A stretch of DNA of 64,000 nucleotides, taken from assembly GCA_020072565.1 (NCBI GenBank), contig JAIQGI010000039.1, positions 1-64,000 of the forward strand. Reading direction: 5' to 3'. The position numbers and the translations under genes were made by a program. The notes under the pieces are model-generated. The model saw only the letters and a list, made by a program, of their open reading frames with translations. It made no database searches and had not been told where the DNA came from. The first letter of the stretch is position 1. Each line of letters starts with the position of its first letter. Origin of the DNA: Terriglobia bacterium. Lineage in GTDB: Bacteria; Acidobacteriota; UBA6911. This document shows, in pieces, positions 1 to 64,000 of the stretch.

Positions 1-185
1 ACTTCAATAGCGAATATGGCCGCGAGATACCGCAACCGTTCGACCAGCCATGCCTTGCGGTGGGAGAAGTCCCGCAAAGTTAGGGTGTCGAAGCCGTACA
101 GAAACGCTCGGCGGACACACCGGCTGAAGCAGTGATAGACCCCTTCTTGCCCTTCCCGGACGTATTTGCTGCGCGGCAAAGCCAT
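1..185 (-). CDS. REP-associated tyrosine transposase (Y1/IS200-like), N-terminal part, cut by window edge
   Basis: The minus strand from the ATG at 185 reads MALPRSKYVREGQEGVYHCF and continues with SRCVRRAFLYG, then SHRKAWLVERLRYLAAIFAIEV up to the window edge (61 codons seen). This matches the N-terminus of acidobacterial REP-associated Y1-type transposases, single-strand DNA transposases that mobilise or domesticate palindromic REP sequences. The catalytic HUH and tyrosine motifs would lie beyond the edge and cannot be checked. Just upstream are three near-identical tandem units (229-359), the arrangement expected of a transposase of this group beside its cognate repeats. Family assignment rests on recognition of the N-terminal pattern. 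Confidence 0.7.
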   Translation of the reverse strand, partial: MALPRSKYVREGQEGVYHCFSRCVRRAFLYGFDTLTLRDFSHRKAWLVERLRYLAAIFAIE

Positions 186-228
186 GGTCCACCTCTCTTG
201 ACATTACTAACGGCGGACCCATGGAAAG

Positions 229-359
229 TGCCAAGAAAAAGCCGCAAAAAATTGGGTGTCCAGGTTCTATCCGGGTTCTCCAAGAAAAAGCCGCAAAAAA
301 AAAATGGGTGTCCAGGTTCTTCCGCAAAAAATTGGGTGTCCAGGTTCTATACGGGTTTC
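229..359. repeat. Three tandem copies of a ~40-50 bp unit beside the transposase
   Basis: The core GGGTGTCCAGGTTCT occurs three times (about 254, 305 and 336), each preceded by a CCGCAAAAA run. Two copies also share an upstream CCAAGAAAAAG and two share a downstream TAT(C/A)CGGGTT. They lie immediately upstream of the transposase start at 185 and are probably its REP-type substrate. The following 360-522 stretch contains no gene that I can support. Confidence 0.65.
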
Positions 360-522
360 AACTCTTGGGATCAAGGGCTCTCATCGAGAAATGGGCGAAT
401 ATCGAATCCCATGCAGGGCTGGAACGAGAGAAAGGACTTTATCCGAACTGGGCGGAACTGGGCGGCTCCACGGAATTCCGAGGCTATTTGGGAATTTCGC
501 TGACCACGGGAGCAAGCCCGCC

Positions 523-3185
523 TCATTCCTGCCGGAGAGCGACGACCGGCTCGATTCGAGTCGCGCGGCGCGCCGGCAGGTAGCAGGCCAGCATAGTCAG
601 GCTGGCCAGAACGAGCGGCGCTCCGATCATGAGCAAGGGGCCGCTGACGGGCCGATCGAATGTCCGCGCAAGCATGTCGCTGTAAGCAGCAAGAATACGC
701 CACAGCGCGAACGCGCCGCCGAAGCCCAGCGCCGAACCCACGGCCACCAGCGCCGCCCCTTCCCTCAACACCAGCCTTTGTACCTGACTGCCGCGGGCGC
801 CAAGCGCCATCCGAATACCGATCTCTTTGCGCCGTCGCGCCACGGCGTACGCTGTTACGCCTCCCAGGCCAATGCAGGCCAGCAGCATCGCGAATACGCC
901 GAGGATCACGAAGATTGTGGATTGCCAAGCCATGAAAGAGTTCCCGCCGTTAAGGTCCTCTTCGGCCGTGCGGGCGTTAAAGACCGTGAGATCGGGGTGG
1001 AACGATGCGAGTTGGCTCCGCACTGCCGCCAGAACGTCGCGGCCCGCCGCGCCGCGCACCAGCACCGTGATGCCCTGCGTCGGATTCTCGCGGAATACAG
1101 TTGCCGTAAACGGCAGGAACATTGTGGCTGTTGGTTTCGACTTCAGGGGGGGAGGTGGATTGTCGCGGACAAGGCCCACTACGGTGTAGCTCGTTTCCCT
1201 CTCCCGAATAAGGCGGCCAATCGGATTTTCCGAGCCGAACAGCGACCGCGCGGCAGCCTGATTGAGGATCGCCGGTACGGGCGCGCCCTGGTCCGCCGTG
1301 TTCCGCTGCTCTCGCGGCTCGAACTCCCGCCCGGCCAGCAGAGGCGCGCGCAGGGTGGCGAAGTAATTGGCGCCGACACGTTTGATGAAGACCGTTTGCA
1401 TCACTGGCGCGTTCCGCCCTTCGCTGCCGGAAGAGGATACTTGGCCGGCCGGCTGCGCGGCGGCGCTCAAGGAAGCGGCGCGGATTCCGCTGACGCGCGA
1501 CAACTCTTCCGGCAGGACCTCCACGAGCTTCGCCGCCTGTCCGACCGAGTAACCATCGCGCATCGGATCCAAGGAAACCAGGCCGAGATCCGCCATATCG
1601 AAACCCGGGCTGACGCGGGCGGCTTGCAGAAAGGCCGTTGCGACCAGACCGGTGACCAGGACAACCATCAGCGATGCCGCCATTTGACAAACCACGAAGA
1701 GATTCCGCAAGCCGAACCGGCCGTAGCCGCGCAGGGGAGCCTGCGAGCCCTCTTTCAGGGCGCGGCCTATATCGGTGCGGACAGAACACAGCGCGGGCGC
1801 CAGGCCGGAACCAACGCCCGCAACCATAGCGATGGCCAGCGTCCACCCCAGCGCCGGCAAATCGAGATGGGAATGCAATTGCACCGGAATTGGCAAAGGC
1901 GAAGGCATGGACGAGAGTACGCGCATGAAGCAATAGCCCAGCGCGACGCCGATGGCCCCCCCAGTGAAGGACGAAGCACGCTTTCCGTCAGCAACTGGCG
2001 CACTAAGCGCGGCCGGCTGGCGCCCAGGGAGACACGCACGGCGATCTCCCTCCGCCTTTCTCCGCCGCGAGCCAGCAGCAGGTTTGCCACGTTTGCGCAC
2101 ACCAGCGCCAGGACCAGCGCCCAAAGAACCACATTGAACGTGTTTATGAACCTTCGCTGCTCGGGAGTGGCGGCCATGAACGTGCCCGCCGGCATAAGCT
2201 GCATCACCAGGTCGTGTGCGCGATTCACGCCACGCTCCCGGTCGAAATTGCGGGTCACGGCGTTCATGGCGGCTTCTGCCCTCGGCAGCGTCACACCACG
2301 CGCGAGCCGGAATACCACACGGAAAACCTCGCGGTCCGGACTATTGAGCGGATTGCCGGCCAGCTCCGGAGCAAGCGCGACGCCGCATGTCACCGGCACG
2401 AACAAGTCTGCCGGGTTTCCGGGCCAGATACCCAGAAAGTCGTTCGGTCCGATGCCGACGATGGTTGCCGGCCGGCCGTTCAGCCGCAGGATGCGGCCCA
2501 CCGCCTGAGGGTCCGCGGCAAGCTGGGTGCGCCAGAAGCGGTCGCTCACCACTACAACCGGAGACATTCCGGGTTTCTCGGTTTCCGGGCTGAAGAATCG
2601 CCCCGCAGCCGGCGTTACGCCCAATGTGGAAAAATACTCCGGCGAAACCAGGTGTCCATAGAACCGCGCTGCTCCTGCGCCTTTATCCGGCGCAAACGCC
2701 ACGGCGAAAGGCAATGGGCCCATAAGGGCGGTCGCCGCCGCCACTGTTTGGCGCTGATCCCGATAGCGCTCGAAGTAAGGGTATGAGACGGTGCTCCAAC
2801 GGAAGGTCGCCAGCGCCGCGGGATCGGGCAAGCCTGGAGGGGCACCCACGATGGATTTAATCTCGCTGCGGACTGCGGAGCACATGCCGATGCCGATGGC
2901 CACTGAAAGCACGGTCACGGTCGCAAACCCCGGCGACTTGGCAAGTACTCGCAGCGCGTAGAGGACATCCTGGCGAATCTCGGCCAGATACGTGGCGGGC
3001 AACCGGATGGCGATGTCGGCGAGCAGCCGGAGCAGTCCCGGCACGCCATACCGCCGCCAGACTTCCGGAATGGCATCTTCGCCCAACCGATCCATGTCCT
3101 CCCCATACAGCATTCGGAACTCGTGGGGATACGCGCTCGCCAGACGGCGATAGAGGGCCAGGCAGACGGTCAATGGGATATCCAT
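523..3185 (-). pseudogene. ADOP-family permease (MacB/FtsX-like), single frameshift
   Basis: Two overlapping reading frames together encode one ~890-residue membrane protein. The N-terminal part starts at 3185 ([20 protein letters not shown]), carries a periplasmic MacB-like core domain ([20 protein letters not shown], then [24 protein letters not shown]), and ends its good match after [12 protein letters not shown]. The homologous text resumes in another frame as [12 protein letters not shown] and runs to the stop at 523 with a second core domain and FtsX segment (RRKEIGIRMALGARGSQVQRLVLREG). The frame change falls on a run of seven C at 1956-1962, so it is either a homopolymer sequencing error or a recent mutation. 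The start overlaps the stop of the upstream PadR gene by one base (TGATG). ADOP proteins lack a dedicated ATPase and their substrate is unknown. Confidence 0.85.
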
Positions 3186-3538
3186 CAATAAGCCTCCTGC
3201 TTGCGCTTTCTCTGCACCATCCGGAGCATCTCTCGCAATCGCTTGCACTCCAGCTCCAGCACGGTTCGTCCGAGCCGCGTTAACTTGTAATAGCGACGGC
3301 GCGCGTCGTCCAATTCCGGCGCCGGCCGTTCCTCGGATTCTTCGATCAGTCCCTCGGCGATCATTCGTTGCAGAGCGCCGTAAAGAGTCGCGGGCCAAAT
3401 GCGCACGGCCCCGTTGGTCCGCTCCAGAACTTCCTGCATGATGCCATAGCCGTGCTGCTCATTCCCAACCAGGGACAGCAGGATGTGGAACCAATTGTTG
3501 TGAAGCGGGAGGAAGGCGTCGGGGGTCTTTTCTCTCAT
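3185..3538 (-). CDS. PadR-family transcriptional regulator (ADOP-linked)
   Basis: A 117-residue winged-helix protein from the ATG at 3538 ([12 protein letters not shown]). It has the PadR pattern [15 protein letters not shown], then [20 protein letters not shown] and a [15 protein letters not shown] wing and dimerisation helix. PadR proteins of this acidobacterial subfamily repress the permease encoded directly behind them, and here stop and start overlap by one base, implying translational coupling. An in-frame ATG at 3556 would add six residues, but it lies inside a palindrome that looks like the operator. I therefore prefer 3538, which would give a nearly leaderless mRNA; no Shine-Dalgarno is visible at either start. 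Confidence 0.85.
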
Positions 3539-3545
3539 TACTAAT

Positions 3546-3577
3546 TTATATATCATGCAATATATATATGCGTCAAG
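3546..3577 (-). promoter_or_regulatory. Promoter with PadR operator-like palindrome
   Basis: On the minus strand TTGACG is followed by an AT-rich segment ending in TATATA/TATAAA. Between and over these boxes lies an inverted repeat, TATATAT-N6-ATATATA (3547-3566). Its position is right for autorepression of padR and the permease. This is inferred from sequence only. Confidence 0.5.
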
Positions 3578-3750
3578 CCCGAGTCTGGATTCGGGAGATC
3601 CGAGGACTCCCTGCGAGTAGTCGCCCCGGGCTTAGCGATGCTCCCACCTGGGTTCCGGCCGTATCACGCGCTTATCGTGGAAGCCGAATCCTCAGGGCTC
3701 TCCCGAATTCCCTCTTTGGGAACCTCCCGCCCGCCTGACATGGATAATTC

Positions 3751-4116
3751 TTAATTGACCGTGGCGCCGTCGGAATCCCCCGGCATGATAAGCAGGACGT
3801 TCTTGAAGAACATCGGCTCCAGCGCCGCCGCGGCACGGTTGAGCTCCTGCCGGCAGATGCGGGAGTAGCGCTTCATGACCTGCGCCGAGATATGCCCGAC
3901 CTGGGCGTGGATGGTCCCGTCCGGCAATCCGGCCTCCTCGTCATCCATGCCGGCGGCCAGGACGTTCGCGAGTAAAGCCAGGCCTCGAGATGCGAGAACT
4001 TTTTCCTGGGCTCGCGCGGGAAGGCGTTCGCCCAGGTTTCTCTCCAGAGCAATGTGTAGCCGCGGTTCACCGTCTCCGTGTTCTTCCCAATGCACCATCA
4101 GCTGGAAAGAGATCAT
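3751..4116 (-). pseudogene. Tyrosine recombinase C-terminal relic
   Basis: A 121-codon frame whose last third, GTIHAQVGHISAQVMKRYSR then ICRQELNRAAAALEP, matches the end of a tyrosine recombinase: the Q-x-GH box, then the region of the catalytic tyrosine (KRYSR), then the C-terminal helix. The upstream half does not show the HxxR box in one frame; pieces of it seem spread over two frames (SRGLALLANVLAAGM in one, FSHLEAWL in another). It is best read as a decayed integrase remnant between two permease modules. Identification rests on the short C-terminal motif. Confidence 0.5.
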
Positions 4117-4294
4117 TCCGTTAGGATCCAGAATTCGGGCTCATCTTGCTTGCCGATTGCTTGCCGGTTTGTTTGCTGATTCAGGCGGAAAAGGGCGGAA
4201 AAAATGCGGAAAACCTGCATTAGAACCGCGTATCTTGTTGGTTCCATTGATTCTGTACCGAGCTGCTGTCTGGTTTCCAGCTGGTGAGTGAGCG

Positions 4295-7045
4295 CTACTC
4301 CTCGCGAAGCGTGATCGCCGGGTCGAGATGAACCGCGCGCCAGGCGGGCACGAAGCCGGCGGAAAGCGCGATCGCTGCCAGGACGATCGTGGCCGCGGCA
4401 ACCGTAGGAGGATCCGTCGCCGAGAGACCGAACAGGAATGCGCCGATCGCCCGGCTGGCCGCGACGTACGCTGCCAGGCCGAGCGCCCCGCCGACGAGCG
4501 TCAGCACGGCGACCTCCCGGACGACCAGCCACACGATCGACCTGCGCGCGGCTCCGAGCGCCAGCCGGACGCCGATTTCGTGCGAACGGCGGGCAACGCC
4601 GAAGCTCGTGAGCCCGAACAGGCCGATCCCCGTCAACACGATGGCGAGGACCGCAAAGAAGACAGACAGGGTGGCCAGCATGCGCTCGCGCAGCAGGCTC
4701 TCGGCGATATAGTCGGCCATCGCCCGCGGCTCCGACGAAGCCACCGACGCATCCAGGCGCTTCAACACGCTCCGCACGGTGCCGGCCGACAACGTCTCCC
4801 GGCCGGTCATTCGTGCGACGATGTTCATCGTGGCGGGACCCGGTCGCTGGAAGCATGGCAGGTAGATCGTCGGACGCGCCGCGGCGCGCGGCCCGGCTTT
4901 CGCATCCTTTGCGATCCCGACGATGCGCGTGTCCGCCGGCATGCCTTCCTCGAACGACACGAACCGCTCGATCGCCTTGCCATCGCCGAACAGTGCGGAG
5001 GCCAACGCTTCATTGATCACGGCCACTTTTTCAGCACCGGACACGTCCTGCCCGCTGAAGTCGCGACCGGCAACGAGAGGCATGCCGATCGTCCGGAAGT
5101 AGTCGGGACCGACGTCGATTTCATCGTAAGAGATCCGCTTCTCGACACCCGGCGTCGACGCCCAGCTTCCCCCCCCGCCACCGGTGAACGGCAGGTCGCT
5201 CGCCAGCGACGCCGCCTGCACGCCTGGCAGGCCGCGGACGTTTTCGAGCAGTTGCCGCAAAAAAAGAGTCTTGCGCTCCGCCGTGCCGGCGGCGTCGGGC
5301 AGCTGCACGGAGAAGGCGGACAGCCCCTCGACCTTGAAGCCGGGATCGACGGTTACGAGGTTGTAGAGGCTGCGTGCCAGCAGGGCGGAGGCGCACAGCA
5401 GCCCAAGCGACAGAGCAACCTGCACGACGACGAGACCACGACGCAATCGCAACGGCTTGCCCGCACCCGCCTGCCTCGTCGCGCCCGCATAAAGGAGCGG
5501 CAGGGAGGAGCGACGTGTCACCTGCAACGCCGACGTCAGCCAGAGAAACAGGCCCGTGGCAACGGCGACCAGGAAGCTGAACACCACAACGCGGCGATCG
5601 AGCGTAAGCGACAGGCCGGCCGCGCGATCGCCGAACGGCAACACGAGCGGCAGGAGCCGTACTACCCATACGGTGACGAACAGGCTGGTGATGCCCGCAA
5701 CCAGCGCGAGCACGAGGCTCTCGATGAGCCGTTCGCGCAGCAGGCGCCAGCGGCCGGCGCCGATGGCGAGGCGAATCGCCATGTCCCGGGCGCGGGCGGC
5801 CCCACGCGCCACGAGGAGGTTCGTCACGTTGCCGGCCGCGATGAGCAGCACCAGCGCCACCATCGTCATCAGCAGTTCGAGCGTCAACGTCAGCTCTCGC
5901 GTTACCGCCGACTGCGCGCTCGACGCATATCCACCGGGGAAGAGCGACACTTGCAGAAACTCTTTAAAGCGTGCCTTATAGCTTGTCGCGTCGAATGTCT
6001 TGGTGATCCGCCCTGCAGCTTCATCAAAGAGCGTCTCGTAGACGCCGCGCAGGTATTTCTCGGCCTGATCTCGAGAAACGCCCGGCGCGAGGCGCGCGAG
6101 CACGCTCAGCGAGCTCACTTCCTCTGCTAGGACATCATGCCCGCGCAATGGCGCGACCTGATTGCTCATCGTCAGCGGGACGAAGAGGTCGGGGCCCCTC
6201 CCGCCACTGGTTCCCGAGAAACCGGGGGCAGCGACACCGACGATCGTGAGCGGGCAGTTGTTGACGCGGATTGTTCGGTTCAGCACGGATGGATCGCTGC
6301 CGAACTGGCGCTGCCAGAATCCGTGTGTAAGCACGACCACGGAATTGCCAACCGGAATATGATCGTCGTCCGGCCGGAGGGTACGGCCGATCGCCGACTT
6401 GATTCCCAGCATGTCGAAGTAGTTTCCCGTTACCAGTTCGGCGTCTGCCACCACCGGCGCCGTGCCGGCCAGCAGCGTCGGCCGGAACTCCCGGTGCGCC
6501 AGGACGTCCTGGAACAGAGGGATGCGCTTTCGCAGTGTCTGGTAAAGCGGATACGAGACGCCGTGGCTCATTTGTCCATCCGAACGGCGGCCCGTGCGCG
6601 ACAGCATGCCGCGGCCGGTTTCGACCGGCAGCGACGGCGCGCTGACGATCACCAGCTCGGATGGTTGCGCAACGGGAAGCGGGCGCAGGACCACCTGGTC
6701 GAGCAGCAGGAACACGGCGGCATTCGCGCCAATCGCCAGCGCGATGGTGGCCACGACGATCATCGTGAAGCCCGGCGATCTGAGCAGCGAGCGGGCGGTG
6801 TGGCGCAGGTCGCGAAGAGCGCCGTCTACGAGCGGCAGGCCACGCCGGTCGCGGTAGACCTCCTTGGTCTGCTCGACGCCGCCGAAGGCGCGCCTGGCGG
6901 CCTGCCGGGCGGCATTGGCGTTGAGGCCCTTGGCCTCGAACTCGTCGGCGAGCGACTGCAGGTGGAACCGGAGTTCGTCGTCGAGGTCGCGCTCGGCCTT
7001 GTTCCGGCGAACGGCAGCGAGCAGGCGACGCAACAGTGCAATCAT
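4295..7045 (-). CDS. ADOP-family permease (MacB/FtsX-like), intact
   Basis: A 916-residue inner-membrane protein with the complete ADOP architecture. It begins with a cytoplasmic N-terminal prefix ([23 protein letters not shown], then ARRAFGG) and a first membrane helix after [21 protein letters not shown] MacB-like periplasmic core ([34 protein letters not shown]) and an FtsX permease segment ([18 protein letters not shown]) follow, then the duplicated core ([19 protein letters not shown]) and second FtsX segment ([20 protein letters not shown]). It ends [10 protein letters not shown], typical of the family. The start overlaps the padR stop by one base (TAATG). No ATPase is encoded nearby, as usual for ADOP genes, and the transported substrate is unknown. 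Confidence 0.93.
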
Positions 7046-7395
7046 TAGCCCTCCTCGCCCGAACGGAGAAACCGCTGCATCAGCGCCACCGTTCGAGCCC
7101 AGTCCCGCTCCTCGGCAGCGATCTGGCGGCGCCCGGTCCTCGTGAGCTCATAGAAGCGCGCCCTCCGGTTGTTCTCGGAGGTGCCCCATCGCGCCCGGAT
7201 CCAGCCGCGCTGCTCGAGGCGAAGCAGCGCCGGGTAGAGGGTCCCCTGGTTGAGATCGAGGAGGCCGTCGGAGATCTGCAGGATGCGTTTCGCGAGGCCG
7301 AAGCCGTGCTGCGGCCCCATCGTTTCCAGGGTGCGCAGCACCATCAGGTCGAGCGTGCCCTGCAGCAGGTCGGGTTTCGTTTTTCCTTTTGACAT
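7045..7395 (-). CDS. PadR-family transcriptional regulator (ADOP-linked)
   Basis: A 116-residue PadR winged-helix protein with the acidobacterial signature. [24 protein letters not shown], then [20 protein letters not shown] (recognition helix and wing) are followed by [20 protein letters not shown] and a C-terminal dimerisation helix. It should repress itself and the downstream permease, with which it shares a TAATG junction. No Shine-Dalgarno precedes the ATG, and a good promoter lies so close that the transcript would be leaderless or nearly so. Confidence 0.9.
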
Positions 7396-7403
7396 TCTAA
7401 ATG

Positions 7404-7432
7404 AGTATTGCGCGATTCCTTTAGCATGTCAA
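7404..7432 (-). promoter_or_regulatory. Promoter of the padR-permease operon, near-leaderless
   Basis: On the minus strand TTGACA (7432-7427) is separated by exactly 17 bases from AATACT (7409-7404). The predicted start of transcription falls about two to five bases before the padR ATG at 7395, so the mRNA would have almost no leader. Confidence 0.55.
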
Positions 7433-7570
7433 GACGAGTGGAGCGCCTCTAGATAGTCGAATCTCCGGGATAGGGTTCCAATCTCCGGGTAGAGATTTGC
7501 CCCGACGCTCTGGTTGAAGGTTACGAGTGATCGATTTAATGATGCTCAATGTGGTCGACATGGTTGATGG

Positions 7571-7870
7571 CTACTTGCCAAAGAAACGACCCAGAGCTCC
7601 CTCCAGTCCTTCTATGGCCTTCGAGCCTACGAAAGCGTGAGTTACCTGGACGCTACGATCGGGCGTGACCCTACCGACAAAGAAGGTCGGCGTTCCTGGT
7701 ACCTTCAACCTTTCCCCCTCGGCCTCGTCCAGTTGTACCCCTTGGTCGGCTTCGGGTGAGGCTCGGCAGAAATCAGAGCGACCCATATCCAAACCGATCG
7801 ACTTGGCTGCTCCCCGGCTTGCGATGCGACCACGCACCGTGAATGCGCCGCAGTAGCGGCCGATCACGCA
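7571..7870 (-). pseudogene. DsbA-like thioredoxin-fold fragment (C-terminal part)
   Basis: The last ~95 codons of a minus-strand frame read RYCGAFTVRGRIASRGAAKS, GLDMGRSDFCRA, EAEGERLKVPGTPTFFVGRV and a final helix GLEGALGRFFGK before the stop at 7571. The VPGTPTFFV segment is the cis-proline loop of DsbA-family proteins. The N-terminal CxxC half is missing: upstream of about 7870 the frame runs into unrelated, palindrome-containing DNA. This is a truncated remnant of a periplasmic disulfide oxidoreductase, or a non-functional leftover. Confidence 0.5.
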
Positions 7871-8706
7871 AATGCTAAAAAGAGAGGGGATTGCCGGCCT
7901 TGACGAGGCTGGCTGAGGCAGTCCGGGCTCCTGAGTTTTGCAAGACGGCCCCGGTCGCGTAAGCCGAAGTGTGCCCGAAATCGGCACTGCGATCGGGAGG
8001 GAGAGCGGGACGGGACGTCCCGCCCCACTTCCCCTCCCGATCCCGCCATCCGTATTCTCCTCCCGCAGGTCGCTTCCCGGCAGTTGCAGCCATCTTCGTC
8101 CTGAAATCGGGGATATTGCCGACCCCTCCCCCTCCATGTGCGCCACCCTCTCTCAGCCCCTCCAAAGCAATTGCCTATCGTTCGTTGATACGCCCTGTCG
8201 TTGTAGGTCAGTTGGTTCCCTCGGGCTTCGACATAGACGTAAAGGAACTGGGTGCCGTAAGCCAGCCGGTATTGGGCGTCGACCGGCTTCTCGGCGGTGT
8301 CGAAGAGATCGACCTGGGAGAATGCCCTGCGCGGCAAACCTCGCAGTCCGGGATCGAGCACGCCGTCGATGACCGGGGCCTGGGCAAGAAAGTCGACCGG
8401 GGCGAGTTCCCGGGGGACCTCGTTCAATTTCACGACCGGGAACTGGTTGCCGGACTGGGCCCATGCCGCATCGAAAGATCCGTTGATCGCCGGGGGTGCC
8501 GCAGGCAAAGGCGTTTCGATCGGCGCTGGGCTGCGCGGTTCGAAAACGGATCCGCTGCGAAGCGGCTGTTCGCTTTTGGTTGTGCCCTCTTCCGCTGCCC
8601 AAGTCGCTTGGGTCCGGACGGCCACGGTGAGTGCCGGACCTGAGAAAAGGATGATGGGGATGATGAGCGGGATTCTCTTTCGGAGACGCATGCTTGTCGC
8701 TCTCAT
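7864..8706 (-). pseudogene. Secreted CBM9-like (carbohydrate/metal reductase-type) protein, truncated
   Basis: From the ATG at 8706 the frame has a signal peptide (LRKRIPLIIPIILFSGPALT), a proline-rich linker, and the start of a CBM9-like beta-sandwich: LAQAPVIDGVLDPGLRGLPR, then YRLAYGTQFLYVYVEARGNQ, ending good homology at YNDRAYQRTIGN (about 8170). From there to the stop at 7864 the translation is arginine- and glycine-rich, unlike a protein, and covers the palindrome at 7991-8042. The real 3' end of the gene has been lost. The short downstream ORF at 7571 is a different broken gene. Confidence 0.5.
7991..8042. repeat. 52 bp REP-like perfect-axis palindrome with GGGACGTCCC core
   Basis: Two 26-base arms meet without a loop at 8016/8017. 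The left arm begins GATCGGGAGGGAGAGCGGGA and the right arm is its near-complement with few mismatches. The central GGGACGTCCC recurs, in part, in the palindromes at 24373 and 36131. It lies precisely in the junction between two truncated genes. Confidence 0.7.
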
Positions 8707-8811
8707 GAAAGTAGCATTTTCCTGCCGATCGTTCAGCAAGCGTGCTGATCAGTACGGAAATCCAGATGGAGAAGTTCCGACCAGGTGGTGGCCGCCATCG
8801 GCATCCGGCGG

Positions 8812-9744
8812 CTAATCGCCGATCAGCCCCGACAGCCAGTGCATGATGTTCAGCGCGAGTTGATGGTTATCGATCCCCGGGCGGTTCATGCCGAACTTCA
8901 TCCGTTGGGGGCCCGCAAGCTGGGCCGACAACATCGCGGCTTCCCCAAGGACTATGACCCGCCCTTTGCCGAATTTCAGCGCTACACCCTGCGCCCGCCC
9001 GGCTGCGGAAGTGGTTTTGCCTATCTGGCCTTGGGGGGTCGGGACGACGTCGACTGCGGTGGCCGCCAGTCGTAGGAAGGCGACGCTGCCTTCGGGACCC
9101 TTCAGCGACTGGCCTGTAAATACGATCACGTTCGAGACTTTCTCGTTTGCGTCCCGCCCGCGGGTGACCGCATGATCGCCGAGCGATCCGTCGTCGCGAT
9201 TGTATGTGATGAAGCCTTCGTTGTCGGTTTCATTGTCGTGATTCACGGGGTCGGCGGTAAAACTCTTGCTCATCTCGACTCCGAAACGAAGACTCAGCCG
9301 CTCGTTGGCCGCGCCCATCGGGGCGTGGTCGGCGATCAGCAGCAGGTTCCCGCCTGCCTGCACCCAGTCTCGAACCGCGTCGCACTCTTCTTCGGAAAAC
9401 GCCGCGTTCGCGGCTTCGGGGCTGTTCATGGCCGGAGCGCCGAGGGCATTCGAAATCGCGAGGATCGTGTACCCGTTCAAAACCCCCTTGCTGAACTTCG
9501 CCTTGTTTGGCGTTACCTGGTACCCATCGCTGGTAATGAGGTCCGCAAACGGCTTGTAACGTCCGGTCGCCGTGTGGAAGTTATTGTGTGCTTCATCAAA
9601 CAGCACCCGGGGGTGTGTCGTCGTGTACGCAGGACGCGCTACCTTGCTATCAAACCCCGGGTCCGCCTCCTGTTGGGCCAGGCAAATCATGGCGAACCCG
9701 ACCCCAAAGACCGCCGGAACCATCTTGGCTAGCGGCGATTTCAT
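8812..9744 (-). CDS. Secreted DUF4350-type protein
   Basis: A 310-residue protein with a signal peptide (KMVPAVFGVGFAMICLAQQ). The mature part begins HPRVLFDEAHNNFHTATGRY, then YTILAISNALGAP, FSEEECDAVRDWVQAGGNLL and LIADHAPMGAANE, with a late VALKFGKGRVIVLGEAAMLS. This is the glutamine-amidotransferase-like fold of DUF4350/IFT52-type proteins, which sense or bind ligands rather than showing known catalysis. The ATG overlaps the stop of the upstream SUMF1-domain gene by four bases (ATGA), so the two are translationally coupled. Function is otherwise unknown. Confidence 0.75.
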   Translation of the reverse strand: MKSPLAKMVPAVFGVGFAMICLAQQEADPGFDSKVARPAYTTTHPRVLFDEAHNNFHTATGRYKPFADLITSDGYQVTPNKAKFSKGVLNGYTILAISNALGAPAMNSPEAANAAFSEEECDAVRDWVQAGGNLLLIADHAPMGAANERLSLRFGVEMSKSFTADPVNHDNETDNEGFITYNRDDGSLGDHAVTRGRDANEKVSNVIVFTGQSLKGPEGSVAFLRLAATAVDVVPTPQGQIGKTTSAAGRAQGVALKFGKGRVIVLGEAAMLSAQLAGPQRMKFGMNRPGIDNHQLALNIMHWLSGLIGD

Positions 9745-10517
9745 TGTTCCCTCCTTATGTTCAGAGCCGGACGAAAGCCGAAGTCGGTGTAACGGAATCC
9801 CGGATCAATCGCACTGCGTGCCGCGCTGCGGGTCACCTTCACATGGTGACGCCAGGAGCCTCCTCGGGACACCCTGCGGGTTCCCGATGGGGGGCCGGGA
9901 GGATCCAGGCGGGGGCTGGATTTGTAATAGTCCCGGCCATACCAGTCGGCGCACCACTCGTGAACGTTGTCGACCATGTTGTGAAGTCCGAATGCGTTGG
10001 GCGGGCCACCCACGATTTCCGGACCACCGTCCGCCCAACGCTTCCCATAGTCCCCGCAATCGCGCTGAGGGCTGTCCCCCCAAGGATAGGCGGTGATCGA
10101 ACCGGCGCGGCAGGCGTACTCTCTCTCCGCTTCTGTAGGCAGGCGGTATGCCTCGTTCAACGTGCGGCTCAGCCACTCGCAGTAGGCCACGGCATCGTGC
10201 CAGCTGACTGCAACGACAGGTTGTTCGGGATGGTCGAATCGGGGCATATTCCATGAAGGCGGCGGCTGTGCGCCTGTCTGCTTAAGGAACATACCATACT
10301 CCCGGTTGGTAACAGCAAACCTGGCAAGCCCAAAAGGGGAAAGTTCCACACGATGCGGGGGAGCCTCATCGTCTCTTCCTGACTCGCTGCCCATTAGAAA
10401 GCTGCCGGCTTCGAAGAATAACATCACCGGTTTCATGGGTCCAGCATCCATGGTCTTCATGGCCTCCCTGAACCGCCATCCCAATTGGCTTCGACGGACG
10501 TTGGTTATTTCTTGCAC
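9741..10517 (-). CDS. Formylglycine-generating-enzyme-like (SUMF1 domain) protein, catalytic cysteines absent
   Basis: A 258-residue single-domain SUMF1/FGE-sulfatase-fold protein. It has FEAGSFLMGSESGRDDEAPP, FAVTNREYGMFLKQTG, VVAVSWHDAVAYCEWLS, YRLPTEAEREYACRAG, YPWGDS, GLHNMVDNVHEWCADWYG and VSRGGSWRHH. True formylglycine-generating enzymes use paired cysteines in the C-terminal region after RGGSW. Here that segment (KVTRSAARSAIDPGFRYTDF) has none, so it is unlikely to convert sulfatase cysteine and no sulfatase is nearby. An iron-dependent or structural role is more likely. It forms a two-gene unit with the downstream DUF4350 gene. Confidence 0.85.
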   Translation of the reverse strand: MQEITNVRRSQLGWRFREAMKTMDAGPMKPVMLFFEAGSFLMGSESGRDDEAPPHRVELSPFGLARFAVTNREYGMFLKQTGAQPPPSWNMPRFDHPEQPVVAVSWHDAVAYCEWLSRTLNEAYRLPTEAEREYACRAGSITAYPWGDSPQRDCGDYGKRWADGGPEIVGGPPNAFGLHNMVDNVHEWCADWYGRDYYKSSPRLDPPGPPSGTRRVSRGGSWRHHVKVTRSAARSAIDPGFRYTDFGFRPALNIRREQ

Positions 10518-10633
10518 GAACCCTCGATGGTAACCTCACAAATGGGCCGGACTTGCAGGTCCCGGCTGTCCAGGCTCTCCGTGACGTTCACCAGACGATA
10601 GCGCCCGGGAGAATTTCAGCTGCCACAATTGGC

Positions 10634-11848
10634 CTACTTTTCGATTGCATCGATCAACCGGGTGACAAAGCCGTTCGCATTGGTGATCCAGCGGACGACG
10701 GCAACGACATCGTGTTCCCAATCGATGTAGATGATGTTTTCGCCGTTGCCGCGAAATGCTACGGCTGAGACGGGAGCGGCCGGGTACATCTGGCGCGCCG
10801 GACGCCCGTTGGTGACCGGGTCCGGTGTGTTCAGGAACCAGTTCATGAAGCCGTAAGCGGTATTGGCCGGGCCCGGTGATTTTGCCAGATCGATCCATTG
10901 TTCCGGCACCACTACCCGCCCGCGCCATTTCCCGTTATTCAAAAACAGATAGCCGAATCGCGCCATATCCCAGGCGTTGATGAACATGCCGCCGCCAAAA
11001 TGGCCTCCCCCGGTTACCGACTTCATGCGGCGGCCGTTGATGTCGACCCTGGCGTTATCGTACGCCTCCCAATGCCATGTGTCCGATGCGCCAATCGGCC
11101 TCATGACCATTTCGCGGAGCACGTCGGGAAGCGGGCGCTTCCACATGTGCAGAGCGGCAAGCGCCAGGACGTTCACCCGTGTGTCGTTGTATTTATAGAA
11201 CGCGCCCGGGTCATGCATCTCGCGGTCGGGCCACTGCTCGGGTTTCTGCCCCGCGGGCGGGCGGTCGGCCCAGTCCGGTTTGTCCCAAAGAGTTCCGGAC
11301 CAGTCACTGGTCTGACGCAGGAGATGCTCCCAGGTGATCGTTCGATTGTGCTCGGAAGCGAAAAGGTCCACTCCTGGGGGCATGTCGTTTGCGACCGGGC
11401 CTTTCAGATTCTTGATGAGCCCGCGTGTGTAGGCCAGGCCAACCACCGTCGATAAAAAGGATTTGGTTACGCTGAAGGTCATATCCGCGCGCTTGGTATC
11501 GCCCCACTCGGCAGCCACATAACCATGTCGAATGATGACGCCGTTCATGCCGGTCCGCTCCTGTGCCGGGCCGATCAGCTTGTTGTAGGGCGTTTCGTTG
11601 CGAAAGGTGTTGAGGATATCCTCCGCCAGGTTCCTGGTGTTCGGGTTCTGATTCTGAATCGAGAACTGGATCGCTGCTGCCAGCTTCGCCGGATTGAAGC
11701 CCAGTTCTGCGGGTGAACGCGCTGTCCAGGATCCCTTGGGCGGGAAATAGCGCGCGGCTGCGGTTGTGGCATGCTGTTGCGCAGGCAGAGGCGCCCAACC
11801 CAGAACGGCCGCCAGAATAATCCCCGGAATGGCAACATATCGCTTCAT
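10634..11848 (-). CDS. Class C beta-lactamase-fold serine hydrolase, exported
   Basis: A 404-residue protein with a signal peptide (AIPGIILAAVLGWAPLPAQQ). The S-x-x-K nucleophile motif is SVTK at residues 126-129, inside FSVTKSFLSTVVGLAYTRGL. A tyrosine motif follows as YKYNDTRVN near residue 220. Later GGGHFGGGMFINAWDMARFG and SAVAFRGNGENIIYIDWEHD mark the second half of the fold. Members act as beta-lactamases, D-aminopeptidases or esterases, and sequence alone does not separate these. The gene stands alone on the minus strand, and its ATG at 11848 follows a GGGGAGAT sequence usable as ribosome binding site. Confidence 0.88.
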   Translation of the reverse strand: MKRYVAIPGIILAAVLGWAPLPAQQHATTAAARYFPPKGSWTARSPAELGFNPAKLAAAIQFSIQNQNPNTRNLAEDILNTFRNETPYNKLIGPAQERTGMNGVIIRHGYVAAEWGDTKRADMTFSVTKSFLSTVVGLAYTRGLIKNLKGPVANDMPPGVDLFASEHNRTITWEHLLRQTSDWSGTLWDKPDWADRPPAGQKPEQWPDREMHDPGAFYKYNDTRVNVLALAALHMWKRPLPDVLREMVMRPIGASDTWHWEAYDNARVDINGRRMKSVTGGGHFGGGMFINAWDMARFGYLFLNNGKWRGRVVVPEQWIDLAKSPGPANTAYGFMNWFLNTPDPVTNGRPARQMYPAAPVSAVAFRGNGENIIYIDWEHDVVAVVRWITNANGFVTRLIDAIEK

Positions 11849-12250
11849 GATATCTCCCCTTATTGAGGGTACACGTACACGGCAGAGGCCACAGGGAATC
11901 GCGGCCTCGACCTATCGTACCAAAGATGGATAGTCGAAATAACCTGCCGAGTCGGTGGTCCCTTCTCCCAGGCAGCGTCCCCTTCAGCCTCGGCTATGGA
12001 GCCGTTATGTCAAATTTCCGCGTCCGCCAGGACGCTGCAAGCGATCATAACTCTAAACGATCCTGGTGGATACAGGATTCGGGCCCACTTCCGGCAGAGG
12101 GTGCGGCCCAGATGCGGGTCAGTTCAGATAAAGGCAGGGGCGGATGCGCGTTTTTGCGGCGGGGTGCGGCTGTCCTTTCATGTACCTTCAGGTGCATGCT
12201 TACGGTTCGTCATAGTTCCAGGGGATCGTTTCGAATCGGGAATCGGGAAT
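11849..12250. other. Intergenic, no gene seen
   Basis: No reading frame here resembles a protein. The right end holds a short direct hexamer-type run (CGAATCGGGAATCGGGAATC from about 12233) running into the repeat end at 12251. Confidence 0.5.
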
Positions 12251-12505
12251 CGGGGACTGACAACGCCAATCTATGGAGCCACGCGAGATCTGCGATTTTG
12301 AAGTCCAGAACTGGCCCTTACAGTCAAAAAACAGACCCGAATCTTGGCTTTAACAAAAGGGAATCTCGCTGCGCCCACAGTGTTGGGACAGGCTGGTGTC
12401 TTAAATCCCGAAAACGACCTCAAATCCTGCCCGTAAGCCGTGCCGGGAGGCCCTCAAATCGCATCAATTGCAGGCGCTGCAGCAGCTTACCGGCGTCAGT
12501 CCCCG
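12251..12505. repeat. 255 bp element with imperfect inverted ends, interrupting a kinase gene
   Basis: The left end CGGGGACTGACAACGCC (12251-12267) is the inverse of the right end GGCG-TCAGTCCCCG (12492-12505), apart from a three-base gap. The right end abuts the kinase reading frame exactly where kinase homology stops (HPNICK). A third copy of the end sequence, GTCAGTCCCCG, lies at 26114-26124, at the point where another gene loses homology. This suggests a small non-autonomous insertion (MITE- or REP-like). No coding potential is seen inside. Confidence 0.5.
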
Positions 12506-12725
12506 TTTTGCAGATGTTCGGATGATTGAGGGCCGAAGCAGCCTTCGCTTCGCGTTGAAACCGTTCCACGGCCTGACTGTCCTTGGATATGATTTCTGGG
12601 AGGAATTTCAGGGCAACAAACCGGCCCAGAGAGGTATCTTCAGCCTTGTAGACCACACCCATACCACCGCTGCCGAGCTTTTCCACAATCTTAGAATGCG
12701 ATATGGCCTGGCCAATCTCGGGCAT
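12420..12725 (-). pseudogene. Ser/Thr protein kinase fragment (N-lobe only)
   Basis: The frame starts [20 protein letters not shown] and has the glycine loop [18 protein letters not shown], the ATP-binding lysine in VALKFLPE, and [17 protein letters not shown]. This is the N-lobe of the large acidobacterial PknB-like kinase family. After HPNIC the reading frame enters the repeat end at 12505 and the catalytic loop, activation loop and sensor domain are absent. It cannot be an active kinase. Confidence 0.8.
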
Positions 12726-12956
12726 GCTGCCCTCCGGTACGGCAAGTCAGGTGAGATTCTGTGTGGTGGAGCCATTATAAATCGGACCGTGCCGTAATGG
12801 GTAACCGATTTAGCAGAACTCGACCGTTAGCTGGGTCACCTAAAACTGGCATGTGGTTCAGAAATGGCATTTTCCGGCAAGGAATGACTACGTGCCGGCG
12901 GTCATCAGATCTGAATTTGATCACGCGGCAGTGCCCGGCCGCCCCAAAAGAACTGG

Positions 12957-14309
12957 TTATAGTTTGTTCAGGGCTTCGGCCATGCTCTCCAGCGCCTTCC
13001 GGAGCGTCCTGCGCGAGGTCGCAATGTTCATGCGCATGTGGTCCTGGCCGCTGGTCCCGTAGGACGAGCCCGGATTCAGCGCGACTCGCGCGTTTTCCAC
13101 GAACCAGGTCTGCACGATCTGCTCGGGTGTGACCGCTTTTTCGGGTTTGCTCGCCGCGGCAGCCTTCTGTCGCGCGCCGATTCTCTCGGCTACGGCGGTC
13201 ACATCGAGCCAGCACAGGTACGTGCCTTGCGGTTTGGCGTACTTCACAAGCGGCATGTTTGCCCCGACATAAGACGCGACGAGATTGTGACTACCTTCGA
13301 TATAAGGAAGCAGCTGATCCAGCCACTCAGCGCCTTCGGTCAACGCCGCCATATTGGCCACCATGCTGAGCGTTGTAATGTCGGCACGGTTGTTCGCCTT
13401 GGCCTTGGCAAGCAGTTCCGGGTTGGTTGAGAAATACCAGCCGTTTTTCATCGCCGCCAGGCTGAACGACTTGCTCGCTGCCTTGAAGGTGAGGCTGTTG
13501 TCCACAACCGCCTTGTCGGGAAGGCTTGCGAATGGAGTGTACTTCTGGCCCGGCATCACGAAATCGCAATGAATTTCGTCTGCCAGCACGACGACCCGGT
13601 GTTTCAGGCAGATCTCGCCGATCCTCAGCAGATCGTCGGCCGACCAGACGTTGCCGGTCGGGTTCTGCGGATTGCAGAGGATGTAAGCATTGGTCGACTG
13701 ACTGATGTGACGCTCGAACTCGTCGAAATCAAGCGAGTAGCGCCCATCGGCCAGCCTCATCGGCACGTCCTCGGGCAGCAGGTTACCGTATCGCAAATCG
13801 CCGTAGAAACCATCATACGTCGGCGTATTCAGGAGCACCCTGGTCCCCGCAGGACAGAAGGCCTTCAGCGCCGAGATGATACCCGGATGGACGCCGGTCG
13901 TGAGCACGATCGTCGCGGCATCGATGGCGAGGCCATACCGTTTTTTGTTCCACGCAACGATTGAGCCGGTGAATTCCTGCGGAATTTCCAGATACCCCCA
14001 GTTTTCGTGCCTGCAGCGCTCCGCCAGCGCCCGCGTGATGCACGGGGCCGCGCGGAAATCCATATCTGCGATCCCCATGCCGGCGATCAGGTCCGGACAG
14101 TTGAAGTTGCGGATGGGCTGATCCCATTTGACCGAGTTGGTCCCGAAGCGGTTGTACGGCGTGTCGAAATCGAACGATCTGCCGGTTGCGGGCTCTTGAG
14201 CAGCAGCTGTTATCAGCGAGACACTGCCGGCAGAGGCGCCCGCGGCAAGCGCCGTTGCCCCGGCGCGTTTCAGGAATGCCCTGCGATTGAACTCAGATTT
14301 CTGTGCCAT
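12957..14309 (-). CDS. MalY/PatB-type PLP-dependent C-S lyase/aminotransferase with Tat signal
   Basis: From the ATG at 14309, which follows a GGAGGT ribosome site at eight bases, the protein has a twin-arginine signal: NRRAFLKRAGATALAAGASA. The fold-type I PLP enzyme follows: FNCPDLIAGMGIADMDFRAA, TGVHPGIISALKAFCPAGT, ILCNPQNPTGNVWS, VVLADEIHCDFVMPG, and the Schiff-base lysine in AASKSFSLAAMKNGW near residue 277. These motifs match cystathionine beta-lyase/MalY and class I/II aminotransferases. Tat export fits a protein that must fold with its cofactor in the cytoplasm. It is divergent from the selenoprotein candidate. The long frame starting at 14444 has no ribosome site and is not preferred. 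Confidence 0.88.
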   Translation of the reverse strand: MAQKSEFNRRAFLKRAGATALAAGASAGSVSLITAAAQEPATGRSFDFDTPYNRFGTNSVKWDQPIRNFNCPDLIAGMGIADMDFRAAPCITRALAERCRHENWGYLEIPQEFTGSIVAWNKKRYGLAIDAATIVLTTGVHPGIISALKAFCPAGTRVLLNTPTYDGFYGDLRYGNLLPEDVPMRLADGRYSLDFDEFERHISQSTNAYILCNPQNPTGNVWSADDLLRIGEICLKHRVVVLADEIHCDFVMPGQKYTPFASLPDKAVVDNSLTFKAASKSFSLAAMKNGWYFSTNPELLAKAKANNRADITTLSMVANMAALTEGAEWLDQLLPYIEGSHNLVASYVGANMPLVKYAKPQGTYLCWLDVTAVAERIGARQKAAAASKPEKAVTPEQIVQTWFVENARVALNPGSSYGTSGQDHMRMNIATSRRTLRKALESMAEALNKL

Positions 14310-14411
14310 GCGTGCGCTACCTCCAGTGGCCTTGTGAAGTGCGTGAAAGCTGTGCACGGATTTATGGTAGTGAGACCTTATGACATCGATTGTAAGCCGA
14401 AAAGATATTAC

Positions 14412-14469
14412 TCGGTATCGGAATCGGCGCTTTTCAAAGATCATGGATCGATACCGATTCCGATTCCGA
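14412..14469. repeat. Hairpin built of GGTATC/GGAATC hexamers (left copy)
   Basis: TCGGTATCGGAATCGG (14412-14427) and CGATACCGATTCCGATTCCG (from 14449) are inverted relative to each other around a CGCTTTTCAAAGATCATGGAT loop region. The same organisation recurs at 16228-16307, so the two copies bracket the selenoprotein gene. Confidence 0.65.
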
Positions 14470-14611
14470 CTTCATTCGAGCATATGGATGGGCAGGGCGT
14501 GTTTTGCGCTTTATTCTCGGAACGGAAAGTTCTATAAAAAATCATTTGCGAAGGGTCAATACCAAAGTGCAACGGCCGAACACCGGGACAGGACGTATCG
14601 GGGGTAGGAAA

Positions 14612-16054
14612 ATGCGACGAGGCATGCTGTTTATTGCGGCCGGTGGAATCGTCGCCGCCGCGCTCGCACAGACCGCGGTGCGCGATCAGATCCTGCGCGG
14701 GACGTCTTTGTGGGAGCAGCGGCTTTCCAGGAGCGCGATTGCCGCGTTTGAGCAGGCGGCGCGGGATCCGTCGGCCGCAGCCGAGGCTCACGAAGCGCTC
14801 GGCCGCATTTACGTGTTCAAGGGCTGGCAGCAGGAAGGCGCATTCCCCGGCTGGCACGACCAGCCGTCCCACCGCGAGCGTGCAATAGCTGAACTGAAGG
14901 CGGCGCTCGCCGCCGATGCGGATCGTGCGTCCGCAAAGGAGGCTCTCCGCCTCGCAGAAAGCTTTGCGGCAGCGGATAAAGTTGATCCACTGCCTCCCCG
15001 CGCAGAAATCCAAGCGCTCGACGCGAAGATCGACTCGTTTCGCGAGCCGGGGACGACGGTCGGTGACCTGATGGCCGCTATCGAAGCCCGGACGAAGGCT
15101 CAGGCCGATCCGGCGCCATACTTCACCGGCGCCCAGATATTGATCGATCGCGGCGAGTACGACCGGGCGGTCGCACTGGCGGAGCGCGGCGCGAAGGCGT
15201 CGGACCGGTTCATCGACGAGAACCTCGGTGCATATCAGATGCCGGGCAAATCCCGCGGATCATACGCGCGCGGGCAGGCTGCCGCACTCGACCTGGCCGG
15301 CTGGGCGCTGTTTCTGAAGAAGGACTATGCGGCGGCCGCGGCCAGGCTTGGAGAAGCCGAGCGGTTGTTGCAGGGCCAGGATTTCACGAATGAATTCCAT
15401 CTTGCAGAGCTGGCCAACGCTACGAATGCACCCGAGCGGGCGCGCGGATTTTACTTGAACGCGCTGTCGCTGACGGGAGGGCAGCCTCAGCTGCGCCAGA
15501 GGGCAACCCAGGCGTTAGCGGCAATCGCCGCAAAGGAGGCCGGCCCAGGCGGCTTCGATGCGTGGCTCGCGGCCGAATTGGCCGGACGCCGCGAGGAGCG
15601 CCGTGCGGCCGCGCTCAGGAGCCTCATTGACCGTCGTCTGCCCAAACTGGCGCTCACGTCGATCGACGGCCGTCCATACGACGCCTCGAGCCTGCAAGGC
15701 AAAGTCCTGCTGTTGAATTTCTTCGCCTCGTGGTGAGGGGGATGTCGTGCGGAGTTGCCGCACCTGAAAACAGCCTACGAGAAATATCGGAACGACCCTG
15801 GAGTGGTGTTCCTGCTGGTGAGCGTTGATGAAGACGGCAAACGGCTGCAGCGCTACCTGGATGAAGCAAAATTCCCATTTCCGGTTGCGCGCCTCCCGTT
15901 CGAGCGGGCCGCCCGCCTGATCGGAATCGACAATGTCCCGGCAACCTTCTACGTCGACCGAGACGGTTTCGTCCGTTACCAGGCGGTCGGCTCCGAATCG
16001 CACGGCGATTCGCCCCTCCGCGTCACCTGGTACATCGACCAGCTCAAACGCTGA
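14612..16054 (+). CDS. Candidate selenoprotein: exported TPR-thioredoxin (TlpA/ResA-like) with UxxC redox motif
   Basis: From the ATG at 14612 (after GGGGTAGGAAA) the product has a signal peptide (MLFIAAGGIVAAALAQ), a helical TPR-like region of roughly 320 residues (EAHEALGRIYVFKGWQQEGA, FLKKDYAAAAARLGEAERLL), then a redoxin domain: LPKLALTSIDGRPYDASSLQ, KVLLLNFFASW. A TGA (15734-15736, residue 375) stands where the first redox cysteine belongs. The same frame continues GGCRAELPHLKTAYEKYRND, VVFLLVSVDEDGKRL and the cis-proline loop IDNVPATFYVDRDG to a normal stop at 16054. A 6 bp stem with G-U in its loop follows the TGA at SECIS distance. Read through with selenocysteine the protein is 480 residues. 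The alternative is a nonsense mutation of a Cys codon, which would have to hit this one codon while everything else stayed intact. Confidence 0.82.
15734..15763 (+). promoter_or_regulatory. In-frame UGA and bacterial SECIS-like hairpin
   Basis: UGA at 15734-15736 is followed by a perfect six-pair stem, GTGCGG (15747-15752) with CCGCAC (15758-15763), closing the five-base loop AGTTG. The loop has the G-U dinucleotide at 15754-15755, 17 bases after the UGA, inside the spacing known for bacterial SECIS elements bound by SelB. The hairpin lies within the coding sequence, as in bacteria. Confidence 0.7.
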
Positions 16055-16400
16055 GGCGGATTGGTTTGGCCGCTATGATTTAAGGCAATGCGATCACGAA
16101 ACCGCGAAACAGGTGCGAACCGAGAAATCCGAACACCCGTCGTTCACATGTGATCGACCACGGCTAGAAACCGTGGCTTTGGCCTGCCCCGCAAAGCGGG
16201 GCGAAAAACGCAGGACCTCTTGCATCCATCGGAATCGGTATCGGTATCGGCCTTTTGAAAAAGTGATTTATCGATTTCCATACCGATCCCGATACCGATA
16301 CCGATTCAGAAAAACAACGGCACGCCGGAACGGCTTAGCCTGTCAGGGTCGCACGGCCAGAGGCCGTCCGGGTTTAGCTATTACTAAATCGATTTAACAA
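16055..16400. repeat. Intergenic with second GGTATC/GGAATC hairpin at 16228-16307
   Basis: No gene is seen. ATCGGAATCGGTATCGG (from 16228) is inverted against CCGATACCGATACCGATTC (ending 16307) around CCTTTTGAAAAAGTG. Its arms and the CTTTT loop flank match the copy at 14412-14469. Confidence 0.65.
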
Positions 16401-17349
16401 TCATTGCTTGCGTAGGCGTTTCTCCCATTGCTCAAGTGTATTCTCGGAGATGCGGAAATCGTGGATTTGGAATTGGCGGTTGAATTGTCCGGCGTCCTGC
16501 CTTTCCGCAATCAGCAACTCTGCATCGGCTAACCACAACTGGTCGACTGCAAACGGATAGAGATTGTGCTTTAAGTCAATTTTTAAGAACTGCGTCCAAT
16601 AGGAAATCGTCGCACCCGGCAAAATCATGTCACGTCCCTGGCTCAATCTGCCACCAGATTTCGTCGCGCCGAGCACCTGTCGGAGTTGACGATTGATCAC
16701 ATAAAAGACGAAATCCCCCTCACCGATGCTGCGGCCCCGCCAGCTGACAATGATATCGTCCGGTTCGCGCGACACCTCTGAAATCTCCATCAATGTGGAT
16801 CCCGTTTTCAGCCGTGCTCCAACCCGAAGCGGAAGCGAGCCTGTCAATGCGTAGCGATACATCCGGAATTTCATCAAGCCGCTATATGTCCCTAAGCTGG
16901 CATCCAACTGTTGAATCTCCTGGTCGGATGGAGAGAGAAGCTGGATCAGGGCTGCACCCGCCGGGGCGGGAAGCCCTGAGTACCCGGGCAATAAAGCTGG
17001 CAGCGGCTGTCCAAAAACACCGCCCGCCTGCCCGCTGAAGCGCAAAATGGTGCCCCACGGATATTCCAGGCGACCTGTGAGGCCGGTTGCGACAACCTCC
17101 GCATTAGCCGGAATGTTTGTCCTCGTGGATCAAAAACACGATGATTAACATGGAGAGGATCCAAAAGGCGCCGGATCCCAACAGACTGTTGGAGAAAAAG
17201 AAAGAGGTCCAGTCTAGAGTCGGAAAGGCAACAGAATGACGGCGCGAAACGGCAATCGTCGTTAACATCGTCAGGTAGGCACCGGCGATCACCAGCAGTG
17301 GCCAAAAACGTCGCACATCCTTTTTGAAAATGTGAGCCGCGATGTTCAT
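16401..17349 (-). pseudogene. ABC transporter permease, internally deleted and frameshifted
   Basis: The gene starts at 17349 with an intact membrane N-terminus: MNIAAHIFKKDVRRFWPLLV, two helices, then FWILSMLIIVFLIHEDKHSG and a stop at 17104. Directly after, in another frame, it continues ANAEVVATGLTGRLEYPWGT, ILRFSGQ, and a soluble C-terminal part ending EQWEKRLRKQ at 16401. The central membrane segments expected of a 500-600-residue permease are missing, so a deletion with a frame change is the simplest explanation. Its start overlaps the ATPase stop by four bases. The transporter is probably dead. Confidence 0.6.
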
Positions 17350-18269
17350 GCTGCACCTCCTTCAGAGGCTGTGCCGGCTGATTGGCGCGCGAGCAAGATG
17401 AAAATTGACCGCAACGAGAGGGGTTTCGTGAAGAAATCAGTCGCTCCGGGAAAGAACTTCGTAATCAGCGAGGCACTGGCGCGCTCCTCATAATGCGTAT
17501 CTGTGAACCGGACCAAATTGTGCGAGACTTGCAGGTTCACCCAGGCGTGCGGCAAATTGTCTGGAACGCGTGCGTCTTCAGGCAGCGTGACCTCGACTTC
17601 ACAATGCCGGCCCCGCAGCCGGTCCAGTTCCTCCGAGAGAATCAGCCGGCCGTTGTTGAGAAAACCGATATAGTCGACGAGGTTCTCTATGTCCTCCAGA
17701 TCATGGGAGGAAATGAACAGCGTCCATTCATCCTGGTCTGCCAGCTCGAGCATGCCGCGGACCAGCTCATCCCGAACCGCTGCATCGAGCCCGCCGAATG
17801 GTTCATCCAGCACCAGCAACCGGGGATGGAAAGACAGCGCGGTAACCATGGCAGCCTTGAGTTTCATGCCGCGTGACAGCGACTTGATCTTGCACTCTGG
17901 CGGCAGATCGAATTGGCGCAGGAGCCTGCGGCACAGATCATCGTCCCAGGACCGATACAGCGGCTTGCAGAACGAGACTAACTGTGCGACCGTCATCCAC
18001 GCAGGCAGTTTCTGATTTTCAGAAACGTATCCGATTTGAGCGACTTCAGCTGGCCCCAGACGTCTCGAGTCGACCCCGAGGACCGTGCTGTTTCCTTCGG
18101 ACGGGTGGATGAGGTTCATGAGCACATGAATGGCCGTCGTCTTGCCGGCCCCGTTTGGTCCCAAAAACGCGTACAAGCTTCCGCGAGGGACGGCCATATC
18201 CAAGCCGTGCAGCGCTTCATTCTTGCCGTATCGGTGAGACAGGTTATCGAAACACAAAGCCGAGTTCAT
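17346..18269 (-). CDS. ABC transporter ATP-binding protein (YtrB-like)
   Basis: A 307-residue ATPase: Walker A GPNGAGKTT near residue 38, Q-loop region YVSENQKLPAWMTVAQL, a degenerate signature LSRGMKLKAAM, Walker B LLVLDEPFGGLDA, and the switch histidine in LFISSHDLEDIENLVD. The last ~90 residues form a C-terminal extension usual in this group. It lies between a GntR regulator and a permease with four-base overlaps on both sides, the layout of ytr-type operons that respond to cell-wall antibiotics or metabolites. The adjacent permease is broken, so the ATPase may have lost its partner. Confidence 0.9.
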   Translation of the reverse strand: MNSALCFDNLSHRYGKNEALHGLDMAVPRGSLYAFLGPNGAGKTTAIHVLMNLIHPSEGNSTVLGVDSRRLGPAEVAQIGYVSENQKLPAWMTVAQLVSFCKPLYRSWDDDLCRRLLRQFDLPPECKIKSLSRGMKLKAAMVTALSFHPRLLVLDEPFGGLDAAVRDELVRGMLELADQDEWTLFISSHDLEDIENLVDYIGFLNNGRLILSEELDRLRGRHCEVEVTLPEDARVPDNLPHAWVNLQVSHNLVRFTDTHYEERASASLITKFFPGATDFFTKPLSLRSIFILLARQSAGTASEGGAA

Positions 18270-18691
18270 GCTTTCTCCTTGCCGGCCTCTACATCGGCCC
18301 CCAGCGTCTTCCTTGAGGACAGCCGATTCCAGTGAGCTTCCACCGCTGCCAACAAGTCATCAAGATCCAGGGAAATTCGTTTTGCTTCCACTACCAGCCG
18401 TTCGAGATCCTCCTTGAGGAGCGTGCTGCGCTCCTGCGGCAATCCGCGCGGAGCATGCGCCACCACGGTCCCGATTCCGGGGCGCACTTCGAGTAATCCC
18501 CTGCGCGTCAGATCGGCAATCGCTTTGTGTGCCGTATTAGGATTGATCTTACAAGCCTGGCTCAGGACGCGAACCGATGGAAACGCATCGCCGGGACGAA
18601 GGTGGCCGCAGACTATGCTTTTCTCAACGGCATAGATGACCTGCCGATACGGGGAAAGGCCCGGTTTAAAATCCACTTTGAAAGGCAACAT
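18266..18691 (-). CDS. GntR-family regulator, YtrA subfamily
   Basis: A 141-residue protein with an N-terminal winged helix: FKPGLSPYRQVIYAVEKSIV, LRPGDAFPSVRVLSQACKIN, PNTAHKAIADLTRRGLLEVR, PGIGTVV. It is followed only by a short helical tail, as in YtrA-type GntR proteins without an effector domain. It heads the ABC operon and overlaps the ATPase gene by four bases. The ATG at 18691 begins two bases after a palindromic operator, so the transcript is leaderless or nearly so. Confidence 0.9.
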   Translation of the reverse strand: MLPFKVDFKPGLSPYRQVIYAVEKSIVCGHLRPGDAFPSVRVLSQACKINPNTAHKAIADLTRRGLLEVRPGIGTVVAHAPRGLPQERSTLLKEDLERLVVEAKRISLDLDDLLAAVEAHWNRLSSRKTLGADVEAGKEKA

Positions 18692-18692
18692 A

Positions 18693-18728
18693 GCTGTACT
18701 AGTACTATTAGTACAGCGTTGGAGTCAA
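18693..18728 (-). promoter_or_regulatory. GntR operator overlapping a near-leaderless promoter
   Basis: A perfect 9 bp inverted repeat, GCTGTACTA (18693-18701) and TAGTACAGC (18709-18717), has a seven-base spacer. On the minus strand TTGACT (18728-18723) serves as -35, and TACTAG-like sequence inside the palindrome serves as -10. Bound repressor would block the polymerase directly. Confidence 0.65.
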
Positions 18729-18729
18729 G

Positions 18730-19497
18730 AAGATTTAAGATGAGCAGTCACCGGGATCATCGGAAAAGCATAAAAGCTCCGGATATCTCGGCACCCCGGC
18801 CTTGGTCAGCGTATTCCAGATATGTTTCGCGGCTTTGGGCGTGCCGTCGGCATTCAGGAGATCCGTGTGTGAGACATGAACCACCTTGCCGTCTTGAGCA
18901 TGAAGCGCCATTGGTTTTGAAGTCCGATAACGGCAGCGCGTTCATCGCGGATGAGGTCGAACGCTTTCTCGAGGCACGCGGAGTGTATCATCTGCTGTCG
19001 CCGCCGCGGCTGCCGTCTTATAATGGTGCATGCGAAGCGGGGATAGGATCGCTGAAGACGCGGGCGCATCACGAATCGGCGCGCAACGACCGCCCCGGGG
19101 AGTGCACTTGCGATGATGGCGAAGCCGCACGCCTCATGGCCAACGAAACGACGCGGCCGGGCGGCTTTCATGCCCCCACGCCGAACGAACGGTGGCGCAT
19201 CCGGTTACTGCTCTCGCAAGGCCAGCACCTCGAAGTTGACATATTGCTCCGGACGCTACGGGCCGGCGCCCATCGGGGCGTGGCCCAAAAAGGGCGGCGT
19301 GCCAAGGAGTTTTTGTCATCATCACCGCGCTGCAGCGCAGGCAAGAGCTTTGAAGTGCAGGTCGGGCCCGACCAGCCGCATTCGGGCGTGAATCAACAGC
19401 GCATAATGGAGTTCTTCATCGAGAATCTCGTCATGCATCCGGAGCGCTTGATCGCGCCGGAAAAAATGAAACGTACGTCTATCTGCGAGGTGACATT
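18730..19497 (+). pseudogene. Insertion-sequence relic with integrase-core transposase fragment
   Basis: On the plus strand, 18917 to about 19195 encodes a recognisable slice of a DDE integrase-core transposase: LKSDNGSAFIADEVERFLEA, LLSPPRLPSYNGACEAGIGS, LKTRAHHES, then ANETTRPGGFHAPTPNERW. Neither the N-terminal half nor a complete end is present. The flanks are unrelated: 18767-18900 carries a minus-strand protein scrap (DGKVVHVSHTDLLNADGTPK) of unknown origin, and 19200-19497 shows no convincing gene. Confidence 0.65.
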
Positions 19498-21939
19498 ATG
19501 AAGCTATCAAGGATTTTGTGGGCTGGCGCCGCGATTGCCGCGGTGCCATTGGTCTTGACGCTGGGCGCGCAGACGGCCGGGAGTGATCACGAATCCCATC
19601 TCAAAGCCTACGACGCGCACAAGGCGATGACGTCCTCGTCGCCCTTCAAGAATCTCGCGTGGTCATATCTCGGTCCGACGAACGTCAGCGGGCGTGTGGC
19701 CGACGTCGCCGCCGCCGATCACGGCGCCTCGCGGCGTCTGTACGCCGGCACGTGCTGCGGCGGCGTGTGGAAGTCGGACGACCTCGGCCAGACCTGGCAG
19801 GTGGTGTTCGATCAGGCCGCGTCGACGAGCATCGGCGCGCTGGCCGTCGCGCCATCGAATCCGGACATCGTCTGGGTCGGCACCGGCGAGTCGAACATCT
19901 TTCGCAGCTCGTACTCGGGCGTAGGCGTGTACAAGTCGGTCGACAACGCAAAGACGTGGCAGCAGATGGGGCTGGCCGACACCGGCACGATCGGCCGCAT
20001 CGTCGTCTATCCGACGAACCCCAACATCGTCTACGTGGCCTCTGCCGGGCATGAGTGGACCGAGAACGAGACGCGCGGCGTCTTCAAGACAACCGACGGC
20101 GGCAAGTCGTGGCAGAAGGCGCTCTCCATCAGCCGGAAGACAGGCGTCAACGACATCGCCATGGACCCGAGCGACCCGAATACGCTCTATGCCGCGGCGT
20201 GGGAGCGGCAGCGGCGGCACTGGAACGATCCGCGGCCCGAGCCGGGCTTCAACGAGGGCGGCATCTTCAAGACGACGGATGCCGGCCGGACGTGGACGCG
20301 GCTCACGAACGGCCTGCCGCCGGCGAATGTCCTGGCCCGCATCGGCGTTGCCGTCGCGCAGTCGAATCCGAATGTCGTCTACGCGTTCATTGACAACTAC
20401 GAAATTGATACAAACGCGATCGCTGGGGCGCGCAATCCGGCAGGCCGGGCCGGTCAGGGCGGCGTCATCAAAGGCAACGAGGTCTATCGCTCCGACGACA
20501 AGGGCGCGACGTGGCGGCTGGTCAGCGGGCAGGACGATGCGCAGCGCGCGTTCATGCGTGGGATGTCGGGCACCTACGCCTGGGTGTTCGGCAACATTCG
20601 CGTCGATCCGACCGATGAGAACAAAGTGTACGTGCTCGCGCTTTCAGTCAGCATGTCGACCGACGGCGGCAAGACGTTCGGGCCGATCGTCCCGCCGCCT
20701 CCGCCGACGGCGGGCGGCGCGGCAGCGCGCGGCGCAGGTGGCGGCGCCGGGCGCGGTCCCGGAGGCGACAATCACGGCTACTGGATCGATCCGAAAAATC
20801 CGAAGTTCATGTTGAGCGGCAACGACAGCGGCTTCCGTCTCACGACGGACGGCGGCGTCACATGGAATCGCGCACCGCTGCCGATCGGCACGTGGTTCGA
20901 CATCGCCTACGACATGGACACGCCGTTTCACGTCGTCGGCTCCGTGCAGGATCACGGCAGCTATCGCGGCGTCGTCGATCTGCGTGGCGGCCGCAGCAAT
21001 CTGCAGCCGGTCGCGTTTTCGAGCGAAGGTGGCGGCATCGGCGGCGAGTACTGCGAGCACCAGATCGATCCGACCAATCCGAACATCATTTATTCCGAGA
21101 AGGTGACCCGCACCGACCTGAGCATTGCGGCCGCGCCGCGCGGCGCCGGCGCCGGTGGACAGGCCGGAGGTCGCCAGGCCGCCGCGCCGCAGCCGGCCGG
21201 CCCGCAGCGCACCAAGAACGTTCGGCCCCCGGCCGTGCCGGGTGACGATCCGCTGCGCATGCAGGTGCTCGCGCCGCTGCTCCTCTCGCCGTTCGATCCC
21301 AACACGATCTATTTCGGCGCACAGTACCTCTTCCGTTCGCGCAATCGCGGCGACACGTGGGAAAAGCTGACAGGCGATTTGAGCAGTAACGACAAGACGC
21401 AGCTTGGCGACATTCCCTACCAGGACGTCATTTCCATCTCCGAATCCCCGAAGAAACAAGGACTCATCTACGCCGGCACCGACGACGGGCATCTGCACGT
21501 GACGATGGACGACGGCAAGACGTGGACGGACCTCACATCGAAGCTGCCGCAGAAGAAATGGGTTGCGAAGATTCTCGCGTCGGCGTTCAACGAGTCGACC
21601 GTGTATCTCGCGCAGCAGGGCCGCTATGAAGATGACTTCGCAGTTTATCTTTACAAGTCAACGGACTACGGCAAGACGTGGAAAAGCATCGGCAGCAATC
21701 TGCCGGGCGGTCCGATGAACATGATCCGTGAAGATCCGGTGAGCGCCAACGTGCTCTACACGTGCAACGACTTCGGCATCTATGTGACGACGAACGGCGG
21801 TCAGAAGTGGGACGTGCTCGGCGGCAATCTGCCGTCGGTCAACGTCATGGACTTCATCGTCCATCCGCGCGATCGCGTGCTCGTGGCGGCCACGCACGGC
21901 CGAGGCGTCTGGGCGATCGACGTGAGCGGCATCAAGTAA
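19498..21939 (+). CDS. Exported BNR/sortilin-type beta-propeller protein
   Basis: An 813-residue secreted protein: signal peptide (ILWAGAAIAAVPLVLTLGAQ) then many S/T-x-D-x-G-x-T-W Asp-box repeats, for example WKSDDLGQTWQVVF, YKSVDNAKTWQQM, FKTTDGGKSWQKAL, FKTTDAGRTWTRL, YRSDDKGATWRLV and YKSTDYGKTWKSIG, forming two propellers. Two alanine/glycine-rich linkers (near residues 405 and 545) separate the blades. Proteins of this type are abundant in Acidobacteria and are annotated as glycosyl-hydrolase-like or VPS10-like, with no proven enzymatic activity. GC content and codon bias look much higher than in the preceding IS relic. The TGAAG start context is AT-rich, with GAGGTG six bases before the ATG. 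Confidence 0.9.
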   Translation: MKLSRILWAGAAIAAVPLVLTLGAQTAGSDHESHLKAYDAHKAMTSSSPFKNLAWSYLGPTNVSGRVADVAAADHGASRRLYAGTCCGGVWKSDDLGQTWQVVFDQAASTSIGALAVAPSNPDIVWVGTGESNIFRSSYSGVGVYKSVDNAKTWQQMGLADTGTIGRIVVYPTNPNIVYVASAGHEWTENETRGVFKTTDGGKSWQKALSISRKTGVNDIAMDPSDPNTLYAAAWERQRRHWNDPRPEPGFNEGGIFKTTDAGRTWTRLTNGLPPANVLARIGVAVAQSNPNVVYAFIDNYEIDTNAIAGARNPAGRAGQGGVIKGNEVYRSDDKGATWRLVSGQDDAQRAFMRGMSGTYAWVFGNIRVDPTDENKVYVLALSVSMSTDGGKTFGPIVPPPPPTAGGAAARGAGGGAGRGPGGDNHGYWIDPKNPKFMLSGNDSGFRLTTDGGVTWNRAPLPIGTWFDIAYDMDTPFHVVGSVQDHGSYRGVVDLRGGRSNLQPVAFSSEGGGIGGEYCEHQIDPTNPNIIYSEKVTRTDLSIAAAPRGAGAGGQAGGRQAAAPQPAGPQRTKNVRPPAVPGDDPLRMQVLAPLLLSPFDPNTIYFGAQYLFRSRNRGDTWEKLTGDLSSNDKTQLGDIPYQDVISISESPKKQGLIYAGTDDGHLHVTMDDGKTWTDLTSKLPQKKWVAKILASAFNESTVYLAQQGRYEDDFAVYLYKSTDYGKTWKSIGSNLPGGPMNMIREDPVSANVLYTCNDFGIYVTTNGGQKWDVLGGNLPSVNVMDFIVHPRDRVLVAATHGRGVWAIDVSGIK

Positions 21940-21942
21940 GGT

Positions 21943-21977
21943 CCGAAGGTTCGAGGGTCTGAGAACTGAACCTTCGA
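21943..21977 (+). terminator. Hairpin just past the beta-propeller stop
   Basis: CCGAAGGTTC (from 21943) pairs with GAACCTTCG (21968-21976) around a 15-base loop, beginning three bases after the stop codon. There is no T-run, so it may be a 3' stabilising hairpin or REP remnant rather than a rho-independent terminator. Confidence 0.35.
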
Positions 21978-22247
21978 AGGTGGGAACAAATCGGGAACTA
22001 TCCTGCAGCGCCCATCGCGAACGGCCGTTTTCCAATTTACGACGGGCGCGGAGCGACTGTCCCCTGTGGGTCGACAAAACCAAATCGGAGCCGAATTCCG
22101 GATTTACGTGCGGGGAAGCAGGACGACTCCAGAGGGCTAAATGGCCCAGTCCAGCAGATCGGAAAGAAATCACGCCGGGCATCAAGGCCACGGCTCACAT
22201 ACCGATCTCTTTGTTCGGCCTTATTCAGCGGCGATCGAACGATCTCT

Positions 22248-22914
22248 TCACGCGGCCTGCTGCCAATCGTATCGATGATGCAAGCCACCGATGCGCTGGA
22301 ATGCAACCAAACGCGCGGCTTCCGGCCTGCAAGCAACAGGTCGCATCGCCGGTGTGTCTTTATAGGACTCGGAACGTGAGGGTCGGCACGGTGAAGAAGT
22401 CCATGGCAGCGATGACCTCGCGGTGATTGCGAAGGAAGGCAGCCCAGAGCTTGCGCGCCTGATTCCGAGGATACAGGCGCAGTAGATACCGGGAAACAGT
22501 TCGTTCGGAGACGTCAAAGCCGAGCTTGAGGAGCTCACCGTGAATTCTCGGAGCGCCCCTGGTCGAATTCTCGTTCACCATCCGCTCGATGAGACCTCGA
22601 AGCTCGGCATCGATCTTGGGCCTGCCGCGACTCTTTGCCTGCGATCGAAGGCGCCAGAACAAACGAAAGCCAGCCCGGTGCCAACCGACAACCGTTTCAG
22701 GTTTGACGATAACCAGAACGTTTCTCCACGCAGGCCAAAGGCGGCGGAGCAGGACCCAAAATATGCGATCCTGAATTCGCAGTCGAGGGCGAGGATGTTT
22801 TCGCTGGAGTACGCCCAGCTGCTGACGCAGGGCAAGGATTTCGATGCCGAGGTTGTAACGGGAACGAAAAAAAGCGCTAAGGCAGGCAAGGAAACCAAAA
22901 GAAAATGGAATCAT
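22248..22914 (-). pseudogene. IS481/IS3-type transposase with DDE core deleted
   Basis: The N-terminal part (22914-22360) reads IEILALRQQLGVLQRKHPRP, RLRIQDRIFWVLLRRLW, VVGWHRAGFRLFWRLRSQAK, RGRPKIDAELRGLIERMVNE and RTVSRYLLRLYPRN, ending AAMDFFTVPTLTFRVL at a stop. The DDE catalytic core that should follow is missing. The typical C-terminus (RLVAFQRIGGLHHRYDWQQA) reappears at once in another frame and stops at 22248. An internal deletion of several hundred bases explains this. The 21978-22247 stretch before it is without a gene. Confidence 0.75.
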
Positions 22915-23028
22915 GAGTTCAGGTTTATAGCATAGCGGTGCACCCCAGCGCCCGCGTTAACTGCTTGAATTTGCAGCCTTATGGGTTATTGGCGACACAC
23001 AGAGGTGGACGGCCCCGAATTCCGTCTC

Positions 23029-24129
23029 CTAATAGGTTGCATTGTGGCGCGGCAGCCTCTCCAACAGGATGGGAAGGTACTGGTTAAAGGGCATCCTAGC
23101 CTCCTCAAACTCGGCGAGCAGGATGTAGAACGGACGTACCAGGTTCAGTCCTCTTTCGGTCTCATTGGCGACGCGCCTCTCAATGCGCGCGCGAACCTCG
23201 GCGTCCTTTGTCCTCGTCACATCGATGCGACTGTCCAGGGCCCGTACCAGGCACTCGTATACAAAAGTGACTTCTTCCTGGTACGTCCTCGCCATCGGCC
23301 CGGTCTTGCCTGCATCGAAATATGCTCGCAGCTTCGCGTGTTGCCGGCGGGAGTTCGCCTTGACCAGCGGATTGATGATGTAGTGGAGGTATTCGTGCAC
23401 GTTCAACGTGTGCGCACTGGCACCGGGGCTCTCAACCGAGTAGTAAAAGCGACCGTATGACGCGCCGATCGCCTGGTAGTGGGAGTCAAGAAGGTTGGGA
23501 ATGCTGACGAGCACGAAGGAGTCGCTGCGGGTCATCCGAAGGTATTGCCATGTGGAGCTCAGGTCAGCAGCCATGCGGCCGAGGTCGTACAGGCCCAATT
23601 CTGCCAAGTAATCCGGTTTTACCGCTTCCCAGACGGTCGGGAGGTCGACCGTCGTCCAGAAATCGTTGAGGATGTCGGGAAATTCACGGAGCCGGCGGGC
23701 GGTCTGCGGGTAGCCCAATTCGCTGTCCTGGCGCACGCGCCGGAATGGGTAGTCGGGGGTGAAACTGAGCGCGAAGTCCTGGTAGTGGAACGGCTGCAAG
23801 TTCCAATCGGCGTATCGCTTTTTCCAGGCGCTCAGCTTGTCAGGATGTCTCCGCAGGCTGGCCGATACCATTTCGCGGACCCTGGTTCGAACCGGATGCA
23901 TCGGCATGTTTGCGACCTCTTTGTCGAAACCCACGGCGTTGAGAAACGCCATAACCGCGAATACTCTGCGATCGGCTACGACCATGAATCCCGGGCTCTG
24001 GATGAACTCGTCTCCATGAGCCGAGGGCGCGTCAGGCGCCTGACTGGCTGGAAGACAAGCGCACGTCGTGGCCAGGGCGATGCCCACGAGGAATCGATGG
24101 CAGCTCCGACGTGTGTTAGCGGTACGCAT
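23029..24129 (-). CDS. Putative exported zinc metallopeptidase (DUF4932-like)
   Basis: From the ATG at 24129, which follows GGAG at nine bases, the protein is 366 residues with a lipoprotein-like signal (FLVGIALATTCACLPAS). A zinc-binding HEXXH motif is visible as HEYLH in LNVHEYLHYIINPL, about two thirds along, with acidic residues in the following helix (YQEEVTFVYECLVRALD). The rest, for example FHYQDFALSFTPDYPF and YGRFYYSVESP, resembles the DUF4932 family of uncharacterised peptidases. Catalysis is inferred from the motif only. It is not in an operon. Confidence 0.6.
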   Translation of the reverse strand: MRTANTRRSCHRFLVGIALATTCACLPASQAPDAPSAHGDEFIQSPGFMVVADRRVFAVMAFLNAVGFDKEVANMPMHPVRTRVREMVSASLRRHPDKLSAWKKRYADWNLQPFHYQDFALSFTPDYPFRRVRQDSELGYPQTARRLREFPDILNDFWTTVDLPTVWEAVKPDYLAELGLYDLGRMAADLSSTWQYLRMTRSDSFVLVSIPNLLDSHYQAIGASYGRFYYSVESPGASAHTLNVHEYLHYIINPLVKANSRRQHAKLRAYFDAGKTGPMARTYQEEVTFVYECLVRALDSRIDVTRTKDAEVRARIERRVANETERGLNLVRPFYILLAEFEEARMPFNQYLPILLERLPRHNATY

Positions 24130-24372
24130 GTCAACTACTCCGTTGAATCCTCTAACGGCAGCAGCGGGACCGACAGCCCGAATGGACTTTAGATTAAATC
24201 CCAGCCAGGGTGCGGCCACCGATCTGGTTTTGAGGTCAAATGTTTTCACCGCGGATTGTATATCAAGTGAGCGCGTCGTCGATGGGGGAAATAGAACAAG
24301 TAGCCAGCTGTCTCGAGGGACACTGGCGGCTGTCCTCTATGCCTTTTCTAGCAGGTCAATTTGAAATTCGGG

Positions 24373-24470
24373 GAAATTCGGGACGTCCAAACCTGGTTCA
24401 TCTTGTTTTTGACGGGCATCTGATGATTGGAAAACAAGATGAACCAGGTTTGGACGTCCCCGAATTCCCA
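24373..24470. repeat. Long near-perfect REP palindrome, GGACGTCC type
   Basis: Arms of about 38 bases begin GGGACGTCCAAACCTGGTTC (left arm, from 24380) and end GAACCAGGTTTGGACGTCCC (24441-24460). They enclose a ~20-base loop (24410-24429). The right arm continues CGAATTCCC, matched by GGGAAATTCG on the left with one difference. Transcribed, it would form one of the most stable hairpins of the window. It shares the GGACGTCC core with the palindromes at 7991 and 36131. Confidence 0.85.
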
Positions 24471-24484
24471 CAGCGGCGGGCGGC

Positions 24485-24700
24485 GCCACGCGCAGCATGC
24501 TCAACGGAGACCGGAGGGAAGGCGTGGAGAGGCGACCGGGGCCGCAAACTCCATCCAGCGGCGCTTCGGCTTGTCCGCGCCGCCGCCGCTCGCCTCGATG
24601 TAGCTCCTGACCAGTTCCAGCCCGTAGTTGTAGTTGATGACATAGCGAATGCATGGTAGCAGAGCGACCAATCGGCCTTGCCAGGCATGCGTCTGCCCAA
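24485..24700 (-). pseudogene. C-terminal scrap of an unknown protein
   Basis: A minus-strand frame reads HAWQGRLVALLPCIRYVINY, NYGLELVRSYIEASGG and RRWMEFAAPVASPRLPSGLR, with natural helix-like composition. Upstream of about 24700 the translation turns to low-quality sequence. It is a relic whose family I do not recognise. Confidence 0.3.
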
Positions 24701-24895
24701 ATGACCGGGTGGGGCAGCTAATCTGCCCTGCAATAGGTGTAGGTGCGTCAAAAAAACGGATCCAGACCACCAGCTCAGATGTAGAATCCTGCCTTGGAGG
24801 GCGGCACAAGCCCCCAAGTTTACATCGCCTTTTATCAGCAGGTGCAGCCGGGGGGCTTGCAGAAAGGCCGACCGCACAACGGCAGCCAATCCTTC

Positions 24896-25471
24896 CTATC
24901 CTTCGAGCGGGTTCCACATGCCCGCCGCCGTAGTGTAATTGGACATTACGATTCTGCGTGCGCGATAGGCACTCTCGATCTCAGTCCATGCGCCACCCTT
25001 CGTCGTCGCAATTGCCTTTCCCGTGTCGACGTCCCAACATCTGATAGTGGATCTGAAGGCCCCGATGCTCGCTGTACACACGACGCGGCCCCCATCGGCG
25101 AACCGCACGGATTCGTCTCCCTTCGCTGGCAGGCGACGGACCGTCATTCCACTGTGAATGTCCGTAACGGCGAGTGAAGAGTGTTTGCCCGATGAAAGCT
25201 CCCAGGTCTTTCTGGACTCAGACCAGCGCTCAGGAACGAAGCGAAAGACACAGACCAAATCCCGCTCAGCAGACGCATCAAGGATATCCCAATCCCTAAA
25301 TGACGATTCGGCCTGTCGCTTTTCGAGGGGTTGACAGTCAGATCCAAAAAAATCGAGGGTTAGAGGCCACATGGTGGCGGCATGCTCTGCGCTGACAAAG
25401 AAGTATTCATGTCCCTCTGGCAAGGAACACGCAATTCCATCGGGTATGCGAAGCAGGGTCCTGCCCACCAT
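24896..25471 (-). CDS. WD40-like beta-propeller fragment, probably degraded
   Basis: A 191-residue frame with propeller-like blades: SSLAVTDIHSGMTVRRLPAK, ESVRFADGGRVVCTASIGA, STIRCWDVDTGKAIATTKGG and ESAYRARRIVMSNYTTAAGM. The fragments resemble the WD40/PQQ-type repeats of large acidobacterial sensor proteins. No signal peptide, good start or ribosome site is visible and only about three blades are present, so it is likely part of a decayed larger gene. Confidence 0.4.
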   Translation of the reverse strand: MVGRTLLRIPDGIACSLPEGHEYFFVSAEHAATMWPLTLDFFGSDCQPLEKRQAESSFRDWDILDASAERDLVCVFRFVPERWSESRKTWELSSGKHSSLAVTDIHSGMTVRRLPAKGDESVRFADGGRVVCTASIGAFRSTIRCWDVDTGKAIATTKGGAWTEIESAYRARRIVMSNYTTAAGMWNPLEG

Positions 25472-25679
25472 AGTGGACAGGCAACATCAAACAATGAACC
25501 GCCGGACAAGCACCGAACATCGGCCCAACACGCGGCGAACAGACTTCGAACAAGAGGCAAAATATGAGGGGCGTCATTGTATTCTCGGCCGAAACCGGAG
25601 AGCGTCCCCAGTTTTCCCCTGCAGTTTAAAAGACTTCCGTCGGTCCGACCCCCTATATTAGTTTCCAACGGCGAAACTT

Positions 25680-25919
25680 CTATAGCAGACTCAGTTTCTT
25701 CATCGTTCTAATATGTTCTTTTTGCTGTTTCGGCAGATCCTTTCCTACACGCTTCATATATTGTTCAAACTCTCGCCGAATCTCTTTATGTTGCATGCAA
25801 AGCAGAGCGTGCGCAACTATTTCTAGGGCTCTATATTCATCCGTTTTTTTACCATAACGTTTTGCGATGAGGTGGAGGATATCCAGTACTTCTTCCAATT
25901 TAAATTCTTTGTTTTCCAT
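25680..25919 (-). CDS. Small helical protein of unknown function
   Basis: 79 residues from the ATG at 25919, which follows a very strong ribosome site (GGAGGAGGAT, five bases away). The product is charged and helical: MENKEFKLEEVLDILHLIAK, YRALEIVAHALLCMQHKEIR, REFEQYMKRVGKDLPKQQKE. It has no membrane segment or signal. Its DNA is clearly AT-richer than the neighbouring genes, a sign of foreign origin. I do not recognise a family. Confidence 0.6.
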   Translation of the reverse strand: MENKEFKLEEVLDILHLIAKRYGKKTDEYRALEIVAHALLCMQHKEIRREFEQYMKRVGKDLPKQQKEHIRTMKKLSLL

Positions 25920-26097
25920 TGCTATCCTCCTCCTCCGCTTTGGCGTCGTTCAGGGAGAGGTGTGTCACCTCCACGAATAGGCACGTAGACAGTAACATCG
26001 TTAATTCGGCAATATTTTTCTTAAGATCAAAATTTGGATCTGTTTTTTGGCTGCAAGCTGCAGTTTTTGCCATCAGAATCGAAAATATCGCTTGCGA

Positions 26098-26856
26098 TCA
26101 ACAGGTTAGCGTCGTCAGTCCCCGTTCCGCTCGACTTTCGGGATCCAGCGCGTGAAGGCGCGTCTCGGTGCTGACCGTTGTCCAACCATTGCCTGCGTCA
26201 TCGACTTTCAGGTTGAAGGCGACCTTTACGCTCCCCGCTTGGTCAAATGAGGCGAAGGCCGCAGGTGACGAAAGGATGGGGTTCTCCCCTGTTGATCGGA
26301 CGCGGCCTATTCCGCCGAACACCATCTCCCGTTCGTTCCGTTCAATCAGCGTGTAGCCTGAGCGGGGATCCGAAAAGATGGCAATGATCGCGGGCGACGG
26401 ACCTTTCGGCCGACTCCAACTCCGGCCCATGGCGGCGTTCCGCACTTTCATCAGGGTCGGGTAGGCCGCGAGTTCGTCGATCGTGACTGCCTGCAAAGCC
26501 GAGTACGCCCTGGCAAGGGGAGCGTGCACACGGATCTGGTGGTGTTCTACGAATTCATACTGCGGCATCGCCCCGTCCAGCAGGGATGTGCGCTCCGATA
26601 CCATGGTCGTTGAGGCAGGCCAAAACAGCGCGAGGCCTGCGGCGAAAAAGCCAACGGCAATCAGGAATGCAGCTGCCTTCCTGCTACGGACAAAGATGGT
26701 TTTCAGAGGGTGGATCAGGCAGATCAGCCCTGTGATTACGAGTATGAGTCCGGCGTACGGGACGACGCTCGACAGTTTGAGGGGAGAATAATAATGAAGG
26801 ACTGCAAGCAGGGTCCCGAGAATCCCCGCAATCAAAATCCGGATCAGCCACATCAT
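26098..26856 (-). CDS. Membrane protein with polyketide-cyclase-like (SRPBCC) domain, 3' end replaced by a repeat
   Basis: 252 residues. Three or four N-terminal membrane helices (LIRILIAGILGTLLAVLHYY, AGLILVITGLICLIHPL, AAAFLIAVGFFAAGLALFW) precede a soluble domain starting VEHHQIRVHAPLARAYSALQ, with RSGYTLIERNEREMVFGGIG and VAFNLKVDDAGNGWTTVSTE. That pattern resembles SRPBCC/DUF2867-type lipid-binding domains. Expected homology continues past TETRLHALDPESR, but the frame then runs into GTCAGTCCCCG (the repeat end also found at 12495) and stops nine codons later. The last strand and helix are missing, so function is doubtful. Confidence 0.55.
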   Translation of the reverse strand: MMWLIRILIAGILGTLLAVLHYYSPLKLSSVVPYAGLILVITGLICLIHPLKTIFVRSRKAAAFLIAVGFFAAGLALFWPASTTMVSERTSLLDGAMPQYEFVEHHQIRVHAPLARAYSALQAVTIDELAAYPTLMKVRNAAMGRSWSRPKGPSPAIIAIFSDPRSGYTLIERNEREMVFGGIGRVRSTGENPILSSPAAFASFDQAGSVKVAFNLKVDDAGNGWTTVSTETRLHALDPESRAERGLTTLTC

Positions 26857-26904
26857 ACGATGCTATACGAAAGCTCGGGTTCTGATGTTCACCCGCCCTA
26901 AGCC

Positions 26905-27981
26905 TTACCAGTAATTCGGCTTCCTCTTTTTAATGTCCTTCATGGCCGCGGCCACCATCTTGCCGAAGGCCTTTTCCGACTGACGGCGGGCCCGCTTATC
27001 CTGCTTGAGAGCCAGCTGCCTGAGCTCGCGGCGCTGCTTAAGATAGCTCTCGTAGCGGGCGGCGCCGAGCTCGCCTTTCGCCACCGCTTCCCGGACGGCG
27101 CAGCCCGGCTCGTGCGCGTGGGTGCAGTCGGCGAAGCGGCAGCCGGCCGCGAGACCCTCCACGTCCTCGAAAGAGTGGCCGAGGCTCGCTTCGTCGGTCC
27201 AGAGCTGAAGCTCGCGCATGCCCGGCGTGTCGATGAGGAGGGCGCCTCCGGACAGGACGACGAGCTCGCGGTGCGAGGTCGTGTGGCGGCCGCGGCTGTC
27301 GTCCGGGCGAACAGACGCCGTCCGGAGGCGTTCCTCGCCGAGGAGGCGGTTGATGAGGGTCGATTTCCCGGCTCCGGAAGATCCCAGGAGCGCCGCCGTC
27401 TTGCCCCTCTCGAGGAACATCCGCAGGGCGTCGAGGTTCGAGCCGTCGCGGGCGCTCAGGGCGACGACGGGGGCGCCGAAGGCAATGGTGTTCACCTCGG
27501 CGACGACCGCCGTCAAGTCCTCCCTGAGGTCGCTCTTGTTCAAGACCATGACGGGCGAGGCACCGCTGTCCCAGGCCGCAGTCAAGTAGCGCTCGATGCG
27601 GCGGAGGTTGTAGTCGCCGTCGAGGCCCGTGACGAGAAACACCGTGTCAACGTTGGCGGCCACGACCTGCGGCTCGGTCGCTTCGCCGGCCGTCTTGCGG
27701 ACGAACGCGCTCCGCCTTTCGAGGACGGCGTGGATCACAGCCCGCCGACGGCCGAAGGGTTCCAGCGCGACCCAGTCTCCGACCGTGGGATAGTCGGCGA
27801 GGCTTGTCGTGTGGTGCCGGAAGCGCCCGGATACCTCGGCGAGCGCGTCTCCCGCTTCACCGGCGGCGAGGCTCCTGTCGCGGTGCTGGACGACCACGCG
27901 GGCCGGAATGAGGCCCTCGACACGATAAGGCTCGAAAAGAGCCGCGAAATAATCATTCCATCCGAGTTCTATGAGGTTCAT
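26905..27981 (-). CDS. rsgA: Ribosome small subunit-dependent GTPase A
   Basis: A 358-residue circularly permuted GTPase that acts in maturation of the 30S subunit. An OB-fold N-terminus (PTVGDWVALEPFGRRRAVIH) is followed by the permuted GTPase motifs: G4 NKSD (about residue 148), G1 LLGSSGAGKSTLINRLLG, the TTSHRE switch, and G3 LIDTPGMREL. A C-terminal zinc knuckle comprises CRFADCTHAHEPGC, and the protein ends KKRKPNYW. All key residues are present and the length is normal. It is a housekeeping gene standing alone, with the start at 27981. Confidence 0.95.
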   Translation of the reverse strand: MNLIELGWNDYFAALFEPYRVEGLIPARVVVQHRDRSLAAGEAGDALAEVSGRFRHHTTSLADYPTVGDWVALEPFGRRRAVIHAVLERRSAFVRKTAGEATEPQVVAANVDTVFLVTGLDGDYNLRRIERYLTAAWDSGASPVMVLNKSDLREDLTAVVAEVNTIAFGAPVVALSARDGSNLDALRMFLERGKTAALLGSSGAGKSTLINRLLGEERLRTASVRPDDSRGRHTTSHRELVVLSGGALLIDTPGMRELQLWTDEASLGHSFEDVEGLAAGCRFADCTHAHEPGCAVREAVAKGELGAARYESYLKQRRELRQLALKQDKRARRQSEKAFGKMVAAAMKDIKKRKPNYW

Positions 27982-28208
27982 CGTCCTTGTTCTCTTTGCC
28001 GGGGAAACCGTTTCATGACAGAAACCGAGGGTTGGCTTTTGGCAGGAGGCACGCCCGCCTCATCATAGCACGGAAAAAACCAGCCTCACATTAAGAACCC
28101 TGACACGCGTGATTTGCAGTTGGCTTCACGCGGGCGGTAAACCCGTTATACGTTCCCATGGTCCAAATTGCGGTATCATCTTGTGCAAGACAATTCCCGC
28201 CGCCCAAT

Positions 28209-30815
28209 CTACTCGATGCGCAGGGCAGTCATCGGATCCACTCGGGCCGCCCGCCGACATGGCAACAAGCAGGCTGCCAGAGAGACGAGCAACAAAAAGG
28301 CGATGACTGAAATGATCGTAATCGGATCATGGGGCGAGATTTCATAGAGAAGGGCGCGCAGCAATCGTGTCAGCCAAAGTGATGTGATGATGCCCAACAC
28401 GATCCCCGTACCGACCGGAGCCATAACCGCACGGATCAGGAGCATTCGTATGTCGCGTGCAGAAGCGCCGAGCGCCATCCGGACGCCGATTTCCGATATT
28501 CGCTGGGCCACTGAATAAGAAAGCACGCCGTAAATGCCGACCGCCGCAGTTGCCAGGGCCACCCCGGCAAAGATCAGCATCAGGATGAGGTAGAATCGCG
28601 GGGCGTTGGCAATACTTCTATCATGTATCGCATACAATTCATCGAAAGTGGCAGCATCGGTGATCTTGGCCTTCGGATCAAGCGCGCCAACCGTCGCGCG
28701 CAGCTGGGCCAGAACCGGCCCTGGATGGCCAGCCATGCGGACTATCAGACTCGCGCCAAACCGAACGCGCGAGAAGGGCTTGTACAACTGGCAGTTGTTC
28801 GGCTCTGTAAAAATCCCGGTCTTCACAGGCGCCGCGATACCGACCACGGTCACCAAAGACGAGCTGGAACTGGAATGGAGTCGCCGGCCGATTGCGCTTT
28901 GCCCGGGCCAGAAGTGCGCAGCGCAACGGGAATCGATGATCGCTACGGGCGGCGACGATGGGCCATCCTCGGGGCCAAAGTTGCGTCCGGCAATAATGGG
29001 AATGCCGAGAGTGGCAAAATAATCCTGGGCCACGAAGAACTCCAGTCCCCTCACACCTTCGGCATCGGACGCGCCCTCCGAGAAATACCGGTCACTGGCA
29101 TATCCGCGCGCAGCCGGCGTTCCTCGCGAAATGGTTGCAGATTGTACACCCGGCAATCTATGGACAACTGTCTTCAGGTTGTCGTAGAACGAGGACGCCT
29201 GAGGCGCCTTGTAGTCCGACGGCAGGGAGATTTCCAAAAGCCATAAGTTCTTCGTGTCAAAGCCGCTTTTCGTCAGGATCAGGCGCGCGAAACTGCCGGC
29301 CATGAGCCCGGCGCCAATAAGCAGAACGAGGGCCAGGCCTACCTGAAGGCTCTGAAAAACAAAATGAAATCGCCGTATTCCACGAGTGGTGCCGGCGAGA
29401 CGACTGGTTTCCGTCAATCCCGGAATTCTGTTGCCGCCGACAGACCTGAATGCAGGAGTCAAGCCACTCAGCAAGCAGGCCAAGATAGTAATCGTGCCCA
29501 CGAAAGCAATTATCCGGCCGTCCAGTGCAGAATCGTAACCCATGAAGAGCCACTGCAGTCCTATGGGCAGAACTGCAAATATCAGACGTGTCATGAATGA
29601 GGCCAGAAGGAGGGCGGCCACTGCCCCGGCAACCGAAAGGACCAGGCTCTCTGTCAGGAAGTGGCGCATCAGACGCCCCTGGCTTGCCCCGATGGCCGCC
29701 CGAATGGCAATCTCACGCTGACGCGTGGCGCCGCGGGAGAGCATCAGATTGGCAACATTTGCGCAAGCAATCAGGAATACAAAGCCGACTGCGCCGAGCA
29801 GGACAAGCAATGCAGTCCTGGCCTTGGGATCCAGGGAACGGCCGATGCTCGATAATGAAGGAATGCCATTTCGCCTTATTTCCTGGTCGAAGCAGTGAAT
29901 CCGATCGGACACCAGCACTGCCTCACGTTGTGCCTGATCGATGTCGATACCGGGACGGAGACGCCCGAGAATCGAGAACATATGGCCATTGGACTCCTTC
30001 GTCCAGGGCACCCAAGCATCGGGCCTCGAGCCGGGAGGAAACTCGAAATTTCGAGGCATGACTCCGATGACGGTATAGACACGATTGTCGAGCGTAACCA
30101 TCTTACCGAGGGCTGCAGGATCGGAGCCGAATTCCCGTGCCCAGTATCCGTAGCTGATCAGCGCGACTTGATCCCTCCCGGGAAGTCCATCTTCAGGAAG
30201 GAAACTGCGTCCCACCCATGGCTGCACGCCGAGCATGCTCGGAATCTGAGTCGAGATCGAGTTGGTGGAAAACATGCCCACTTTTCCCCGGGTGTCATTC
30301 ACATTGTGAAAGGCGGAAAAAGGCTCAACGCCGGCAAAAATCTGCCTCTGCGCGCGCCAGTCCTCGATTTCCTCCAAAGAATGCAGCCCAATATAGGGAA
30401 ATTGGGGCGAACTGCGTCGCGCCCACGAAATCGACACCAATTGGCCGGGATCTCGATAGGGCAGAGGCCGAAAAATGACCGCATCCACCACGCTGAATAC
30501 GGCCGTGTTGGCGCCGATTCCGAGAGCCAGGGTAACGATGGCGGTCGCGGCAAATCCGGGGTTGCGGCGCAGCGAGCGGAAAGTATAGCGCAGGTCCTGC
30601 CACAGCGATTCGAGGAACGCGATGGTGTTCATGCGATAGATCTCCTCACGAACGTATGTGCCATTGCCGAATTTTTTGTGCGCCGCACACCTGGCTTCCT
30701 CGGGAGACATCCCGCGCGCAATGTTCTCGTCGGTCTCAATGTCGATGTATGACTGGATTTCGCGCGCCCGTTCGTCATCCCAATAACGACGCCGGAAAAA
30801 TCGGCTCCATCCCAT
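28209..30815 (-). CDS. ADOP-family permease (MacB/FtsX-like), intact
   Basis: 868 residues with the ADOP prefix (DDERAREIQSYIDIETDENI, ARCAAHKKFGNGTYVREEIY), membrane entry SLRRNPGFAATAIVTLALGI, a MacB-like core (QIFAGVEPFSAFHNV, MLGVQPWVGRSFLPEDGLPG), an FtsX segment (RQREIAIRAAIGASQGRLMR), then the second core (QDYFATLGIPIIAGRNFGPE) and a final FtsX segment (RISEIGVRMALGASARDIRM), ending RVDPMTALRIE. A PadR gene lies four bases upstream on the same strand. The transported substrate is unknown and no partner ATPase is present. Confidence 0.93.
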   Translation of the reverse strand: MGWSRFFRRRYWDDERAREIQSYIDIETDENIARGMSPEEARCAAHKKFGNGTYVREEIYRMNTIAFLESLWQDLRYTFRSLRRNPGFAATAIVTLALGIGANTAVFSVVDAVIFRPLPYRDPGQLVSISWARRSSPQFPYIGLHSLEEIEDWRAQRQIFAGVEPFSAFHNVNDTRGKVGMFSTNSISTQIPSMLGVQPWVGRSFLPEDGLPGRDQVALISYGYWAREFGSDPAALGKMVTLDNRVYTVIGVMPRNFEFPPGSRPDAWVPWTKESNGHMFSILGRLRPGIDIDQAQREAVLVSDRIHCFDQEIRRNGIPSLSSIGRSLDPKARTALLVLLGAVGFVFLIACANVANLMLSRGATRQREIAIRAAIGASQGRLMRHFLTESLVLSVAGAVAALLLASFMTRLIFAVLPIGLQWLFMGYDSALDGRIIAFVGTITILACLLSGLTPAFRSVGGNRIPGLTETSRLAGTTRGIRRFHFVFQSLQVGLALVLLIGAGLMAGSFARLILTKSGFDTKNLWLLEISLPSDYKAPQASSFYDNLKTVVHRLPGVQSATISRGTPAARGYASDRYFSEGASDAEGVRGLEFFVAQDYFATLGIPIIAGRNFGPEDGPSSPPVAIIDSRCAAHFWPGQSAIGRRLHSSSSSSLVTVVGIAAPVKTGIFTEPNNCQLYKPFSRVRFGASLIVRMAGHPGPVLAQLRATVGALDPKAKITDAATFDELYAIHDRSIANAPRFYLILMLIFAGVALATAAVGIYGVLSYSVAQRISEIGVRMALGASARDIRMLLIRAVMAPVGTGIVLGIITSLWLTRLLRALLYEISPHDPITIISVIAFLLLVSLAACLLPCRRAARVDPMTALRIE

Positions 30816-30819
30816 AGGA

Positions 30820-31173
30820 TTACTCCGTGGCAGGCCGGAGGATTCGATTAATCGCCCGGACCAGCAGATCCCAACGACTGATGTGCTCCGCCAGTTGCTT
30901 TCGTCCCGCAGGCGTCATCCGGTAATACCTTGCCTTGCGGTTGTTCTCAGAAGTACCCCAGAACGAGGAGATCCATCCCCGATCCTCGAGCCGGTGAAGC
31001 GCCGGATAAAGCGAACCGTGCTCGACTTGCAGCACGTTTTCCGACTGGCGTTCGATCGCATGCGCGATGGTGTGGCCATGAGCCGGCCCCAGGACCAGCG
31101 TCTGGAGCACGAGCAGGTCAAGGGTGCCCTGCAGCATCTCTCCCTCAATGGGTGGTGTTCCTTTTTTGGGCAT
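30820..31173 (-). CDS. PadR-family transcriptional regulator (ADOP-linked)
   Basis: 117 residues from the ATG at 31173 ([20 protein letters not shown]). The winged helix shows [12 protein letters not shown], then [20 protein letters not shown], and [20 protein letters not shown] with a C-terminal helix. It is close to the PadR at 7045 but distinct from the one at 3185, so two PadR subtypes are linked to ADOP genes here. It is expected to repress itself and the permease that begins four bases after its stop. An ATG 18 bases further upstream (31191) is possible but less like the family. Confidence 0.9.
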
Positions 31174-31429
31174 GCGTCGAGCATACTCCAAAAGATAATC
31201 TACCGAAACAAAAAAGGCACTTTTTCTGATATTGGCGGCATTAATTCCGTTCAGGGGATTTCTTCAGAAGCACATCTACTCAGGTGCTAATTGCATTTCG
31301 TGCGGTTTCGGGCCAAGTTGCGTTCATCGCATCTTATTAGCAGCGGAGGGGCCTGCCTGCAGGGGGGTGCGCCCGGAGGGTGAGAACAGTAGCCGGCTTG
31401 TCCTTCCTATGTGCTGGACGAGCTCCGCG

Positions 31430-31562
31430 CCGCAACTACCCGCGGAGGATGTTTCGTGGATACGTTCTGGCAGTCAAGCAATTCGCAGAGTATTTCGGAA
31501 AGTCTCCAGAAAAACTTGGCGCCGATGATGTGAGTTGTTTTCAGCTGTACCTGCCGACATAA
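31430..31562 (+). pseudogene. Tyrosine recombinase N-terminal (SAM-like) relic
   Basis: RGYVLAVKQFAEYFGKSPEK, LGADDVSCFQLYLPT is the core-binding domain of a tyrosine recombinase of the type found in IS91-like and integron-related elements. The frame stops at 31562 and no catalytic domain follows. The rest of 31174-31724 has no gene I can support. Confidence 0.5.
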
Positions 31563-31724
31563 TCTTAATTATTCCCAAAATAGTCGTGTTCCGACCCCAG
31601 TAGTAACAACCGAACTCTTTCAGATTGATAAGCATCTGATATAGCATGAGCTGCGGACTCGAAATTGCGTAACGGGTACGCCGCTCGCTGATCAAACATC
31701 CGGGTTCATTCTTCGTCCGAGGCC

Positions 31725-34700
31725 ATGGATATGGACGCATGCAAGCCATCATTCAGGTACATTCGAAAGATCTCCGCAGCCGCAGCTTGTATGTTGCTTT
31801 TCGGAGCGTTTCAAATAGTGTGGGGCGCCGAACAGCACGTCGATGCCCGTCGGGCAGCCAGGACAGCGGCGGCCACCACCGCTGCTATGAGGCATTCGGC
31901 GCAAGTTCTCGGCTCTGCTGCGCGACAGTTTGGACCGGGCGTGCTTTCCTCGACAGGCGACACGGGAAGATTGCGGATGCTGGCGCGAAATGTGCCGCCG
32001 CTTTCGCCCGCGAGCCCACATGACATGGAGACCATCGCGCGCAGGTTTGTCCTGGCACATGGGGATCTGCTCGGCGCCGATGACGCCTGGCTTAGAAACC
32101 TGGAACTGGTTGCTCTCGACAAGTCGGGACCCAATGCGCTTCTTAAGTTCCGGCAGCAATGGGCCGGCATACCGGTTTTTCAGGACGGCCTGCGCGTTCA
32201 CGTCTCTCCTGCGGGTGAGGTGATCGAAATTGATTTCGATCTCGAGTCGGTTCCTCTGCCGGCAGGCCTACCGATGGCCCAGTCCCGTCTTGCGGCAGAT
32301 CAGGCCCTGCTTCGATGCGTGGAAGATTTTGACACTCCCCGCCGGAACCTGCGCTCTGAAATCATGACGGCCGGACAAGGGGCGCAATATCGCACGAGGC
32401 TGAGTTTTGGACCGAACGCGGATCAGGTATCGGCCCAATACGTGTGGTTCCCCGTGGATGGCCTGCTCCGGCTGGCCTGGCACTTCGACGCGGCCTCCGC
32501 AGATTCTCAAACTTACTTTGAATGCATAGTCGATGCCCAGGATGGAACCCTTCTTTATCGGGCCTCGATTACGGATTTCGAAATCAGCGGCCTGGTGTTC
32601 GATTCCTCCAGTCCCCAACCGACCGCAACTCCCGGCCTGCTCCCGCCCATGCCGAATCCGCCTGTGATTGTTCCAAGGACTCTGCGGTCATTCTCCGGGG
32701 ATCCGATTGCTTCCCCGGCGGGCTGGGTCGGCGCCGGCAACCTGACGATCGGCAATAATGTGATCGCCCGGGAGGACAAGACGGGCGATGGCGATGCCAC
32801 CCTTGGGGTCCCGGCCGCCGCAGTCAACGGAGTTTTCGGCTTCGATCTACAGCTCGGCCCGAACGCACCGTCCCCCGCAAACTATACGGATGCCGCCGTG
32901 ACCAACCTGTTCTACTGGGGCAACGTGGCACACGATTATTTCTACAATCTCGGATTTACCGAAGCTGCCGGAAACATGCAGCAATTCAACTTCGGCAGAG
33001 GTGGCTTGGAATCAGATGCGCTGAAAGCAGACGCGCAGAAGGGGAGCGATTTGACTCCGCCTTTCCTCGGTTGTGCCAGCATGAGCACTCCGATCGACGG
33101 CAGCAGCCCGAAGATGTTGACGTCCATCTGGGGGCCGACGGCTGGGCCTTATGTGGATTCCGCCTTCGACGCGGAGGTGATTCTGCACGAGTACTCTCAT
33201 GCCGTATTTCGACGTCTGGTTGGATCCAGCTGCGGAAAGCAATGCGGCGCCCTGAACGAAGGCAACAGCGATTTTTTCAGTCTCAACTACTTCGTGCCTG
33301 CATCGGCGCCTGTGGATGGTGACTATATTGCAGTCGGCTATTCAAAACAGGATTTTGCGCACGGAGCCCGGTCGCGCCCGTATTCCACACGATTTCAGGT
33401 CAACAATCTCACATACGCGGATTTCGGGAAAATTTTTTCTACCGGGCCCGAGGTCCATGCAGACGGCGAGATCTGGATGGAAGCCATGTGGGAACTGAGG
33501 GCGAGACTCATCACAAAATTCGGTTACGAGGAAGGACGCCGGCGCGCAGCCCAACTCATGATGGACGCGATGAAACGCTCCCCTTCGGATCCGTCCTTCG
33601 TCGACATGCGTGATGCCCTGCTCGGCGCCGATCAGGAGGACCAGCAAGGGGAAGATATCGACCTGATCTGGGAAGCCTTTGCCAGACGCGGCCTCGGCTA
33701 TATGGCAGTTGGAGGAGACGGCTCAAACGCAATGGTCATGGCTTCTCAGGATCTCCCCGCCGCTCTGGCAAAAGTGCGTTTCAGGGAAGGCGTCCTGTAC
33801 CCGGGAGATTGGGTGCGCGTCTACATTGGGGACAGCAATGAGCCGAATCCTGTCGTCACACTGCGCATCGAGTCCTCAGGCGGAGACAGTGAAACGCTCT
33901 CACTTGCACGTTCGGGAGCGCTATTTCAGGGGATGGTGTTGACTGGCGGGGGCGCGCCGGCATCGAACGACGGCATCCTGCAGGTTGCTCCGGGGGATGT
34001 CATCCGGGCCATGTATCATGATCCTGACGACGGTTCCGGCCTCGCCGGCGATGTGGTTGGAGAAGCCGAGATCAGAGGTCACTACACCACGGAACTGCAG
34101 GCGAGCAACATTTCTACGCTCAATGAGAGGTTGACGAGCAGGGGCGACGACACCAACCTGAGATGGGATCTCGGATTCGCATTCCCCTTTTTCGACCGGC
34201 TGATCAGTTCCGTCAATGTGTCCACGAACGGGCTGATCACGATTGGAGCGCTCAATAACAGCGGCAACAACTCGGAATCTGCCCTGGCAACCATGACGGC
34301 AATTGCCCCATTTTGGATGAACCTGCGCACTAACGGGAATGCCATCGCAGCCGAAGGTCTCTATGTCTCGAACCCCAGTTCCCCGACTCCCACGAGCATC
34401 CGGTTCAGATGGGCGGGGGAGACTGTTCGTAAGGACAGCCAGGGGAACCTGATCGCCGGCATTCCGGTGAATTTCGCGGTTACGCTTTGCAACAACGGCG
34501 AAATCCTGTTCGAGTATGGCGATGGCAATCACGGCGTCACTCCGACTGTTGGAATATCGCGGGGAGACGGGATGTCCATGCAGATCTATTCCCCATATAG
34601 CTATAGATACTCGACCGGCCCAAGAGATCTCAACAACGCTCAGGCTGTGCACTGGCTCTCCGGCAGCAAGGTCACCAGCACCATTTTCCCGTTTCTGAGG

Positions 34701-36101
34701 ACGACCGCCACGCAATACACCGGCTTTGCCCTCGTCAACCCAAACCACCAACCGCTTGATTATGTTTTTTCGGTACATTGGAATGGAACTGCTTTTGGAA
34801 AGACCGTGCAGGACGCGACCCTCAGCGCTGGAATGCAAACTGCGTTCGTTGCCCAGCAGTCATTTCCTTTTCTGCTCCCGAGTTTCAGCGGATGGGCCGA
34901 GGTAAAATCGACCGATGGCCGGATGGGGTCGTTTTCCGCCTGGGGGGATCACGCCGGAACTTTTCTGAACGGAGCACCCGCATCGACATGGCTGTCAAAG
35001 GAGTTGGTTTTTACCCATACACCGGCGGGCAGCGGGACAATTCCTGGAACCTCTCTTTACATCATCAATCCGGGAGATGAGACAGCCAATCTCAGCACTC
35101 GTTGGTCCGACGCGGGGCAAACCGCATCATTCACCACGACGCGCACCTTGGCGCCGGGCTCGAGCCTGGCCGAGGATCTATCTGCGCTGTTTCCAACCTT
35201 GCCTCCTGACTTCAAGGGCGGCTCCATTCGTGTGTCATCCGACACGGAGATTACGGGAATCGTCGCATCAGAAGCAGCAGGCGCAACAGCCTTGGTCGCG
35301 GCGCAGAAACCATCCTATGCCACAACGCTCTACGCGCCGCAATTTGCAAACGGCAACGCAGGCGGCATCGCTTATTTCACGGATGTGAACCTGGTCAACA
35401 GCTCAGACTCGTTGAGGACGGTTTCGATCCAGCTGCTGGGCGACGACGGGTTCCTGGTGCGCGGTGCCGGGATTACGAATCCGCGAACGGTGATGCTGGC
35501 TGCCGGTGGGGAGCTGCACGTGCGGGGAGATGTGTTGTTTGGCCTGCCCGACCCCGCAGGCCCGAGTTCCCCGGTGCAAGGTACGCTCGTGATCAATGCC
35601 GACGGCGATGGGCTAACCGGCGATGTCAATTTTGGAGAGGCGCTAACCGGTCGTTTTTCCGCCAGCCTGCCGCTGGATCCGGCTCTCCACTCGGATCTGG
35701 TCTTCGCCCAAGTCGCCGAAGGCCTGCCGGGAGGAGCCGGCGTGTCCTATTACACAGGCGTCGCCCTGTTCAATCCCAACCCATCGGAAACCGAAGTAAA
35801 AATCCAAATGTACACTCAGAGCGGTCTTCTCGCAGGAACGACCGTTGTCGAATTGCTCCCCAATTCCCGAATTTCCTGGACCGTTGGCCAGCTCATCCCT
35901 GGAGTAACTCAGAACGGTGGCCATCTCCGAGTAACCTCCATGCGCGGGCCCATCACGGCATGTGGAGTCATGGGCGACGCCGGAATGAACTTTTTGATTG
36001 CGCTCCCCCCCCAATTCCAGGATTCTGAGTCTGAAGTGCGCCCTTCAACGGCACTCAAGCGGCTCCAAAACAGCGGTCGAGGATCTCCCTACTGGCGGTA
36101 A
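31725..36101 (+). CDS. Secreted fungalysin-type metalloprotease (M36) with long C-terminal extension
   Basis: 1458 residues. A signal anchor (ISAAAACMLLFGAFQIVW) is followed by an FTP-type propeptide (ADDAWLRNLELVALD, LLKFRQQWAGIPVFQDGLRV) and the M36 catalytic domain: YTDAAVTNLFYWGNVAHDYF, the zinc site HEYSH at residues 488-492 in VILHEYSHAVFRRL, and the third ligand in LNEGNSDFF (about 512). The remaining ~750 residues carry beta-rich repeats (VRVYIGDSNEPNPVVTLRIE, YTGFALVNPNHQPLDYVFSV, YYTGVALFNPNPSETEVKIQ) that may bind polymer or surface. The enzyme is probably autoprocessed and degrades extracellular protein. An in-frame ATG at 31731 is an alternative start. Confidence 0.92.
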   Translation: MDMDACKPSFRYIRKISAAAACMLLFGAFQIVWGAEQHVDARRAARTAAATTAAMRHSAQVLGSAARQFGPGVLSSTGDTGRLRMLARNVPPLSPASPHDMETIARRFVLAHGDLLGADDAWLRNLELVALDKSGPNALLKFRQQWAGIPVFQDGLRVHVSPAGEVIEIDFDLESVPLPAGLPMAQSRLAADQALLRCVEDFDTPRRNLRSEIMTAGQGAQYRTRLSFGPNADQVSAQYVWFPVDGLLRLAWHFDAASADSQTYFECIVDAQDGTLLYRASITDFEISGLVFDSSSPQPTATPGLLPPMPNPPVIVPRTLRSFSGDPIASPAGWVGAGNLTIGNNVIAREDKTGDGDATLGVPAAAVNGVFGFDLQLGPNAPSPANYTDAAVTNLFYWGNVAHDYFYNLGFTEAAGNMQQFNFGRGGLESDALKADAQKGSDLTPPFLGCASMSTPIDGSSPKMLTSIWGPTAGPYVDSAFDAEVILHEYSHAVFRRLVGSSCGKQCGALNEGNSDFFSLNYFVPASAPVDGDYIAVGYSKQDFAHGARSRPYSTRFQVNNLTYADFGKIFSTGPEVHADGEIWMEAMWELRARLITKFGYEEGRRRAAQLMMDAMKRSPSDPSFVDMRDALLGADQEDQQGEDIDLIWEAFARRGLGYMAVGGDGSNAMVMASQDLPAALAKVRFREGVLYPGDWVRVYIGDSNEPNPVVTLRIESSGGDSETLSLARSGALFQGMVLTGGGAPASNDGILQVAPGDVIRAMYHDPDDGSGLAGDVVGEAEIRGHYTTELQASNISTLNERLTSRGDDTNLRWDLGFAFPFFDRLISSVNVSTNGLITIGALNNSGNNSESALATMTAIAPFWMNLRTNGNAIAAEGLYVSNPSSPTPTSIRFRWAGETVRKDSQGNLIAGIPVNFAVTLCNNGEILFEYGDGNHGVTPTVGISRGDGMSMQIYSPYSYRYSTGPRDLNNAQAVHWLSGSKVTSTIFPFLRTTATQYTGFALVNPNHQPLDYVFSVHWNGTAFGKTVQDATLSAGMQTAFVAQQSFPFLLPSFSGWAEVKSTDGRMGSFSAWGDHAGTFLNGAPASTWLSKELVFTHTPAGSGTIPGTSLYIINPGDETANLSTRWSDAGQTASFTTTRTLAPGSSLAEDLSALFPTLPPDFKGGSIRVSSDTEITGIVASEAAGATALVAAQKPSYATTLYAPQFANGNAGGIAYFTDVNLVNSSDSLRTVSIQLLGDDGFLVRGAGITNPRTVMLAAGGELHVRGDVLFGLPDPAGPSSPVQGTLVINADGDGLTGDVNFGEALTGRFSASLPLDPALHSDLVFAQVAEGLPGGAGVSYYTGVALFNPNPSETEVKIQMYTQSGLLAGTTVVELLPNSRISWTVGQLIPGVTQNGGHLRVTSMRGPITACGVMGDAGMNFLIALPPQFQDSESEVRPSTALKRLQNSGRGSPYWR

Positions 36102-36130
36102 AACCAGAGATGCTCCCCGGAAACAGAAAC

Positions 36131-36178
36131 ATGGGGACGTCCGACCAATTTCCTCGAAAACTGGTCGGACGTCCCCGT
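36131..36178. repeat. REP palindrome, GGACGTCC type
   Basis: ATGGGGACGTCCGACCAA (36131-36148) is inverted as CTGGTCGGACGTCCCCGTAT (from 36161) across a 12-base loop. It is the third palindrome of the window with a GGACGTCC heart, just behind the fungalysin gene, where it could also act as a transcript-end hairpin. Confidence 0.75.
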
Positions 36179-36304
36179 ATTTTCCTGATCTACGAGCTTC
36201 TGGAACCTGATTCCGGATTTTGTCAAGAACCCCGCCGACATGTCGGTGGAGCAAGCACAGCTCTTGCGTGTGCAATCATTCACCTCGTCGGAAAAACTTC
36301 AGCC

Positions 36305-36349
36305 TTGACAATACGACAGATGTCGTCGTATCATAACGACAGATGTCGT
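36305..36349 (+). promoter_or_regulatory. Promoter with two BlaI/MecI-type operators
   Basis: TTGACA (36305-36310) and TATCAT (36329-36334) are 18 bases apart. Two perfect copies of the palindrome ACGACAGATGTCGT lie at 36313-36326, between the boxes, and at 36336-36349, just after the -10 box. Their centres are 23 bases apart, about two helical turns. They are the likely binding sites for the BlaI-like protein encoded 25 bases downstream. Confidence 0.85.
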
Positions 36350-36373
36350 CCTAGTGATTCACCGGAGAGAATT

Positions 36374-36769
36374 ATGAGTCCATTGTCGCTGCCCAAACTG
36401 ACCGATGCGGAATTCGAAATTATGGCGATTGTATGGGAAGAGGAAGAAACGACCGTCAATCATGTATGGGAAACGATCAACCAGAACAGACAGGAACCTC
36501 TATCCAGAACCACGATCCAGGTTCAGATGAATCGTCTTGAGCAAAAAAAATGGCTCAGGCACCGCGTGCTCGGAAGAACCTTTCTTTATTCTCCTACCCG
36601 CAAGAGAGAAAAGACTCTCGAGACTCTCGTCGGAGATATTCATCACAGGTTCTTTAAAGGCTCCAGTCCCGACCTGGTGAGGTGCCTCTTCAAAAGCGTC
36701 AGAGTATCGAAAGCCGAAATTCAAAAACTAAAAGAGATCATCAGCAGTCAGGAAGGAGAATCGGAATGA
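36374..36769 (+). CDS. BlaI/MecI-family transcriptional repressor
   Basis: 131 residues from the ATG at 36374 (behind CGGAGAGA). It has LTDAEFEIMAIVWEEEETTV, then the recognition helix region SRTTIQVQMNRLEQKKWLRH and the wing VLGRTFLYSPTRKREKTLE, followed by a dimerisation segment where BlaI is normally cleaved by its partner sensor. It overlaps the M56-peptidase gene by four bases, the standard repressor-sensor pair. Autoregulation via the twin operators directly upstream is expected. No beta-lactamase follows, so the target is likely another stress function. Confidence 0.93.
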   Translation: MSPLSLPKLTDAEFEIMAIVWEEEETTVNHVWETINQNRQEPLSRTTIQVQMNRLEQKKWLRHRVLGRTFLYSPTRKREKTLETLVGDIHHRFFKGSSPDLVRCLFKSVRVSKAEIQKLKEIISSQEGESE

Positions 36770-38286
36770 ACTGGCAGACCGTTCTCAGTTTCTCGGGCTC
36801 AGCAGACTGGATCTTGCTGACCGCCTTCCACTCGCTCTGGCTGTCGTTTGCCGCCTTTCTAATCATGCGCCTCCCGAAGTTCCGGTCTCCAGTTGTCCGG
36901 TCAACCTGGTGTACTTGCACGCTTATCCTATTGCTCGCTTTGCCGCTGATTACCTGGTCTATCCCCCGGCTTGCTGTTCGCGCCCAGCCAACTCCAAAAC
37001 CTGCCGTCGAAATGAGTACGGCAAATGTCGAGACCCAACCGCCTCTTCTAAACAGGCTGCTGGATATGAATACGCCGTTGCCTCAGGTACGCATAGGCCG
37101 ATGGCAAGCGCTGATGAATCAATTCGGATTTCTCTGGCTTGCAGTCACGCTGATCTGTGTGGGACGGCTTCTCTGTCAATTGGCGTTTTTGAAGGGGTGC
37201 GGCACAGGCCTGCAAGAGATACACGATGGCAGGATATCGGCCGTTTTAGTAGAAAGTACCCATTCTTTTCGTTTTCGCAAAAAACCACGCTTTTTCGCCT
37301 CCCGGAAGCTGACCTCTCCCATCTCCACAGGGATACAGACACCTTTGGTTATATTGCCAGCCGGTCTCTATCAGAGTATCGGTGATAAAGAACTCCGCGC
37401 GATATTGCTGCACGAACTCGCGCACATCTATCACCATGACCATCTACTCGGGCTGTTGCAGCGGATGATCAAGGCGTTGTACTGGTGGAATCCTTTTGTT
37501 TATGGCCTCTGCAATTCTTTGTCCGTAGCGCGCGAGGCAGTAAGTGACAACTATGCGATATCGGGAATGGAAAGCGCTGCGAGCTATGCCAGGCTTCTTG
37601 TGAGTCTGGTTGAGAAAACCTCTCTGATCAGCCGCATGCCATGCACGGCATGCATGGGAAGCCCTTATGAATCGCTGGAATCAAGAATCAGGAACATTAT
37701 TTCCAAGGAGAGAGATATGCGGGTAAAAACAAACAAACGCATGATGGCGCTGATCCTATTGACGACAGTTTTGCTCTGCGTTGTTGTTGTCATTGGCAGT
37801 CAGGTGGCAGTCTTCGGAGTTGGGCAAGCATCTCCTTCCGGACTGAAAGCGGATGAACCACAGGCTGCTTCAACGTCGGGGAAACCCATGAAAGATGACG
37901 GCACAATTATGGTGTCAGAGAGACTTTCAAAAAGACTTATCCATAAAGTTGACCCCATCTATCCGGAATTGGCCATCAAGGATCAGGTTCAAGGGAAAGT
38001 GATACTCCAGATAAACGTGAATGAGGAAGGACTTGTATCGGATGTTCGAATTACCGCAGGGCATTCCCTTTTGAATGACGCTGCAATCACGGCTGTGAAG
38101 CAGTGGAAATTCATCCCGTCTCTCATTGGTGGCAGCACTGCTCCGGGGGCCGGGAAGCCTGCCCCGCCTCCACCTGAACCGGTGCCCGGGATGGCTGTAA
38201 AAGGGGTGCCGTTCACGACCACCATTACGATCGATTTTCGCTTAAACAAGGATAAATCCCCGAAGATTATAATCTCCGGCTCCTGA
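36766..38286 (+). CDS. BlaR1-like M56 metallopeptidase fused to a TonB C-terminal domain
   Basis: 506 residues. Transmembrane helices (LLTAFHSLWLSFAAFLIM, CTLILLLALPLITWSIP, FGFLWLAVTLICVGRLLCQL) surround a cytoplasmic zinc metalloprotease loop with HELAHIYHHD near residue 216 and the conserved WWNPFVYGL and AREAVSDNYA. A further helix (MMALILLTTVLLCVVVVIG) leads to a periplasmic tail ending in a TonB-type domain: VDPIYPELAIKDQVQGKVIL, QINVNEEGLVSDVRITAGHS, LNDAAITAVKQWKFIP. It replaces the penicillin-binding sensor of BlaR1, so the signal is unlikely to be a beta-lactam. It would cleave BlaI directly or indirectly on stimulation. Confidence 0.88.
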   Translation: MNWQTVLSFSGSADWILLTAFHSLWLSFAAFLIMRLPKFRSPVVRSTWCTCTLILLLALPLITWSIPRLAVRAQPTPKPAVEMSTANVETQPPLLNRLLDMNTPLPQVRIGRWQALMNQFGFLWLAVTLICVGRLLCQLAFLKGCGTGLQEIHDGRISAVLVESTHSFRFRKKPRFFASRKLTSPISTGIQTPLVILPAGLYQSIGDKELRAILLHELAHIYHHDHLLGLLQRMIKALYWWNPFVYGLCNSLSVAREAVSDNYAISGMESAASYARLLVSLVEKTSLISRMPCTACMGSPYESLESRIRNIISKERDMRVKTNKRMMALILLTTVLLCVVVVIGSQVAVFGVGQASPSGLKADEPQAASTSGKPMKDDGTIMVSERLSKRLIHKVDPIYPELAIKDQVQGKVILQINVNEEGLVSDVRITAGHSLLNDAAITAVKQWKFIPSLIGGSTAPGAGKPAPPPPEPVPGMAVKGVPFTTTITIDFRLNKDKSPKIIISGS

Positions 38287-38513
38287 ACACCCATAACAGC
38301 GGATTGTCGTCCTATTCGTTCTCAATGAATGAATCGGTACATGGCAGAAACTGGCTGGTTGTTGGAAGGATAGGTAGGATCAGCTGCCTTCGCTCGTACA
38401 AAACAGGTTCCGCGTTTCGCACCGCGCTTGAAGAACGGCTTGCGCGCAGGCGCTTCAGTGGCATGGAGCAAGAAATCAACAGGCGCTGTCACCATTCGAA
38501 AATGTCTGCAGAC

Positions 38514-41500
38514 CTATTGCACACGGAACATCGCAGGAGCTACAACTGTCCGCGCATCGGGATTGCAGTAGTCGTAGAGCAGCGAGGGCGCTGATTTTGC
38601 CTTCATGGCGAAGCGCGGCCTGAAATTGAAACTGAAGCCGGTGCCGCCGGCACGCGGCCAGAGGTAGGCTACGATGCGGTCCGGCAGAATATCGTAGTGG
38701 CTCAGGGTAAATCCCGAAGCAGCCACGGCGCTATCCAGAGATAGGCGGTCCACATCGGCGCCGGGTGGCAGGCCGATCTCTGCGACCATCATTCCATAAC
38801 CCCTGAAGCCCACTCGTTCCACATCCACGCGACACGCGTCCGTTTCCCCGATCTTTGCATTGGATTTGTCGAAATTGACTTTTAGCCGCAGAAGGTCGGG
38901 CCCGGCCGGAGGACGCATCGTCCAGGGCACATAATAGCTGGCTGAAAGCTGCGCCTGCGCCTGGCTTAACATACCAGGAGCCCGGAGCGTTATCAGGTGC
39001 TTCCCCGACGAGAGAACTGAGGCCAGCCCGATGCGGATCGGGCCGGTGATCTCGCTGCCAGGCGGCATCGTAACTCGGGGGACAGCTTGGCCGTCTACCA
39101 TTACATCGAGGAATCCCCCGTTACCACCCATGGCCGCCGGTTGAGCAGCCGCAAGGATCGCTTGCAGCACCCTGACGGTCGCCTGAGTCGAATGCCAAAC
39201 TCCAAAACGATCCTTGTTACGCAGCAGGAACAGCATGCCGCCATCAAGCATGAGCTTGTCCCCTGGATTGCCTCCTTCGGCAAGCGCTTGCACTGCCAGC
39301 GCGCTTGTCTCAAGGCGGCCTGCAAGTCCCCAGCCATAGAAGGGTGTGTTGGTTTCCAGGTTCCAATAGGTAGACCCGGCTTCTGTCCGGGCAAGGTTAC
39401 GAAGGCGTTGGAGGGCTTTTGCAGAGACCGCGGAATCCTCCGTATGTAACGCCGCCAGCGCAAGAGCCGCAATTGCATAAGGCTCGTCGTATTGGCCCGA
39501 GCGCTGCGCCAGATATTCGATGGCCTTTGTCACTCCTTGGTGTGCATCCTCGCCCGACAGTGTCATTGCAATGAAAGCCGTCTGGTATACGGTCCGCCGC
39601 TCATCCCGCTGCTTCTTCCAATCGTATGCCGGCCAGCTCCCGCGTTGATCCTGCTGCCTGATGAGCCAATCCTGCGAGTTCTTGACCAGCTGGTCGTCCA
39701 TGGTCACGAACTCCCTGGCGTCTTTCAGGAACGAGACGGCATAGGCGGTGAGGCTTGGGTCGGCGTCACCTCTTCCCCAATAGCTGAATCCGCCGACGGG
39801 TGCCTGGTACCCCAGCAACATATCAACGCCGAGTTGCAGATTGCGGCGTGCCTTCGCCTGCAGCGGGTGATCCCCTTTTGCCATTCGTTGAAGATAGCGC
39901 AAAAAAATCAGGTTGGGGTATGCGGCCGAAATGGCCTGCTCTGCGCAGCCATACGGACGCTGCAGGATGCCTTCGATACTGTCGATCACTTGTGCGAGCA
40001 GGTTGGGATAGATTTTGAGTTCGGCACGCGCCGAGCCTGGAATGGCGTTTGCAGGCACGGTCAATTCCAGCACGGCGTCGCCGGAAAATACTTTGTTCAC
40101 GGTTTCGGCAATTTCCTCCCCGTCAGGATGGACCGACACGGGTTTCTCAACGGCATCGCCGCCAGCGGACGTCGTAGCCGTCACGCGTTGCCGCGCCTCA
40201 GGCAGCGCCGCAACGGCTTTCAGATGGAATACAGCATTAGCGGAAGTCCCGGCCGCTAGCGGGAGTTTCTGTTCTCCGGGGCCAAGGAGTTGGAACCAAT
40301 TCTCCGGCTTCATGGCAATGTCCGCATCCAGCGCTTGATCGAGATAGTTACGGATCGTCACCGGCAGCTGAATCTCGTCCCCTTGTGTGAGAACACGCGG
40401 CGGGTTATGGTCGACGAAAAACGGTTGGAAGGCTTTGACTTCAGTGGTTGTGGTGCCGATCTCGCCGTTTTCGGTTGAGCCGATCACGTCAACCTTCCAG
40501 GTAGTGATATTGTCGGCAAGCTTGAACTTCAATTCGGCTCGACCGTCTTGCCCGGCCTCTACGGATGGTTGCCACAGCAGAGTTTCCGGGAAGTATTCGC
40601 GCAGTCTTGGCGTCGATTGTGCAGGTCCTGCCCCTCCGGTGAGCGTTGCTGCGGTAGTCTGAAGCACCGTGGGCGCTGCCATTACGGTAACCGTCTCCAT
40701 GGCGCCGCCAACCAGCAAGGTGATGTCGACTACGGTGGACTTCGCCGCAACGACCCGAACTTCGCGTATAAGGGCTATTTTGAATCCGGGAACCTGTGCT
40801 CCCACATCATATATTCCGGGGGGTAATAGTGATAACGCATATCGCCCATCCTCCCCCGTTACCACTTCATAAACGAAATCGACGTTGGTGCCTTTCGTAC
40901 AGATAGCCCTGATACTTGCGCCCGGGATGACACCACCGGACTGATCCATGACCAGGCCTGCGATTGCCCCTTTAGTCGACGACTTTTGATAGTTTTCCTG
41001 CTTCAGAGCGCTGTTCTTTCCGGACAAAGCTGTGGAAGGCTGTTCAAATCTGGCGAGGACAAAATCATCCTTCGTTCCGGCAATACCATCAGGACCGGCA
41101 CTGCGGACCTGGAGCACCAAAAACCACTGAGTGACCGGAACGATCTTGGTTGAGCCGGCCGGATTCTGCGAAGTAGTCGCCTGGGGTTTCTGAATATCGG
41201 CATATCGGGCTATCCGGGTAAAACTTACGTATGGATCGTGCCCCCAGGGGTCCTTTTTGAGCACGACTTTGCCGAGTCGAAGCAGCCGGTTCCACTCTTT
41301 TTCGTTTGCCGGAAAAACATCGGGTTGAGTCAGAAGCGCAGCGAGCCTGGCATATGTGTCCTTGTAATAGGATCCGCTGACTTGATCCAGCGTAAAGTCG
41401 TCCTTCGTCTTGAATGTGCGATCGGGCCCCGCGCTGGTGAATGTCAGATCTGCCATCTCATCCTGGATACTGAATTCAATCAGATAGGGAGTACCCCAGG

Positions 41501-44156
41501 GATCGCGCAACTGATCCAGATCAATTTGATTCATGGACAATGCCTTGCGGGCATCCTGCTCCAATTGCGGGAACGAGGGAAGTTCGTTGAGGAGAGTCGT
41601 GATCCGGTCGTGCATTTGCTGAAAGTATTTCCAGGTTATTTTCCGAGCCTCAATATCGTCATCGTTCCCCGGCACTTTATCGGGACCCGCGCTGGTGAAC
41701 TCAAACCCTTCGCGATCTCTCTCAATGACAAATCGAATGACATAAGGACTACCCCACGGGTCCCTGGTCTTATCCAAATCGACTGCGGCTTCGGTCAGCT
41801 CTTGTTGTAAGTCTGAGAGGTTACGCGGATATCGGTAATCCTTCTTGAACCGGGCGTTGAGGGCATCCTGCAACAGTTTGAATTGTGAGTCAAAAAGATG
41901 ACTGAAGGCACCGTCGAGATCGTTTTCATAGTCGACGCTATGCTCCAGGTTCGCCCAGTACCCGTCGCTGGCGAGCATAACCTCAGCGAGCATGTCCAGA
42001 TCGGCGGGAAAAGGCTGAGAGCAATCGAGCCGGTAAAGATCCCGCCGTGTCATGCCTCCCAAGCCGTCCGATCCTGAATTGCGCCAGAACCACCCCCAGC
42101 CTCCGTAGCCGGCCGATTCTTGATCCGTGCGGGCTCTTTCTCCCACAGCGGCGTCTACAACCGCGATGCCGAAAACCCCATGTGCGGCGACCCCACTCGG
42201 CAGCCGAGCCTGCAGACTGGCTGTGGCTTCCTCGCCGGGCCGATATTCGTTCTTTTCCGTGCGTACTTCCAATTTGAGCTCGCGGTCCGCCGGGAAAAGG
42301 ACGGTGCGCGCGCCGCCTTCGGAATATTCCCTCCCAATAACTGCAATCGTGATTTCATGAGCGAAATCCGCTTGCCAGGGGATTGTGATTGCAGCCCGTT
42401 TTGTGCTCAGGTTGAGCCATTGTGAAACAAGCGGTCTCCATTCGCTCAAAACCTGGAGCACTGCCGTCGAGAGCGGCGCATCCGAAGTCACCTCGACCCG
42501 GATGGACTCCCCGGGACGATACAATGACTTATCCGTGTGTACACTGATATGGCCGGCGTAAGAATAGACCGTCTCGTTGAAGTGTCCCTGCGCCCCCCTG
42601 CCGTCATCTGCAACGATCTGTAGTTTATTTTGTCCTCCGGGGACGTCAATGCGCGCCACGCCGTACCTGTTGGTTGCTCCCGAGCCAATCCCGTTCACCG
42701 TCAATTGCGCCGGTGCAGGAGTTCCGTCGGCATAGGAAGTTGAAACGAATTTCCATCCGCCCGGGCTCTCAATCAGATAAATATGAATCGCTTCCCTGGT
42801 GATGCGGATATCGAACCGGCGCTGCTCGGTCCGGCCGCTTGAAGGATCTCGGACGTAGGCGGTAAAACTCAAGTCCTTGAATCGCAGGTGCTCCGTGCCG
42901 GTAAGTTCTTCGTGGGCATCTTGAAGCGCCAGCCTCGTAATGCAATGGCCTGTCGAGTCCGTCTGTCCTTCGTATTTCTCTCCCTCTTCAATGTCCCATT
43001 TCTGCGAACGATAATCCCACGTGCGGCTGTTTTCGCGCACAACTCGTACCGGCGCATTTGTCACCGGCTTTCCGAAGAGGTACTCCGCGAAGACATCGAC
43101 CGAGGCTCCTTGGGTCGGGAGGTAGTAGAGGCGATCCGGTTTTGCGGTCACGCGAAATTCGGGTAATTCATAACGGCTTATCTTTATCTGGCGGGCGTCA
43201 TTGAACCCATGCAGATCATCGCCCTCATCGGATTGGACACGTATTTCGTAGTCCCCGAGGCGGCTGTTTGCAGGTATTTGCCAGTCAGCGGAAGTGACCC
43301 CGAAGCGGCTCGTCACCAGGCGCGTAACAAAAACCCCGGTGTCGTCCGGGTCGTTGATGCGCAATCTTATCGGCATATCGGCAGCAGCGCGATGGGACGT
43401 ATCGAAGCAGAGCAGCCGAATGTGCAGGACCTGCCCGGGTTGATAGATCGGCTTGTCCGTCTGGATGCTTATTTCGATATGACGGTCGATTTCCCTGCTC
43501 ACATCGACAGTCTGCAGAAAATCTCCAAGCCGGCCGCGAATCTCGAAATCAAGTTCGCTGTCATCGTATTTTTGGAGGGGCTGAAATTCGAGATCGGCGA
43601 GACCATTAATGTCACTGACGGCATGAAGAGTAATTGGAGACGGATCGAGATTGAGAGAGGCCTGCAATGCGACGCCGGCGACCGGCTTTCCGGAAACCGG
43701 ATGCACCGCCGTCACCAGGACATGCAACGGATCTCCCAGCCTCGCCAGCGGGCCCAACACGGCCCGTAATTCGAAGACATGCGCTGCAATGTGGGCCAGC
43801 GACAGGGTGCCGGCAGTCTCGCCGCCGTCGGTAAGGAGATGATAGCGCAGCCGATACCACATGGGCTCGTTTCCGGTTTTGGACGGAATCGGAAATGGAA
43901 TTGTTGATTCACTCCTTCCCGGCGGCACAGAAATTGAACGCTCGAGCGAGGAATCCGACTCGTCTTTTTCGTTCACCCATTCGAGTCGAATGCCCGCAGT
44001 TACCGGATTGGGAGAAGGATTTTCAAGCGCAAGTGCCAGCGCAGACTGGTCATTCTCGAGTATCACTCTGGTGGCATGTTCGTCGACGCGTAAGCCGACC
44101 GGCGATTGCAGCAGCGAACAGGATGAGAGCAACGAAATAAAGAAGACACCCAACAT
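38514..44156 (-). CDS. Alpha-2-macroglobulin family lipoprotein with three pseudopilin-like repeats and a carboxypeptidase-regulatory domain
   Basis: 1880 residues. A lipobox (FFISLLSSC) is followed by macroglobulin domains (PIYQPGQVLHIRLLCFDTSH, YRPGESIRVEVTSDAPLSTA). Three segments at about residues 800, 885 and 970 repeat DPWGxPY-N-SAGPD-N-DD, as in the C-terminal part of GspG-type pseudopilins: RDPWGSPYVIRF, RDPWGTPYLIEF, KDPWGHDPYVSF, each followed by SAGPD. Then comes a carboxypeptidase-regulatory-like domain (GAIAGLVMDQSGGVIPGAS, GIYDVGAQVPGFKIALIR). The thioester site PYGCAEQ is at about residue 1403 with its terpenoid-toroid domain (ISAAYPNLIFLRYLQRMAKG). Such proteins trap proteases entering the periplasm. 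The inserted repeats sit where the bait region and adjacent domain would be expected. Confidence 0.9.
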   Translation of the reverse strand: MLGVFFISLLSSCSLLQSPVGLRVDEHATRVILENDQSALALALENPSPNPVTAGIRLEWVNEKDESDSSLERSISVPPGRSESTIPFPIPSKTGNEPMWYRLRYHLLTDGGETAGTLSLAHIAAHVFELRAVLGPLARLGDPLHVLVTAVHPVSGKPVAGVALQASLNLDPSPITLHAVSDINGLADLEFQPLQKYDDSELDFEIRGRLGDFLQTVDVSREIDRHIEISIQTDKPIYQPGQVLHIRLLCFDTSHRAAADMPIRLRINDPDDTGVFVTRLVTSRFGVTSADWQIPANSRLGDYEIRVQSDEGDDLHGFNDARQIKISRYELPEFRVTAKPDRLYYLPTQGASVDVFAEYLFGKPVTNAPVRVVRENSRTWDYRSQKWDIEEGEKYEGQTDSTGHCITRLALQDAHEELTGTEHLRFKDLSFTAYVRDPSSGRTEQRRFDIRITREAIHIYLIESPGGWKFVSTSYADGTPAPAQLTVNGIGSGATNRYGVARIDVPGGQNKLQIVADDGRGAQGHFNETVYSYAGHISVHTDKSLYRPGESIRVEVTSDAPLSTAVLQVLSEWRPLVSQWLNLSTKRAAITIPWQADFAHEITIAVIGREYSEGGARTVLFPADRELKLEVRTEKNEYRPGEEATASLQARLPSGVAAHGVFGIAVVDAAVGERARTDQESAGYGGWGWFWRNSGSDGLGGMTRRDLYRLDCSQPFPADLDMLAEVMLASDGYWANLEHSVDYENDLDGAFSHLFDSQFKLLQDALNARFKKDYRYPRNLSDLQQELTEAAVDLDKTRDPWGSPYVIRFVIERDREGFEFTSAGPDKVPGNDDDIEARKITWKYFQQMHDRITTLLNELPSFPQLEQDARKALSMNQIDLDQLRDPWGTPYLIEFSIQDEMADLTFTSAGPDRTFKTKDDFTLDQVSGSYYKDTYARLAALLTQPDVFPANEKEWNRLLRLGKVVLKKDPWGHDPYVSFTRIARYADIQKPQATTSQNPAGSTKIVPVTQWFLVLQVRSAGPDGIAGTKDDFVLARFEQPSTALSGKNSALKQENYQKSSTKGAIAGLVMDQSGGVIPGASIRAICTKGTNVDFVYEVVTGEDGRYALSLLPPGIYDVGAQVPGFKIALIREVRVVAAKSTVVDITLLVGGAMETVTVMAAPTVLQTTAATLTGGAGPAQSTPRLREYFPETLLWQPSVEAGQDGRAELKFKLADNITTWKVDVIGSTENGEIGTTTTEVKAFQPFFVDHNPPRVLTQGDEIQLPVTIRNYLDQALDADIAMKPENWFQLLGPGEQKLPLAAGTSANAVFHLKAVAALPEARQRVTATTSAGGDAVEKPVSVHPDGEEIAETVNKVFSGDAVLELTVPANAIPGSARAELKIYPNLLAQVIDSIEGILQRPYGCAEQAISAAYPNLIFLRYLQRMAKGDHPLQAKARRNLQLGVDMLLGYQAPVGGFSYWGRGDADPSLTAYAVSFLKDAREFVTMDDQLVKNSQDWLIRQQDQRGSWPAYDWKKQRDERRTVYQTAFIAMTLSGEDAHQGVTKAIEYLAQRSGQYDEPYAIAALALAALHTEDSAVSAKALQRLRNLARTEAGSTYWNLETNTPFYGWGLAGRLETSALAVQALAEGGNPGDKLMLDGGMLFLLRNKDRFGVWHSTQATVRVLQAILAAAQPAAMGGNGGFLDVMVDGQAVPRVTMPPGSEITGPIRIGLASVLSSGKHLITLRAPGMLSQAQAQLSASYYVPWTMRPPAGPDLLRLKVNFDKSNAKIGETDACRVDVERVGFRGYGMMVAEIGLPPGADVDRLSLDSAVAASGFTLSHYDILPDRIVAYLWPRAGGTGFSFNFRPRFAMKAKSAPSLLYDYCNPDARTVVAPAMFRVQ

Positions 44157-44290
44157 TTGGCCTCCACACCAGGCAACCGGCCATCGGAAGATCAGTAATT
44201 TGCTTTCCCTGATATGGGCAAATTAGCACCGGTCGCGGAGGAAATCAAAACCATCTCGAATAAGGCAAAGTGCTTCATCCCATCCACGAC

Positions 44291-44760
44291 CTGTTTCGAC
44301 AGCGCATCTATGGCATCGCCTGCGGCTATGCCGACTGCAACGACGCTGCCCGTCTTGCCAACGATCCCGTTCAGAAACTCCTTCTGGATCGTGATCCGAT
44401 CAGATGAGAATCATGGCGATGCTGAAAGCCAGTTTCGCGAAAACCAAGATCCGGATTTGTCTTGACGGCGGGTTTGCCAACCCCGAGCTTCTCGACTACC
44501 TCGAAATGGAAGAGGTCGAATACGTTCTCGGGATGGCGAGCAACGCCAGGCTGCTCAAGCGCGCTCGCAGGCTGATGGGGAAGGCGCGCATAAAATCCCG
44601 TACCACCGGAGCGACCGAAGATGTCTTCGGTGACACCCTCTACGCAGCCAAGAAATGGTCTCATCGCCGGCGGATCATCATCAAAGCCGAGGTAGCCCGG
44701 GAAGACGGACGCAAGCCCAGGGATAATCCTCGATTCGTTATTCAGATCAGAAAAAGCTTT
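44291..44760 (+). pseudogene. IS1380-family transposase relic
   Basis: From 44291 the frame reads LFRQRIYGIACGYADCNDAA, RLANDPVQKLLLDRDPIR. A deletion and frame change near 44400 leads to AKTKIRICLDGGFANPELLD, EEVEYVLGMASNARLLKRAR, TEDVFGDTLYAAKKWSHRRR, IIIKAEVAREDGRKPRDNPRF. These are conserved blocks of IS1380-type DDE transposases, including the YADCNDA block and the DGGFA block. N- and C-termini and the inverted repeats are not found. Position 44157-44290 shows no gene. Confidence 0.75.
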
Positions 44761-44959
44761 TTGGCCTCGCTTATGCCCATTCATGAATTAATCGGGCTAA
44801 CGCAAACCCTGTTGAGCCGAGTTGCCTTTCGACCGGAACAGAGCACAAATCCCGCACTCTCCAATGTCAATTTGTTTATAATCGGATTCGCGCGCTTCAA
44901 AAGATGGCGAAAGCTGGAAACAATCCTCAAATTTGATCTTGGGGCAGGGAGAGGACGAG

Positions 44960-45574
44960 ATGCACCTGATGGATCAGAGGATTCTCGGTATCGCTATTCT
45001 CCTTCTCTTGGGCATGGTGGTCATTGCCAAGCGAGCGGCCTCCGGGTCTGTCTTGGACAAACCAAAAGGGAGCCTCCTGATCCAGCTCGTCAACATCTTC
45101 AACCTCTTCTTCTTGTTGATTGTCAATCCGGCCGCCGCTGTGCTGCTGATCTTCCGCCGACTAGAGGCGATCGATCCCACCCGTATTTTGATTGACGCGC
45201 CTTCATCATTGGTTGCTCTGGAACTGGCAGGGTCGGTTTTTTATGTGACGGGATTTCTCCTCATGGCGTGGGCACTCCTCAGCCTGGGGCGCAATTACCA
45301 GTTGGGGGGAACCGCCCCGCGAGACACCGATGAAATGATCATCGCCGGGCCATACCGAATGATCAGACACCCGATGTACGCCGCGGCGTTGAGTATCTCA
45401 TTCGGGCTTACCTGCCTGGTTCAATCGTTTGCTTTCCTTTCGGTGTTTTGCATTTATCTCGTGTTGATTTTCCTGATGATTCCATTGGAGGAAGAGGGCT
45501 TGCAGCAGGCATATCGCGAGAAGTTTGTCGCCTATAAGCAAAGTACAGCAAGACTATTTCCATTTGTTTATTGA
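44960..45574 (+). CDS. ICMT/PEMT-like membrane methyltransferase
   Basis: 204 residues from the ATG at 44960 (preceded by GGGAGAGGACGAG). Several membrane helices (LLLLGMVVIA, NIFNLFFLLIVNPAAAVLLI, SVFYVTGFLLMAWALLSLG, FGLTCLVQSFAFLSVFCIYL) frame the SAM- and substrate-binding motif GPYRMIRHPMYAA and EEEGLQQAYREKF, typical of isoprenylcysteine or phospholipid methyltransferases. The natural substrate cannot be read from sequence. The adjacent reductase starts 35 bases later, so both may be co-transcribed. Confidence 0.85.
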   Translation: MHLMDQRILGIAILLLLGMVVIAKRAASGSVLDKPKGSLLIQLVNIFNLFFLLIVNPAAAVLLIFRRLEAIDPTRILIDAPSSLVALELAGSVFYVTGFLLMAWALLSLGRNYQLGGTAPRDTDEMIIAGPYRMIRHPMYAAALSISFGLTCLVQSFAFLSVFCIYLVLIFLMIPLEEEGLQQAYREKFVAYKQSTARLFPFVY

Positions 45575-45609
45575 TTCAGGCTGATAAGAGGACGCCGGGA
45601 GGATTGCCC

Positions 45610-46356
45610 ATGAAAGTCTTGACGGTGTATGCCCATCCGAATCAAAAGTCATTTTGCGGTGCCATTCTCGAGAAATTCACCCAGGGATTGCAGGCGGCAG
45701 GCCACACAAGCGAGGTCGTCGACCTGTATGCGATCCGATTTGACCCGGTTTTCCGCACGGCGGACTTTGCCAGTTACATCAATGAGGGCATTCCGAAGGA
45801 AGTGCTCGAACGGATGAATCTAAAGAAATATGTTCTGGACAATGCGGGTGGGCCGCTAAAGAGGTTTCTTGCCTCGGCATGGTTGCGTGGCAAGGATGAC
45901 ACGGCCATAGCAAAATTCATTCACGAGCACAGGCCCAAGGATGTTGTCGAACAGTGGGAAAAGGTACGGCAAGCGCAAGGCCTCGTGTTTATCGCGCCTG
46001 TATTTTGGCTTGCTTTCCCCGCAATCCTCAAGGGCTGGTTCGAGCGGGTCTTTTCTTACGGTAATGCTTACGCCCTGACCCCTGAGGGCTGGGACGGCCA
46101 TGCAAAGGGCCGAGTGCCGTTGCTTCCCCACGAAAAAGCCCTGGTCATCAGCACGAAGCACTTTGGAGAGGAGGATTACAAGGTCTACTGGGAACTGCCG
46201 ATGTCCCGAGTCATTGACGACTGGGGATTGCGATACCCAGGTGTAAAGCGGGTAGAACATGCCTATTTCTACGGCGTGTCCTGGGTGGATGACTGCACCA
46301 GACAGAGTTATCTCGAACGAGCCTACAAATTGGGTAAGAACTTTGCCGAGTCTTGA
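45610..46356 (+). CDS. Flavodoxin-fold NAD(P)H:quinone oxidoreductase-like protein
   Basis: 248 residues from the ATG at 45610, five bases behind GGGAGGAT. It starts with the FMN-binding loop VLTVYAHPNQKSFCGAILEK, then LVFIAPVFWLAFPAILKGWF and ERVFSYGNAYA (flavin-facing motif of NQO-type proteins), followed by HEKALVISTKHFGEEDYK and a C-terminal helix. The family (NQO1-like, modulator of drug activity type) donates two electrons to quinones or nitro compounds. It precedes and probably is co-transcribed with the membrane glycosyltransferase gene, whose ATG at 46356 overlaps the stop by one base. Confidence 0.88.
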   Translation: MKVLTVYAHPNQKSFCGAILEKFTQGLQAAGHTSEVVDLYAIRFDPVFRTADFASYINEGIPKEVLERMNLKKYVLDNAGGPLKRFLASAWLRGKDDTAIAKFIHEHRPKDVVEQWEKVRQAQGLVFIAPVFWLAFPAILKGWFERVFSYGNAYALTPEGWDGHAKGRVPLLPHEKALVISTKHFGEEDYKVYWELPMSRVIDDWGLRYPGVKRVEHAYFYGVSWVDDCTRQSYLERAYKLGKNFAES

Positions 46357-46367
46357 TGGAGGCGCTC

Positions 46368-47943
46368 ATGGCCATAGTCTCAGCAGAGACGTCCAATGCA
46401 CACGAAAGCCGCTGGACCTCTGGCCCGGCGCTCGTACTTTACGTCGCCGCAGCTGCGCTTGCCCTGCAACTGCTGACCGCCTTTCGCTACGGCATCTTTC
46501 GCGACGAACTCTACTACCTCGCCTGCGCTGAACACCTCGACTGGGGATATGTTGACCATCCGCCGCTCACGCCCCTTCTCGCGTTCCTAGAACGTCACAT
46601 CGGTGGAGAATCGCTGCTCTCAATCCGTTTTCTGCCGGCCGCAGCCTTTGCCGTTACCGTGTGGCTTGCCGGGCTTATTGCACGTCAGCTTGGCGGCGGA
46701 CGGTTCGCTCAGTTGATTGCTGTACTGGCGATTCTGCTCGCCCCGACATATCTGCTGTTTTTTCACCTGATGACAGTCAACGCATTCGAGCCACCCCTTT
46801 GGATGGCGGCGGCCTACATTGTGATACGAGTGATCCAAACGGGGAATCAGAAGCTCTGGTTGTGGTTCGGCCTCATTGCCGGCATCGGCATCGAGAACAA
46901 GTATGGCATGCTCTTTTTCGGTTGCGGCATAGCCGTTGGGCTGTTGCTGACGCGCACGCGCAGTGCTTTCCGTCGACCGTGGATCTGGGCGGGTTGTGCA
47001 ATCGCCCTGGCGATATGGCTGCCAAACCTCGTCTGGGAATTCCGCCGCCACTGGCCCTTCTGGAACTCATGCACAATGTTCGCGCCAGCGGACGTGATGT
47101 GCAGTTGGGCCCCGTGGCTTTCTTTGCTCAGCAAGCGTTTTTCCTGCTACCAGTCAGTCTGCCGATTTGGCTCGCAGGGCTGTGGTGGTTCTTCTTCGGA
47201 CGCGAGCGAGGATCAGGCATTCGGGGCCGTTACGCCGCACTCGGCTGGACGTTTGTTGCCGTATACCTGCTGTTCTACTTTCTGCACGGAAAGGTTTACT
47301 ATCTGACGCCGATCTATCCCATGCTGTTCGCCGCCGGCGGCGTCGCCCTGGAGAGATGGCTCGCTTACCGCGCACCGGTTGGTTGAAGCCTGCGTACCTG
47401 GCCGTGCTGGTCGCTTTTGGAGTACTGTTTGTACCGCTCACCCTGCCGGTGCTTACTCCCGAGGGTTTCATCGCCTACGTGAAAGCGTTACACATTCCCA
47501 TGCCGGAAGTTGAGCACCAACGGATGGGCCCGCTGGGTCAGCAGGTTTACGCCGACATGTTCGGTTGGGAGGACATCACTCGTGAGACGGCGCGTGCCTA
47601 CTACAGCTTGCCGGACGACGTGCGTGCCAAGACCGCCATTACGGCCGCGTCGTTCGGCGAGGCCGGAGCCGTCGACTTTTTCGGCCCGAAATACGGATTG
47701 CCCAAAGCAATCAGCGGTCACCAGACATACTGGTACTGGGGTCCACGCCAGTTTACCGGCGAGAGCGCCCTCATGCTCGGCGAAAGGCCGCAAAGGGTGC
47801 GCGAGCTCTGCGAGAATCCCGTGGTCGTCGGCCACGTCGGCCATCAGTATGCACGGGGAGACGAAAACTTCGACATCTACTGGTGCCGCCCCATGCGCCT
47901 CAACCTGCAAAAGGGCTGGCCGCTCGCAAAGCACTGGGATTAG
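46368..47943 (+). pseudogene. PMT/ArnT-like membrane glycosyltransferase (GT83-type), two frameshifts
   Basis: Three frames together give one ~525-residue protein. The first, from 46368 (TGGAGG five bases before), reads LYVAAAALALQLLTAFRYGI, FRDELYYLACAEHLDWGYVD and HPPLTPLLAFLERHIGG, the catalytic acidic loop of PMT-like enzymes, up to EFRRHWPF near 47062. The text then continues in another frame, LELMHNVRASGRDVQLGPVA, to LERWLAYRAPVG at 47386, and finally in the third as LKPAYLAVLVAFGVLFVPLT to the stop at 47943. Both shifts are of one base, so assembly error is possible. An alternative start is 46356. Confidence 0.75.
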
Positions 47944-48330
47944 CCGTCGCACCCGTTTAGCCCATTGAATCTCGCCAAGGGAGTGATGAGTGCCTGGGAA
48001 AAGATCTCAGGCCATTCGCCGGACGGATCTGGTTGGATAGGGATCACCAGGTCTGCCTGCAATCGATGCCCACCGGCAGTTGGTAAGCACTCCCGCCCGC
48101 CCACTGCTTGGTTGAGCCTGTCCTGTCAGTCTTCTGAATCCCGCCCCACTTTGCGGCGAGTGCGAGCGAGTGGGACGGCTCACGGCCACAGCGGTCGTGG
48201 ACCACATTGTTCCTCACAAGGGCGATTCCAGACTTTTTGGGGATGAGTCGAATTGGCAGGCGCTTTGAAGGCGCTGCCACAACCGGAATACGGCTACGAC
48301 CGATGGACGGTGGGGATGGATGCGCGATCT
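47944..48330. other. Intergenic, no gene seen
   Basis: None of the frames in this stretch resembles a protein. It separates the host-type gene cluster from the phage-derived segment and ends at the purine-rich cos-like sequence. Confidence 0.5.
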
Positions 48331-48340
48331 CACTCAGGCC

Positions 48341-48440
48341 AGGGGGAGGGGGGGCCAATTCTCTGGGCCAAAGCGCCGTAGACCGGGCGCGCGGGGATTT
48401 TTTTGTGCCGTCAAAATGAATAGGGGGGAGGGGTAGAATT
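48341..48440 (+). other. Phage cos/packaging-like site A
   Basis: A purine-rich block GGGGGAGGGGGGG (about 48342-48354) is followed by CCAATTCTCTGGGCC, then GTAGACCGGGCGCGCGG (48379-48395), then another GGGGGGAGGGG at 48423. This is the arrangement seen at packaging sites upstream of terminase genes in HK97-like phages. The same ordered motifs recur at 62172-62262. Terminase genes themselves are absent here. 48441-48672 carries no gene that I can support. Confidence 0.45.
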
Positions 48441-48672
48441 GCTAAAACCCAGTAAAAATGCGGCTTCCGTGGTGGTTAGGGAGCGAATTTAGCCCTTCCA
48501 GAGGCCTCCAAAACCCCTCCGGAAGGCTCCAAAATGCCTCCAAATGGGTTCGAAAACAGCAACCGGGCCGGCCTCCGCGTCGAAAATGCTAGAAATCTGC
48601 CAGGGATCAAGCAGATGACCATGAAAATTATCCTGATTTTATGGACTTTCCTTCGAAAATAGCTCCACCGAG

Positions 48673-49077
48673 GTGATCCGATCCGGCGCTTTCGCCGGCA
48701 GTCTCGCCAGCGGCAGGGACATCCTGGCTTTGGTCGATCATGACCGAACGCGGATCCTCGCGCGGACGCGTAGCGGCAGTCTCAAGCTGACCGAAGACAG
48801 CAACGGACTGCAATTTGAATTATCCGTCCCTGCCACGCAGCCCGGCCGGGACGTGCTGGCGCTGGCCGAACGCGGCGACCTGGGCGGCATGAGTTTCGCG
48901 TTTACCGTGCCGAGGAACGGCGAACGCTGGACCGGCCGCAAGCGGGAGCTGCTGGCCGTGGACCTGCACGAAATCAGCGTTGTGTCCGCGTGGCCGGCAT
49001 ACGAAGGGACTATCGTGGTCCCGCGATCAGCAACGCCGCGGCTGAACGTGGCATCCCGTTACCTGGAGACAATCTGA
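48673..49077 (+). CDS. HK97-family phage prohead protease, N-terminus missing
   Basis: 135 codons from a GTG at 48673, in the characteristic EVIRSGAFAGSL sequence, with LALVDHDRTRILARTRSGSL, KLTEDSNGLQFELSVP, RGDLGGMSFAFTVPRNGERW and LHEISVVSAWPAYEGTIVV. The His and Ser of the conserved VDHD and GGMSFAF blocks are seen. Full-length proteins have ~45 more N-terminal residues; here the frame is open back only to a TGA at 48634, so the start of the gene has been lost. The stop overlaps the portal start (TGATG). It processes capsid scaffold in phage assembly, but no capsid gene is present. Confidence 0.85.
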   Translation: MIRSGAFAGSLASGRDILALVDHDRTRILARTRSGSLKLTEDSNGLQFELSVPATQPGRDVLALAERGDLGGMSFAFTVPRNGERWTGRKRELLAVDLHEISVVSAWPAYEGTIVVPRSATPRLNVASRYLETI

Positions 49078-50249
49078 TGAAACTGCTGAAACGCATTGCA
49101 AACCTTCTGGACCCGGAACGGCGCAGCATGTCGAGCCGGGATCCCGTGCTTGCGCGAGCGCTGGGCAGCCTGGACATGGGTGGATACCTTGTCAATCCGA
49201 GGACTGCCGAGAACCTGTCAACGGTTTTGGCTTGCGTGGGCGCGATCAGCTCTGGAATCGCATCCCTGCCGGCCTACGTCTATCGCAACGTCGCGAACGG
49301 CAGGGAGTTGGACGATAACCATGCTATCGCGCGTCTGATTGCTTCTGGACCGAACCAGCATCAAACGTGGGCCGACTGGTGCGAATGGACAATGGCGAGC
49401 GTCCTGCTGCGTGGCAATGCTCTTTCGGAGATTGTCACGGACGGCGCCGGCGCTGTCGTGGGCCTGCGGCCGGTTCCGTGGGAGTGGGTCGCAGTCCAGC
49501 TCCTGCCAAACGGCCGTCTGGTGTACGACGTATCGGAAGTAACCAGCATCTACGGCGGTACCGGAGGAACGCGGCGAGTGCTCCAGGATGAGGTGTTCCA
49601 TTTACGGGACCGCACAGACGATGGCCTGATCGGTCGCAGCCGACTGCAACGCGCTGCGGCCGTGGTCCAGGCAGGACTCAGCATCCAGACCTTTGCCAAT
49701 TCCCTGTACGAGAATGGCGCGAATCCAAGCGGAGTGCTGGAAATCGCGGGCAAGCTGTCGCAGGAAGACTTCCAATATCTCGTGCAACGATTCCGGGATG
49801 TCTATTCGGGACCGCAACACGCGGCGAAGGTCATGGTTTTGGACCAGGGACTTACGTGGAAGCAAGTGTCCGTCAGTCCGGAGGACGCCGAATTCCTTGC
49901 TTCCAGGCAATTCACTGTTGAAGAGCTGGCCAGGCTGTTCAACGTCCCACCACCGATCATTGGTGATTTGCAGTACGGGACGTTCAGCAACGTCGAAACC
50001 CTACTGCGTTGGTTTGCACAGAACACGCTGTCTCCCTGGATTCGCAAAATGGAAGCGGAATTCACTCGCAGCGTGTTTGGCGCGTCCAGAACGCATCGGC
50101 TGGAAATCGACCTTTCCGGCCTGATGCGCGGCGATCCGGCGCAACGCTGGGCGGCATGGGAAATCGCAGTTAGGAATAACATTCTGACCGCTGATGAAGT
50201 AAGGCAGGAGGAAGGCTGGAATCCACAGTCAGTGCAGACGGTTGATTAG
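49077..50249 (+). CDS. HK97-family phage portal protein
   Basis: 390 residues from the ATG at 49077: NLSTVLACVGAISSGIASLP, AYVYRN, NQHQTWADWCEWTMASVLLR, GNALSEIV, LRPVPWEWVAVQLLPNGRLV, IGRSRLQRAAAVVQAGLSIQ, SVSPEDAEFLASRQFTVEEL, ARLFNVPPPIIGD, NVETLLRWFAQNTLSPWIRK. These are typical, full-length blocks of HK97 portal proteins, which form the DNA gate of the capsid. Its partner genes (terminase, capsid) are missing, and the protease precedes rather than follows it. Together they are a remnant of a head module. The coding sequence itself is undamaged. Confidence 0.93.
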   Translation: MKLLKRIANLLDPERRSMSSRDPVLARALGSLDMGGYLVNPRTAENLSTVLACVGAISSGIASLPAYVYRNVANGRELDDNHAIARLIASGPNQHQTWADWCEWTMASVLLRGNALSEIVTDGAGAVVGLRPVPWEWVAVQLLPNGRLVYDVSEVTSIYGGTGGTRRVLQDEVFHLRDRTDDGLIGRSRLQRAAAVVQAGLSIQTFANSLYENGANPSGVLEIAGKLSQEDFQYLVQRFRDVYSGPQHAAKVMVLDQGLTWKQVSVSPEDAEFLASRQFTVEELARLFNVPPPIIGDLQYGTFSNVETLLRWFAQNTLSPWIRKMEAEFTRSVFGASRTHRLEIDLSGLMRGDPAQRWAAWEIAVRNNILTADEVRQEEGWNPQSVQTVD

Positions 50250-50366
50250 TATGCGTACAGGCCACTCTACGCTCCGAACGTGATTTCGCCGCGCGTGGCA
50301 TGCTCGGAACTTGTACCTCCGTTTGGTGTCAATCCATTAGAATAGAAGCTCGCAAAGGAACGCTCG

Positions 50367-51500
50367 ATGAAAATCAAGTACTCTCTCGTTTCTATTTCAC
50401 TAATTTGCGGATTTCTGTCTTATGTTCTGACTCATTCAAAAGCATCTGTGATTGAGTCAGGCATCCACTTCGACAACATCGACGCTTGCTGCGGCGTAAC
50501 ACCTAAAAGCCATAGATCCTTAATGCCGGGTGGACCGGCGCCCTGGGATCAAAAACAAATAAGTCTCCCGCCCATCCATCTTGTAGGTGCGTTTGGCGGT
50601 CCGGGCAGGTCAGAAATTGTTGTACGACAAATAATAGGGCCGGACAAGGGAATCAACTATGTGACTCGTGATCATGGTAACTCATGGACGCGAGCTGGCT
50701 GGGATCAGATCGGCACGGTGTATCATTTTCGTGCATCTCCAATCGGTTGGACCAACTGCATCATAGCCCGCGCGGATTCACGGATTATCTGTGAAATTGC
50801 AAAAGGCCCTCATGATGCGGATTTCTGCATTTCCCTTGACCGAGGTAAAACCTGGAGCACTGTTCATCCAAAGTTGCAGGGAGGTGGACACCTTGGAAAG
50901 TGCAAGATCTTTGACACCGGCTTACGTGACCCTTCTCGCGTCTATGCGGAAATTTCCGCGCCGGACAATTACGGAATAGCCGAATCAAGCGATTACGGTT
51001 CCAACTTCAAACTTTTGCCCTACAGACAATTTGAGAGTCGGGCCAATCCGGCTATCATTTTCAGGATCTCTGAAAGGCCCAATGATCGGGGACTTTTTTT
51101 ATCGCAAGACTCCCGATCTATCGGGGTACGGTTAGACGGGATGAAATCGTTTTTCGAAGGGCTGTTTCAGGATCTTTCACGTCCTGGAGAGGTTCGAACA
51201 TGGCAGACGAAGAAGTCAGAGGACGAGTTGCCTTACTATGACCGAATCCAGGAAATCGAGACAGACCCTCTTGACGAGAGGATCTTCTATGCGTTCCATC
51301 AATTCAGAGGCATTGCTAGGACTGCCGATGGCGGCAAGACTGCTTCTCTCCTTCCATTAGCTCTCGACAAATACTTGGAGGTCGAATCATTCGCAGTGGA
51401 TCCTGCAGATGGCAAATACCTATATGCCATACTGACCTCTCGGACCTTTTATCGATCAACAGATTACGGTTGCACCTGGAAACCGCTCAGGTTTCCATGA
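50367..51500 (+). CDS. Exported BNR-repeat protein, low-GC, between phage remnant and attachment site
   Basis: 377 residues with a signal anchor (YSLVSISLICGFLSYVL) and Asp-box repeats YVTRDHGNSWTRAGW, CISLDRGKTWSTVH, ARTADGGKTASLL and YRSTDYGCTWKPLRF, so a single six- or seven-bladed propeller is likely. SD AGGAA lies six bases before the ATG. Its base composition is visibly AT-richer than the phage genes before it and the integrase after it, suggesting separate acquisition as element cargo. No catalytic residues of sialidases (RIP motif, catalytic Tyr/Glu) are evident. Confidence 0.8.
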   Translation: MKIKYSLVSISLICGFLSYVLTHSKASVIESGIHFDNIDACCGVTPKSHRSLMPGGPAPWDQKQISLPPIHLVGAFGGPGRSEIVVRQIIGPDKGINYVTRDHGNSWTRAGWDQIGTVYHFRASPIGWTNCIIARADSRIICEIAKGPHDADFCISLDRGKTWSTVHPKLQGGGHLGKCKIFDTGLRDPSRVYAEISAPDNYGIAESSDYGSNFKLLPYRQFESRANPAIIFRISERPNDRGLFLSQDSRSIGVRLDGMKSFFEGLFQDLSRPGEVRTWQTKKSEDELPYYDRIQEIETDPLDERIFYAFHQFRGIARTADGGKTASLLPLALDKYLEVESFAVDPADGKYLYAILTSRTFYRSTDYGCTWKPLRFP

Positions 51501-51571
51501 TATCTCTGCTACCTATGTGCTACCTTTTGGCTCTTTTGGAGATTTGCCGATTCTGTAAGTCTTTTGTTTTC

Positions 51572-51618
51572 TGGTGGGCCCAGCAGGACTTGAACCTGCG
51601 ACCCGCTGATTATGAGTC
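51572..51618 (-). other. tRNA 3' half with CCA: probable att site of the neighbouring integrase
   Basis: The minus strand reads CTCATAATC (anticodon loop, CAU), then the T-arm GCAGGTTCAAGTCCTGC and acceptor end GGGCCCACCA. This corresponds to the 3' half of a tRNA with CAU anticodon (tRNA-Ile2 or Met). The 5' half is absent: upstream of the anticodon loop the sequence stops pairing. Such 3' fragments are typical attachment cores of P4-type integrases. The orientation places the element on the right, toward the integrase at 51861, and old chromosome on the left. Confidence 0.75.
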
Positions 51619-51860
51619 GGTAAATTCCGTACTTTCTGCACTTTCCAGCAACCACGAGAAACAACATTTCATCCAGGCATAATGCTGGATAAACCTTTGA
51701 TTCCTTTGTAGAATAAGGACTCGTGAGCGTTCTCATTGTTTCATTGCGTTATAGGAACTTTGTTTCTTGAAGTTAACGACAGTTGGAACCCCGGTGGAAC
51801 CCCAGAAAGTTGCAGGTCGAAAACTAAGGACCTCCTGATTCGCGAGATAAAGGGGAAGAA

Positions 51861-53090
51861 ATGCCAATAATCAACTTCACGGTGAGAAAATTGGACAGCC
51901 TCAAGCCGCAGGCGACCCGTGTCGACTATTATGATGCTTCCCTGCCCGGATTTGTATTACGCGTGACCCCCAGCGGCGAAAAGGTCTTCTCGGTGCTGTA
52001 TCGCATTGGGGGTTACAGAAGGCGCTATACGCTTGGAGGATTCCCCGTGCTGCAGCTCGTTGACGCGCGTGAGCGGGCAAGGGATGCCCTGGAACTTGTG
52101 CGGCGCGGCATCGATCCAGTCGAGGAGCAGAAACGACGCGAGGAAGCGGAGGTCGCGCGTCGCGTAGAAGGGTTCACCTTCGAGTTTTTGGCGAAGAAAT
52201 TCCTGGGAGAACACGTGAAAAAACTGCGCTCGGCGCGAGAGGTCAGGAGGTCTTTCGACCGGTACCTCCTGCCCCAGTTTGGAAAAACCAAAGCCAGGGA
52301 GTTAAAAAGGTCGGCGGTGCGCGACTATCTGGACAACATGGCGAAGACAAGACCTGTGATGGCAAACAGGTGCTTGGCCTATGTACGCAAGATGTACAAC
52401 TGGGCCCTGTCAAAAGACCTCGTGGAAGTCAGCCCAGTCTCCGGAATACCGCGCCCTGGAGCTGAGCGGAAGCGGGACCGCGTCCTGTCGGAAGCTGAAA
52501 TCAAGGCGATCTGGAAAGCGCTCGACAAAGAGCGGCTAATCCCGGCCGCCGCATTCCGGCTCCGTCTGCTGACGGCTCAGCGAGGGGGCGAAGTGCACTC
52601 CATGCGTTGGAGGGATATCGACGGTGACTGGTGGATTATTCCGACGGAGTTTTCCAAAAACAAGCTGAGTCACCGAGTCCCGCTTTCGCCGCAGGCACAG
52701 AAGATCATTGATCAAGTCCAGTCGGCCACGGACTTGCAGGATGCGAAAGCTGGACGGCCTCGCAGCGAATGGGTATTTCCAAACCCGGCAAACAGGGCTG
52801 AGCACGTCGGAGAAATGCAGAAACTAGTGCAACGGGTCCGCCGGGCCTCAGAAGTGTCCTTCCGGGCACATGATTTCAGACGTACGGCGGCAAGCATGAT
52901 GGCAGGAATGGGCGTGCCCAGGTTGGTGGTCGGAAAGATCCTGAACCATATCGAGACAGGCGTTACCAGTGTTTACGACCGCCACAGCTACGACAAGGAA
53001 AAACAGGAGGCGCTCAATGCCTGGGGCGCCCGGCTCTCCCGAATTGTAAGCGACCTGGAGTTGGTCGGGATGAAAAACGATCAGGCATAG
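51861..53090 (+). CDS. P4-type tyrosine integrase (DUF4102 arm-binding domain)
   Basis: 409 residues from the ATG at 51861 (SD GGGGAAG, five bases away). The N-terminal arm-binding domain LKPQATRVDYYDASLPGFVL, RRRYTLGGFPVLQLVDARER is followed by a SAM-like core (SFDRYLLPQFGKTKARELKR) and the catalytic domain: Arg near residue 240 (TAQRGGEVHSMRW), the HxxR box HDFRRTAAS (337-340), and Tyr near 372 (VYDRHSYDKEKQ). All catalytic residues are intact. It should catalyse excision and insertion at the adjacent tRNA-derived site. Its position at the attachment end and strand direction are as in P4-like satellites and genomic islands. Confidence 0.93.
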   Translation: MPIINFTVRKLDSLKPQATRVDYYDASLPGFVLRVTPSGEKVFSVLYRIGGYRRRYTLGGFPVLQLVDARERARDALELVRRGIDPVEEQKRREEAEVARRVEGFTFEFLAKKFLGEHVKKLRSAREVRRSFDRYLLPQFGKTKARELKRSAVRDYLDNMAKTRPVMANRCLAYVRKMYNWALSKDLVEVSPVSGIPRPGAERKRDRVLSEAEIKAIWKALDKERLIPAAAFRLRLLTAQRGGEVHSMRWRDIDGDWWIIPTEFSKNKLSHRVPLSPQAQKIIDQVQSATDLQDAKAGRPRSEWVFPNPANRAEHVGEMQKLVQRVRRASEVSFRAHDFRRTAASMMAGMGVPRLVVGKILNHIETGVTSVYDRHSYDKEKQEALNAWGARLSRIVSDLELVGMKNDQA

Positions 53091-53423
53091 GATGCTGACT
53101 GCGACGGTCCTCCGTCAGCAATGAGACGCCGAAATATTTCACGCCTCAATGTTGCGCATAAACGTTCAAAAGACTTGAACCATTATGTAGATCAGAGACA
53201 AGCCGAACGAAGATCACCGCACCTCTTTGGACAGCACCCGATATCTTCCCTCATTCCTGGCGGTTTGGCAGCCAAAATGACTGAGTTCAGACCACACCAG
53301 AGATTTTCGAAAAAAGGTTTCAATCAGCCGGGGAAAAAGGTTTAAGATAGCCGGGCATGTAACTTAAAATCAGCCGGACATCAAACTTAAAATCAGCCGG
53401 CTGCAGCCGATGGCGATAGCGAT
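53091..53423. repeat. Short direct repeats upstream of the AAA ATPase gene
   Basis: The motif ATCAGCCGG occurs at 53322, 53369 and 53392 with a variant ATAGCCGGG at 53347. The last two copies share TTAAAATCAGCCGG at a 23-base period, and the variant continues TTTAAGATAGCCGG. It may be a binding site or an IS-associated iteration. No gene is visible in the stretch. Confidence 0.5.
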
Positions 53424-54671
53424 ATGGAAACTCATAAATTATACCCCCGCTTCGCGTCAAAACGCTTGAAGGAGGCTCTTGCCGACACGCCCGTCGTTCT
53501 CATTCATGGTCCGCGCCAGTCAGGAAAGACCACGCTTGCCCGGGGATTAGGCGAACCGCTGGGATATTCCTATTTCACCTTCGACAATCCTGCCCTCACG
53601 CATGCCGCAGAGGCTGATCCGACCGGTTTTGTGGATGATCTGCCTGAGCGAGCGATCCTTGATGAGGTCCAGCGCGTTCCCGGGCTTTTCTCGGCTCTTA
53701 AGATCGCAGTCGACCGTCGACGTGTGCCGGGCAGATTCCTCCTCACCGGATCTGCCAACATTCTGCTTGTGCCGAAACTCTCGGAATCTCTCGCCGGGAG
53801 GATGGAGGTCCTTCGCATTCATCCGCTGGCGCAATGTGAGATCGCCGGTAAGGAATCCGGCTTTATCGATGGTCTTTTCGACGCATCATTCAAAATAGCA
53901 AATGTGGAGCGTCTCGGGAGATCACTCCCGGAACTCGTGGCTGCCGGTGGCTATCCCGAAGCGCTTATTCGTACAAATTCAAAAAGGCGCTCCGCATGGT
54001 ATCGCGAGTATATAGACGCTTTGACGCAGCGGGATGTGCGCGAACTGGCTCGCATCCGGTCTCTCGACGTTTTGCCGCCGCTCCTGGAACGCGCCGCAGC
54101 ACAATCCTCGTGCCTGTTCAACATAAACGAACTTGCATCTCCGTTCCAGTTGAGCTATCCGACCATTCGCGAATATATCACACTGCTGGAACGGGTTTTT
54201 CTGATTGAAGAACTCCGCCCTTGGCACTCCAATCGCATCAGCCGTTTGATCAAGACTCCCAAACTGCATCTGGGCGACGCTGGGCTCGCCTGCGCCCTTC
54301 TGGGCCTCGACGCGGCGGGACTTGCAAAAGACAGAGCCGCACTCGGCATGCTGCTTGAGACGTTTGCATTCCAGGAGCTTCGACGGCAGGCAAGCTGGCA
54401 TGAGGATGACATCCGCTTCCATCATTTCCGCGACCGGGACGGCTTCGAGGTCGACATCGTCATGGAACGCCGGGGCCACGAGCTCGCGGGCGTCGAGGTG
54501 AAGGCCTCGGCGACCGTCACTTCGGCCGATTTCCGCGGGCTGCGCAAGCTAAAAGACGCCGCGGGCAGCCGTTTCAACGCGGGAGTGGTGCTGTACGACG
54601 GCGAAGCCATTGCAGGATTTGGCGACCGAATGTATGCCGTGCCGATCCGCTTGTTATGGGAGCTGAGATGA
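53424..54671 (+). CDS. AAA ATPase with DUF4143 C-terminal domain
   Basis: 415 residues: Walker A GPRQSGKT (residues 29-36), Walker B AILDEVQRVPGLFSALK, sensor RFLLTGSANILLV, then DUF4143 with ALTQRDVRELARIRSLDVLP, YPTIREYITLLERVFLIEEL, LHLGDAGLACALLGLD and a PD-(D/E)XK-like C-terminal strand set GFEVDIVMERRGHELAGVEV, KAS. This DUF4143 family is common in archaea and bacteria, often carried by mobile DNA, and its role is not settled. It has no neighbour that would define a partner here and is probably cargo. Confidence 0.9.
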   Translation: METHKLYPRFASKRLKEALADTPVVLIHGPRQSGKTTLARGLGEPLGYSYFTFDNPALTHAAEADPTGFVDDLPERAILDEVQRVPGLFSALKIAVDRRRVPGRFLLTGSANILLVPKLSESLAGRMEVLRIHPLAQCEIAGKESGFIDGLFDASFKIANVERLGRSLPELVAAGGYPEALIRTNSKRRSAWYREYIDALTQRDVRELARIRSLDVLPPLLERAAAQSSCLFNINELASPFQLSYPTIREYITLLERVFLIEELRPWHSNRISRLIKTPKLHLGDAGLACALLGLDAAGLAKDRAALGMLLETFAFQELRRQASWHEDDIRFHHFRDRDGFEVDIVMERRGHELAGVEVKASATVTSADFRGLRKLKDAAGSRFNAGVVLYDGEAIAGFGDRMYAVPIRLLWELR

Positions 54672-54878
54672 TGGCGAAGGAGACGGAAGGAAGGTCGGCG
54701 CCCTCCTCTTGCTTTCGGAATCCTGGATCCGTTGACAACAAATCGTTTTTCACTCCGACTGGAGGTGATGATAAGATCGTGATCGAACCAGTCCGGCTAG
54801 CCTGATCAGCGAAAAGCGGTCGCTTCCCGAACCGCCTGCCGGGCCTTCTCAAATCGGGACCCAAACGGGAAGGTGGGA

Positions 54879-55820
54879 ATGGGAGCCCCTCCAAAACTCT
54901 CGGCGAAAATTGTCGTGCTCCTGCAAGAGATTATTATCCGGGGTGCTGAGCAGATTTACGAGATTCAGAAAAACCGGGCTCCCCATTGGAACAGACTCTA
55001 CCCTTACGATGGTCCGATCGTTACTTTCAGCTTGAAAGCCGGCCTGCTGCAGGTCAAGTCTTGCAGAGATCTTGACATTGCCTCTTCCCCTGAAGGCTGG
55101 AACACTCCGGCCTTGCACGAGATCGAATCCGCGCTGGACGATTTCAACCGTCATTGTCGGCATCTGGGCACGGATCCAGAAGAGGACCTTGAATTGATCA
55201 GGAAATATCTGTGTCCCACAACTCTGCGGATCCTGCGCGCGCTGGATGAGAGCTACGGCTTTTTCCCTGGAAAGGATCCGAATTTTGTTTTGATGGCTGT
55301 CCGGACCGCCGGATTGTTTTATAAGGATCAAGAAACCGGACTGGGACTCTTCGGAAAAAACGTCAGCTTCGTCGAATACTACACATCGTTGGATCTCCTC
55401 AGGGCAGGTGCCAAGGACGAGCTCAAAGGCGCACGAGATCTTGAAATGAAGGTCCAGGAGTTCCATCTCGCTCTCGCCGGGATGGAACGTGAGGCAGCGC
55501 GGAAACAGACGGTAGTCCACAACCACACCCCAAGCCGGGCAAAGGTCAAACCGGACGGAAGGCTTCCGAAGAAGGAACTGCCCAGACTTGAGGAAATGGA
55601 TATCTCTGCCTATCTCGACGGCGCTCCACTGACAGACAGGCAAAAGGATTGCGCTCTCCTTAAATGGGGGTACCGCCTTTCGGACACGGATATCGCCCAG
55701 CGTCTCGGGATTTCCAGGGCCACGGTTCAGGAGCATTTGGAAGCGGCGAGGAAAAAGATAGGCTACACCCAACAGAATGCCAAGCGCGGCAGGGGCATCA
55801 AATCCACGACTCGCGATTGA
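54879..55820 (+). CDS. Hypothetical regulator with C-terminal sigma-region-4-like HTH
   Basis: 313 residues from the ATG at 54879 (behind CGGGAAGGTGG). The C-terminus LTDRQKDCALLKWGYRLSDT, DIAQRLGISRATVQEHLEAA and RKKIGY is a sigma-70 region 4/LuxR-type helix-turn-helix. The N-terminal 200 residues (IVTFSLKAGLLQVKSCRDLD, LEIESALDDFNRH-like helices) match no family I know. It lies before the AlpA-primase-helicase genes on the same strand and may control replication-module expression. The start could be the GTG two codons upstream. Confidence 0.65.
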   Translation: MGAPPKLSAKIVVLLQEIIIRGAEQIYEIQKNRAPHWNRLYPYDGPIVTFSLKAGLLQVKSCRDLDIASSPEGWNTPALHEIESALDDFNRHCRHLGTDPEEDLELIRKYLCPTTLRILRALDESYGFFPGKDPNFVLMAVRTAGLFYKDQETGLGLFGKNVSFVEYYTSLDLLRAGAKDELKGARDLEMKVQEFHLALAGMEREAARKQTVVHNHTPSRAKVKPDGRLPKKELPRLEEMDISAYLDGAPLTDRQKDCALLKWGYRLSDTDIAQRLGISRATVQEHLEAARKKIGYTQQNAKRGRGIKSTTRD

Positions 55821-56006
55821 GGGTCCCAGTACCCTGCACTACCCTGCACCGTAAAAACCCTGCACTGATTTTCTTTAATTTTTTACTCCTGCGAATTCAA
55901 TGACATAGAGCGCCCCAATACCCTGCACACCCTGCGCGCAGGGACTCTTGTCGAGGAATCTGTGAAACCGAATGAGCAGAACCGAACCACAGAAAGGCGA
56001 CAAGAA

Positions 56007-56186
56007 ATGACAAGAATCCTGAGAGAACGAGAAGTGAAACACATGACCGGATTATCCAGAGTCACGCGGTGGCGGCTCGAGAGGAGAGGGGAGTTTCCAA
56101 AGAAGGTGAAACTGACGGAGCGCTGCGTAGGCTGGCCGGAGGCAGAAATCATAGAGTGGCTGAAGGCAAGGGCGGAGGAGAGATAA
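56007..56186 (+). CDS. AlpA-family excisionase/regulator
   Basis: 59 residues: ILREREVKHMTGLSRVTRWR, LERRGEFPKKVKLTERCVGW, PEAEIIEWLKARAEE. This is the MerR-like winged helix typical of AlpA from P4-like elements, which activates integrase expression and assists excision. ATG at 56007 follows AAAGGCGACAAGA; an upstream GTG at 55962 would add 15 residues. The stop shares one base with the next gene's ATG (TAATG), so it is coupled to the primase gene. Confidence 0.88.
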   Translation: MTRILREREVKHMTGLSRVTRWRLERRGEFPKKVKLTERCVGWPEAEIIEWLKARAEER

Positions 56187-56737
56187 TGATCGAGAGCCAG
56201 CCTCTCCCATCTTGGGAAACAATCTTTCAGCAAGTAGGCGAACGGGCGCCACGTCGGCGCCGCGCACGGTGTCCGATCCACGGCGGCGACAGTCCCACAT
56301 CGATGTCACTGAACGAGGAAAAGGGTGTCTATTTCTGCCATGTCTGCCATGCCTCGGGAGACAAGGTGGACTTCGTGCGCCAAGTCCAGGGCACCGATTT
56401 CAAAGGAGCTCTTGCCTTCCTGGGGATCACAGGCCCATGCAAACCTCCGCGGCCGGATCCGAAAATCGTCAGGCGGCGCGAGGCACTCGAAAGCGTGCGC
56501 GAGTGGTGCAGGCAAACCGGTCGGCGCCTGCGAGATCAATATCTTATGAGACAGCGAATCGCACGCTACGCCGGAGAGAAACTGGCCGTGGATCCAGAAA
56601 ACGCTCTCGGCTGGAAACTGCTCCGGATCACAAGCGACGGTGAGACGAAGATTGAGTACCTTCTCGATGAGATCGACCTCTGCCGCACTGACGCGGAACG
56701 GCTTCGGGCATGGAGGCTCTACCACAATGATTTCTGA
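56186..56737 (+). CDS. CHC2-type zinc-finger primase fragment protein
   Basis: 183 residues. A CHC2-type zinc finger comprises C29-P-I-H32 and C51-H-V-C54 within YFCHVCHASGDKVDF and LPFLG-like helix GALAFLGITG. This is the DNA-recognition module of bacterial and phage primases. The catalytic TOPRIM domain does not follow: after residue 80 the protein becomes basic and helical (RRREALESVREWCRQTGRR). The downstream gene supplies the helicase-type ATPase, overlapping by 11 bases, so the pair replaces the single alpha protein of P4. Confidence 0.9.
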   Translation: MIESQPLPSWETIFQQVGERAPRRRRARCPIHGGDSPTSMSLNEEKGVYFCHVCHASGDKVDFVRQVQGTDFKGALAFLGITGPCKPPRPDPKIVRRREALESVREWCRQTGRRLRDQYLMRQRIARYAGEKLAVDPENALGWKLLRITSDGETKIEYLLDEIDLCRTDAERLRAWRLYHNDF

Positions 56738-58508
56738 ACCGGCACTGACTGCAAACGAAATCGAGGCGCTGCAAGCTGGACTTGGACCGGAGCCGGATGA
56801 GCGCCCTGCGTCCGGAAAATACACGGCAGCGATCTCGGGTGGATTCCGCGTAAAAGACTCGGGCGTCTGGCTGGTCACCGATGAGGATGACAAACCGGAT
56901 ATTTGGGTTTGCGGCCGGCTCGAAGTCATAGGGCTTACCCGGGACCGCCGCAACGAATCCTGGGGACGGCTGCTTCAATGGCGCGATGCGGATGACCACC
57001 TGCATTCATGGGCCATGCCGGCGACTGCGCTGGCCGGCGATGGTGGCGAGTTGAGAGCCAGGCTGCTCGACGGCGGGCTGTCGCTGGCGCCGGGACGCAA
57101 AGCACGGGAAGCGCTGGTCCGCTACCTCTCCGAATCCCGCCCAACCGTGCGCACGCGGTGCACGACCCAGGTGGGTTGGCACAGCGGGTCCTTTGTTTTG
57201 CCGGACATGACCATTGGCCTGGACCAGGAAGAGGTCATCTACCAGAACGAGAGCGATTCTCTACTGCGGCAATCGGGGACATTGGACGACTGGAAAGAAG
57301 CCGTCGGGAAATACTGTGTTGGGAATTCGCGATTGATATTTTCCGCAAGCGCGGCGCTCGCCGGGCCACTGCTGAATCTGTGCGATGAACAGCCGGGCGG
57401 ATTCCATTTTGTCGGCGGTTCCTCGACCGGCAAGACGACCGCGCTACATCTTGCCGGCTCTGTCCTGGGCGGCGGGGGAAAAACAGGTTTTCTTCAGTCC
57501 TGGCGTTCCACATCCAATGGCCTGGAGTCGGTCGCCGAAGCCCACAACGATCTCACTCTGATCCTGGACGAATTGAGCCAATGCGACGCCAGAGAGGCCG
57601 GCGAGGTTGCCTATATGCTCGCCAACGGGCAGGGGAAAAACCGGAGCAAAGCAGCCGGAGGCCTGCGCCGAAAATCGACTTGGCGACTCCTCTTCCTGTC
57701 CGCCGGCGAAATGAGCCTGGCAGATCATATCGCCGGCATCGGGAGGCGGACACTGGCTGGTCAGGAGGTGCGCCTGGTCAATCTCCAGGCAGATGCTGGG
57801 GCAGGACTTGGCCTGTTTCAAAACCTGCATGGCTCCCCTTCCGCCGACATCTTTGCACGCTGCCTGCAGGATGCCACGAAACGGATTTACGGCTCCCCGA
57901 TCCGTCATTTTCTCCAGTTTGTGACCACCAACCATGAACAGGTCAGGACGAACGCGCAAAAGTTCCGGAAGGCATTCATAAGGATGAATGTCCCGCAAGC
58001 TGCCAGCGGGGAGGTAAGCCGCGCAGCAGGGCGTTTTGCGATGGTAGCGGTCGCTGGCGAAATCGCTATCGAAGCTGGGATCCTCCCGTGGCCTGAAGAC
58101 GCGTCTGTTGAAGCCAGTGTCGGCCTTTTCAAGGAGTGGCTGGCCGGGCGCGGAACCTCCGGGGCGATGGACATCGAGGCGGCGATCCGCCAGGTGCGGC
58201 TATTCCTCGAGCAGCACGGTTCGGCCCGTTTTGAGCGGGAGAACGATACCCGCCCTATCACGGCCCGCGCCGGATTCTATCGGAAGAATGCCGATGGCGG
58301 GGAGTTCTGGATCATGCGCGAAACCTTCAAAGCGGAAGTCTGCCGCGGATTTGATGCCCAGGCGGTCGCGAAGGCACTTTCGGAGCGCGGCCACTTGGTA
58401 GCCGGGGACGGCGGAAGGCTCATCTCCAGGCGAAGAGTGGGACCTGACTCCTCGGACCAGGATAACCGGGTGGCCGTGTATGTCATTCGGGAGGGTATCC
58501 TGAGATGA
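56727..58508 (+). CDS. DUF927-domain replicative helicase/primase partner
   Basis: 593 residues. An N-terminal region with a DUF927-type beta fold (YTAAISGGFRVKDSGVWLVT, LLQWRDADDHLHSWAMPATA, VGWHSGSFVLPDMTIG) leads to the ATPase domain: Walker A GGSSTGKTT at about residues 230-238, Walker B LTLILDELSQCDAREAGEVA. The C-terminal ~120 residues (IRQVRLFLEQHGSARFERE, ARAGFYRKNADGGEFWIMRE) include a probable winged helix. DUF927 proteins act with primases in phage and satellite replication. The ATG at 56727 lies within the CHC2 gene's end. Confidence 0.9.
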   Translation: MISEPALTANEIEALQAGLGPEPDERPASGKYTAAISGGFRVKDSGVWLVTDEDDKPDIWVCGRLEVIGLTRDRRNESWGRLLQWRDADDHLHSWAMPATALAGDGGELRARLLDGGLSLAPGRKAREALVRYLSESRPTVRTRCTTQVGWHSGSFVLPDMTIGLDQEEVIYQNESDSLLRQSGTLDDWKEAVGKYCVGNSRLIFSASAALAGPLLNLCDEQPGGFHFVGGSSTGKTTALHLAGSVLGGGGKTGFLQSWRSTSNGLESVAEAHNDLTLILDELSQCDAREAGEVAYMLANGQGKNRSKAAGGLRRKSTWRLLFLSAGEMSLADHIAGIGRRTLAGQEVRLVNLQADAGAGLGLFQNLHGSPSADIFARCLQDATKRIYGSPIRHFLQFVTTNHEQVRTNAQKFRKAFIRMNVPQAASGEVSRAAGRFAMVAVAGEIAIEAGILPWPEDASVEASVGLFKEWLAGRGTSGAMDIEAAIRQVRLFLEQHGSARFERENDTRPITARAGFYRKNADGGEFWIMRETFKAEVCRGFDAQAVAKALSERGHLVAGDGGRLISRRRVGPDSSDQDNRVAVYVIREGILR

Positions 58509-58531
58509 TTCGCAATCTGTCCGAATTCCCC

Positions 58532-58725
58532 TGTGGACAGCGTGGACAATGTGGACAGGCTCTGCAAACTGATGCAATTGCCTCAGTTCCACTGTCCACG
58601 CCGATGGTTGATCTCTGTCCACACGAAAAACACTGTGGACAGCACATTGTCAGGACTGTGGACAGTACAAGAATTGATATTTCTATGATTTACGATCGCT
58701 GTCCACACCGTCCACGCTGTCCACA
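58532..58725. other. Cluster of ten TGTGGACA-type repeats: candidate iteron replication origin
   Basis: Copies of TGTGGACA or its core GTGGAC(A/G) occur on the plus strand at 58532, 58542, 58550, 58634 and 58657, and inverted at 58593, 58615, 58700, 58709 and 58718, within 194 bp. Two are framed by ACTGTGGACAG. The repeat resembles the GGTGAACAG iterons bound by the P4 alpha protein. Position directly behind the helicase gene supports an origin of replication. A reading frame (58505-58825) across the repeats is considered spurious. Confidence 0.6.
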
Positions 58726-58788
58726 TCAAAAAACAGGCATATGGCAAAAGCAAAGAATTGATTCACGTTGTTTCATCGGAGGTGTCCA

Positions 58789-59190
58789 GTGGGGCTATGG
58801 CAGCAAATCAAATCAGGCCAGATAACAAGCGAGCAATCTGAAATCCCGACAGGGGCGCCCGTTGAAGACCACGCTTTCAGCACGGTCGACGACAAGGGGT
58901 CTGACGTGGTGACAGGCAAGGCGCTGATTACACGCACCGTCTATCAGATTGCCGAAATGTGGAACGAAGTGGAAACGAGCGGCGGCTCCCTTGCATGGGA
59001 TTGGATCTTCAATGGTTCTCGTCACGGAGCATTGATCCGCCAAGCGGAGGATCGAGTCAATGCTGTCGGTTCGAGTGGTGAGCACAGGGCCCTAGAAACG
59101 GCCTGCAGTGACTGGCTGGCGGCATGGCGAGACGGAATCGACGGTTGGAAAGGCGTTAGAATCGCCACCGCTTGGCGGCCAAAGCTGTGA
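58789..59190 (+). CDS. Small conserved-type satellite protein, function unknown
   Basis: 133 residues from a GTG at 58789, six bases after CGGAGG. The central part is helical and natural looking: RTVYQIAEMWNEVETSGGSL, AWDWIFNGSRHGALIRQAED, RVNAVGSSGEHRALETACSD, WLAAWRDGIDGWKGVRIA. I do not recognise a domain. Its place just after the replication genes and candidate origin suggests a role in element maintenance or copy control. The frame upstream of the GTG has no ribosome site. Confidence 0.6.
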   Translation: MGLWQQIKSGQITSEQSEIPTGAPVEDHAFSTVDDKGSDVVTGKALITRTVYQIAEMWNEVETSGGSLAWDWIFNGSRHGALIRQAEDRVNAVGSSGEHRALETACSDWLAAWRDGIDGWKGVRIATAWRPKL

Positions 59191-59384
59191 CAATGTCCTT
59201 CTGATGGAGGTACCGCATTGCCTCTTGATGTCAGGGCATTCGGCAATCCTCCCGATGGAGAATTGTCGCAGAGTAAGTCTTGGACTGCCAGACTGCTGTG
59301 GCGCCGATAAGAAAGCCATCCATCTTTAGGCCAACCAAGTATATTCTATGTGGCTTAGTGCGCCTCAGAAGCGCGCTTTTGCGC

Positions 59385-60281
59385 ATGAAGTATAGTCAAG
59401 GTAATCGTCGCCGGATTGACAAGAGCTCCAAGGAGGACTCCGCAAGGGTACTCCGCAGCGCTGGGGATGCAGTGACCGAGGAACCTGTGCCCGACGCCAA
59501 CGAGGGAGCCGTGATCAAGAATGACGAGAGCAGGCGGCACGTGAAGATTAATGGTAATTTAGGGGAGAAGCAGGTGTCCCTGGATCTCCGAGACGATCTC
59601 GCAGCAATCTGGCAAGAAATCCTCCACGCGAAGCCTGACACCATGTTCGGCAGCGCATCGCATCGCATCGAGGATCGGCACAGCCTCGGAGACGAGATTC
59701 CCCAGCCGGGCTTCGTCGGCACGCGTTATCGCTCTGGGGGCGTTCTCTTTCTCGGCAAGAACCCGGGGAAAGGCGGAGCGCTAATGAGTCAAGAAGACGC
59801 CCTTCAGTTTGAAGTGCTTCATCGCCTACGGGATGCCAATCTGGCTGATCTTCGAACACGGTTTGACGATCTCTGCAAACTCCTTGGTCGGCGGGTCATG
59901 CCGACCTGGGGCGTTGTGCAGAACTACGTCATGCCGGTCCTCTCTGGAGCCGGTGCCGAGCTTGACGATATTGCGTACCTGAACCTTCTCAAATGGCGGT
60001 CGGAGGATACCAGCGCGGACCTATTCAATGCCTCCTGGGCGGCACACACAGGCAAGCAATATTCGAAACTCAATCCTGGCCTCGTAATCGCTATCGGTAT
60101 TTCAACACGCGACCTCCTGGAGAAGCTGCTCCGGAAGTTTGGCGAGCGCCCTCCCGCGAATCTCTTCTTCCTTGAGCGAAGTCGGCGCGACGCAATGGCG
60201 CCGCCTGCATCCACCATCGCGAGGACCCCCGAGATCGCAAAGGAGGTGGCGGCACGGCTTCGGCGAAGTGCGGCCGAATAA
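59385..60281 (+). CDS. UDG-superfamily-like protein (possible DNA glycosylase)
   Basis: 298 residues from the ATG at 59385 (start uncertain). The core shows features of the uracil-DNA glycosylase fold: a first loop FLGKNPGKGG near residue 124 (compare GEAPG loops), a second block AYLNLLKWRSED near 200 (compare TNVVKxRP), and a beta-strand LNPGLVIAIGISTRDLLEKL near 230. The catalytic Asp/Asn of family 4 is not obvious and would need a structure. Neighbours are a PD-(D/E)XK nuclease on the same strand and an HNH nuclease, so it may be a defence component recognising modified bases. The first ~60 residues are low in similarity to anything. Confidence 0.55.
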   Translation: MKYSQGNRRRIDKSSKEDSARVLRSAGDAVTEEPVPDANEGAVIKNDESRRHVKINGNLGEKQVSLDLRDDLAAIWQEILHAKPDTMFGSASHRIEDRHSLGDEIPQPGFVGTRYRSGGVLFLGKNPGKGGALMSQEDALQFEVLHRLRDANLADLRTRFDDLCKLLGRRVMPTWGVVQNYVMPVLSGAGAELDDIAYLNLLKWRSEDTSADLFNASWAAHTGKQYSKLNPGLVIAIGISTRDLLEKLLRKFGERPPANLFFLERSRRDAMAPPASTIARTPEIAKEVAARLRRSAAE

Positions 60282-60373
60282 AACGCTGCGGCTGAGGCAG
60301 CCCAGCATGACGTTTCCGGGCGGGGTAACCTCTGACGGTGAGCGTCGATCCTTTCGACAGAAAGAGGAATGCG

Positions 60374-61183
60374 ATGGATTGGGCGGGTTTGCTCAAGGAT
60401 CAGCTGCGCATACGAGCGGAAGCTTGGGCGCAACGTCCTGGTGTGCTGGCATATCGGAGCCGCGGCACCCCGGCGACGGTTTTGTTCCAGCAATCGACGG
60501 ACGGCGCTTCTCACGGGAACTTCTTCGAGGAAGCGTGGGATGCAATCACGGCCGACCGAGAATGGTCCCGCAGGCTAGAGAAGAGGCACACCAAATCAAA
60601 TGCCCTACCATTGGAGTACCAAACCTCAGCTAAGGAGCTCGACTCGAGCAACAGCTCAGATGCCCTCCTCATGAACTGCTTCTGCTATCCGGGCGCCTGC
60701 GTTAGGCTGGCCGAGGTCCTGGGTGCTACACCACTTTGTGCCGTTCCCAGATTCGGATATCCACCACGCATCATTCTCTCCGACGAATCTACTGATGCCA
60801 CTGAAGTGGATATGGTCCTTGGCGATACCCTCGTCGAGGCTAAACTCACCGAAAGGGATTTTACTAGTCGACCAAAGGCACACCTTTTCAGATATGACGC
60901 CTTGCGCGATGTCTTTGATGTGGAAATCCTGCCAGCAAACGAGGAGCACTTCCATGGCTACCAGCTGATCCGGAACGTGTTGGCAGCAGCTCAGCACGGG
61001 AAAAGGCTGATCGTTTTGATGGACTCTCGTCGGCCAGACCTGCTGGATCAATGGTGGCAGGTTCACGCCGCGATTTCAGCGAGTTCGCTACGAAACAGAT
61101 GCGGGGTGCGTTTCTGGCAGCAGCTGGCCGCCTCCGCCGAACCGCATCACCGAGATCTACTGGAACAGAAGTATGGTGTGTGA
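60374..61183 (+). CDS. PD-(D/E)XK nuclease-like protein (PGN_0703-type)
   Basis: 269 residues from the ATG at 60374 (AGAGGAATGCG before it). The nuclease motif is clear: EVDMVLGDTLVEAKL, giving D146 and E155-x-K157, preceded by a helix (LLMNCFCYPGACVRLAEVLG) and followed by AHLFRYDALRDVFD, YQLIRNVLAAAQHGKRLIVL and MDSRRPDLLDQWWQVHAAI. The family is a PD-(D/E)XK group common in defence islands. It starts 92 bases behind the UDG-like gene, on the same strand, and is probably part of one operon. Confidence 0.75.
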   Translation: MDWAGLLKDQLRIRAEAWAQRPGVLAYRSRGTPATVLFQQSTDGASHGNFFEEAWDAITADREWSRRLEKRHTKSNALPLEYQTSAKELDSSNSSDALLMNCFCYPGACVRLAEVLGATPLCAVPRFGYPPRIILSDESTDATEVDMVLGDTLVEAKLTERDFTSRPKAHLFRYDALRDVFDVEILPANEEHFHGYQLIRNVLAAAQHGKRLIVLMDSRRPDLLDQWWQVHAAISASSLRNRCGVRFWQQLAASAEPHHRDLLEQKYGV

Positions 61184-61400
61184 ATTCGGTCCTGCCGTGG
61201 TATCCCGCTCAGAGTTTTCCCCGATCTGTGGCAGAAGGTCTGAGCCATGGATTCAGTGGAATCCGAGTGATTCGCCGGAAGGATCCCGGCTGTGAAAACA
61301 CGTGCCGCAGGCTCATAAAATTACAATCCTTCATGCACATATTCCGGGTCCCTCTAGCTCAGTCCAAATTGAGGGCGTACGCCCGCAATGGAACAGAGGT

Positions 61401-61973
61401 TTACAGCGCTTTGTACGCTCCGGCTGCGCTCTGATTGATTGTTGCGGCAAGCTCTTGCGATTCACGCATCAGTGACAGCACGCGCTCCCAATTTTGCCAA
61501 TGCTTCGCCCAAATATCCTTGTCCACTATCGCCTCGAAATCCATCTTCGTAGGCACATGCCAATTCTCGTAGGCCTCCAGTCGTTTGACTCGTTCGTCAA
61601 CGTCTTGGACGCCACGAGTGGTTGGTGATAACGCGGCGGCGCTCAGCATCCAAGCCTTCCATTCTTTGTTGCCCTTCGACTGATTGCACTTGCCGCAGGA
61701 TGGTACGAGGTTGTGGATTTCTGAGATATAACCAGTAGGTTTCTGCTTCTTCACAAGCGGGCGGAGGTGATCCCATTCGGATGCAACCCCACCGCAGTAC
61801 GCACATTGAAAGGTGTCTGGCGTCATCCCGAGAATCTCCAGGGACTTCTTGACCTCTTCGGCGCTGGGTGACACGACGGGAATTATGGAATTGATGAATG
61901 CGTTCGTGATGCTGGATGAACGTCCGGTAATCTTCATCGGGGTTGGCATTCGGAATAACGATTGGTAGTCCAT
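61401..61973 (-). CDS. HNH endonuclease
   Basis: The frame opens at 61982, but GAGGG at nine bases favours the ATG at 61973 (190 residues). Zinc cysteines C57/C60 and C93/C96 frame the HNH core EWDHLRPLVKKQ, then EIHNLVPSCGKCNQSKG and NKEWKAWM. All residues of the motif are intact. It lies on the opposite strand to the UDG-like and PD-(D/E)XK genes and converges on them. In phages HNH genes sit beside packaging genes; in satellites they are also part of defence modules. Which applies here is open. Confidence 0.88.
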   Translation of the reverse strand: MDYQSLFRMPTPMKITGRSSSITNAFINSIIPVVSPSAEEVKKSLEILGMTPDTFQCAYCGGVASEWDHLRPLVKKQKPTGYISEIHNLVPSCGKCNQSKGNKEWKAWMLSAAALSPTTRGVQDVDERVKRLEAYENWHVPTKMDFEAIVDKDIWAKHWQNWERVLSLMRESQELAATINQSAAGAYKAL

Positions 61974-61983
61974 ACTACTCATC

Positions 61984-62402
61984 CCTCACTTTTGAGATGA
62001 CCGGCCCACGACGGCCGGCCTACGGGTGATCTTCCTGACCAGAGATTGTCTCCCGCCCAGACCGGCCGTGGGGTACGGCTCCGTGCCTCGACAAACAATC
62101 TAAAGAGAGCTGGTCGCGCACAAAAAAGGCATTACGACACAGATGGCGAGCGCCTGTCAACAAAGCCAAAGAGGAGGGGGATCAGAATCTCTACGGTTTT
62201 GAAGCGTGGACCGGGCGCGCGGCCATGCGCGCGCATTGCCAAATTGAACTGGAGGGGGGCTTTGAGGAGGATGGAAGCTCATGGTGGCCTGTGAAACAGC
62301 TTGAATCGCCCCAAAGACCTAGGCGTACTGGTCATATAGCTCAGGAAAGTGCCCCGATTTCGCAACTTCAGGTGATCAAGCGTGCAAAGCTTCTTGAATT
62401 GC
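61984..62402 (+). other. Cos/packaging-like site B (62172-62262) in a gene-free stretch
   Basis: GAGGAGGGGGATCAGAATCT (from 62171), then CTACGGTTTTGAAGCGTGGA, CCGGGCGCGCGG (62211-62222), GCGCGCATTGCCAAATTGAA and GGAGGGGGG (62252-62260). Order and spacing match site A at 48341: the string GACCGGGCGCGCGG is shared with identical bases. The rest of this stretch has no credible gene. The satellite may thus carry its own packaging signal. Confidence 0.45.
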
Positions 62403-63827
62403 CTATTCAAGAATGGCTCTCTGATCGTTTGCGCGCCATCCTTTGAGCGCGCGGAGTGGAGCTGGATCATCTGGACAGGAGGCTAGGATTCGGCGGAGAC
62501 TTTCTGCCAGGGGCTCCATTTCATCGAGCGTCTGAACCCGCGTTGCGGTGTCGATCAGCCCGCGCATTTCGAGGAATCGGAGCCAGGAGGGAATGATCTC
62601 AAACAAAGCTGCGGCACGATGATTAAGTTGGTTCATCATTCCGAGCAATCCTGCAAGATAATGTTCCAGGCGCTCGCTGTCAGGTACCAGAACGTTTTCA
62701 TAGGGCCTGAACTTCCGCTGGCGTGCCGTCCGTCGCTCTCGCTGACGGTTTAAGTCGCGCTGCATGGACTCAAGCATGCTTTCCCGGTATTCCAGCTTTC
62801 CTTCGTGACGTTCCAGGATAAACCGGTACAAATCATGGCGGCCCAATTCGCCCTTTGAGAAAGCTACGCCCTCAAAACGCCGCAGATAGCCAAGAAACTG
62901 GATGGTCAGCTGGTAGAGATGCAAATCTCCACCTGCACCCCCGGTCTCGAGCTCACACTCTTCCTGGTCATCCCGCACGGAGCGCGGCTGGGCTAACTTG
63001 AAATCATTCATCGTCCATACTTTTGCAGGCCATTCGGCGAGGTGGGACAGGTATGACGCCACCTGGGGAGCGTCGACTTCTGAGAAGAACTGGAGCCTAC
63101 CGGAAAGTACCGGATCTGACTTGGCCGGCTCCAGTGCGCAGTCCGCATGGTTCAAAAGCTCATAAGTGATGGCGCGGGTGCAAAACTCGTCGACCCCCCA
63201 CGGAACGATTTCGCTCGAGGATTTAACGTCTGGCCAGGCCAGGCGCATCGCCTCGACAAGGGTCGACAAATGTCCATGGTAAGCAAGCTGGCTTTCAACA
63301 CGGTTGAAGATATCGATTTTCCTGGAGGCAAGCGGCGCCAGCTCAAGAGCCAGAGTCGAGACCTCTCCGGGCCGGCCGGCGGCCAGCGCGTTGGCGATAC
63401 GCCATTTCAGAACATAGGCCTTATCTTCGTCGTAGATTTCGGGCCTCCGGCTGCGAAGTTCCTCCACGAGAGCGTCAAAGCGGTCACGCTCCCCGTGTTC
63501 GGCCGTGTGTCGAAAGATCTCATTGAGCATCTCGAACGCAATCTCCGCGTCCATGAGCTCCGGATCGTCCAGGGTGCGCATGAAAAGAGCAAGCCTGGCC
63601 TGGTAATCCGCAGCCGAGAACTCGCGCCAGAGCGCTTCGCCGGCCTCGACACGTGGATCGAGTTTTCGCTTACGGATCCTGTCGTCCAGGGAGGACTGCC
63701 GGTCAGCCCCAGAGCCGGGTTCCTCTCCTTTCTTTTCCTGCCTGGACTCCTCATCTTTCGACAGGCAGCACTTCTTGTATTTCTTACCGCTTCCGCAGTG
63801 GCATGGTTCGTTGCGTCCGGGGCTCAT
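62403..63827 (-). CDS. Large SEC-C metal-binding motif protein
   Basis: 474 residues from the ATG at 63827 (AAGGAT six bases before). The N-terminus is the SEC-C zinc motif: MSPGRNEPCHCGSGKKYKKC, C-x-C...CC. A long, charged and helical remainder (RRPEIYDEDKAYVLKWRIAN, LSTLVEAMRLAWPDVKSSSE, LLGMMNQLNHRAAALFEIIP) shows no known enzyme signature. SEC-C motifs occur in SecA and in many uncharacterised proteins of mobile DNA. It lies beyond the second cos-like site and could be cargo or the next host gene. The upstream ATG at 63923 has no ribosome site. Confidence 0.8.
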   Translation of the reverse strand: MSPGRNEPCHCGSGKKYKKCCLSKDEESRQEKKGEEPGSGADRQSSLDDRIRKRKLDPRVEAGEALWREFSAADYQARLALFMRTLDDPELMDAEIAFEMLNEIFRHTAEHGERDRFDALVEELRSRRPEIYDEDKAYVLKWRIANALAAGRPGEVSTLALELAPLASRKIDIFNRVESQLAYHGHLSTLVEAMRLAWPDVKSSSEIVPWGVDEFCTRAITYELLNHADCALEPAKSDPVLSGRLQFFSEVDAPQVASYLSHLAEWPAKVWTMNDFKLAQPRSVRDDQEECELETGGAGGDLHLYQLTIQFLGYLRRFEGVAFSKGELGRHDLYRFILERHEGKLEYRESMLESMQRDLNRQRERRTARQRKFRPYENVLVPDSERLEHYLAGLLGMMNQLNHRAAALFEIIPSWLRFLEMRGLIDTATRVQTLDEMEPLAESLRRILASCPDDPAPLRALKGWRANDQRAILE

Positions 63828-64000
63828 GTGTACATCCTTGCTACTGGCTGATGCAGCGGCCGAAATTCCTGGCCATCTTTTCGGGACTCTCATGCTATTG
63901 CATGTGTGCCGCTGATGCAACAAGCGGCAACAGCCAAGCAGGCGGGAGAATTGTCGTTGCGGTACTACGGCCGGATGAATATGCTCAATCGGGCGCCGGA

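Follow-up and report, generated by a model that had tools for sequence, protein, structure and literature searches.

Bacterial selenoproteins with a UxxC active site have been catalogued and include Redoxin (PF08534), thiol-disulfide isomerase-like (cd02966) and Prx-like thiol:disulfide oxidoreductase (PF00578) proteins (PMC13188914, Table 1). Anaerobes such as Thermodesulfobacteriota, Synergistota and Clostridia are described as having the most selenoproteins, and the change from selenocysteine (Sec) to cysteine has been called rare (PMC13188914). The phylum Acidobacteria was credited with four selenoproteins in 2006 (PMC1794560), and one acidobacterium has been credited with three (PMC12013277). 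Neither "TPR" nor "tetratricopeptide" occurs in the 2026 review, which does not mention the Acidobacteria (PMC13188914), and no report of a TPR-TlpA selenoprotein was found in the open-access literature.

The gene described here lies in a 64,000-nucleotide stretch of acidobacterial DNA, the whole of which is referred to as the window. With a probability of roughly 0.93, it encodes an exported TPR-thioredoxin selenoprotein in which the UGA at codon 375 is read as Sec by way of a SECIS element, and which was probably acquired horizontally. The features of the locus are collected in Table 1.

Table 1. Features of the predicted selenoprotein locus, in window coordinates
Feature	Position	Strand	Remarks
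Palindromic repeat element	14412..14469	.	5' of gene
Shine-Dalgarno-like GGGGGTAGGAAA	14600..14611	+	5' of ATG 14612; predicted from sequence
Predicted selenoprotein gene	14612..16054	+	480 residues, position 375 being Sec; ends at TGA 16052-16054
Probable export signal MRRGMLFIAAGGIVAAALAQ	14612..14671	+	predicted; helix 10-35 in model
Helical TPR-like region, residues ~21-334	14672..15613	+	TPR_16 weak; all-helical AlphaFold model
AhpC-TSA/Redoxin domain, ResA/CcmG/TlpA-like, residues ~340-464	15629..16003	+	Pfam E=2e-17
UGA, predicted to be recoded as selenocysteine (U375)	15734..15736	+	first position of UxxC
Bacterial SECIS-type hairpin GUGCGG-AGUUG-CCGCAC	15747..15763	+	6-bp stem, 5-nt loop
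Palindromic element, second copy	16228..16310	.	3' of gene

Gene and protein architecture

Codon 375 (W-TGA-G-G-C) stands where the first cysteine of WCxxC belongs and is the sole in-frame stop before the terminal TGA, with 105 sense codons after it. The ratio of dN to dS is approximately 0.2 on both sides of this codon (3' of it, dN is 0.19-0.26 and dS is 0.88-1.25), and the frame beyond the TGA is under purifying selection, with a constraint equal to that of the 5' part. The original prediction had described a redoxin frame with a single TGA at the first cysteine of W-C-x-x-C that stays open and homologous to its natural stop, and had expected standard annotation to yield two truncated genes. 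All of this is borne out, and ORF calling produces exactly such a split.

Export of the protein is probable, judging from an N-terminus that resembles a signal peptide. Within the helical region, TPR_16 matches residues 29-67 (E=2e-4, 22.2 bits, with a Pfam cut-off of 32.7), and the AlphaFold model (mean pLDDT 83, pTM 0.65) consists of mostly confident helices over residues 10-334, followed by a thioredoxin fold. In Foldseek comparisons, the thioredoxin domain resembles ResA and DsbE/CcmG, with TM-scores by target of about 0.9. The alignment conserves W374, C/U375 and C378, with E381, P443 and T445 invariant, and the domain thus combines the features of the ResA/TlpA class: a thioredoxin fold, the W-C/U-x-x-C motif, a nearby glutamate and a proline at the cis-Pro place. 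Scores for the curated subfamilies are under the cut-off both for ResA (73 of 170 bits) and for DsbE (48.6 of 123 bits), and the domain is therefore considered a relative, and no member, of either subfamily.

Homologues in other genomes

No other copy was detected among the 38 genomes of the host's class (the host itself and 37 others). Eleven homologues were found in other acidobacterial groups, seven in one family (f51, 56-70% identity) and four in a second (f32, 42-47%). Codon 375 is TGA in nine of the 11 and TGC in two; in f51 the split is five to two, and all four f32 sequences have TGA, so that with the window gene included the 12 orthologues comprise 10 with TGA and two with TGC. In both TGC orthologues, one uninterrupted gene runs through this codon. 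The expectation that residue 375 would be either Cys or Sec in relatives, with no random stops elsewhere in their frames, is upheld by the alignment. That nine homologues in other assemblies have the identical TGA speaks against an error of sequencing.

Two of the 11 homologues, one with Cys (L020) and one with TGA (L021), are apparently the same as genes detected in GTDB contigs titled Acidobacteria. A wider search covering 80 redoxin loci, which used a Cys-containing pattern among others and is thereby biased towards Cys, gave Cys at the active-site position in 79 and TGA in one. In a tree of the 12 proteins, the Sec and Cys forms are intermixed within f51, and most inner branches are unresolved. 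Three further genomes carrying the TGA form were tested, and tRNA-Sec was found in each. The genome that contains the Cys gene L020 has tRNA-Sec too, and the Cys there is therefore not explained by the loss of that tRNA.

The SECIS hairpin

Published criteria for bacterial SECIS elements specify a loop of 3-9 nt, a stem of 4-16 bp, a G at loop position 1 or 2, a spacing of 16-37 nt and an MFE at or below -7.5 (PMC13188914). The window hairpin falls within all of these ranges, with a 5-nt loop (AGUUG), six stem pairs, 16 nt between the TGA and the loop, which is the lower limit, and an MFE of -13.0 when 48 nt are folded or -9.0 when only the hairpin is. The stem begins 10 nt after the TGA and GU forms loop positions 2-3, confirming the geometry first noted for this hairpin (six pairs and a five-base G-U loop, 10 bases after the TGA).

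Synonymous codons were resampled with the codon usage of the host genome in 3000 trials per gene, and an equally stable legal hairpin was scored. Resamples as stable as the native hairpin numbered 19 of 3000 for the window gene, 14, 14 and 48 for three TGA orthologues, and 5 and 20 for two TGA paralogues; for two Cys genes, the corresponding numbers were 819 and all 3000. The hairpin is thus more stable than its synonymous resamples in six of six TGA genes (range 5-48 of 3000), whereas neither Cys gene shows such an excess, and it is no by-product of the encoded peptide.

The U of the loop is the first base of a leucine codon, and so demands a TTR codon. TTR accounts for 12.9% of leucine codons in the host genome, yet each of the nine aligned TGA sequences with leucine at this place uses it, although these sequences are kin and the counts are not independent; the Cys genes use CTG at this codon. 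Every TGA homologue has the same hairpin, with the loop AGUUR. In the f32 TGA genes, one stem pair has changed from U-A to G-U, a double change that preserves pairing, and since most stem positions are invariant, covariation support amounts to this single pair. The Cys homologues have the loop AGCUG and a stem that is truncated or absent.

Related redoxin genes

In the host genome, eight of the 22 AhpC/TSA matches (window gene included) hold exactly one TGA, and none holds TAA or TAG. The TGA is located in all eight at the place of the catalytic cysteine (W-C-x-x-C type motif) or of the peroxidatic cysteine (Prx-type). Four paralogues are built like the window gene, in that a long N-terminal region precedes the redoxin domain, and three of the four are TPR-containing or TPR-like. 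Their open frames extend over 687-704 residues on contigs C72, C100 and C26 (L189, L188 and L190) and over 579 residues on C21 (L191), and each has one TGA at the active-site cysteine and a SECIS-like hairpin. A Pfam scan detects TPRs above cut-off in the paralogues on C100 and C26, and none in that on C21. Three peroxiredoxin-type genes have a TGA at the peroxidatic cysteine position (L149 on C20, L192 on C8 and L193 on C11). The fusion to a TPR-like region had been predicted and called unusual; the region itself is supported by the weak TPR_16 match, the all-helical model and the TPRs of the paralogues, but the fusion is not a one-off, given four paralogues of similar layout in the same genome.

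In a further seven acidobacterial genomes, one TGA is present in 23 of 61 AhpC/TSA matches (counted per match), and TAA or TAG in none. Six of these genomes (G001, G004, G010, G437, G451 and G188) contain two to seven one-TGA redoxin genes each, and the seventh (G003) contains none. As a prediction from sequence, the assignment of the window gene as a selenoprotein, and as one of an expanded set, is well supported.

Contig C20 also carries a further candidate selenoprotein, with a UTYC motif and its TGA at 47368 (L145:6289-7542). This sequence has a DUF1223-like region (under Pfam's cut-off), a dockerin domain and a partial match to the Omp28-related selenoprotein NF045500 that is likewise under its cut-off.

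Selenocysteine machinery and stop-codon use

The host was expected to encode Sec machinery, and does so. Its genome contains a tRNA-Sec with the anticodon UCA (73.5 bits) and two copies each of selA (541 and 540 bits), selB (387 and 283 bits) and selD (396 and 353 bits), all over the curated cut-offs. One copy each of selA, selD and selB is clustered on contig C19 (227772-232814; locus L015 7743-12947), and neither Rfam nor ARAGORN detected a second, unusual tRNA-Sec near this cluster. The selD of the cluster is fused to a carboxymuconolactone-decarboxylase/AhpD-like domain. The host genome, placed in the Acidobacteriota by its relatives, is a draft of 7.46 Mb in 135 contigs, with an estimated contamination of 3.8%, and the duplicate sel genes could partly reflect mixing of genomes in the assembly.

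TGA is the commonest stop codon: of 1212 long ORFs in 0.91 Mb of the host genome, 693 end at TGA as their first stop, and there is thus no general reassignment of TGA in this host. A coding-potential scan for TGA read-through junctions (0.91 Mb) lacked the specificity needed for a census, with many junctions for TAA and TAG as well.

Genomic setting and origin

The GC content of the gene is approximately 65%, versus approximately 50-57% at its edges. The homologue-bearing contigs have 64-68% GC and the window contig has 58%, like the other contigs of the host; the closest homologues, with up to 70% identity, are found in another class. The GC contrast of the gene and its absence from the rest of its own class suggest horizontal transfer; the probable donor is a GC-rich acidobacterium outside that class, and the SECIS would have come along with the gene. 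The 12-protein tree leaves the donor unplaced, and no conserved neighbour genes are shared across the nine loci compared. An imperfect palindromic element (TCGGTATCGG...CCGATTCCGA) brackets the gene, with one other cluster only in 1.64 Mb of loci; a link between these elements and transfer or mobility is a lead only.

Mis-binning of the window contig was considered as well; its GC content (58%, versus 64-68%) and repeats of 84% identity common to other host contigs favour its place in the host genome. Its tetranucleotide correlation is 0.82-0.90 with larger host pieces and 0.44-0.68 with the homologue-bearing contigs, a weak contrast given that the latter are short and that host pieces of the same size reach only 0.55-0.63. 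A match to the Rfam int-alpA RNA at window positions 54790-54859 (40.3 bits) may indicate an integrated element.

Alternative explanations

A single base change would suffice to turn TGC or TGT into TGA, or to have either misread as such, and TGC homologues exist, which would fit a pseudogene or a sequencing or assembly error. However, nine homologues from other assemblies have the same TGA and the same hairpin, one TGA is found in eight of 22 host redoxin genes, selection is purifying past the TGA and the TTR leucine codon of the loop is retained, making an error or pseudogene highly improbable. Frames that continue past a TGA, as seen in several genes, are also what a general reassignment of this codon in the host (to Trp, Gly or Cys, for example) would produce. 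This can be given practically no weight, given the frequency of TGA as first stop (693 of 1212 long ORFs), the restriction of in-frame TGAs in redoxin genes to the catalytic cysteine codon and the complete Sec system.

The locus could also encode two proteins, with the TGA terminating a free TPR protein and a second gene starting from TTG 15755, in exact agreement with standard ORF calling. The second ORF would nevertheless begin within the redoxin domain, past the active site, and both Cys orthologues are continuous over this point; separate proteins are hardly credible. In bacteria, release factor 2 and Sec insertion compete for the UGA, and the model shows the helical part as a domain of its own, so a TGA with a dual role, partly read through and partly serving as a stop that releases a free TPR protein at low selenium, is conceivable. 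This would refine the selenoprotein reading and is not exclusive of it, but there is no specific sign of selection for a short product and the refinement is unlikely.

Proposed mechanism

The prediction of a selenoprotein with a UxxC active site is supported by the site, the hairpin, the machinery and the exchange of Sec and Cys. Following established bacterial Sec biology, a ribosome that meets the UGA at codon 375 would not terminate; the hairpin 10 nt 3' of it would bind SelB carrying GTP and Sec-tRNA(UCA), and Sec would be inserted, yielding the 480-residue protein. After export, Sec375 would act as the attacking nucleophile of U-x-x-C and Cys378 would resolve, as in ResA/TlpA chemistry. 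By analogy, the protein may act as a thiol:disulfide reductase of the ResA/CcmG/TlpA type, with the reducing direction likewise presumed, and TPR biology suggests that the N-terminal helical repeats probably dock a partner or substrate.

Comparison with described systems

A single acidobacterial genome contains eight one-TGA redoxin-family genes and a further candidate, and gene callers would split such TGA-containing redoxin genes. The occurrence of Sec/Cys pairs in one family permits a direct test of the contribution of Sec to a TlpA-type reductase, and the same pairs allow the Sec-to-Cys change to be tested. It is tentatively proposed, at somewhat less than even odds, that exported TPR-TlpA selenoproteins form an expanded group in the Acidobacteriota, most of it undescribed, with repeated Sec/Cys swaps and cross-class moves together with the SECIS, possibly as one unit between palindromic elements, and that their hosts have two SelA/SelB/SelD sets in parallel.

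ResA, CcmG (DsbE) and TlpA share with the window protein a common fold, the W-C-x-x-C frame, a glutamate three residues past the second cysteine and a proline (Pro443) at the cis-Pro place. Unlike them, the window protein has Sec for the first cysteine and a helical domain of approximately 310 residues in front. The chaperedoxin CnoX likewise combines thioredoxin and TPR domains. However, CnoX is cytoplasmic and has its thioredoxin domain first and the TPR domain second, whereas the window protein has the TPR-like region first, a probable export signal and a predicted Sec. The ResA-like domain of the selenoprotein model NF041054 (WAxxUGC_long) aligns to window residues 335-454, but the model is not matched (53.8 bits versus a cut-off of 300, with only its positions 76-194 of 354 aligned), and its name carries a different motif (UGC).

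The catalogued UxxC redoxin selenoproteins are of the same domain type, with Sec first in UxxC and a bacterial SECIS directly downstream. Their entries are defined by the redoxin domain alone, to which the window protein adds a TPR-like region. UxxC redoxins of this kind are already known; no TPR-TlpA form was found in the open-access literature, and the window protein is taken as a new architecture, a TPR-TlpA variant of the known UxxC redoxin selenoproteins.
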